From assembly GCA_946629665.1 (NCBI GenBank), contig CAMOYC010000003.1, forward strand, positions 1 to 38,199: 38,199 nt of DNA. The letters run 5' to 3'. The notes beneath the pieces were generated by a model. That model searched no databases, was not told where the DNA came from, and was given only the letters and a program-made list of their open reading frames with translations. Positions within the stretch are counted from its first letter, which is position 1. Each line of letters opens with the position of its first letter. Positions 1-38,199 of the stretch are shown in pieces. The DNA is from an uncultured Lachnospiraceae bacterium. Lineage in GTDB: Bacteria > Bacillota > Clostridia > Lachnospirales > Lachnospiraceae. The position numbers and the translations under genes were made by a program.

Positions 1-384
1 GACAGCCTGGAATACCTTCTCCTCAACACGGACACCGGCCTTGCGGTAACCACCAGGAGCTATCAGCTGGAGACGGAAGACGGATTTGTATCCATCCGCC
101 CGGATATGTTTGACCTGGATGCCCTGGTGTTCGAGAAAGGCCAGATCGCCCAGGTGCGGCTGGCAAAAGCGGACAAAAGTCCTTACGTGACCCTCAACTG
201 TCCGGGCTTTCCCTTTGTGGGAATCTGGTCCAAGCCGGAAGGAGACTTTGTGTGCCTGGAGCCCTGGCTGGGAAGAACAGATGATGACGGTTTTGCCGGA
301 GAACTTCCGGACAAAACCGGAGAACAGGTTCTGGCCGGAGGAGAGACGAAAACGGTGAGCTATGAACTGATCTTCCATGAATAG
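1..384 (+). CDS. Aldose 1-epimerase family protein, 3' part (5' end outside window)
   Basis: Frame +1 is open from base 1 to the stop at 384; ...NCPGFPFVGIWSKPEGDFVCLEPWLGRTD... resembles the galactose mutarotase-like C-terminus. Confidence 0.75.
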   Translation, partial: DSLEYLLLNTDTGLAVTTRSYQLETEDGFVSIRPDMFDLDALVFEKGQIAQVRLAKADKSPYVTLNCPGFPFVGIWSKPEGDFVCLEPWLGRTDDDGFAGELPDKTGEQVLAGGETKTVSYELIFHE

Positions 385-431
385 GACGAGTCAGTCATCA
401 GCAGTTGACTATAGCAGACAGGAGGAAGGAC

Positions 432-980
432 ATGAATATTTGTGTTTACGGCGCATCCAGAGATGGGAACCATCCGGACTATGTCGCTGAGACGGAAAGG
501 CTGGGCCGGCTTCTGGCACAGCGGGGACACACGATCATTTATGGCGGAGGAGCGACCGGCCTTATGGGAGCGATCGCCCGGGGCGCCAAGCAGGAGAACG
601 GACACTTGATCGGCATTGCGCCGGATTTCTTTGACCGGATGGATGGAGAATTGTTCGACGACTGCGATGAGATGCTTTACACGGAAACCATGCGGGAAAG
701 AAAGAGGCTGATGCAGCAAAAAAGTGACGCTTTCCTGATCCTGCCCGGAGGGACCGGTACCTTTGATGAGTTTTTTGAGACCATCGTCCTGAAATCATTC
801 AATCTGCATCCAAAGCCCGTCCTGCTCTTTAACATTAACGGGTATTACGACAAGCTTTGGGAACTGATGGAATTCGGTGCCGGGGAAGGTTTTATCGCAG
901 AGGAGACAAATCGACTCTTTTCGATATTTGACTCGGTGGAGGAACTGGTGGTTTACCTGGAAGTGTCTAAAATGCTGTGA
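432..980 (+). CDS. LOG family / TIGR00730 Rossmann-fold protein (cytokinin riboside 5'-monophosphate phosphoribohydrolase-like)
   Basis: ATG at 432 behind AGGAGGAAGG; MNICVYGASRDG..., YGGGATGLMGAIARGA and PGGTGTFDEFFE motifs. Confidence 0.88.
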   Translation: MNICVYGASRDGNHPDYVAETERLGRLLAQRGHTIIYGGGATGLMGAIARGAKQENGHLIGIAPDFFDRMDGELFDDCDEMLYTETMRERKRLMQQKSDAFLILPGGTGTFDEFFETIVLKSFNLHPKPVLLFNINGYYDKLWELMEFGAGEGFIAEETNRLFSIFDSVEELVVYLEVSKML

Positions 981-1124
981 GAAACATCGGTAATTTTCAG
1001 TAAAAGCCGTTTTCGGGTCTAAGATTTACAAAAGCGATTCCGGGCGGTAAGATAGCACAAGAAGGAAGCCTTCCCGGATTCCTTCCGACAGGGATCCAGG
1101 TCGGATCCTGAGTATGAAAGGCAG

Positions 1125-1571
1125 GTGAATCGCTTGATCATCACATACTGGATCATAGCTGCTGCAGTTTTCGGGGTGATCGAGATCCTCACATTGGGTC
1201 TCACCACCATCTGGTTTGCCGGCGGCGCACTTGCGGGGGCAGCCATGGCTGCGTTAGGCTTTCCGATCACGGTGCAGCTCATTGTTTTCTTTGTGGTAAC
1301 AGGGCTGCTGCTGGTCATCACCAGACCGATCGCAACCCGCTACCTGAATAACCGCGTGACCAAAACGAATGTGGACAGCCTGATCGGGATGACCGGGATC
1401 GTCATGGAAACCATCGACAATCTGAAGGCGCAGGGCCAGGTTCAGGTGAACGGTCAGGTGTGGAGCGCCCGCAGCTCATCAGAAGAGCATATTATTAATG
1501 AACAGGAAAAAGTAGAGATTCTGGCAGTTTCCGGAGTGAAACTGATTGTAAAGGAAAAAGGAGGAGACTAA
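1125..1571 (+). CDS. NfeD family membrane protein
   Basis: GTG start; TM helices plus C-terminal OB-fold-like LIGMTGIVMETIDNLKAQGQVQVNGQVWSARS; immediately followed by an SPFH gene, the usual pairing. Confidence 0.85.
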   Translation: MNRLIITYWIIAAAVFGVIEILTLGLTTIWFAGGALAGAAMAALGFPITVQLIVFFVVTGLLLVITRPIATRYLNNRVTKTNVDSLIGMTGIVMETIDNLKAQGQVQVNGQVWSARSSSEEHIINEQEKVEILAVSGVKLIVKEKGGD

Positions 1572-1572
1572 C

Positions 1573-2514
1573 ATGGGTGGCCTTATAGTTATTTTAATTG
1601 TTCTTGCGTTGGTAGTATATCTTGTTGTTTCCAGCATCCGCATTGTACCGCAGGCGCAGGCTTATGTTGTTGAGAGACTGGGTGCTTACCAGGATACCTG
1701 GGGAGTCGGCATTCACTTAAAGGCTCCTTTTATCGACCGGATCGCGAAGAAGGTCATGCTCAAGGAGCAGGTTGTAGACTTTCCGCCCCAGCCGGTTATC
1801 ACCAAGGATAATGTTACCATGCAGATCGATACGGTAGTTTACTATCAGATCACGGATCCCAAGCTGTTTGCCTACGGGGTTGACCGGCCGATCATGGCGA
1901 TCGAGAACCTGACGGCAACGACCCTCCGTAACCTGATCGGTGACCTGGAGCTGGATGCTACTCTGACATCCCGTGACACCATCAACACCCAGATGCGCGC
2001 GATCCTGGATGAAGCTACGGATCCATGGGGAATCAAAGTGAACCGTGTGGAAGTAAAGAACATCATTCCGCCGGCTGAGATCCAGAACGCCATGGAAAAA
2101 CAGATGAAGGCAGAGCGTGAGAGACGTGAGTCCATCCTCAAGGCAGAAGGTGAAAAGAAGTCCTCCGTTCTGATCGCAGAAGGTAAGAAGGAGTCCATGA
2201 TCCTTCAGGCTGAGGCCGAGAAGGAAGCAGCGATCCTGAAAGCAGACGCGAAGAAAGAGGCTATGATCCGTGAGGCAGAAGGTCACGCAGAGGCAATCCG
2301 AAAGGTGCAGGAAGCTACGGCTGCCGGCCTGAAGGCGATCAAAGGTGCCGATGCTGACGAGGCCGTGATCCGCCTGAAATCCTTAGAGGCGCTTGAGAAG
2401 ATGGCAGACGGCAAGGCGACAAAGATCATCGTACCGTCGGAGATCCAGAATCTGGCCGGACTTGTGACATCGATCAAGGAAGTGGCTAAAGAAGTTCCTG
2501 CTGAGGAAGAATAA
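1573..2514 (+). CDS. SPFH/band 7 (stomatin/QmcA-like) protein
   Basis: N-terminal TM helix, VPQAQAYVVERLGAYQ..., AEGEKKSS/AEGKKES coiled-coil. Confidence 0.92.
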   Translation: MGGLIVILIVLALVVYLVVSSIRIVPQAQAYVVERLGAYQDTWGVGIHLKAPFIDRIAKKVMLKEQVVDFPPQPVITKDNVTMQIDTVVYYQITDPKLFAYGVDRPIMAIENLTATTLRNLIGDLELDATLTSRDTINTQMRAILDEATDPWGIKVNRVEVKNIIPPAEIQNAMEKQMKAERERRESILKAEGEKKSSVLIAEGKKESMILQAEAEKEAAILKADAKKEAMIREAEGHAEAIRKVQEATAAGLKAIKGADADEAVIRLKSLEALEKMADGKATKIIVPSEIQNLAGLVTSIKEVAKEVPAEEE

Positions 2515-2529
2515 ACTCATTTTCTCATA

Positions 2530-2558
2530 TTGAAGAGAAAACATTTTTATACTATAAT
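2530..2558 (+). promoter_or_regulatory. Candidate sigma-A promoter for the LTA-synthase-like gene
   Basis: TTGAAG (2530-2535), 17-bp spacer, TATAAT (2553-2558). Confidence 0.55.
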
Positions 2559-2560
2559 CG

Positions 2561-2585
2561 AAAGAGGGCCGCAGGGCCCTCTTTT
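2561..2585 (+). terminator. Rho-independent terminator of the NfeD-SPFH operon
   Basis: AAAGAGGGCC-GCAG-GGCCCTCTTTT, 10-bp stem then T-run. Confidence 0.8.
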
Positions 2586-2609
2586 CACGCTGAACCGGAG
2601 GCATAGATC

Positions 2610-4538
2610 ATGATACATAAATGGAAAGACAACTACAGACTGGTATATCTGATGCTGCTGGTCAAAATGTTTATTTTTTACTGGCTGACCGGAGTCCTGG
2701 ATATGATGGACGTAATCGAGGTGCCGCTTCTGACAGCCCTCTTTCTGCTGACAGTTTTTGAGGCATGCTCCTGCAAGGAAAGCCGGCCCAGACGGTACAT
2801 TTTCTATGGGCTCTATACCTTTATCACTCTGGTCATGCTTGCAGATGCGGCCTACAGCAGTTATTTCGGAGAATATGCTTCCGTGAACCAGCTTTACCAG
2901 CTGGCCAGCCTCCGGCAGATCACAGCGGACGGCAATGTGATCGGGGCTGCGGTAAGCCCCTTATGTCTGCTGACTCTCCTGGACTATCCCTTTGTGCTTT
3001 ACTGGTATCGAAAGAGGAATGAAGGAAAGACCGGAATGATCGATGAGTTTGTGGACCGGATGAACGAGAGCGGGAAGTCAACGGAAAGCAGGAAGGCCTT
3101 TGCGAATTCCGCTTTCAGTCTGATCGCCCATATGGTCCTCTATATCACGGCCATCTGCTGTTTTTATTATTACGGGTTCAACCCCCAGGAGCTCCGCTCG
3201 GTCCAGAAAGTGAACCACATTGAGATTTTCACCTATCACACCAACGATATCCTTGTGAACGTGGTGGGAAGGATGAAGAGGGAGAAGGTGGATGAGGAGC
3301 AGATCAAGCAGGTGATGAAAGAATTGGTCCCTGCTTCATCCGGAGATGATTATCACGGGGTCGCCAAGGGACGGAACCTGATCCTGATCCAGACCGAGTC
3401 CCTGAATGATTTTGTGATCGGAGCAGAATATAACGGCCAGGAGATCACACCTTTCCTGAACCGGCTGCTGAGAAAAGACACTTTGTATTTCAATCATTTT
3501 TACTCGACGACCGGGGTGGGCAACACCTGCGATGCGGAATTCACCGTCCTGAACAGCCTCTATCCCAACGAGATCATGGAGTGCTACCGGATGTATGTGG
3601 ATGATACTTTCAACGGGCTGCCCTGGATGCTTCGCAGTCAGGGCTATGAGACCATGGCATTCCATGGCTATATCAAGACGTTCTGGAACCGGAACGAGGC
3701 CTACAAGAACCAGGGCATCCAGGAATACTATTCCCAGGAAAGACTGGAGTCAACACAGGTTTCCGGCTTTGGCATCACGGATAAGGAAATGTTCCGGCAG
3801 GCCACAGATATCCTGGCAAAGAAGAAGCAGCCCTTTTTCAGCTTCATGATCACTCTGACCAACCATATCCCCTATGAGCTTGACCCGACTCTGGCCAGCC
3901 TGGAAGTGGCACCGGAGGACACCGGTTCCACCTTCGGCAACTATCTGCAGACGGTCCGTTACACGGATGAATCCTTTGAGGACCTGTTCCGCTATCTGAA
4001 GGAAAAGGGCATGTACGATAATTCCATCATCGTGATCTACGGCGACCACCAGGGACTGAATATGGAGACCCAGGCAGTGAAGGAGAAAATGACCTCCTAC
4101 CTGGGCAAGGAATACAATTTTGACGAGATGCTGAATGTTCCCTTTATCATCCATATCCCGGGTCTTAATGAAGCCAGGACGGTCGACACGGTAGGCGGTC
4201 AGATAGATGTTATGCCTACGATCGCCAACCTCATGGACCTGGATTACGGCCAGCCCTATGTATTCGGCCATGACCTGCTGAATGCGGATGAGGGGTATGT
4301 TGCGCAGATCTCCTACATTGGCAAAGGGTCTTTTATCACCGGCGACGGTAACCGGATCTTTGCGATCGGCAGAGACGGGACTGTGGAGAACGGGCAGATG
4401 ATCTCTCTTTTTGACGGGTCGCCCAGGAACCTGGATGTCTCCTACGCCCAGACCATGTCGGACCGGGCCAACCTGCTGATCGATACCTGTATGGAAGTGC
4501 TGGACTACAACCTGATCGGGAATTATGTGACCCACTGA
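2610..4538 (+). CDS. LTA synthase family protein (membrane sulfatase/phosphoglycerol transferase)
   Basis: Five N-terminal TM-like segments followed by an alkaline-phosphatase-type domain: ILIQTESLNDF, YSTTGVGNTCDAEF, IVIYGDHQG. Confidence 0.9.
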   Translation: MIHKWKDNYRLVYLMLLVKMFIFYWLTGVLDMMDVIEVPLLTALFLLTVFEACSCKESRPRRYIFYGLYTFITLVMLADAAYSSYFGEYASVNQLYQLASLRQITADGNVIGAAVSPLCLLTLLDYPFVLYWYRKRNEGKTGMIDEFVDRMNESGKSTESRKAFANSAFSLIAHMVLYITAICCFYYYGFNPQELRSVQKVNHIEIFTYHTNDILVNVVGRMKREKVDEEQIKQVMKELVPASSGDDYHGVAKGRNLILIQTESLNDFVIGAEYNGQEITPFLNRLLRKDTLYFNHFYSTTGVGNTCDAEFTVLNSLYPNEIMECYRMYVDDTFNGLPWMLRSQGYETMAFHGYIKTFWNRNEAYKNQGIQEYYSQERLESTQVSGFGITDKEMFRQATDILAKKKQPFFSFMITLTNHIPYELDPTLASLEVAPEDTGSTFGNYLQTVRYTDESFEDLFRYLKEKGMYDNSIIVIYGDHQGLNMETQAVKEKMTSYLGKEYNFDEMLNVPFIIHIPGLNEARTVDTVGGQIDVMPTIANLMDLDYGQPYVFGHDLLNADEGYVAQISYIGKGSFITGDGNRIFAIGRDGTVENGQMISLFDGSPRNLDVSYAQTMSDRANLLIDTCMEVLDYNLIGNYVTH

Positions 4539-4640
4539 TCTCCAGGGATCAGGCGAACGCTTGACACAGAGAGAAAAATTTGATAATACTTTTACATATT
4601 AATGCCGGAATATCCCAGAAATAAAAAAGGAGAAGCCACC

Positions 4641-5636
4641 ATGAATTTAAAAGGACGTAATTTTCTGACGCTAACCGATTTTACCAAAGAAGAGATCCGC
4701 TACATGCTGGATCTTGCCCATGAACTGAAGGCTGCAAAGAAGGCCGGCCGGCTCGGGGATTCCATGAAGGGAAAGAACATTCTTCTTCTCTTTGACAAAT
4801 CTTCCACCAGGACCCGGTGTTCCTTTGAGGTGGCTGCCCATGATGAAGGGGCTCACGTGACCTACCTTTCCAATTCCCACGTGAATAAGAAGGAATCCCT
4901 GGAGGATTCTGCCAGGGTGTTCGGAAGAATGTATGATGCGATTGAATATCGTGGCTACGGGCAGGATATCGTGGAAGACCTGGCCCGCTTTTCCGGGGTT
5001 CCGGTATGGAACGGACTGACGGATACCGATCATCCTACCCAGGTGCTGGCAGACTTCCTCACCATGGAGGAGCATATCGACAAGCCCCTCGAGGAGATGA
5101 AGCTTACCTTTGTGGGAGACCTGTCTGACAATGTAATGTACGCCCTGATGTACGGTTGTGCGATCATGGGTATGACTTTCAAGGCTGTGGGGCCGGAAGA
5201 GACCGTCTGCGATCCGAAAGTCCTGGAAGTTGCCAGAGACCTGGCCAGGAAGAGTGGTGCTGACATCACCATTTCCCATGACCCGGAAGATGTGAAAGGA
5301 TCCGACGTGATCTACTCCGATATCTGGGTGTCCATGGGAGAACCGGAGGAACTTTATCCGATCCGTGTGAAAGCGCTGACTCCTTTCAGGATCACAACAA
5401 AGATGATGGCGGATACCGGCAATGAGAAGTGCCTGTTTATGCACTGCCTGCCCGCCTACCATGATTTTGAGACAGAAGTTGCCAGAGATCTGAGAGACCG
5501 GCTTTCCCTGGATGTGAGGGAAGTTGAGGACGAAGTGTTCCGCTCTTCTAATTCCGTCGTGTTTGATGAGGCGGAAAACCGTATGCATTCCATCAAGGCG
5601 GTCATGGTAGCGACTTTAGGAGATTATGAAAAATAA
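4641..5636 (+). CDS. argF: Ornithine carbamoyltransferase
   Basis: ATG at 4641 after AAAAGGAG; DKSSTRTRCSFEVAA, DHPTQVLADFLT, FMHCLPAYHD motifs. Confidence 0.95.
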   Translation: MNLKGRNFLTLTDFTKEEIRYMLDLAHELKAAKKAGRLGDSMKGKNILLLFDKSSTRTRCSFEVAAHDEGAHVTYLSNSHVNKKESLEDSARVFGRMYDAIEYRGYGQDIVEDLARFSGVPVWNGLTDTDHPTQVLADFLTMEEHIDKPLEEMKLTFVGDLSDNVMYALMYGCAIMGMTFKAVGPEETVCDPKVLEVARDLARKSGADITISHDPEDVKGSDVIYSDIWVSMGEPEELYPIRVKALTPFRITTKMMADTGNEKCLFMHCLPAYHDFETEVARDLRDRLSLDVREVEDEVFRSSNSVVFDEAENRMHSIKAVMVATLGDYEK

Positions 5637-6606
5637 GATACTGGATTTTTTGCGGCAGCAGCCGGGATTTGTTTCCGGGCAGAATATCAGTAAAGCCCTG
5701 GGCATATCCCGGACCGCCGTATGGAAATATATCAATATATTAAAAGCGGAAGGATACGAGATTGAGTCGGTAACCCGGAAAGGCTACCGGCTTTTACAAA
5801 GCCCGGACCTGCTGACGGATTCGGAGATCCGGTCCGCCCTGCCGGCAGGTCTCCTGCCCGGGATCATCCGTGTCTACGACGAGATTGATTCCACCAATGA
5901 GGAGGCCAAGCGCCAGGCGGCAGCCGGTGCGCCGGACGGCAGCGCCTTTATCGCGGATGTCCAGACCCGGGGCAAAGGCCGTCGGGGCAGAAGCTGGTCC
6001 TCCCCAGGAGGGCAGGACATTTTCTTTACCCTGCTGTACCGGCCGGACCTTCCTTTCTCATGTATATCCATGGTGACCCTGGTGGCAGCTATGTCAGCGG
6101 CAGTTACCGTGAGAAAATATGCGGGGGAAGACTGTTATATCAAGTGGCCCAATGACATCGTACTCCACGACCGTAAAGTCTGCGGCATCCTCACAGAGAT
6201 GGGAGCGGATATGGACCGGATCGACTATATTGTGATCGGGATTGGTTTTAATCTGAACCGGATGATCTTTGATGATGAGATTGCCGGGATGGCAAGCTCC
6301 ATCTTTAAGGAGACCGGAAAGAAAGTGCAAAGAGCAGCCTTCTTCGCAGATTTCATGAAGGATTTCAAGGTTCGCTATGACCGTTTTGTCCGTGACCGGA
6401 ACCTGGCTTTCCTCCGGGAAGAGTATAACGGGATGTTGATCAACAGGAACCGGGAAGTGAAGATCGTCAGGCAGGGGTCGGAATATATCCGATGGGCCAG
6501 AGGGATCAATGAAGCAGGAGAACTGCTTGTGGAAGATGAACAGGGGAGGACCGAGAAGGTGTTCTCCGGAGAAGTTTCCGTGCGGGGCCTCTACGGCTAC
6601 GTATAG
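5626..6606 (+). CDS. birA: Bifunctional biotin operon repressor / biotin-[acetyl-CoA-carboxylase] ligase
   Basis: N-terminal HTH (SGQNISKALGISRTAVWKYI), TRGKGRRGRSWSSPGG, YIKWPNDIV; overlaps argF by 11 nt. Confidence 0.93.
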   Translation: MKNKILDFLRQQPGFVSGQNISKALGISRTAVWKYINILKAEGYEIESVTRKGYRLLQSPDLLTDSEIRSALPAGLLPGIIRVYDEIDSTNEEAKRQAAAGAPDGSAFIADVQTRGKGRRGRSWSSPGGQDIFFTLLYRPDLPFSCISMVTLVAAMSAAVTVRKYAGEDCYIKWPNDIVLHDRKVCGILTEMGADMDRIDYIVIGIGFNLNRMIFDDEIAGMASSIFKETGKKVQRAAFFADFMKDFKVRYDRFVRDRNLAFLREEYNGMLINRNREVKIVRQGSEYIRWARGINEAGELLVEDEQGRTEKVFSGEVSVRGLYGYV

Positions 6607-6622
6607 GGGAACAGGAGAGATC

Positions 6623-6949
6623 ATGGAAAATAAGATATTATGCGGTGCCAGCAGCTATGATCAGATGTTTTATTTTAATCCGGAATTTGACCGTCTGCCT
6701 AAGGCGATCAAGGATGAATTGCAGATCATGTGTGTGCTGTTCACAGAGGATGTAGGCGGGATCCTCCGTCTGGAATTTGACGGGGAAGGAAATCTGCAGC
6801 TGGTCGTGGAATCAAGGCCGGACGATTTTCTTTTCGATGAGATCGGCAGCGGGCTGAAGATCCGGGAGATCCAGATCGACCGCCGGGAATTGCTGGAGAA
6901 TCTCGAGACATTTTACAGACTATATCATGGACATTTGGAGGACAATTAG
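6623..6949 (+). CDS. Small conserved protein, DUF6145-like
   Basis: ATG at 6623 after ACAGGAGAGATC; MENKILCGASSYDQMFYFNPEF...; lies in a tight operon. DUF number recalled, not searched. Confidence 0.6.
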   Translation: MENKILCGASSYDQMFYFNPEFDRLPKAIKDELQIMCVLFTEDVGGILRLEFDGEGNLQLVVESRPDDFLFDEIGSGLKIREIQIDRRELLENLETFYRLYHGHLEDN

Positions 6950-7717
6950 GTGTTAATAGCAATCGATATCGGTAATACGGACTTTACGATCGGAGTTTTT
7001 GAAGGATCGAAACTTTTAGATACGTTTCGTATGAGGACCAAGATCAACCGGACATCAGACGAGTACGGAGTGTTCATGATGAACATCCTGAATTACAAGG
7101 GCTATGACCATAAGGCAGTCGATGCGGTGATCATCGCTTCCGTTGTGCCTGCGGTAATGCATTCCTTCGGAAGCTCGATCATCAAATATTTCGGATTAAA
7201 ACCCATCCTGGTAGGTCCCGGAGTCAGGACCGGGATCAAGATCATGACCATCAATCCCCGGGAGACCGGAGCGGATCGTATCGTGGATGCGGTAGCCGGT
7301 TATGAACTGTATGGCGGTCCGGTGATCGTGGTGGATTTCGGAACTGCGACTACCTATGACCTGGTGAATTCCCAGGGACATTTTATCGGCGGAGTGACCT
7401 CCCCCGGGATCCGTACATCTGCCAACGCCCTCTGGAGCCAGGCTGCCAAGCTTCCGGAGATCGAGATCAAAAAGCCGGATCATATCCTGGCCAAGGAGAC
7501 TGTCAGCAGCATGCAGGCCGGTCTTGTGTTTGGCTACATCGGCCAGACTGAGTACATCATCAGGAAGATGAAGGAGGAGAGCGGGCTCAACGACGTGAAG
7601 GTTGTTGCTACCGGCGGCCTTGGCAAGATGATCGCAGAGGAGACAGACTGTATCGATATCTACGATGCCCATCTGACTCTGAAAGGACTGCAGTTGATCT
7701 ATGAAAAACAGAGATAG
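6950..7717 (+). CDS. coaX: Type III pantothenate kinase
   Basis: GTG start; [36 protein letters not shown] motifs. Confidence 0.94.
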
Positions 7718-8675
7718 TGTTGCTGTACGGAGCACAAAGGATATATACGGCTCAGACTTTCCGGTGATCCTGGGGCCCATGGCAGGGGTGACAGACCTTC
7801 CTTTCCGTCTGCTCTGCAAAGAACAGGGAGCGGATGTGCTGGTGACGGAGATGATCAGTGCCAAAGCTCTCTTTTACGGAAACCGGAATACGATCCCCCT
7901 GATGGAGACGAGGCCGGAGGAGAGCCCTGTAGGCGTGCAGATCTTTGGCTCGGAGCCGGAGCTCATGGCGGATATGGCTGCAACGCTGGAGGGGAAAGGA
8001 TTTTCATTTCTGGATATCAATATGGGCTGTCCGGTCCCCAAGATCGTGGGTAACCGGGAAGGGTCGGCGCTGATGCTGAACCCTGAACTGGCAGGACAGA
8101 TCGTGAAGAAGGTTTCGGAAAGAATCTCCCTTCCTGTCACCGTCAAATTCCGGAAAGGTTTTGACGAGGACCATGTGAACGCAGTGGAATTTGCCCGGAT
8201 CCTGGAAGAAAATGGCGCGGCGGCCATCGCGGTACACGGCAGGACCAGGGTCCAGTATTATTCCGGGGAGGCGGACTGGGACATCATCCGCCGGGTGAAG
8301 GAAGCGGTGAAGATACCCGTGATCGGGAACGGAGACATTTTCTCCGCCCGGGATGCTCTTTCCATGCGGGAGGAAACGGGCTGTGACGGCGTGATGGTCG
8401 CAAGAGGAGCAAGAGGCAATCCCTGGATCTTCCGGGAAATCCGCGCAGCTCTCTCGGGACAGGAGATCCCGGCCAGACCCGGACGGGAAGAAGTGATCCG
8501 GATGTTGCTGCGGCACGCCCGCCTGAGCGTCGGGTTTAAGGGAGAGTACACAGGGATCCGGGAGATGCGCAAACACACCGCCTGGTACACAACAGGCATG
8601 AGGGGTTCCGCCCGTCTCCGCGACCGTGTGAACCATGTCAGTACCATGGCGGAACTGACAGAGCTTCTTCATTGA
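7701..8675 (+). CDS. dusB: tRNA-dihydrouridine synthase
   Basis: [45 protein letters not shown] motifs; overlaps coaX by 17 nt. Confidence 0.93.
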
Positions 8676-8700
8676 CAAGAGGATTAATGTCGATTATAAT
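8672..8700 (+). promoter_or_regulatory. Full-consensus sigma-A promoter for greA
   Basis: TTGACA (8672-8677), exactly 17 bp, TATAAT (8695-8700). Confidence 0.8.
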
Positions 8701-8774
8701 TGGTAACAGTCTGAAATAAGACAGGATAAAATAAGTATTGAATTAAGTATTAGATAGAAAGGTGGATGTCAGTC

Positions 8775-9257
8775 ATGGCAAAGGAAAAAAGTCAGATTTC
8801 TCAAAAAGGTTATAACAAGGTTCTCGAAGAACTGAGGGAAGCGAAGACCACAAGACGAGAGGAGATCGCCCAGAAGATCAAGGAAGCCAGAGAGCAGGGC
8901 GATTTATCTGAGAACTCAGAGTATGAGGCAGCCATGGAAGAGCAAGGCCATCTTGAGGCCCGCATCAAAGAGCTGGAAGATATCCTTGAAAATGCAGTGG
9001 TAGTGGACATTGCCTCCTATGATGCAGATACCATCGGAATCGGCAGCACCGTTGTTTTTGCTGACCTTACCAATGGCAGGGAGAATAAGTATACGATCGT
9101 CGGTGCGAACGAGGCGAACATCCTGCTCGGGCTGATATCCAATGAATCTCCGGTGGGAAGAGCCCTGATCGGCGCTAAGGTCGGAGACCATGTTTCGGCG
9201 GAGACACCGGCCGGGATCGTTGAGATTGAAGTGAAGGAAGTAACACGGGAAGAGTAA
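8775..9257 (+). CDS. greA: Transcription elongation factor GreA
   Basis: MAKEKSQISQKGYNKVLEEL..., EAREQGDLSENSEYEAA, SPVGRALIGAKVGD. An alternative in-frame ATG lies at 8766. Confidence 0.95.
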   Translation: MAKEKSQISQKGYNKVLEELREAKTTRREEIAQKIKEAREQGDLSENSEYEAAMEEQGHLEARIKELEDILENAVVVDIASYDADTIGIGSTVVFADLTNGRENKYTIVGANEANILLGLISNESPVGRALIGAKVGDHVSAETPAGIVEIEVKEVTREE

Positions 9258-9294
9258 GCATCCCGCATACTTGTTTGAACGGAACATGAACGAG

Positions 9295-9337
9295 GAGTGT
9301 ATGAGGACAGGGAAACCGCTCATATACTCTTTTTTTT
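9295..9337 (+). terminator. Rho-independent terminator downstream of greA
   Basis: GAGTGTATGAG ... CTCATATACTC (11-bp stem, one G-U) followed by a T-run. Confidence 0.8.
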
Positions 9338-9421
9338 GCCCCGATTCCAATTTCCTTGGAATACCTTGGTGTACTTCAGAGAAAAATCATGTTATACTAA
9401 ATACCAAGTGAGGTAAAAAGT

Positions 9422-9820
9422 ATGATTGATGCAAAGAAAGTACGGTTGATGACGAAAATTGCCGTCTACGAAGAGGGCATTGGCCGTGAAGATCTGGCGA
9501 TCAATAAAAACACCAGGCGCACTTACATGACTGTACAGATGGCCAAGAGTTTTCTTTGCCTGAGCCTGGCGGCTTTTCTGCTGATCCTTTTGTACAGCTT
9601 CCGCTACTTTTCCAGCGGATCGGGGACAGGGGTAACAGCAGATCCGCGTCAGATCCTGATCCGGGCACTTGCCTTTTATCTGGCCGTGTTGGCGGTAGGT
9701 ATGATCATGTGCTGGAGGTATTATCGCAAACGCTACAATGACATGCTGTCCAGAATGAAACAGTATGACAGAAACTTAAGCCGCCTTAGCAGGCATATTG
9801 CCGAAACCGGCAAGGACTGA
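9422..9820 (+). CDS. Uncharacterised small membrane protein with two TM helices
   Basis: 132-aa ORF, ATG after GTGAGG, two hydrophobic segments; precedes the cdaA cluster. Confidence 0.7.
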   Translation: MIDAKKVRLMTKIAVYEEGIGREDLAINKNTRRTYMTVQMAKSFLCLSLAAFLLILLYSFRYFSSGSGTGVTADPRQILIRALAFYLAVLAVGMIMCWRYYRKRYNDMLSRMKQYDRNLSRLSRHIAETGKD

Positions 9821-9874
9821 TCTTCGGTGGAGACCGGTCTTAATTCTTAAAAAACTTTGCTTGAGGGTAGTTCT

Positions 9875-11050
9875 ATGAATAACAGAATGGTAAGGCTCTA
9901 CGGTTTAAAAGAGTCTTTAACATATTATTATAAGAAACATGCAGACATTATCCGTCCGATCCTGAAAGGAATCATTTCTCTGCTGTCGCTGCTTATCCTG
10001 CGGCAACTGTTCTTGTATAACGATTCCAGGATCTTCCTCTGGATGATCGTCGTCGTGTCCCTGATCCAGGCTTTCGTTCCGCTGGCTTTCCTGTATTACA
10101 CCGGAACAGTGCTGATCGCTGTCCAGCTGTGGAGTGTTTCCATGGATATTACCGTCGGCTTTCTTGCCCTGATCCTGGCAGGATGGCTGCTCTTTGTGCG
10201 GCTGGACGGAAAGTATGCCTGTGTTGCGATCATTACGCCGGTCCTGTTCTGGCTCAGGATGGAATACCTGATCCCGGTGATCCTTGGCATCACGATCGGC
10301 TACGGTGTGATCCTGCCGGTTGGTCTTGGAACCCTGATCTACTATATGGGACTTTACACAGCGGATGCCAGTTCCCTTCTGATGACGACATCCGGCTCCG
10401 GTCTGGGCTCCGGCCTCCAGAGGATTGTAGGTCTCATGGTGATGGATAAGAAACTGCTGGTCATCCTGATCAGTTTCAGTCTGGTCATCTTTATTGCGGA
10501 CCGGCTCAACCGGATGTTCCATGAGAGCGCCTGGTTATTTTCCATTGTGATCGGCCATATCGCATTGGCTCTGCTGCTCCTGTCAGGCAAGTACATTTTC
10601 GAACTGGATTATTCGATCTGGCGCGTTTTCCTTGGGGCAGTTCTGGGAATCGCGATCTGCGTCGTTCTGTGGTTCTTCCGGGGAATCGGAGATGTTTCAA
10701 GAATGGAGAGGGCAACCTTCGAGGATGATGAATACATTTATTATGTGAAGGCGGTGCCCAAGATCAAAGTACCTGCTAAGAATGTTACAGTCACCAGGAT
10801 CGAAGCGGATGAAGATGAGATGATGGATGACCTGGAATTTGAGCAGGGAGAGGATGAGGCTGCCGAGGAAGGAGCTGCTGAGTCTGATGAAGACGGCCTG
10901 GATGAGCAGGTGCCGGAGGAGGAAACAGAAGAAGCAGCTAAAGAAGCAGAAGAAAAAGAAATAAAAGCAGAAAAAGAAGAAGCCCGGACTGAAGAGCGGG
11001 AAACTGCCGGGACCGACAGTCCGGAAGACAATGTATCAGATAAGGCCTGA
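9875..11050 (+). CDS. Uncharacterised polytopic membrane protein with acidic low-complexity cytoplasmic tail
   Basis: ATG at 9875 after TTGAGGG; many TM segments, then a Glu/Asp/Ala/Lys-rich tail; directly upstream of cdaA. Confidence 0.8.
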   Translation: MNNRMVRLYGLKESLTYYYKKHADIIRPILKGIISLLSLLILRQLFLYNDSRIFLWMIVVVSLIQAFVPLAFLYYTGTVLIAVQLWSVSMDITVGFLALILAGWLLFVRLDGKYACVAIITPVLFWLRMEYLIPVILGITIGYGVILPVGLGTLIYYMGLYTADASSLLMTTSGSGLGSGLQRIVGLMVMDKKLLVILISFSLVIFIADRLNRMFHESAWLFSIVIGHIALALLLLSGKYIFELDYSIWRVFLGAVLGIAICVVLWFFRGIGDVSRMERATFEDDEYIYYVKAVPKIKVPAKNVTVTRIEADEDEMMDDLEFEQGEDEAAEEGAAESDEDGLDEQVPEEETEEAAKEAEEKEIKAEKEEARTEERETAGTDSPEDNVSDKA

Positions 11051-11114
11051 ACACCACAATAAAGATGCAGAGGAAAGCATCACCAATCTTGAAAAAGGGG
11101 TCTGAAAACAGATT

Positions 11115-12020
11115 ATGAGATTCATGGATACAGAACAGATAGAAAAAGTCATAAGCGATATGATAGCAGGGTTCTCATTGCCTCAGATCGAGCTGAATGA
11201 TGTTCTTGATATCATCATTATCAGTATCATCATCTATCAGGTGATCAAGTGGGTCCAGCTGACGAGAGCGTGGACATTGTTTAAGGGTATCGTCGTTCTC
11301 CTGGTCTGTGCCCTGTTCGCATCCTTGCTGCAATTGCACACGATTTCCTGGCTGCTGTCCAACTCCCTGGGAGTAGGAATCACAGCCCTGATGATCATCT
11401 TCCAGCCTGAACTGCGAAGAGCGCTTGAGCAGATCGGACGGCAGAGGCTGTTCAGCAATCTTTTCAATACGGATCCTCTGAGAGATGAGAATATGATCAC
11501 GCAGGAAACGATCGCGGACCTGGCCCTCGCATGTTCAAAAATGTCACGGGTCAAGACCGGAGCATTGATCGTGATCGAGCAGTCGGTCGGTCTCGGGGAG
11601 TACGAGAGGAATGGAATTCCTATTGATGCGGTAGTGAGCAGTGCTCTGCTGATCAATATATTTGAACATAACACACCACTACATGATGGTGCGGTGATCA
11701 TCAGAGGGAATCGTGTTTCCTCCGCGACCTGCTACCTGCCCCTGACAGAAAGAACCGATATCGGAAAAGAGCTTGGCACCAGACATCGGGCAGCGATCGG
11801 TGTCAGTGAGGTGTCCGATGCGGTTACCCTGGTCGTATCGGAAGAGACCGGAGCGATCACCCTTGTGAAGGATGGCACTCTCTATCTGGATCTGAATCGT
11901 TCGACCCTGACGGAAATGCTGAATAAGATGCTCGTTACCATTCCGGAAAAGGAAGACACAAAGGGCGTCTTTAAAATGTGGAAGGGATTGCTGCGCAATG
12001 AAAAAAATAACGGAGAATAA
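11115..12020 (+). CDS. cdaA: Diadenylate cyclase (DAC domain, membrane type)
   Basis: Three TM segments plus PLHDGAVIIRGNRV, LGTRHRAAIGVSEVSDAVTLVVSEETGAI. Confidence 0.95.
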   Translation: MRFMDTEQIEKVISDMIAGFSLPQIELNDVLDIIIISIIIYQVIKWVQLTRAWTLFKGIVVLLVCALFASLLQLHTISWLLSNSLGVGITALMIIFQPELRRALEQIGRQRLFSNLFNTDPLRDENMITQETIADLALACSKMSRVKTGALIVIEQSVGLGEYERNGIPIDAVVSSALLINIFEHNTPLHDGAVIIRGNRVSSATCYLPLTERTDIGKELGTRHRAAIGVSEVSDAVTLVVSEETGAITLVKDGTLYLDLNRSTLTEMLNKMLVTIPEKEDTKGVFKMWKGLLRNEKNNGE

Positions 12021-13245
12021 CCTTTATACAAGACTGACCAATAATCTGCCCATGAAATTGCTCTCCGTTGTCCTGGCTTTTTTTGTCTGGCTTCTGGTTA
12101 CCAACATTAATGATCCGGAGACGACAAGGAGATTCTATGATATTCCGGTTCATATTGTGAATGAAGATGCACTTACGGACCGGAATTACGGCTATGAGAT
12201 CCTGGAAGGGAAAACGGTGGATATTACAGTCACCGGGAAAAAGTCTGTTATGCGGAAGGTTTCTGCTGGCAGCTTTACAGCCACAGCAGACTTATCAAAA
12301 CTATCTGATGTCTATGCAGTCCCCATCAAAGTGACTGCCGGACCCCTGACAGAATCCCTTGATATCAGGCTGATGGATGTCGATACTTTAAAGGTCAAGA
12401 TTGATAAGAAGATCTCAGTGAGTGTCCCGGTTACCACGGAAGTGACCGGAGAGCCGGCGGCCGGCTACGCGGTCGGCAAGAAGTCTTCGACTCCCAACCT
12501 CATAGAGATCACCGGACCGCAAAGCCTTGTAGATACTGCTAAGGAAGTGAGAGTCAGCCTCTCTGTTGCAGGGGCAACCTCCGATGTGACGGACATCGTG
12601 AAACCCGCCGTCTACAATATCAGCGGGGACCGGATCGATGAAGATCAGATCGAGATGGATACAAGCAGTATCAAGGTGGAAGCGAATATCTGGAAGACAA
12701 AAGAAGTGGATGTGGAACTGAATTATACCGGATCTCCTGCGGAAGGATATGAGCTTGTCTCCTTCAACTATGAGCCCCAGAAGCTTACGATCACGGCACC
12801 GGACGACGAGCTGGACGAGATCGACAAGATCACTCTGGAGTCCGTTTCCATCGATGGCCTGACCAAGAATTATGAAGAAGATATCGACCTGACCCAGATC
12901 ACACTCCCGGGGGATGTCACTCTCACGGATGAGACAACGGACATCAAGGTGAAGGCTGTTATTGAAAAACTGGATAACTATAAGGTGAACTTTAAGAAGA
13001 AGGATATCAGAGTGGAAGGCGGTGACGGCTATACCGTGACCTACGATGAGGATAACGAGTATTCGATCACGGTCTACGGAACCAAAACCACCGTGTCAAA
13101 ATTAAAAGGGAAAGACTTTGATCCCTGGATCAATGTGGAAGGCCTTGAGGCCGGAAGCCATGATATGACAGTACATGTCAAGGAAGTGGAAGGTGTTTCC
13201 ATACAGAAGACCCCCACGATCGGTATTACCCTGAAAGCAAGATAA
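11998..13245 (+). CDS. cdaR: YbbR-like domain protein, regulator of diadenylate cyclase
   Basis: N-terminal TM (LLSVVLAFFVWLLVTNINDPE), repeated YbbR-type beta modules, 23-nt overlap with cdaA. Confidence 0.9.
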   Translation: MKKITENNLYTRLTNNLPMKLLSVVLAFFVWLLVTNINDPETTRRFYDIPVHIVNEDALTDRNYGYEILEGKTVDITVTGKKSVMRKVSAGSFTATADLSKLSDVYAVPIKVTAGPLTESLDIRLMDVDTLKVKIDKKISVSVPVTTEVTGEPAAGYAVGKKSSTPNLIEITGPQSLVDTAKEVRVSLSVAGATSDVTDIVKPAVYNISGDRIDEDQIEMDTSSIKVEANIWKTKEVDVELNYTGSPAEGYELVSFNYEPQKLTITAPDDELDEIDKITLESVSIDGLTKNYEEDIDLTQITLPGDVTLTDETTDIKVKAVIEKLDNYKVNFKKKDIRVEGGDGYTVTYDEDNEYSITVYGTKTTVSKLKGKDFDPWINVEGLEAGSHDMTVHVKEVEGVSIQKTPTIGITLKAR

Positions 13246-13259
13246 GAAAGTGAGATCAG

Positions 13260-14033
13260 ATGATAACAAGTACTTCAAATGCCAGGATTAAAAACCTCGT
13301 GCATCTGAAGAAGAATGCGAGGGCCCGAAAACAGGAAGGTGCTTTCCTGGTCGAGGGCCCTCGTATGTTCTTTGAGGTGCCGAAGGACAGGATACTCGAA
13401 GCTTATGTGACTAAGAGCTTTGAAGAGAAATATAAGACAGAGCTGGCCGGATGCTCCTATGAGCTGGTCACTGAGGAGGTCTGCCGCCGTATCTGTGATA
13501 CCAGGACTCCCCAGGGGGCGGCAGCGCTGGTCCGCCGGGACGAGACCCGGGTGGAGGACCTTCTTGATAAAAGCCCGAAGCCCTTCCTGATCCTGTTGGA
13601 GAACCTGCAGGATCCGGGCAATCTCGGGACGATCATCCGGACTGCCGAGGCAGCCGGAGCAGACGGGATCATCATGAACGAAGGGACTGTTGACCCCTAT
13701 AATCCCAAGGTGATCCGGTCCACCATGGGGGCCATTTTCCGCGTCCCGATCATCAGCGTGCCTGACTTCCCGGGCCTGGTGAGAGAACTGGGGATGCGGG
13801 GCGTCCATGTCTATGCTGCCCACCTCCAGGGGAAGATCTTTTATGAATATGACTATCGGGAGGCCAGCGCCTTTCTGATCGGAAATGAAGGAAACGGTCT
13901 CTCGGATGAGATCAGCGGGCTGGCGGAGAGGAAGATCCGTATCCCCATGGAGGGCTCGGTGGAGTCCCTGAACGCCTCCGTAGCGGCGACGATCATCATG
14001 TACGAAACCGTCCGTCAGAGGTCATGGACATAA
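13260..14033 (+). CDS. TrmH/SpoU family RNA 2'-O-methyltransferase
   Basis: ILLENLQDPGNLGTIIRTAEAAGADGII, IGNEGNGLSDEI, IPMEGSVESLNASVAATIIMYE motifs. Confidence 0.93.
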   Translation: MITSTSNARIKNLVHLKKNARARKQEGAFLVEGPRMFFEVPKDRILEAYVTKSFEEKYKTELAGCSYELVTEEVCRRICDTRTPQGAAALVRRDETRVEDLLDKSPKPFLILLENLQDPGNLGTIIRTAEAAGADGIIMNEGTVDPYNPKVIRSTMGAIFRVPIISVPDFPGLVRELGMRGVHVYAAHLQGKIFYEYDYREASAFLIGNEGNGLSDEISGLAERKIRIPMEGSVESLNASVAATIIMYETVRQRSWT

Positions 14034-14241
14034 GTTACAATGAAAAAAATTGGTTTTGGTAAATTTCATCAAAAATATCACAAAACTGAAAGAAATTAAT
14101 CCGACTTATCATGCAATTAGTCTATAGAAATGTGCAAAATCCTTAATCTGTCTAAATACATGTTATAAATTTTGTGCTAAGATATATATATCAATGGGCT
14201 GTATGCCTATAACAAGAACTTATTATTAGGAGGGTTTTATT

Positions 14242-15738
14242 ATGGCTAAGTACATGATGGCGTTAGACGCTGGTACAACTAGTAACCGTTGTATCCTTTT
14301 CAACGAGAAGGGTGAGATTTGCAGCGTAGCACAGGAAGAGTTCACACAGTACTATCCTCAGCCGGGTTGGGTTGAGCATGATGCTAATGAAATCTGGAAC
14401 ACACAGTATTCTGTAGCTAAGAAGGCTATGGAGCAGTTAGGTGTTACAGCTGCTGATATCGCTGGTATCGGTATCACCAATCAGCGTGAGACAACAATTG
14501 TTTGGGATAAAGTTACAGGCGAGCCTGTATTCCATGCAATCGTATGGCAGTGCCGTCGTACATCCGAGTACTGTGATTCCTTAAAGGACAAAGGCTTAGT
14601 TGACTCCATCAGAGAGAAGACCGGTCTTGTTATCGATGCTTACTTCTCCGGCTCCAAGATCCGCTGGATCCTTGAGAACGTTCCTGGCGTTCGCGAGAGA
14701 GCAGAGAAGGGTGAGTTATTCTTTGGTAACGTTGATACATGGCTGATCTACAAGCTCTCCGGCGGAAAGCTCCATGTAACAGATTACTCCAACGCTTCCA
14801 GAACCATGCTCTTCAACATCAACACACTTCAGTGGGATGATGAGATCCTTGCAGAGCTGAACATTCCGAAGTCCATGCTTCCTACAGCTTGCCCGAGCAG
14901 CCAGATTTATGGTATGACAGACGAGGCTGTATTTGGCGGACGTATTCCGATCGCAGGCGCAGCTGGTGACCAGCAGGCAGCTCTGTTCGGACAGACATGT
15001 TTCACAGCAGGTGAGGCTAAGAACACATATGGTACCGGTACATTCATGCTTATGAACATTGGTACAGAGAAGAAGTTATCCGAGAACGGACTTGTTACAA
15101 CAATCGCTTGGGGCGTTGATGGCAAGGTTGAGTACGCATTCGAGGGTTCCGTATTCGTAGCTGGTGCTGCTATCCAGTGGCTCCGTGACGAGGTTAAGAT
15201 CGTTGACGCTGCTCCGGATTCCGAGTTCTTCTGTAACAAGGTTGCAGATACAAACGGATGTTATGTAGTTCCTGCTTTCACAGGACTTGGAGCTCCTCAC
15301 TGGGATCAGTACGCTCGTGGTGTTATCGTTGGTCTTACCCGTGGATGTAACAAGGCTCACATCATCCGTGCAACCGTTGAGTCCCTGGCATATCAGACAT
15401 ATGATATCCTTGAGGCTATGCAGGCTGACGCTGGTGTTAAACTTGCTGCACTTAAGGTTGACGGCGGAGCTTGTAAGAACGACTTCCTGATGCAGTTCCA
15501 GGCTGACATCATTGATGCTCCGGTTCTTCGTCCTCAGTGCGTTGAGACAACAGCTATGGGTGCTGCTTACTTAGCAGGTCTTGCAGTTGGATACTGGAAC
15601 AGCAAAGAAGACGTTATTGCTAACTGGGCTATCGACAAAGAGTTCACACCGGCTATGGATGCTGACAAGCGTGCAGCACTTCTGAAGGGCTGGAAGAAAG
15701 CTGTTAAACTTTCCTACGGATGGGCTAAGGAAGACTAA
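14242..15738 (+). CDS. glpK: Glycerol kinase
   Basis: [61 protein letters not shown]. Confidence 0.96.
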
Positions 15739-15798
15739 TCACAGTCTGAAAAAGCATTACTTGGGGAGTTGCTTGAATTAGCAATATAATTTAGTTTC

Positions 15799-15843
15799 AA
15801 AGGGTCGTGTGTTTCTTAACTGAGAGGCATGCGGCCCTTTTTT
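15799..15843 (+). terminator. Terminator downstream of glpK
   Basis: AAAGGGTCGTGTG ... CATGCGGCCCTTTTTT stem with T-run. Confidence 0.7.
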
Positions 15844-15900
15844 CAGGAGGACCTTTGACAGCCGGGATGCCAAAGGTCCTGCTATGCGGGAGAAAAGAAA

Positions 15901-16809
15901 ATGACACTGGCACAGCTTAGATATGTGGTAGCGGTCTCGGAAGCAGGTTCCATGAATGAGGCCGCAAAAAGATTATACATAACCCAGCCCAGCCTCTCCG
16001 CTGCGATCAAAGAGCTGGAGGAGGAGATCGGCCTGCGCGTGTTCCGCCGAACGAATCGGGGGATCACGGTAACGCCGGAGGGACAGGAATTCATCGGATA
16101 TGCGATGCAGATGATCAGTCAGTTTGAACTGATGGAGTCCCGTTATATTGGAAATGAGATGCGCAAGGAGAAGTTTGCCGTATCGACCCAGCACTATACC
16201 TTTGCGGTGGAGGCCTTCGTGAAGATGGTAAAGTGCTTCGGGATGGAGAACTATGAGTTTGCCATCAAGGAGGGACGGACCTCCGATGTGCTGGAGGATG
16301 TCAGGGATTTTGTCAGCGAGATTGGTATTTTATATCTGGATTCCTTTAACGAAAAGTTTCTGAGGAAACTGTTCCGGGAATACAATATAGAATTTCATGA
16401 ATTATTCAAGTGCAGGATCTATGCGTATCTGTGGAAGGGCCATCCCTTAGCGAAGAAGGAGATGATCACCCTGACAGAGCTGTCCGATTACCCCTGCCTG
16501 TCCTTTGACCAGGGACGGAGCAACGCATTTTATTTTGCGGAAGAAGTGCTCAGTACCTATGATTATAAGCAGCTGATCAAGGTGAATGACCGGTCCACCA
16601 TGCTGAACCTGATGAAGGGGCTGAATGGCTATACCCTGTGTTCGGGGATCATCTGCGAGGAGCTGAACGGAGAGGAATACTGTGCGGTGCGGCTGGATTC
16701 AGAAGAGGAGATGACCATCGGCTATCTCGCCCGAAAGGGGGTCGGTCTCAGCCGGATGGGACAGATCTATGTGGAAGAGATCATGCAGTACCAGGATAAA
16801 GTGTACTGA
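15901..16809 (+). CDS. LysR family transcriptional regulator
   Basis: MTLAQLRYVVAVSEAGSMNEAAKRLYITQPSLSAAIKELEEEIGLRVFRRTNRG wHTH. Confidence 0.95.
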   Translation: MTLAQLRYVVAVSEAGSMNEAAKRLYITQPSLSAAIKELEEEIGLRVFRRTNRGITVTPEGQEFIGYAMQMISQFELMESRYIGNEMRKEKFAVSTQHYTFAVEAFVKMVKCFGMENYEFAIKEGRTSDVLEDVRDFVSEIGILYLDSFNEKFLRKLFREYNIEFHELFKCRIYAYLWKGHPLAKKEMITLTELSDYPCLSFDQGRSNAFYFAEEVLSTYDYKQLIKVNDRSTMLNLMKGLNGYTLCSGIICEELNGEEYCAVRLDSEEEMTIGYLARKGVGLSRMGQIYVEEIMQYQDKVY

Positions 16810-16868
16810 TACCTCCCGGGTCATGCAGGATCCGGTTGCCGGTCTGGGATATAATGCTTCAGCCTGAT

Positions 16869-16895
16869 ATAGATTTTGACTATAGCTGGCTGTAT
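16869..16895. promoter_or_regulatory. Candidate LysR-type operator (T-N11-A) upstream of metN
   Basis: ATAG-ATTTTGA-CTAT dyad at 16869-16883, immediately continued by ATAG-CTGGCTG-TAT. Confidence 0.4.
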
Positions 16896-16963
16896 TTTTT
16901 TGCAATTAGCTTTTTCTGATCAGAAATGATATAGTTAGGAGCGGGAACCCAAATAGAAACGAG

Positions 16964-17722
16964 GTGGCAATTTTGCCTGAAATTGTAATTGAAAATGTTA
17001 GCAAGACTTTTGAGACAAAGGACGGACAGGTGCAGGCCCTGAAGAATGTCAGCCTGGAGATTGAATCCGGAGATATCTATGGGATCATTGGCATGAGCGG
17101 CGCCGGCAAATCAACCCTGGTCCGGTGTATCAATTATTTAGAAGTGCCGACGGAAGGCAGAGTGCTGATCAATGACAAGGCTCTTGGAGATTTCTCGGAG
17201 AAGGAGCTCAGGGAGCAGAGGCAGGAGATCGGTATGATCTTTCAGAATTTTAATCTGCTGATGCAGAAGAATGTACTGGAGAATGTATGCTTTCCCCTTT
17301 ATATACAGAGGAAGTCCAAGGCAGAAGCAAAAGAAAGAGCAATGGAACTTCTGGAGATCGTAGGACTTGAGGGCAGAAGCAAGACATATCCTGCCCAGTT
17401 ATCCGGCGGGCAGAAGCAGAGAGTTGCGATCGCAAGAGCCCTGGCTTCCAAACCGAAGATCCTTTTATGTGATGAGGCAACAAGTGCCCTTGATCCGCAG
17501 ACGACCAGTTCGATCCTGGAACTTCTTAAGACGATCAATGAGAAGTTCCACATCACGATCGTGATCATCACCCACCAGATGTCGGTGGTGAAGGAGATCT
17601 GCTCCCATGTGGCCATCCTCAAAGAAGGAGAGGTCGTGGAAACCGGAACGATCGATGAGATATTCGAGAATCCGCAGACCGAAGAAGCGAAACGCCTGCT
17701 TCAGGGAATAGGGGGTGAGTGA
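16964..17722 (+). CDS. metN: Methionine-type ABC transporter ATP-binding protein
   Basis: IGMSGAGKSTLVRCIN Walker A, LSGGQKQRVAIARAL signature, LLCDEATSALDPQTT Walker B; followed by MetI- and MetQ-like genes. Confidence 0.92.
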   Translation: MAILPEIVIENVSKTFETKDGQVQALKNVSLEIESGDIYGIIGMSGAGKSTLVRCINYLEVPTEGRVLINDKALGDFSEKELREQRQEIGMIFQNFNLLMQKNVLENVCFPLYIQRKSKAEAKERAMELLEIVGLEGRSKTYPAQLSGGQKQRVAIARALASKPKILLCDEATSALDPQTTSSILELLKTINEKFHITIVIITHQMSVVKEICSHVAILKEGEVVETGTIDEIFENPQTEEAKRLLQGIGGE

Positions 17723-18387
17723 GAGTGGTATGGACGAATGAAGTGACAGCAATGATCATCGAAGGACTGTGGGCCACCCTCTATATGACCCTCGTGTCTA
17801 CTCTTGCGGGCTATGTGTTTGGTCTGCCCCTGGGAGTGATCCTGGCGATCACCGACAGCAACGGACTGCGGCCTAATGCGGTGGTCTACAAGGTTCTGGA
17901 TGTAATCTCTAATATTTTAAGATCCATTCCATTTCTGATCCTGTTGATCCTGTTGATCCCTTTTACCACCCTGCTGGTGGGTAAAAGCTATGGTTCCACC
18001 GCAACGATCATCCCCCTGGTGATCGCGGCGATTCCTTTCATCGGCCGGATGGTGGAATCATCGATCAAGGAAGTGGATCCGGGAGTGATCGAGGCGGCGA
18101 AGTCCATGGGAGCTACGACTTTCCAGATCATCTGGCGGGTACTCCTGGTGGAGGCCAGAACCTCCCTGATCACAGGATCGACTATCACAACCGGAACGAT
18201 CCTTGGTTATTCAGCGATGGCTGGCTGTATCGGCGGCGGAGGTCTTGGTGATATCGCCATCCGTTACGGCTACTACCGTTATCAGGTGCAGATCATGATC
18301 GTAACCGTTGTGCTGCTGGTTGTGCTGGTACAGCTTTTCCAGACACTGGGAATGTTTATCGCCAACCGGCTTGACAAGAGGAAATAA
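17719..18387 (+). CDS. metI: Methionine-type ABC transporter permease
   Basis: LWATLYMTLVSTLAGYVFGLPLGVIL; MGATTFQIIWRVLLVEARTSLI; overlaps metN by 4 nt. Confidence 0.92.
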   Translation: MRVVWTNEVTAMIIEGLWATLYMTLVSTLAGYVFGLPLGVILAITDSNGLRPNAVVYKVLDVISNILRSIPFLILLILLIPFTTLLVGKSYGSTATIIPLVIAAIPFIGRMVESSIKEVDPGVIEAAKSMGATTFQIIWRVLLVEARTSLITGSTITTGTILGYSAMAGCIGGGGLGDIAIRYGYYRYQVQIMIVTVVLLVVLVQLFQTLGMFIANRLDKRK

Positions 18388-18454
18388 ACCTCTTGATGCC
18401 GGGGAGACCGGCATTCAGGTTTATCATATCAAGAAGAATATAAGGAGGTACAGT

Positions 18455-19273
18455 ATGAGAAAATTATTCGCATTGCTTTTAGCAGTAAGCCTGGCAATCG
18501 CAAGTCTGGCAGGATGCGGCGCATCAGGAAGCGGGGAGAGTGAGACTGAGACGATTACGGTAGCAGCAACTCCGACACCACATGCGGAGATCCTGGAACA
18601 GGCAAAGCCGATTCTGAAAGAAAAGGGATATGATCTTCAGGTTACAGAGTTTGAAGACTATGTACAGCCGAATGAGATCGTTGAGAGTGGTGAGCTTGAC
18701 GCCAACTACTTCCAGCATATTCCTTATCTTGAGAGTTTCAATGAGGAGAGAGGAACCAGCCTGGTCAATGCAGGCGGAATCCACTATGAGCCTTTCGGAA
18801 TCTATCCGTCTGAAAAGAAGAGTCTGGATGAACTGGCTGAGGGAGACCACATCGCAGTGCCCAACGACACGACCAACGAGGCGCGTGCTTTACTGCTTCT
18901 CCAGGATAACGGGATCATCACCCTCAAGGAGGGTGCAGGCCTGGAAGCAACCAAGGCTGACATCGTTGACAATCCCAAGAAGGTTGAGATCGTTGAGCTC
19001 GAGGCAGCAGGAGTTGCCCGCGCCAAAGGTGCAGATTTTATTGTATTGAACGGAAACTATGCGCTGGCTGCCGGCTTCTCTGTATCCAAGGATGCACTGG
19101 CCTTTGAGTCTGCAGATTCTGAAGCAGCGAAAACCTATGTGAATGTCATTGCAGTAAAAGAAGGAAATGAAAACAGCGAAAAGATCAAAGCTTTGGTTGA
19201 TGTTCTGAAATCCGATGAGATCAAAAAATACATCAACGATACTTATGACGGAGCTGTAATTCCTTTTGAATAA
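18455..19273 (+). CDS. metQ: MetQ/NlpA family substrate-binding lipoprotein
   Basis: ATG at 18455 after AAGGAGG; lipobox LASLAGCG; TVAATPTPHAEILEQAKPILKEKGYDLQVTEFEDYVQPN. Confidence 0.92.
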   Translation: MRKLFALLLAVSLAIASLAGCGASGSGESETETITVAATPTPHAEILEQAKPILKEKGYDLQVTEFEDYVQPNEIVESGELDANYFQHIPYLESFNEERGTSLVNAGGIHYEPFGIYPSEKKSLDELAEGDHIAVPNDTTNEARALLLLQDNGIITLKEGAGLEATKADIVDNPKKVEIVELEAAGVARAKGADFIVLNGNYALAAGFSVSKDALAFESADSEAAKTYVNVIAVKEGNENSEKIKALVDVLKSDEIKKYINDTYDGAVIPFE

Positions 19274-19319
19274 AATGAAAACTCTGACCGGCCTGCGGGC
19301 GGAAGAAGAATAAAGACAG

Positions 19320-19352
19320 GAGAGGCGGCTGACGGTTGTCTCTCTTTTCAAA
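19320..19352 (+). terminator. Candidate terminator downstream of metQ
   Basis: GAGAGGCGGCT-GAC-GGTTGTCTCTC (several G-U pairs) then TTTT. Confidence 0.5.
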
Positions 19353-19462
19353 TTGACAGACCTATTCCCAGAATATATAATTTTATCATAGAACAAGAAG
19401 ACAGGTTGGTGATCAGAGACCTCAGGTCTTATGCCGTTTGCTATATAAGGGGAAGGGTATTT

Positions 19463-20161
19463 ATGTTTAAGGTAACATTCATAGAGCACAGCGGGTTCCT
19501 GATGGAGTTAGACCATTGCTACCTGTTGTTTGATTACTGGAGGGGAAAGCTGCCGAATCTCAAGAGGCAGAAAGCGCTGTATGTTTTTTCATCGCATTTT
19601 CACCATGACCACTATACGAATGATATTTTTAAAATCGAAGAGCTGTGTGAGAATGTTTATTTTATTCTGTCCAGGGAGATCAGGAACGGGACTTCTGCCT
19701 GGAAGAAAGCCAGGAGGGTCTTTTTTATCCGGGCCCATGAGAAGATGGATGTAGGCCTCTGCGAGATTGGGACGATCAAGTCAAACGATGAGGGGATTGC
19801 ATACATTGTGAGGGCCGAAGGAAAGACCATATATCATTCCGGTGACCTGCACTGGTGGGACTGGCCCGGTGAGCCGGAAGAAGAGAATCTCCTTATGGAG
19901 AAAACCTTCAAGGAGGAGATGGAAAAGATCAAGGATATTGAGTTCGACGCAGCCTGTATGGTGCTGGACCCCCGCCAGGAAGAATCCGCAGGGCTGGGCA
20001 TGGAATATTTTCTTGAGAATATCAGGGCAAAACACGTTTTTCCCATGCATTGCTGGGGGCAGTATGAGGTGATCCGGCAGTTCAGAGAAAACCATGATTA
20101 CGCCATGAACGCCCGCCTGATCAACATCACCGGACCCGGCCAGGAATTTGTGATCGAGTAG
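19463..20161 (+). CDS. MBL-fold metallo-hydrolase
   Basis: SSHFHHDHYTN (HxHxDH), IYHSGDLHWW; ATG at 19463 with upstream AAGGGG. Confidence 0.85.
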   Translation: MFKVTFIEHSGFLMELDHCYLLFDYWRGKLPNLKRQKALYVFSSHFHHDHYTNDIFKIEELCENVYFILSREIRNGTSAWKKARRVFFIRAHEKMDVGLCEIGTIKSNDEGIAYIVRAEGKTIYHSGDLHWWDWPGEPEEENLLMEKTFKEEMEKIKDIEFDAACMVLDPRQEESAGLGMEYFLENIRAKHVFPMHCWGQYEVIRQFRENHDYAMNARLINITGPGQEFVIE

Positions 20162-20252
20162 GAAAAGGCAATAAAAAATTGCATCCATACTGTAAATATG
20201 GTACTATAAGGCCAAGTAATCAGTAGAAGAATTTAGGAAAGGGGATTACCGA

Positions 20253-20522
20253 ATGGTACACGCAGAAGTGACAATTCAGAATCCTGATGGGATACACCTG
20301 GAGCCTGCGAACAAGATTGCGAATCTCGCGGAGCAGTTTCGCTCGAGCATTCATCTGAAGACGGAGTACATGGATATCAATGCCAAGAGCATTATCAACC
20401 TGGTAAGCGGGACGTTCCGTCGGGGAGATACCGTCCTCTGTGAATGTGAAGGCCCGGATGAAAAGGATGCGCTTGCCGCTATGATCGAGATCTTGTCCAG
20501 TAATCTTGAAGAGGACAGATGA
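20253..20522 (+). CDS. HPr-family phosphocarrier-like protein with non-canonical active site
   Basis: 89 aa; GIHLEPANKIANLAEQF at the GLHARPA position and NAKSIINLVSG at the Ser46 region. Confidence 0.85.
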   Translation: MVHAEVTIQNPDGIHLEPANKIANLAEQFRSSIHLKTEYMDINAKSIINLVSGTFRRGDTVLCECEGPDEKDALAAMIEILSSNLEEDR

Positions 20523-20553
20523 TCGATCCGTTTGAACCATATACGATAGAATA

Positions 20554-20591
20554 AGCCCGGATCAGTATCTGATCAGATACCGGTCCGGGCT
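20554..20591. terminator. Bidirectional terminator between HPr-like (+) and queC (-)
   Basis: AGCCCGGA...TCCGGGCT enclosing the 14-bp palindrome TATCTGATCAGATA, between convergent genes. Confidence 0.75.
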
Positions 20592-20628
20592 AAATTTGGC
20601 TATTTTAATCGCGTCACATTATGAGCGG

Positions 20629-21297
20629 TTATTTTTTGCTGGCCAGATAGGCATCCAGCCCTTTCCTGCGCAGTTTGCAGGCCGGGCAAGATCCGCAGCC
20701 ATCACCGATCACGCCGTTGTAGCAGGTGAGGGTCTCATTCCGGATCACATCCAGAACTCCAAGAGAATCCGCCAGTGCCCAGGTTTCTTTCTTGTCCAGC
20801 CACATCAGAGGTGTGATCAGGTCAAAGGGGTAGTCCATAGCCAGATTCAGGGTAACGTTCAGGGATTTTACAAAGACATCCCGGCAATCCGGATAGCCGG
20901 AGAAATCACTCTGGGAGACTCCGGTGATGATATCTGTGATCCCCCGCTGCTTGGCAAAGACAGCGGCATAGGAGAGGAAGAGATGATTTCTTCCGTCCAC
21001 GAAACTGTTGGGCGTACCTTCCTCCGGTGCATCTTCATCCACCGGGATGTCGGACCGGGTAAGGGAGTTGGGGGCCAGCTGGTTCAGCAGGCTCATGTCC
21101 ATGATGACATGCTCCACATTGTATTTTTTACAGATGGTCTTCGCGCACTCGAGCTCCAGGACATGCCTTTGTCCGTAGTCGAAGGAAAGCGCGATCACTT
21201 TATCGTAGGATTTCAAAGCCTGAAAGAGGCAGGTTGTGGAATCCTGTCCGCCGCTGAATACAACGACAGCGGCTTTTTTGTTCTTTAATTCCTGCAT
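20629..21297 (-). CDS. queC: 7-cyano-7-deazaguanine synthase
   Basis: [21 protein letters not shown]-loop; [14 protein letters not shown] Zn motif. Confidence 0.95.
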
Positions 21298-21320
21298 GAT
21301 AATCTCCTTGGATCTTGTTA

Positions 21321-21917
21321 TCAGCCCTGGCGGTGCAGCATCATGAAAAGCTGATTCTGCAGCAGGGGGTCCGTCTCAAACCGGCCGCGGAAGGTGGTGG
21401 TCACCGTGGCAGCGGATTCCTTCTTGATACCCCGGGCGGTCATACAGCTGTGGGTTCCTTCAATGATCACAGCGATGTCATCCGACTCGGAAGCCAGATT
21501 CATGATCTGGGCAATGTCGGAGCCAAGCCTTTCCTGAAGCTGGAGCCGCTTGGATGCCATGTCACAGATCCTGGCGATCTTGCTTAAACCAAGAACCTTA
21601 TTCCTGGGAAGATAGGCCACGGATACTTTCATGTTATACATCAGAGCCATATGATGCTCGCAGTAGCTGAACACCGGAATGTCCTTTACCAGAACGATAT
21701 CACGGTGGTCACTGCTGACAGCCAGGTCATCCTTAAAGGACTTGTTAAACATCTCTGCAATTTCTTCATTCGTATAATTGATTCCCGCAAAAACTTCCTC
21801 ATACATTCTCGCAACCCTGTCGGGAGTTTCCCGGAGACCTTCCCGGTCCGGGTCCTCACCAAGGGCGATCAGTATGCCTCGGATATGTTTGCGGATCGCA
21901 TCTTTATCGATAGCCAT
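21321..21917 (-). CDS. folE: GTP cyclohydrolase I
   Basis: [51 protein letters not shown]. Confidence 0.95.
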
Positions 21918-21929
21918 GATGCCTCCTTA

Positions 21930-22598
21930 TCAAACGCCGCGCTGATCCGGCGGCCAGATATATTTATGCAGCTGCAGCTGCAGTCTTATTCCGTTCCATG
22001 AGCGGGCAGCCATATATTCTACGATCTCCCGCGGTTCGATCCTGCCGAAAACCGGGCTCAGGAAAACATGGCAGCGGTCAGTCAAAGAAAATGTCCTGCA
22101 GATCTCCGCCGCTTTCTCCAGATCTTCCACGGAGCTGACGACGAACTTGACGGTGTCCGAGGAGATGAGAAACCGGTAGTTTTCGGTAAGCATGAACTCC
22201 TCCATGCCGCTGCCCGGACACTTGTAGTCTAAAGTGAAGGAAGGTCGGTGGGGCAGGGCCGCGAAGGGGCCGATATCTATGCTGCCGTTGGTTTCAACCT
22301 CCACTTCATAACCTGCTTCTCCCAGCCGGTCGATCAGGTCGGCGGTCTCCGGATTCAGTAAAGGTTCTCCTCCGGTGAGGGTTACAAGCCGCACTTTGGT
22401 CTCCTCAAGCCAGGCCAGCAGGTCCTCTGTGCTCATGTACCGACAGAGAGCATCCTCGCTGTTGGCCCAGCGGGTATCACAGTAGCTGCAATGCAGGTTA
22501 CAGGTTCTCAGGCGGATGAAAGCCGCCAGGTTTCCTGCCCGCGCCCCTTCTCCGTTGATACTGACAAAGTACTCTGCTACCGGGTAGAGGCTCATCAT
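21930..22598 (-). CDS. queE: 7-carboxy-7-deazaguanine synthase (radical SAM)
   Basis: FVSINGEGARAGNLAAFIRLRTCNLHCSYCDTRWA; TGGEPLL. Confidence 0.94.
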   Translation of the reverse strand: MMSLYPVAEYFVSINGEGARAGNLAAFIRLRTCNLHCSYCDTRWANSEDALCRYMSTEDLLAWLEETKVRLVTLTGGEPLLNPETADLIDRLGEAGYEVEVETNGSIDIGPFAALPHRPSFTLDYKCPGSGMEEFMLTENYRFLISSDTVKFVVSSVEDLEKAAEICRTFSLTDRCHVFLSPVFGRIEPREIVEYMAARSWNGIRLQLQLHKYIWPPDQRGV

Positions 22599-23020
22599 AA
22601 AACCTCCCGGTAGGTGGCACGGTTTTTGGGCGTCTCACATACGGTCACTTCCGAGACCGGGATGCCGTCTGCTCTCAGTGCTTCAAAAAAATGTCTGGAA
22701 AAATTCTCTGCGGTCGGCCTGAAAGGCAACAGAGTCAGGGCGAAACCTTCCTCCTTAAGAACCTGCAGGGTGATCGGGCGAAGAGAACCTTCCTCGATGA
22801 TCAATGTGTGGTCCATGGCAGATGTATGTTTTCCCAGAGCTTTTTTGAAGTCAGCGAAGTCGATGACCATGCCCCGGATCTGTCCTTCTTCCTCAAGATT
22901 CTCGGATGCCAGCCTGGCGATCACTCTCCAGTGGTGTCCGTGGATGTTTTTGCATCGTCCGTCATATCCACTGAGAAAATGTGCAGAATCAAAGGATTGT
23001 TCCGTTTCTAATATATACAT
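22595..23020 (-). CDS. queD: 6-carboxytetrahydropterin synthase
   Basis: Start at 23020 with RBS GGGAGG; QSFDSAHFL, CKNIHGHHWRV, MDHTLI motifs. The longer ORF start at 23221 runs through the leader RNA. Confidence 0.93.
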   Translation of the reverse strand: MYILETEQSFDSAHFLSGYDGRCKNIHGHHWRVIARLASENLEEEGQIRGMVIDFADFKKALGKHTSAMDHTLIIEEGSLRPITLQVLKEEGFALTLLPFRPTAENFSRHFFEALRADGIPVSEVTVCETPKNRATYREVL

Positions 23021-23090
23021 AGATACCTCCCTTTTTGTACCTGCATCTAAAGTGATGCCCCTTGTCTGACCGGAATCCGGGGGCGTGCGG

Positions 23091-23116
23091 AAAAAAAGAA
23101 CTGCGTAAAAACGCAG
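23091..23116 (-). terminator. Leader terminator (attenuator) upstream of queD
   Basis: Minus strand CTGCGT-TTTT-ACGCAG followed by TTCTTTTTTT; 70 nt upstream of the queD start. Confidence 0.75.
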
Positions 23117-23156
23117 CATGATTCCTGAAATCGATATATCATATCTGAATGCTGCC

Positions 23157-23197
23157 CTAGTTTTGTTTATAGACAGGATGGTACAAATGAACTGTCT
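23157..23197 (-). promoter_or_regulatory. Candidate preQ1-I-type riboswitch aptamer controlling queDE-folE-queC
   Basis: Minus strand AGACAG-UUCAUUUGUACCAUC-CUGUCU-AUAAACAAAACUAG: 6-bp P1, UUC at loop start, A-rich tail ending ACUAG as in preQ1-I; upstream of preQ0 biosynthesis genes and an attenuator. Confidence 0.6.
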
Positions 23198-23304
23198 TAC
23201 ATTCAAGAAAGAGTTTAGCATGAGAGGGAACTTTTGTAAAGAAAGATTGTCAGAACGGAACGGTTTTTGTATAATGAGAAGCAGGAAGGAAAGGTATTTG
23301 CACT

Positions 23305-23946
23305 ATGGAGAGAAAAAAGATAAAAGATCTGATCCCGAATATAAAAGGACATTTTATGACAATCACCAACCATAAGATCCTGGTTACCAGAACCTGTTTT
23401 CAGGTAGGACTCTACAAACAGGGAATACTCCATGACCTGTCCAAGTACCATCCTCTGGAGTTTATAGCCGGAGTAAAGTACTACCAGGGAACCCGCAGTC
23501 CCATTGCAAGAGAAAAGGAACTGAACGGATACTCCCTGGGCTGGCTTCATCATAAGGGGAGGAACGCCCATCATTTTGAATACTGGATCGACTATGGGAT
23601 CAGCCCCGGGAGCCATGGGAAGGATGCTTCAGCCGGCAAGCCGAAGATCAGCCTGCAGGGCATGAAAATGTCAAAGAAGTATGTGGCTGAGATGATCATC
23701 GATCGGATAAGCGCCAGCAAGAATTATCTGAAAGAGAAATATACCGATGATGCGGCATTGAACTATTATATGAACGGCAGGGATATGATGCTGATCCATG
23801 AGGAGTCGGATTACCTGGCAAGATACCTGCTTACCATGCTGGCGAAACATGGAGAAGAGTATCTCCTGCACTATATGAAGAGCCGGCTTCTCAAGCACAG
23901 AAACCGGGATTATCATGTGAGGAACGGACGCCTTTATCTGGACTGA
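23305..23946 (+). CDS. DUF5662-like protein
   Basis: YKQGILHDLSKYHPLEF, LHHKGRNAHHFEYW conserved His-rich motifs; family recalled, not searched. Confidence 0.7.
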   Translation: MERKKIKDLIPNIKGHFMTITNHKILVTRTCFQVGLYKQGILHDLSKYHPLEFIAGVKYYQGTRSPIAREKELNGYSLGWLHHKGRNAHHFEYWIDYGISPGSHGKDASAGKPKISLQGMKMSKKYVAEMIIDRISASKNYLKEKYTDDAALNYYMNGRDMMLIHEESDYLARYLLTMLAKHGEEYLLHYMKSRLLKHRNRDYHVRNGRLYLD

Positions 23947-24005
23947 TTTACATATCGAAGAAAATGAATATAAAATAATTCTATTTTGGGACTTGACAAA
24001 TCGAC

Positions 24006-24026
24006 TTTTGTGAATCATTCACAAAA
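24006..24026. promoter_or_regulatory. 21-bp perfect palindrome, operator-like
   Basis: TTTTGTGAAT-C-ATTCACAAAA, 10-bp arms, upstream of the ncRNA promoter. Confidence 0.5.
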
Positions 24027-24049
24027 AATGTTTCAGGTGTTATTATTGC

Positions 24050-24078
24050 TTGAATTTTAAAAGTGATTGGGATATATT
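24050..24078 (+). promoter_or_regulatory. Promoter of the structured ncRNA
   Basis: TTGAAT (24050-24055), 17 bp, TATATT (24073-24078). Confidence 0.65.
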
Positions 24079-24084
24079 AGAGAT

Positions 24085-24258
24085 ACATAAGCCTGGAATG
24101 TTCGAGAGCCCCTGCAATTTTGAACCTACATTTTTGATTTCGGGAATCTGATTAGCAGACAGATGGCATGCCTCTTTCGTGGACGTCAGAAATCTGGTTG
24201 ATGATACCCACCTGGCTGAGGCTAGGAATCAAAATAGCAGGATACGGCATTTTGGGCA
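24085..24258 (+). ncRNA. ssrS: Probable 6S RNA
   Basis: About 174 nt between its own promoter and terminator; terminal stem GCCUGGAAUG/CAUUUUGGGC, second stem CCUGCAAUUUU/AAAAUAGCAGG with one mismatch, large bubble, 3'-side hairpin CCUGGC-UGAG-GCUAGG: the 6S rod-with-bubble layout. Confidence 0.65.
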
Positions 24259-24269
24259 TGATCTTACTA

Positions 24270-24298
24270 CCGTCCCACGATGCGTGGGACGGTTTTTT
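24270..24298 (+). terminator. Terminator of the ncRNA
   Basis: CCGTCCCAC-GATGC-GTGGGACGG-TTTTTT, perfect 9-bp stem. Confidence 0.9.
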
Positions 24299-24357
24299 CA
24301 TCATATATGGATTTTTCTTCGGAGTGCCCCGCAGAAAGGATCCATGAGGACTAAGTC

Positions 24358-25389
24358 ATGAAAAAACGTTTTTCTAATCTAAATCAGTTATTACTGGATT
24401 ATTTTAAAAAATGTAATGACGATCATATCAATGCATTCGGAGCGATGGCTGCATTCTTTATTATCATGTCGGTCTTTCCGATCATGATCTTTCTGCTCAT
24501 GATGACCCGGTATCTCCCGATTACCAAGGAGAATATCATCACTGCCATCACGGATGCGATGGGAGGCCAGACCAATTATCTGGTCAACGGTGTGATCAAT
24601 GAGATTTATCGGAAGACCGGTTCGACACTGCCCATGATGGCCCTGGTAGCAGGAATCTGGTCATCTTCCAGCGGCATGTACGCCCTGATCCTGGGTCTGG
24701 ATTCCGTGTACGACATTGACGAGACCCGGAATTATTTTGTGCTGCGGCTGGTCAGTATTATCTACACGGGCGTTTTTCTCCTTATATTTTTGGGAATGAT
24801 GCTGGTCTGGGTATTTGGAAACAGCCTGTTCAAGCTGGTGGAAAGTCATTTGCCCGCCTTTTACGACCTGGCAGAAGATTTTCTTGAGACGAGGACCATT
24901 GTCACTTTCCCCATCCTGACCTTTGTCTTTATGCTGATGTATCAGTTTGTGCCTTCCAGAAAGTCTAAGTTCATCCGGCAGCTGCCCGGGGCGGTGATCG
25001 CGACGATCGGCTGGCTGATGACCTCCTCTTTCTGTTCCTACTATGTGGATAATTTTCCGAATTTCAACTACATATACGGGTCCATGACCGGTATCATGAT
25101 CATCTTTTTGTGGCTGTATCTCTGTATGTGTTTTGTCTTTTACGGGGCAGAGGTCAATTATTTTTTTGAGAACAAGAAAAATTACCATAAACTGATCCGG
25201 GTGCTTCGTCCCAACTGGAACCGGCAGCGGAGAGCAAGAGAGGAAGAGATCCGCGGCGGAGATGCCCATTCTCCGGGTACGGTTCCGCCACAATCTGTGC
25301 GTCGACGAAGAAAAAACAAACAGAAAAATTCTCCTGAGTTTGAGGAGCTGGTAAAGCACAGGGTGGAAGAAAGAAAAAAAGCGGAATAA
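24358..25389 (+). CDS. YihY/virulence factor BrkB family membrane protein
   Basis: FGAMAAFFIIMSVFPIMIFLLM, GIWSSSSGMYALILGLDSVYD, GSMTGIMIIFLWLYLCMCFVFYGAEVNYFFE. Confidence 0.92.
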   Translation: MKKRFSNLNQLLLDYFKKCNDDHINAFGAMAAFFIIMSVFPIMIFLLMMTRYLPITKENIITAITDAMGGQTNYLVNGVINEIYRKTGSTLPMMALVAGIWSSSSGMYALILGLDSVYDIDETRNYFVLRLVSIIYTGVFLLIFLGMMLVWVFGNSLFKLVESHLPAFYDLAEDFLETRTIVTFPILTFVFMLMYQFVPSRKSKFIRQLPGAVIATIGWLMTSSFCSYYVDNFPNFNYIYGSMTGIMIIFLWLYLCMCFVFYGAEVNYFFENKKNYHKLIRVLRPNWNRQRRAREEEIRGGDAHSPGTVPPQSVRRRRKNKQKNSPEFEELVKHRVEERKKAE

Positions 25390-25409
25390 AGAATAAAATA
25401 AGGAATAAG

Positions 25410-26078
25410 ATGAATAACATGTACCATTTAGAAGAAAGACAGATCCGGGATATCACGGAATACATTTTTTTGCAGGATGAACTGAAACCTGCCGATGCGA
25501 TCTTTATTCCCGGTTGCCCTCGCCCGGACCACACTGAGGCGGCAGCAGATCTGTATCATAGAGGATATGCCCCTTTGCTGATCCCTTCCGGAGGTTTTAC
25601 CAAGCTGGAAGGCGGTTTTGCCGGAGTGAAGAAGGGGGCCGAAAAATACGGAGACGACTATAGCTGTGAGGCGGATTTTCTGGAAGCAGTCCTTCTGAAA
25701 AACGGTGTTCCTGCCCATGCCATTTTAAAGGAACGGCAGGCAACCTACACCCTGCAGAATGCAGAGAAAAGCCGGGAACTTCTGGAAGAAAAGGGAATCA
25801 GGCTCACTTCCGCGATCCTTTGCTGCAAATCGTATCACGCGAGGAGGTCCTACCTGTATTACAAAATGGTTTTTCCCGAACTGGAGATCCTGGTGCATCC
25901 GGTACCCATAGACGGAATTGACCGGGAGACCTGGTTTCATAGCCGCCGGGGCAGGGAGATCGTCCTGGGAGAACTTTCCCGGATGAGCGACCAGCTTCTG
26001 ATGATGGAAGGAAGAATTGATTGGGAAGGACAGATCGGCATCAGGAGGAAGATGGATGTATCATTTGATCATATTTGA
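25410..26078 (+). CDS. YdcF family protein (DUF218 / ElyC-like)
   Basis: ADAIFIPGC...LLIPSGG, SCEADFLEAVLLKNGVPAHAILKERQATYTLQNAEKSRELLE, CCKSYHARRSYLYYKMVFPE. Confidence 0.85.
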   Translation: MNNMYHLEERQIRDITEYIFLQDELKPADAIFIPGCPRPDHTEAAADLYHRGYAPLLIPSGGFTKLEGGFAGVKKGAEKYGDDYSCEADFLEAVLLKNGVPAHAILKERQATYTLQNAEKSRELLEEKGIRLTSAILCCKSYHARRSYLYYKMVFPELEILVHPVPIDGIDRETWFHSRRGREIVLGELSRMSDQLLMMEGRIDWEGQIGIRRKMDVSFDHI

Positions 26079-26697
26079 TATGGATGGACTTATGTATGAC
26101 ACGGAACGTGTCATGGCAAGAGCATATCTTGAGACGACAAAGGAGTGGGGAGTCCGGTCACAGATGGCTGATTTCATGACCCTTGTCGGGTCGGACGGAA
26201 AGGCAATCTGCCGCAGATATCATGAGATGTTTGGGGCAGATTTTGACGCTGAAGGCTTGTACCGGGCCAGCGGCTTAAGAAAGCAGGAGATCCTCACCCG
26301 GGAGGGACTGCCGGTCAAGAAAGGCCTGCGCTTGCTGGTGGATGCCGCACACCAAAAAGGAATTCCCCTGGCAGTCGCCAGCGGATCGGATGCGGATGTC
26401 GTAACCCGGAGCCTCATGGAGACCGGGTATCTCCCTGATTTTGCGCTTGCATTTTCTTCTCAGCAGGTGAAGAGAGGCAAGCCTTTCCCGGATGTATTTC
26501 TGGAAGTGTGCCGGCAGATGGGGGTCGACCCCGCAGATACGCTGGTCCTGGAGGATTCCCCCAAAGGGATCCGGGCAGCGCTTGACGGGGGAATGGATGT
26601 GATCGCGGTGCCGGATATCCAGCCGATCTCCCGGGAGCTTAGAGAGAGATGCCTGGCAGTGGTGGAAAGCCTTGACAAAGTAATCTCCTATCTATAG
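26056..26697 (+). CDS. HAD family hydrolase/phosphatase
   Basis: LIIFDMDGLMYDTERV motif I, VLEDSPKGIRAALDGGM; start at 26056 overlaps ydcF-like by 23 nt. Confidence 0.9.
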   Translation: MYHLIIFDMDGLMYDTERVMARAYLETTKEWGVRSQMADFMTLVGSDGKAICRRYHEMFGADFDAEGLYRASGLRKQEILTREGLPVKKGLRLLVDAAHQKGIPLAVASGSDADVVTRSLMETGYLPDFALAFSSQQVKRGKPFPDVFLEVCRQMGVDPADTLVLEDSPKGIRAALDGGMDVIAVPDIQPISRELRERCLAVVESLDKVISYL

Positions 26698-26727
26698 AAT
26701 GAACTGACCGGGAGCAAGGAGAAGATC

Positions 26728-27981
26728 ATGCTTCATTTGATAAAAAGAATTGGGGATTGTATGGATGAAGACCTGCATCAGATCATCATCTCAAATCCCA
26801 GAAGATCATTGGAAATCAGAAAATATAATATAAGGCCTGTCCTGCTGAAAGGGAAGCTTCTGTTTCAGTCCGCGGCTTACACCGGGACCCAGGTGTTCCA
26901 TGAGAACCTGGACCGGGAAGCTATGCTTGCGAAGATGGAAGAGGTGATCCCCCTGTACAAGCAGGTGCAGGTGCAGACTGCAGGGATGGAATTTACGGCG
27001 CTGGTAGGCAAAAAGGGAAAGGCCGCTATCAAGATTAATAAAAAGGCCATTGAAAACAGCAAGGCAGCGACAGGAGAAGCGGATGCCGCAGACAAGCTCG
27101 CAAGGCTTTCCCACAACCGGAGCAAACATTATCTGCTTCCGGAAGGGGAGCCCGTTCCATTTTTGGTTGACCTGGGTGTAATGACCCGGGAAGGAAAGAT
27201 CGTCAAAAGTCGATATGATAAATACCGACAGATCAATCGCTTCCTGGAATTTATCGAGGATATCCTGCCCGGCCTGCCCGGCGGCAGAGAGATCACGATC
27301 CTCGACTTCGGCTGTGGCAAATCCTACCTGACTTTTGCCATGTATTATTATCTGCATGAGCAAAAGGGTCTTGATATCAGGATCATCGGCCTTGACCTGA
27401 AGAAGGATGTGATCAGGCGATGCAGCAGCCTGGCTGTCAGGTACGGTTATGAGAAACTGCACTTTTACGAAGGAGCGATCGAGGACTATCAGGGACTCAC
27501 GCAGGTGGACATGGTTGTCACCCTCCACGCCTGCGATACAGCAACAGATTTTGCCCTCTACAAGGCGGTAAACTGGGGAGCCCGGGTGATCCTTTCTGTA
27601 CCCTGCTGTCAGCATGAGCTGAATATGCAGATGGGCAAAGAAAATGCAGTAGCCGGGCAGTCAGATGATTTTTTCGGACCTGTCAGAGAATACGGTATCC
27701 TGAAGGAAAGATTCTGCGCGCTGGCTACGGACGGAATCCGGGCAAAGCTGCTGGAGAGTAAAGGCTACGAGGTGCAGATCCTTGAGTTTATCGATATGGA
27801 GCACACCCCGAAGAATCTTCTGATCCGGGCGGTGAAACCCTCTTCCGAAAAGGGCAGGAAGCCGGACCGGACCCGGGGCCAAAAGGATTCGGATGATACC
27901 GTCCGGGAATTTTGCCGGATGTTCGGTTTTAAGCCGACTCTGGCTGGTCTATTCGCCGAAGATAGGGAACAGGAGGCCTGA
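26728..27981 (+). CDS. Class I SAM-dependent methyltransferase (Methyltransf_32-like)
   Basis: ITILDFGCGKSYLTFAMYYYL, VVTLHACDTATDFAL, SVPCCQHELN. Confidence 0.82.
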   Translation: MLHLIKRIGDCMDEDLHQIIISNPRRSLEIRKYNIRPVLLKGKLLFQSAAYTGTQVFHENLDREAMLAKMEEVIPLYKQVQVQTAGMEFTALVGKKGKAAIKINKKAIENSKAATGEADAADKLARLSHNRSKHYLLPEGEPVPFLVDLGVMTREGKIVKSRYDKYRQINRFLEFIEDILPGLPGGREITILDFGCGKSYLTFAMYYYLHEQKGLDIRIIGLDLKKDVIRRCSSLAVRYGYEKLHFYEGAIEDYQGLTQVDMVVTLHACDTATDFALYKAVNWGARVILSVPCCQHELNMQMGKENAVAGQSDDFFGPVREYGILKERFCALATDGIRAKLLESKGYEVQILEFIDMEHTPKNLLIRAVKPSSEKGRKPDRTRGQKDSDDTVREFCRMFGFKPTLAGLFAEDREQEA

Positions 27982-27983
27982 GA

Positions 27984-30536
27984 ATGAAAGAACTGAAAAA
28001 TATCATTATACATATTGTGGTGGGGCTCGTTGTGTTTGTTGGCGCCCTGGCCTTTTTCAATTATCACAATCTGAGGAGTCCGGGGGATGCAGCGGTGGAG
28101 ATGCCCAACCCCTCCTATCCGGTCCTGGAGATCGGGAACGAGATCAGCGATTATAATCTGATGATGGGCTACCGGGACAATATTGACCGGTCCCTGGTCC
28201 GCAATCAGGTGACTGCCTTAGACAGCTCCAAGGAAGTGCATCTGAAACTGCACCAGTACGGCCACGATATTACGGCGATCCAGTATGTCCTCTACCAGAA
28301 ATCGCCGGATGATCCGCTGGAAAAGGGGACTCTCAATAAATTGACTGATGAGGAAGACGGAGATATCCGGGAAGGCACTATCACCCTGACCAGCAACCTG
28401 AAAGAGGGAGCCAGCTACTATCTGCAGATGGCAGCCCGTCTTGATGATGATACAAAAATCTATTATTATACAAAGATCCAGTCAGCGGTGGGTTATCATG
28501 TGGAAGAATACTTTTCCTTTGCAAAAGAGTTCCATGAAAATCTTTTCAATGAGGTGGAGGGCATGGAGGCAAATGCGATCTTCCTGGAGCCCCTGGAGAA
28601 TTCCACAGATAATTCCCTGGAACTTGTTACGATCAATTCCAGTGTGGATGCAGTATTTTTCGGAAGCATGGAAGTGAATGAGGAAACCCAGCCCAGAATG
28701 CGTCTCAGGGAAATCAACGACACCTATGCGGTCGTGGAGGTGGACAGTCTGCTGTCCAGTCAGATCCGGAGCGGTGTGATCCAGTATTACGATATGAAGG
28801 AAACCTTCAAAGTCAGATACACTGCGGAGCGCATCTACCTGCTGGACTACCGCAGGACCATGGATGCCCGCTATAACCATGAGATCATCGATTCCTCGGA
28901 GAATACGATCTCCCTTGGCATCCAGGCTCAGGAGAACGTGGACTATATGTCCTCCGCGGAAGGGAAAAAAGTAGCATTTGCGGTGCAGGGTCAGCTCTGG
29001 TATTATAATTACCAGTCTTCCGATGTGTCCAGGGTCTACAGCTTCAGCTCCGAGAACACCGGAGATTTGAGAAATGATCCCAGCAACCACGGGATCAAGA
29101 TCCTTAAATTTAATGATGACGGAAATATGACCTACCTGGCCTACGGTTATATCAACCGGGGGGCCCATGAGGGTCAGAACGGCATACAGATCATGTCCTA
29201 TGATGCGAAATCCAACTCCAGCACAGAGATAGCATTTCTTTCCACCTCAGTTCCCTATGAGACCATGCGGGGGGACGTGGAGAAATTTGTTTATCTGAAC
29301 AAAAATAATGTATTTTATTGTATTCTGGACGGAGACCTGCATCAGGTTGACCTGAAGGAGAAGACAGATAAGATCCTGACCTCCAGGCTGGTGGAAGAGA
29401 ACCTGACCGCCTCTGTGGATCAGAGCCTGATCGCGGTGGAAGCCAGCCGGAATGTGGCAAAAAACCGGGAGATCAATCTGTACAACCTGGAAAGCGGCAA
29501 GAAGATCACTTTCCGCTGTAAAAAATCTCAGCGTATCCGGTCCGTCGGATTCCTGACCAACGACTTTATCTACGGGGTTGCTTCCGCCGATAACGTTGCA
29601 AGAAACAACGGAGGAACCGTAACTTTCCCGATGGCCAGACTGGAGATCAAAGATCCCTCCGGCAACCAGGTGAAAACCTACCGGAAGAAGGGATACTATA
29701 TCATGGAAACCGAGATCAAGGGCAATGTGCTCCAGATGAAACTGGGGAAGAAGAAAGGCAGCTTCTTCAAGACCACCTCTGAGGAGGATTTTATCCGCTA
29801 CAAGGAGGAGGATACCGGCGATCAGGTCACACTCACTTACAAGTATTCGACGGTTTACCGGAATCAGCTCTTCCTGAAGTTCCCGAATTATGTTTATATT
29901 CAGATCGAACCGGACCTCCTGATGACCAGGCATTCGGTGAATGGAAAGAGTTCTGGCATCATTCTGGAGAAGAGCGGAGACCAGGCCAGGGAATATTTTG
30001 TTTACGCAGCGGGAGAGAACAAGGCAACCTACACCAGCCTGGCAGAGGCCATCAGGGCCGCGGACAAGGCCCGGGGCAATGTGATCGACAATCAGGAGCA
30101 GACCCTGTGGAAGTGTATGTTCCCCTCCTATGCGATCGTTGCGGGCATGGATAATGTCACCAAGGTTTCGGACGACTGGAAATCTCTGGCCGGCTGTCTG
30201 ACTATGATCGGCGCGGTAAACGGACGTGAGATCGACACGGACAAGATCAGCGGCGCAGAGCAGAGCGTGGAGGAGCTGGTGGAAAGCTGCAGTGGATATC
30301 CTGCCCTGAACCTGACCGGCTGCAGCACGGATGAGATTCTCTACTACATCAGTCAGGGCAGTCCCGTGCTGGCTAAGTATTCCAGCAGCCGCTATGTGAT
30401 CGTCATGAGTTATAATTCGACCAAGATCCGATATCTGAATCCGGTTACCGGCAAGTCCATTGCAGATGACCGGGGAGAGGTGACCAGGAAACTGGAGAAG
30501 GCCGGTAATGTATTTTATACGTATCTTATGGAGTAA
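27984..30536 (+). CDS. Uncharacterised extracytoplasmic protein: N-terminal TM anchor, repeat-like ectodomain, C39-peptidase-like C-terminus
   Basis: 850 aa; IIIHIVVGLVVFVGALAFFNYH anchor; C-terminal DEILYYISQGSPVLAKYSSSRYVIVMSYNSTKIRYLNPVTG resembles a C39-type fold. Confidence 0.75.
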   Translation: MKELKNIIIHIVVGLVVFVGALAFFNYHNLRSPGDAAVEMPNPSYPVLEIGNEISDYNLMMGYRDNIDRSLVRNQVTALDSSKEVHLKLHQYGHDITAIQYVLYQKSPDDPLEKGTLNKLTDEEDGDIREGTITLTSNLKEGASYYLQMAARLDDDTKIYYYTKIQSAVGYHVEEYFSFAKEFHENLFNEVEGMEANAIFLEPLENSTDNSLELVTINSSVDAVFFGSMEVNEETQPRMRLREINDTYAVVEVDSLLSSQIRSGVIQYYDMKETFKVRYTAERIYLLDYRRTMDARYNHEIIDSSENTISLGIQAQENVDYMSSAEGKKVAFAVQGQLWYYNYQSSDVSRVYSFSSENTGDLRNDPSNHGIKILKFNDDGNMTYLAYGYINRGAHEGQNGIQIMSYDAKSNSSTEIAFLSTSVPYETMRGDVEKFVYLNKNNVFYCILDGDLHQVDLKEKTDKILTSRLVEENLTASVDQSLIAVEASRNVAKNREINLYNLESGKKITFRCKKSQRIRSVGFLTNDFIYGVASADNVARNNGGTVTFPMARLEIKDPSGNQVKTYRKKGYYIMETEIKGNVLQMKLGKKKGSFFKTTSEEDFIRYKEEDTGDQVTLTYKYSTVYRNQLFLKFPNYVYIQIEPDLLMTRHSVNGKSSGIILEKSGDQAREYFVYAAGENKATYTSLAEAIRAADKARGNVIDNQEQTLWKCMFPSYAIVAGMDNVTKVSDDWKSLAGCLTMIGAVNGREIDTDKISGAEQSVEELVESCSGYPALNLTGCSTDEILYYISQGSPVLAKYSSSRYVIVMSYNSTKIRYLNPVTGKSIADDRGEVTRKLEKAGNVFYTYLME

Positions 30537-30553
30537 GATCCGGAGGCATAGTC

Positions 30554-32587
30554 ATGAGTAAGAATAACGAAACACGGATAAAACCAAAGAATAAAAGACG
30601 GTCCGGAAAAATGAGCTTGCGGACCCGTATTTTCAAGATATGGGGCTTCCTTCTCTTCCTTGCTGTGATCATCGTCGGAGCCTTCACCATGAAAAAAATG
30701 GTGATCCCTCTTGCGTCCATGTACGTGGATGCCGCCAAGCTGGTCCGGGAGAGTGATGCGGGCACTTTCAAGACAGAACAGACGACCATCATCTATGACA
30801 CCGACGGGCAGGAGATGAAGAAAATGAAGGGAGATAAGGATGTCTATTATCTTCCTTACAAAGACATTCCTGATTCGGCCAAACTGGCCATCATTGCCGT
30901 GGAAGACCAGAAGTTTACTTCCCACCGGGGCGTGGACCTGATCGGTATCACCAGGGCCATGCTTTCCCTGATTCTGAACCGGGGCGAGATCACCATGGGC
31001 GGCAGCACGATCACCCAACAGCTCGCCAAGGTCGTCTTCCTGAATTATGAGCGGACTTACAGCAGAAAGCTGAAAGAAATATTTATCGCTATGCAGCTGG
31101 AACAGAAGTACTCCAAGGAGGAGATCCTGGAATTCTATCTGAACAATGTGTATTTTGCCAACAGCTTTTACGGGATCGAGGCTGCGGCGGAAGGGTACTT
31201 TAATAAGGAGGCGAAAGATCTGACGATCTCGGAGATTGCCTTTTTGTGTGCCATCCCCAACAGCCCGAGCCGCTATGACCCCTACAGTGACCTGAATGCG
31301 ACCCTGCAGCGAAGGGACCATATCCTGCGGAATATGCATAAAGAAGATTATATCAGTGATGCTCAGTATAATAAGTCTGTTGCTGAAGAGATCACGGTCC
31401 AGAGAAAGAATGACAGTACCTCCAACGATTATGCCCAGACTTACATCATCCGCTGCGCAACGGAAGCGCTGATGCGGGCGGAGGGATTTGAGTTCCGGAC
31501 GGTCTTTGGAAGTGATGACGAAAAAGAACTCTACGACCAGGAATACAGCGAGCTCTATGATACATGCAGGCAGAGCCTCAATACCGCTGGTTACCGGATC
31601 TACACATCCATCGACAGCCGGCAGCAGGAACTTCTGCAGGATTCCGTATCCAGCCAGCTTTCCATGTTTACCGAGAAGTCGGACGACGGTGTCTTCAAGG
31701 TGCAGGGAGCCGCGGTATGTATTGATAATGACAGCGGCATGGTCACGGCGATCGTCGGCGGCCGGGAGGAAGACCAGGAAGGTTATGGTCTGAACCGTGC
31801 TTACCAGAGCTACCGGCAGCCGGGCTCGGTGATCAAGCCGATCCTGGTATATACTCCTGCTCTGGAGAATGGATATACGCCGGACTCTACGCTGGATGAT
31901 AACCGGATGACCGGCACGGATTCCGTATCCAATGCAGGCTATGTCTATCTGGGTCATATTTCCTTGAGAAAAGCGGTGGAAGTATCCAGTAATGTAGCCA
32001 CTTACCGGCTCTATCAGGAACTGGGATCCGCAAAGTGCATGAAGTACCTGGAGGCACTGAAGTTCAAAGGACTGGACCCCAAGGATTACCGTTATGATAC
32101 GACCTGCCTTGGCGGATTTACCACCGGCGTGACCGGAGTGGAGATGGCGGCAAGCTATGCTACTCTGGCGAACGACGGTATCTACCGATCACCGGATTGT
32201 ATCGAGAAGATCACGGATGCCCAGGGAAATGAGCTGGTATCCTACGAACCGGGCGATACCCAGATCTATAAGGCGAACGCAGCCCGCCAGATGACGGACG
32301 TGCTGGAGACCTGCGTTACTTCCGGATCCGCTACAGCCCATGTGTGTCAGCTTGATGTGGATATGCCGGCAGCCTGCAAGACCGGAACCACTTCCGACTA
32401 TGTGGACGGATGGCTCTGCGGCTACACCCCTTATTACACCACAGCTGTCTGGGTCGGAAAGGATATCTATCAGCCGGTGGACAATCTGAAGGGAAATACC
32501 TATCCGGCAGATATCTGGAAGAACTATATGGATAAGATCCACCAGGGTCTTGCCCGAAAAGAATTCAATGATGCCGTAGACCAGTAA
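30554..32587 (+). CDS. Class A penicillin-binding protein (transglycosylase/transpeptidase)
   Basis: AVEDQKFTSHRGVDLIGI, GGSTITQQLAKVVFLNYERTYSRKLKEI (GT51); RQPGSVIKPILVY (SxxK), SSNVATYRL, KTGTTSDYVDGWLCGYTP. Confidence 0.95.
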   Translation: MSKNNETRIKPKNKRRSGKMSLRTRIFKIWGFLLFLAVIIVGAFTMKKMVIPLASMYVDAAKLVRESDAGTFKTEQTTIIYDTDGQEMKKMKGDKDVYYLPYKDIPDSAKLAIIAVEDQKFTSHRGVDLIGITRAMLSLILNRGEITMGGSTITQQLAKVVFLNYERTYSRKLKEIFIAMQLEQKYSKEEILEFYLNNVYFANSFYGIEAAAEGYFNKEAKDLTISEIAFLCAIPNSPSRYDPYSDLNATLQRRDHILRNMHKEDYISDAQYNKSVAEEITVQRKNDSTSNDYAQTYIIRCATEALMRAEGFEFRTVFGSDDEKELYDQEYSELYDTCRQSLNTAGYRIYTSIDSRQQELLQDSVSSQLSMFTEKSDDGVFKVQGAAVCIDNDSGMVTAIVGGREEDQEGYGLNRAYQSYRQPGSVIKPILVYTPALENGYTPDSTLDDNRMTGTDSVSNAGYVYLGHISLRKAVEVSSNVATYRLYQELGSAKCMKYLEALKFKGLDPKDYRYDTTCLGGFTTGVTGVEMAASYATLANDGIYRSPDCIEKITDAQGNELVSYEPGDTQIYKANAARQMTDVLETCVTSGSATAHVCQLDVDMPAACKTGTTSDYVDGWLCGYTPYYTTAVWVGKDIYQPVDNLKGNTYPADIWKNYMDKIHQGLARKEFNDAVDQ

Positions 32588-32607
32588 TCTGGTTTTGAAT
32601 GGAATAA

Positions 32608-32661
32608 CAAAAAAGCAGCGGGCCCGTGTTCCGATGAAGGACAGCGGAGCCGCTGCTTTTG
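32608..32661. terminator. Terminator between convergent PBP (+) and PRPP synthetase (-)
   Basis: AAAAAAGCAGCGG ... CCGCTGCTTTT inverted repeat (AAAAGCAGCGG/CCGCTGCTTTT). Confidence 0.75.
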
Positions 32662-32693
32662 TTATGTAGGATATTAATTATGAGCGAAGGAGT

Positions 32694-33884
32694 TTACTCC
32701 TCATGGATCGTGTGGTACTGAGCGTACTCAGCAAGTCTGTTCTTGATCCTGTCGTGAGGATTCAGAGTCTGACTGATGGATGAATTATGATTCAGCGCAT
32801 CGATCAGGAGAGCGATGTACTTGGAGACATCCGCACTCACATACCACTCACGTTCAAATAATTCCGGACGCTGATAGGTGGAGTTGGTGGTGATCACCCG
32901 GTAGATCAGGCCTTCCTCGTATGCCTTGTCAAACTTCTCCAGACCGTTGGTGAACATACCGAAAGTAGACAGGCAGAAAACGCGTTTCGCATTTCTGCGC
33001 TTCAGCTCCTTAGCCACATCGATCATACTGTCGCCGGAGGAGATCATATCATCAATGATCAGAACATCCTTGCCGTCCAGGGTATCACCCAGGAACTCAT
33101 GGGCAACGATCGGATTGCGGCCGTCGATGAGAACGGAATAGTCACGGCGCTTGTAGAACATTCCGATATCTACTTCCAAAACGTTAGCAAAGTAGATGGC
33201 ACGCTGCATCGCTCCTTCATCCGGGCTGATGACCATCATGTGGTCACTGTCGATCTGAAGATCGTCGGTGGATCTCAGAAGAGCCTTGAGGAACTGGTAG
33301 CTTGGCATGATGTTGTCAAATCCGTTCAGCGGAATAGCATTCTGCACACGGGGATCGTGGGCATCAAAGGTGAGAACATTGTCAACACCCATGTTGACAA
33401 GTTCGTGCAGCATGAAAGCAGCGTCGAGAGATTCTCTGGCGGTACGGCGATGCTGACGGCTCTCATAGAGGAAAGGAAGCAGCACGGTAATGCTGTTGGG
33501 CTTTCCGGAAGCCGCTCCGATCAGACGCTTCACGTCCGCGTAGATATCATCCGGGGAATAGTGGTTGATCTGGCCGCAAAGTTTATAGGTCAGACTATAG
33601 TTGAGAACGTCAGCGATAATGTACAGGTCAGCGCCACGGACAGACTCTGCGATAAAGCCCTTTGCCTCCCCGGTTCCAAAACGCGGACAACTAGCCTTGA
33701 CCAGGTAGGTATCCCTCTTATAACCCTGGTAAGCGGACTCTCCTCTGTGCTGATATTCTCGTTCTGCACGCCAATTCACAATGTACTCATCAATCTTTTT
33801 TCCAAGAGCTTCGCAGCTTGGATGAACGATGATTCCCAGCCTTCCTACAGGTGCGGTTCTGAATTTGCTGTCATCTGGACTCAT
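32694..33884 (-). CDS. Ribose-phosphate pyrophosphokinase, divergent long form
   Basis: 396 aa; LLPFLYESRQHRRTARES, TFDAHDPRVQNAIP, DVLIIDDMISSGDSM (PRPP-binding loop). Confidence 0.85.
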   Translation of the reverse strand: MSPDDSKFRTAPVGRLGIIVHPSCEALGKKIDEYIVNWRAEREYQHRGESAYQGYKRDTYLVKASCPRFGTGEAKGFIAESVRGADLYIIADVLNYSLTYKLCGQINHYSPDDIYADVKRLIGAASGKPNSITVLLPFLYESRQHRRTARESLDAAFMLHELVNMGVDNVLTFDAHDPRVQNAIPLNGFDNIMPSYQFLKALLRSTDDLQIDSDHMMVISPDEGAMQRAIYFANVLEVDIGMFYKRRDYSVLIDGRNPIVAHEFLGDTLDGKDVLIIDDMISSGDSMIDVAKELKRRNAKRVFCLSTFGMFTNGLEKFDKAYEEGLIYRVITTNSTYQRPELFEREWYVSADVSKYIALLIDALNHNSSISQTLNPHDRIKNRLAEYAQYHTIHEE

Positions 33885-33909
33885 AGTATTTCTCCTTATT
33901 GTATAATCA

Positions 33910-33929
33910 GAGTTTGATGATTCAAACTC
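33910..33929 (-). promoter_or_regulatory. Perfect 8-bp inverted repeat in the 5' leader of the PRPP synthetase gene
   Basis: GAGTTTGA-TGAT-TCAAACTC, 26-45 nt upstream of the start codon. Confidence 0.5.
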
Positions 33930-33994
33930 ACGGATAATGAGTGTATCATCAATGGTTGCAGAGTGTCAAGATTAAATAATGAACTTATGTTATA

Positions 33995-35008
33995 TTAATT
34001 ACCGGAAAGAGCCTTCAGCAGGCGGATATCCTCACCGACGATATGAAGCATGGTGTAGGATTCGATCAGCCTGGAAAACACCCGTTCCGAGTATACGGAC
34101 TGAATTCGCTGCAGGGACAGATTGGTGTTGATGATCGTCGACTTCCTGCGCATGATCCTCTCGTTGAGACAGAGGAAGAGCTGGGAGTTGATAAAAGAGT
34201 TGGTAAGCTCCGTTCCCAGGTCATCGATAATGAGCAGGTCACAACTGATCAGGTCCTCAATCGAATAGGAAAGGTCTTCCTCCTTGTGAAAGGTGTTGTT
34301 CTCCAGTTCTTTAAAAAACCGATAGGCAGTGAGATACAGGACACTTTTGTTCTGGCAGAGCAGCTCACCCCCGATGCAGGAGGAAAGAAATGTCTTTCCG
34401 ACTCCCGCACTTCCGTGGATCAGAAGGTTCTGTCCCGGATCGGAGTGGAATCCTGCGATAAACTCCCTGCACACGGCGAGGATCTGTCTCATATTCTCGC
34501 GGGGAGTGACGCCTTCTTCCAGACCGTATTCTCCTGCCCTCTCCGGATCATCCGAATAATAGCTCAGCCTGAACCGGGAAAAATTAGCCTCGCCAAAGAG
34601 TTCAGACAGATTGGACCGGTCAAACAGGATATCCCTTACTTTTTCTTTATAGCAGATACATTCCTGCCCGTCAATGGTCCCGGTGTCCTGGCAGTAAGGG
34701 CAGCTGAAGATGGGATCCAGATAATCCTCCGGATAGCCGTGGGCTTTCAGCAAAGGCCTTTTTTTCGCGGTGAGAGCCTGGATCCTGGCGTGAATGTCTT
34801 CGGAGCTTGCTCCCCCGCTGTGATAAAGTCTGTGCTTAGCCTCCTGGATGGAAAACCGGATGATCTCCCTGTCTATTCCGGCAATCTCCGGAATCTCTTC
34901 GTGGATGGCTTCCCGCCTTTCCATGCTCTTAAGATTATTCGCCCTGCGGATGCGGTCATACTCGTCTGCGATGGACCGCAGCTGGCTGTTTGAGAGGTTC
35001 ATGGTCAT
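33995..35008 (-). CDS. DnaC/DnaI-type AAA+ helicase-loader-like ATPase
   Basis: CPYCQDTGTIDGQECICYKEK Zn-finger, LLIHGSAGVGKTFLSSCIG Walker A, LLIIDDLGTE Walker B. Confidence 0.9.
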   Translation of the reverse strand: MTMNLSNSQLRSIADEYDRIRRANNLKSMERREAIHEEIPEIAGIDREIIRFSIQEAKHRLYHSGGASSEDIHARIQALTAKKRPLLKAHGYPEDYLDPIFSCPYCQDTGTIDGQECICYKEKVRDILFDRSNLSELFGEANFSRFRLSYYSDDPERAGEYGLEEGVTPRENMRQILAVCREFIAGFHSDPGQNLLIHGSAGVGKTFLSSCIGGELLCQNKSVLYLTAYRFFKELENNTFHKEEDLSYSIEDLISCDLLIIDDLGTELTNSFINSQLFLCLNERIMRRKSTIINTNLSLQRIQSVYSERVFSRLIESYTMLHIVGEDIRLLKALSGN

Positions 35009-36081
35009 CTCCTGATCTTAGCCCGAAGCTTGGCTTCCAACTGGCTGTAGTCATAGGTGCGCTGTTCAAAATTATGGAAGGCATTGCTGCCGGTACCCTT
35101 CTTCGGAAGAGGAGCGGTTGCCCGAGGGCTTTTCCCGGATCCTCCCTGGACGCCGGCCCCGGCGGCAGCGGCTGAGCCGCTTTGATGCTCTGCATCGATT
35201 CTGGCGATATCCTCCATGGTCCTGACACCAAGGCGGTGCCAGGTTTCCAGGATGCGGTTCGCATAAGGAAAACTCGGCTTGTTGATCGCAAGTACGGTCC
35301 TGCTGCAGGCCTCCGTGATGATTGAGGTGTCAAAGCCCATATTCCGCCAGCGGCGGACATACTCGATCTCCGCTTCGATTGGTTGCCGCTGACTGATGCC
35401 AAAGGCTCTCAGAACCGGATAGACGGAAGATGACCAGGCCTTGGTCTGCTCCCTGGCAGCGGCAACACTGTCAATCCCCTGCCGGTACCACTCGATCGCC
35501 ACTTTCTCAATATAACGCATACTTCTCTTGTCCCGCTCTATACAATACTCGATCAGGTATTCGATCAGTTCAGGACTGAAGCCCAGCTGGTTGCTGATAT
35601 AGCAGAAACTCTCCAGTTCCGTTGTGGAGAAGGGTTTTCCCAGATAGGTCTCCGCCATAAAAAGTGTTCGCTTCAGATCACCATCTCCGGTGGCCTCATT
35701 AATCTCGATCGGGGAGAACGCTCTTTTGCCTGGAACAACTCTGATCGTATTCGTCGGGATTCCGGACTCTGTCGGGCCGGATTCGGCCTTAACCATATCC
35801 TCAGGCGAATCAATAGTTTCGCTCCCGGAACCGGGCTCCTCAGTCAATATACCGGCTTCCACCCAGTAACTGATCGCCCGGGCTACATCCTTCTGGGTGA
35901 GGTCAAGCAAGTCTGCGAGCAGCTCCTGGCTGACTTCATAACCGTCGCCGATCAGGCGCAGGATGAGCAAATAGATCTTTACGTATTCTCCATCTGCAGG
36001 GATCATATATTCATCAATGAATTCATTAGGAAGTATGGTGACATTCGCCTGCAGATTATCTGACAAAGTGATATTTTTCAT
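35005..36081 (-). CDS. DnaD domain protein (replication initiation/primosome)
   Basis: YLGKPFSTTELESFCYISNQLGFSPELIEYLIEYCIERDKRSMRYIEKVAIEWYRQGI DnaD_2 domain; overlaps the dnaC-like gene by 4 nt. Confidence 0.9.
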   Translation of the reverse strand: MKNITLSDNLQANVTILPNEFIDEYMIPADGEYVKIYLLILRLIGDGYEVSQELLADLLDLTQKDVARAISYWVEAGILTEEPGSGSETIDSPEDMVKAESGPTESGIPTNTIRVVPGKRAFSPIEINEATGDGDLKRTLFMAETYLGKPFSTTELESFCYISNQLGFSPELIEYLIEYCIERDKRSMRYIEKVAIEWYRQGIDSVAAAREQTKAWSSSVYPVLRAFGISQRQPIEAEIEYVRRWRNMGFDTSIITEACSRTVLAINKPSFPYANRILETWHRLGVRTMEDIARIDAEHQSGSAAAAGAGVQGGSGKSPRATAPLPKKGTGSNAFHNFEQRTYDYSQLEAKLRAKIRR

Positions 36082-36282
36082 GGTATCACCCTATTCTTTA
36101 TCGTATTCTTACAGTGTCTGCTCCTGGACTTTGACCGGGGACCAGAGACACTTCCCGCGACAGACTCTGCCTGTTTTTTTTGCGTTCGGCCAAGCTGTCT
36201 GTACCGTTTTTATCATCATCTTTTGTCAATGCTATCATACCATAACCCCCGGAAAAAATACAGAGCGCCCGGATGCCGGAAA

Positions 36283-36521
36283 TGTGGATAACCAGGTGGA
36301 TAACCGGGGTATTTATTCTTGATAAATCAGTGGATAGTCCTTGTGGACAATGTGGATAACATTGTGGACAAAGGAGGAAAAATTCGATATTTTGTTTTCA
36401 CATGATCATTTTTCAGGGCAGACTTACGAGATGTTGTGGTAGATGGATGGGAAGAAATTGTGGATAAAATGTCGGTGGATCGTGGGAGAGGAGCTTTGTT
36501 TTTCTGAAATTTTGTGGATAA
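36283..36521 (+). promoter_or_regulatory. DnaA-box cluster
   Basis: Perfect TGTGGATAA (complement TTATCCACA) at 36283-36291, 36351-36359, 36459-36467, 36513-36521; one-mismatch GGTGGATAA at 36295-36303 and TGTGGACAA at 36342-36350 and 36363-36371; all same orientation. Confidence 0.88.
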
Positions 36522-36582
36522 GAAAATGGGGAGTCTGGCCGGGCGATTATTCCATAAAATATGGTAAAGATTGCCCCTCTGC

Positions 36583-36624
36583 AAAAAAACGCCAGGACTT
36601 GTGGTAGATTCCATAAATCCTGGC
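36583..36624 (-). terminator. Terminator downstream of murC
   Basis: Minus strand GCCAGGA ... TCCTGGC-GTTTTTTT, 7-bp stem, 20-nt loop. Confidence 0.6.
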
Positions 36625-36664
36625 AGTGCTCGGTGGCCATTAATGCAATGGCCCTCTTATATCA

Positions 36665-38044
36665 TTATCGATTAAGCAGATGCTCCCCAATCTCGACAAC
36701 ATTGCCGGCTCCCATGGTGATGAGAAGATCATGTCCTTTTACGTGGGTAAGGAGGAAGTCTTCAATCTCCTCGAAGCTCGGGAAGTAGTAGACATCCGTT
36801 CCCGCTTCCTTCAGCAGGTCCACGATATCCATGGAGGAGACCAGGCCCGTATCCGGCTCCCTGGCTGCATAGATATCAGCCATGACCACGTGGTCGCTTA
36901 GTGTCAGGACATCAGCAAACTGTTTCAGGAAAGCCTTGGTCCTGGTGTAAGTATGAGGCTGGAAAACTGTCCAGATCTCATCATGGGGGTATTCTTTTGC
37001 CGCAGTTAATGTTGCGCGGATCTCTGTCGGATGATGAGCGTAGTCATCGATGATCGTGATGTCTCCGATGGAGCCTTTATATTCAAAGCGGCGATGGGTG
37101 CCTCCGAAGGAGAGCAGACCCTGCCGGATCTGTTCCAGGGGCATGCCGATCTCACGGGCACAGGCAATGGCCGCAAGAGAGTTGCTGACATTGTGGAGCC
37201 CGGTTACTTTCAGAGCGATGCTGCCGGCGGGCTGGCCGGAAACAAGCAGTGTGTAGCTGGGGTTCCCCTGCTCGTCAAATGTGATATCCCGGGCGGAATA
37301 GTCGTTGCCGGGTTCCAGTCCGAACGTGAGAACTTTCTGCTTTAAACCTTGGAGGATATCCTCAGTGTGCTCCATGTCGCCGTTGATGATGATCGTCCCG
37401 TCCGGGGCAGTCTGGGAGGCGAAAGTATGGAAGGAATTCTTTATGTCATCGATATCCTTAAAGAAATCCATATGATCTTCTTCTACATTTAATATAATGG
37501 AGTAAAGCGGATAGAATTCCAGGAAACTGTTGGTGTACTCACAGGCTTCTGTGAGAAACAGATTGGAAGCACCTACCCGGATATTCCCACCGATCCGGTC
37601 TAACATACCGCCGATGCTCACGGTCGGATCCAGTTCGCCCTGAAGCAGGATGTGGGTGAGCATGGAAGTTGTCGTGGTCTTGCCGTGGGTACCGGAAACT
37701 GCGATGGAGCGCAGGTAGTTTGCCATGATCTGACCGAGCAGGGAGGCCCGGCTTATCATTGGAATCCCGGCATCTCTTGCTGCCGCGAATTCCTCATTGT
37801 CTTCATGGATGGCTGCGGTGTAGACCACCAGATCGATTCCGTCTGTAATATTAGAAGCTTTTTGTCCGATCGCGATCCTGGCTCCCATGGCGGACAGGTG
37901 GTCCGTCAGTTCCGAGGCCTTCATATCCGAGCCGGAAACCGTAAATCCCCGGTCAAGCAGGATCTCGGCCAGACCGCTCATGCTGATTCCTCCGATTCCG
38001 ATAAAATGTACATGGATCGGACGATTAAAATCCAGTGTATACAT
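36665..38044 (-). CDS. murC: UDP-N-acetylmuramate--L-alanine ligase
   Basis: HFIGIGGISMSGLAEILLDRGFTVSGSDMK, AVSGTHGKTTTTSMLTHIL, DDYAHHPTEIRATL. Confidence 0.96.
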   Translation of the reverse strand: MYTLDFNRPIHVHFIGIGGISMSGLAEILLDRGFTVSGSDMKASELTDHLSAMGARIAIGQKASNITDGIDLVVYTAAIHEDNEEFAAARDAGIPMISRASLLGQIMANYLRSIAVSGTHGKTTTTSMLTHILLQGELDPTVSIGGMLDRIGGNIRVGASNLFLTEACEYTNSFLEFYPLYSIILNVEEDHMDFFKDIDDIKNSFHTFASQTAPDGTIIINGDMEHTEDILQGLKQKVLTFGLEPGNDYSARDITFDEQGNPSYTLLVSGQPAGSIALKVTGLHNVSNSLAAIACAREIGMPLEQIRQGLLSFGGTHRRFEYKGSIGDITIIDDYAHHPTEIRATLTAAKEYPHDEIWTVFQPHTYTRTKAFLKQFADVLTLSDHVVMADIYAAREPDTGLVSSMDIVDLLKEAGTDVYYFPSFEEIEDFLLTHVKGHDLLITMGAGNVVEIGEHLLNR

Positions 38045-38101
38045 ATATAAAACTCCTCTTATGAATAAAATAATCCTTCATGCCGGCTGCGCCGGTGTCT
38101 T

Positions 38102-38190
38102 AGTCCCCCGCACAGCTACGTGCTGCGCGTTCGATATTGAGAGCTGTATAAGTCCCCCGCACAGTTACGTGCTGCGCACTCCCACTGTGC
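38102..38190. repeat. Tandem pair of 28-bp near-identical repeats with associated inverted repeats, upstream of murC
   Basis: AGTCCCCCGCACAGcTACGTGCTGCGCg (38102-38129) and AGTCCCCCGCACAGtTACGTGCTGCGCa (38151-38178), 49-bp period. Confidence 0.8.
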
Positions 38191-38199
38191 TAAGCAATA

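Follow-up and report, generated by a model that had tools for sequence, protein, structure and literature searches.

We found that the dnaD-dnaC operon in the 38,199-nucleotide stretch analysed here (the window) is preceded by an array of DnaA boxes that is conserved throughout a bacterial family, the Lachnospiraceae, and lies away from oriC. The array is probably a DnaA-binding cis-regulatory element for dnaD-dnaC(-prs), with activation as its most likely effect, and probably belongs with a few other box sets in a small regulon of DnaA. As judged from sequence, DnaA probably controls the timing of its helper proteins' production across Lachnospiraceae.

A DnaA-box array between murC and the dnaD operon

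The array spans positions 36283-36521, where a sequence scan recovered four exact and three one-mismatch DnaA boxes within 239 bp, all on the minus strand. It is placed between the murC terminator, which is predicted to separate the murC and dnaD units, and a predicted dnaD promoter. The initial annotation had described the same boxes, in one orientation, between the end of murC and the start of the primosome operon; the scan and simulations bear out the first part, and domain annotation of murC, dnaD and the loader the second. The features, in the direction of transcription, are as follows:

36665..38044, minus strand: murC (TIGR01082)
36583..36624, minus strand: murC intrinsic terminator, a stem-loop with seven T (-20.4 kcal/mol, z -5.2)
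36513..36521, minus strand: DnaA box 1, exact TTATCCACA; distal (murC-side) module, 282 bp before the predicted -10
36459..36467, minus strand: DnaA box 2, exact TTATCCACA; distal module, 228 bp before the -10 (227 in relatives G005 and G017)
36363..36371, minus strand: DnaA box 3, one-mismatch TTGTCCACA; first of the central triple, with a 3-bp gap to box 4
36351..36359, minus strand: DnaA box 4, exact TTATCCACA; central triple, abutting box 5
36342..36350, minus strand: DnaA box 5, one-mismatch TTGTCCACA; central triple
36295..36303, minus strand: DnaA box 6, one-mismatch TTATCCACC; proximal pair, with a 3-bp gap to box 7
36283..36291, minus strand: DnaA box 7, exact TTATCCACA; proximal pair, 20 bp upstream of the predicted -35
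36234..36262, minus strand: predicted dnaD promoter, with -35 TGTATT (36262-36257), a 17-bp spacer and an extended -10 TGnTATGAT (36239-36234)
35005..36081, minus strand: dnaD-like replication initiation protein with a DnaB_2/DnaD domain (PF07261, TIGR01446)
33995..35008, minus strand: DnaC/DnaI-like AAA+ helicase loader (NF005304, PF01695), overlapping dnaD by 4 bp
32694..33884, minus strand: PRPP synthetase-like gene (prs), downstream of the loader (NF005299)

The position of prs after the loader is kept in 78 of 80 relatives; a separate promoter may serve this gene.

Single boxes are not rare in the source draft genome (G000; 2.14 Mb, 209 contigs, 87.5% complete), which holds 34 exact copies against 5 of a reversed control word, and a chance or low-complexity origin of the array could appeal to this background. 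The probability of such an artefact is negligible: none of 2000 Markov simulations with the composition of the spacer contained at least four exact boxes or at least seven boxes in total in 239 bp, and the family-wide conservation described below, with zero matches to the reversed control, refutes it. The genome-wide scan of box density found no second cluster of four exact boxes in G000. With several consensus boxes within a few hundred base pairs, the window array resembles the DnaA-box clusters (DBCs) of B. subtilis.

The boxes keep their distance from a predicted dnaD promoter

The dnaD promoter was predicted by comparing spacers among relatives, most of the genus sharing the motif CTGTWTTTTT-spacer-TATGnTATGAT. 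Its extended -10 is good and its -35 poor; a generic sigma-70 consensus scan, which performed no better than on shuffles, missed it. In the window, the boxes of the central triple lie 132, 120 and 111 bp before the -10 and those of the proximal pair 64 and 52 bp before it. Near-identical distances were found in two members of the same genus, G005 (131/119/110 and 63/51) and G021 (132/120/111 and 52). Read in operon direction, the arrays of the genus comprise one or two distal boxes, another lone box, the central triple, the proximal pair with its 3-bp gap, and the promoter; the triple takes the form CTATCCACAaagTTATCCACATTATCCACA in many members. Between their distal and central modules, genus spacers (L036, L037 and L048, for example) also contain a recurrent motif that is not a DnaA box, similar to CCCTATATCTTGCAA and possibly a site of another factor.

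Across the family, exact boxes peak 68, 77, 86 and 96 bp before the predicted -10, with 54 of 84 within 1 bp of a peak. In a jitter control of 2000 runs the mean was 20 and the highest count 34, and none reached the observed 54. This significance is overstated, since the same data served to choose the peaks and the loci share ancestry; the shuffle control likewise overstates independence, the loci being kin. DnaA boxes thus stand at a conserved distance from a predicted promoter, as at DnaA-regulated promoters. The close spacing is not universal, since about 70-550 extra bp separate array and promoter in four members of the genus, G009, G014, G020 and G022 (loci L038, L043, L048 and L050).

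Successive boxes are most often separated by 0 bp (n = 127) or 3 bp (n = 34) in the family, and by 0 bp (n = 31) or 3 bp (n = 32) in the genus. The 3-bp pairs fit a demonstrated preference, since in vivo E. coli DnaA mainly occupies double boxes separated by 2-3 bp (PMC11317965). Abutting pairs, of which there are many, typify this lineage.

Conservation across Lachnospiraceae and beyond

A query with the loader found matches in all 60 relatives' genomes searched, those in G006 and G060 being weak and non-orthologous. Almost all genus members whose upstream sequence is long enough carry 2 to 8 exact boxes, which run in operon direction with few or no exceptions. Comparison of the spacer in related species showed the array in almost every Lachnospiraceae genome sampled. 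A named set of 80 loci (among them Anaerobutyricum hallii, Blautia, Roseburia, Mediterraneibacter, Lachnospira, Herbinix and Pseudobutyrivibrio) gave counts for the 79 in which dnaD could be detected: their murC-dnaD spacers, 30.9 kb in all, hold 202 exact boxes, and their flanks, 612 kb in all, hold 17; the reversed control has 0 and 9 matches, respectively. The spacer boxes run in operon direction in 198 cases and against it in 4. At least one occurs in 75 of the 79 loci. The number of exact boxes varies from 0 to 8 among the relatives; L061 and L176, members with almost no murC-dnaD spacer, have none. The array is linked to dnaD and not to murC: it persists upstream of dnaD even in genomes in which murC lies far off, is inverted or is missing (G003, G009, G015 and G020).

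Of 120 further genomes of the family, 64 contain the tandem word TTATCCACATTATCCACA, with 118 exact sites tallied and none for the reversed control; 68 of the 118 lie upstream of the loader operon, on the operon strand. Other families of the same order are mixed, some with the array and others without. The array is specific to this lineage, since in 40 loci taken from other clostridial orders, one of them too short for assessment, the operon is present with no more than one exact box each. In distant relatives a box in reverse orientation recurs some 58 bp ahead of the murC stop codon, inside the gene, and probably reflects coding constraint.

Position relative to oriC

Dense same-strand boxes adjoining primosome genes could also mark oriC, or a second, ectopic origin, and dnaA, which the initial annotation had not seen in the window, is absent from the entire draft assembly. 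Because dnaA is missing, the draft cannot place oriC. In the complete genome G005 (3,515,670 bp), the origin has the normal rpmH-dnaA-dnaN arrangement and contains six exact boxes. GC skew in G005, taken from twenty 20-kb samples, switches at that origin: samples between 20 kb and 1.2 Mb have values of +0.15 to +0.27, and those between 1.9 and 3.5 Mb values of about -0.12 to -0.19. The G005 array is located at 3.322 Mb, 192 kb from dnaA and the skew switch, and the skew stays level at about -0.15 from one side of it to the other. Neither dnaA, dnaN nor rpmH adjoins the array, and no DnaA-trio was apparent by eye in that of the window. An origin at the array is therefore very improbable, and the earlier placement of the cluster away from oriC, a trait it shares with DBCs, holds in this relative. 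Other genomes with both elements on one contig have array-dnaA distances of 45, 124, 136, 137, 152, 279, 288 and 890 kb.

The loader operon does lie beside oriC in some clostridia: loci L241, L242 and L227, from other orders, show dnaA-mnmE-dnaD-dnaC, or dnaN near dnaC, and are without the array. We also considered the array as an oriC relic left when dnaD moved; this is unsupported, these origin-adjacent dnaD-dnaC loci having no array.

Box sets at hpf and nrdD

Ten of 20 sampled tandem sites away from dnaD are at hpf, which encodes a ribosome hibernation factor, and the genus carries further box sets before hpf and before nrdD (anaerobic ribonucleotide reductase). The hpf set of the source genome (G000:C68, L270:2303-2332) comprises three tandem boxes, one of them exact, arranged as TTATCCACC-aac-TTATCCACA-TTATCCACG in hpf direction about 290 bp upstream; similar sets precede hpf in many Lachnospiraceae. 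Upstream of nrdD (G000:C40:7457 and 7568; L271:1121-1240), exact boxes lie at about 270 and 380 bp and occupy both strands; DnaA boxes precede nrdD in G005, G009, G020 and G022 as well. Both sets are smaller than the dnaD array. DnaA targets in E. coli ChIP-seq include nrdA and nrdD (PMC11317965).

A bolder reading, which we regard as possible but doubtful, is a Lachnospiraceae-wide DnaA regulon of dnaD-dnaC-prs, nrdD and hpf built on a promoter-locked filament. The initiator would set the supply of helicase-loading machinery, deoxynucleotides and hibernation factor, and DnaD would close a feedback loop on DnaA. If true, one switch would join replication initiation to growth state.

Proposed regulation of dnaD-dnaC by DnaA

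The mechanism that we propose for the array, including DnaA occupancy, the sign of regulation and feedback, is read from the arrangement of the boxes. DnaA would bind cooperatively to those boxes, alike in orientation, that abut or stand 3 bp apart, and form a short filament at a fixed distance upstream of the dnaD promoter. The filament would most likely activate that promoter, since all boxes in the window lie upstream of the -35, and the extended -10 is good and the -35 poor; activation is here argued from geometry relative to a predicted promoter. At high DnaA levels the effect might shift to restraint. Overall, levels of DnaD and of the helicase loader would be coupled to how much DnaA is available. 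Two papers, citing earlier work, state that DnaD of B. subtilis inhibits the cooperative binding of DnaA and is recruited to DnaA-bound regions (PMC5295017, PMC4447404). If the same inhibition applies here, control of dnaD by DnaA would constitute a negative feedback loop.

The opposite sign, with DnaA repressing dnaD-dnaC as in dnaA autorepression, is an unlikely variant of this explanation. At E. coli nrdAB, for example, high DnaA-ATP can exclude polymerase from the promoter (PMC8203912), but in the window and in most relatives the predicted promoter core is free of boxes, as is the sequence downstream of it.

A further alternative is that the array is mainly a titration site, in the manner of a B. 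subtilis DBC or the early view of datA, which soaks up DnaA once duplicated and so prevents early re-initiation, with any regulation of dnaD incidental. The G005 array, with four exact and about six to eight one-mismatch boxes, rivals the six exact boxes of oriC; most mapped genomes have the array near the origin, at the distances of 45 to 288 kb given above; and removal of six B. subtilis clusters led to early initiation (PMC5295017). A pure sink, however, needs neither a fixed promoter distance nor constant orientation to one operon, nor parallel box sets before hpf and nrdD, and in one genome the array is 890 kb from dnaA. We judge titration as the main role to be rather improbable, although the array may additionally titrate DnaA. 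The initial annotation had proposed either a titration or regulatory locus or DnaA feedback on the helicase loader. Our analysis supports this proposal and, within it, favours transcriptional control over pure titration because of the promoter-locked geometry, the constant orientation, the linkage to dnaD and the hpf and nrdD sets.

Relation to known DnaA-binding loci

Clusters of DnaA boxes and promoters under DnaA control are both established types of element. Like the array, the B. subtilis DBCs are clusters of consensus boxes outside oriC; we found none described at a dnaD-dnaC operon, and the array differs from them in that its target, orientation and promoter distance are conserved through a family. 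The E. coli datA and DARS loci are likewise ectopic multi-box DnaA sites. They act on the DnaA nucleotide state with IHF/Fis, whereas the array is tied to a promoter; the comparison made here concerns the DnaA boxes. DARS1 and DARS2 contain 3-bp double boxes (PMC11317965). DnaA-controlled promoters such as those of E. coli nrdAB and dnaA, and of the Caulobacter dnaB helicase, where boxes are predicted (PMC8203912), share with the array the placement of boxes upstream of replication or nucleotide genes. Unlike these, the array has a DnaD/helicase-loader operon as its target, is longer and is rich in 0-bp boxes.

We found no earlier report, in the open-access papers searched, of a DnaA array at a dnaD or helicase-loader promoter, of its family-wide conservation or of a clostridial DnaA regulon. 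To our knowledge, initiation control is poorly known outside E. coli, B. subtilis and Caulobacter. For C. difficile, authors call the regulation of DnaA activity unknown (PMC7561715). A conserved array at the helicase-loader promoter of a dominant gut family offers a testable hypothesis, namely that DnaA sets helicase-loading capacity by transcription. Repeats of TTATCCACA spaced by 0 or 3 bp also provide a simple genomic signature for mapping DnaA regulons in uncultured clostridia.

Other features of the locus

Elsewhere in the window, an 850-aa open reading frame (27984-30536, plus strand) lies between a methyltransferase gene and a PBP1A-like gene and has no Pfam or NCBIfam match. The dnaD operon is usually oriented toward oriC, against replication (window 32694-38044; G005 at 3.32 Mb; G028, G057, G161, G173 and G228), with apparent exceptions in G135 and G199.
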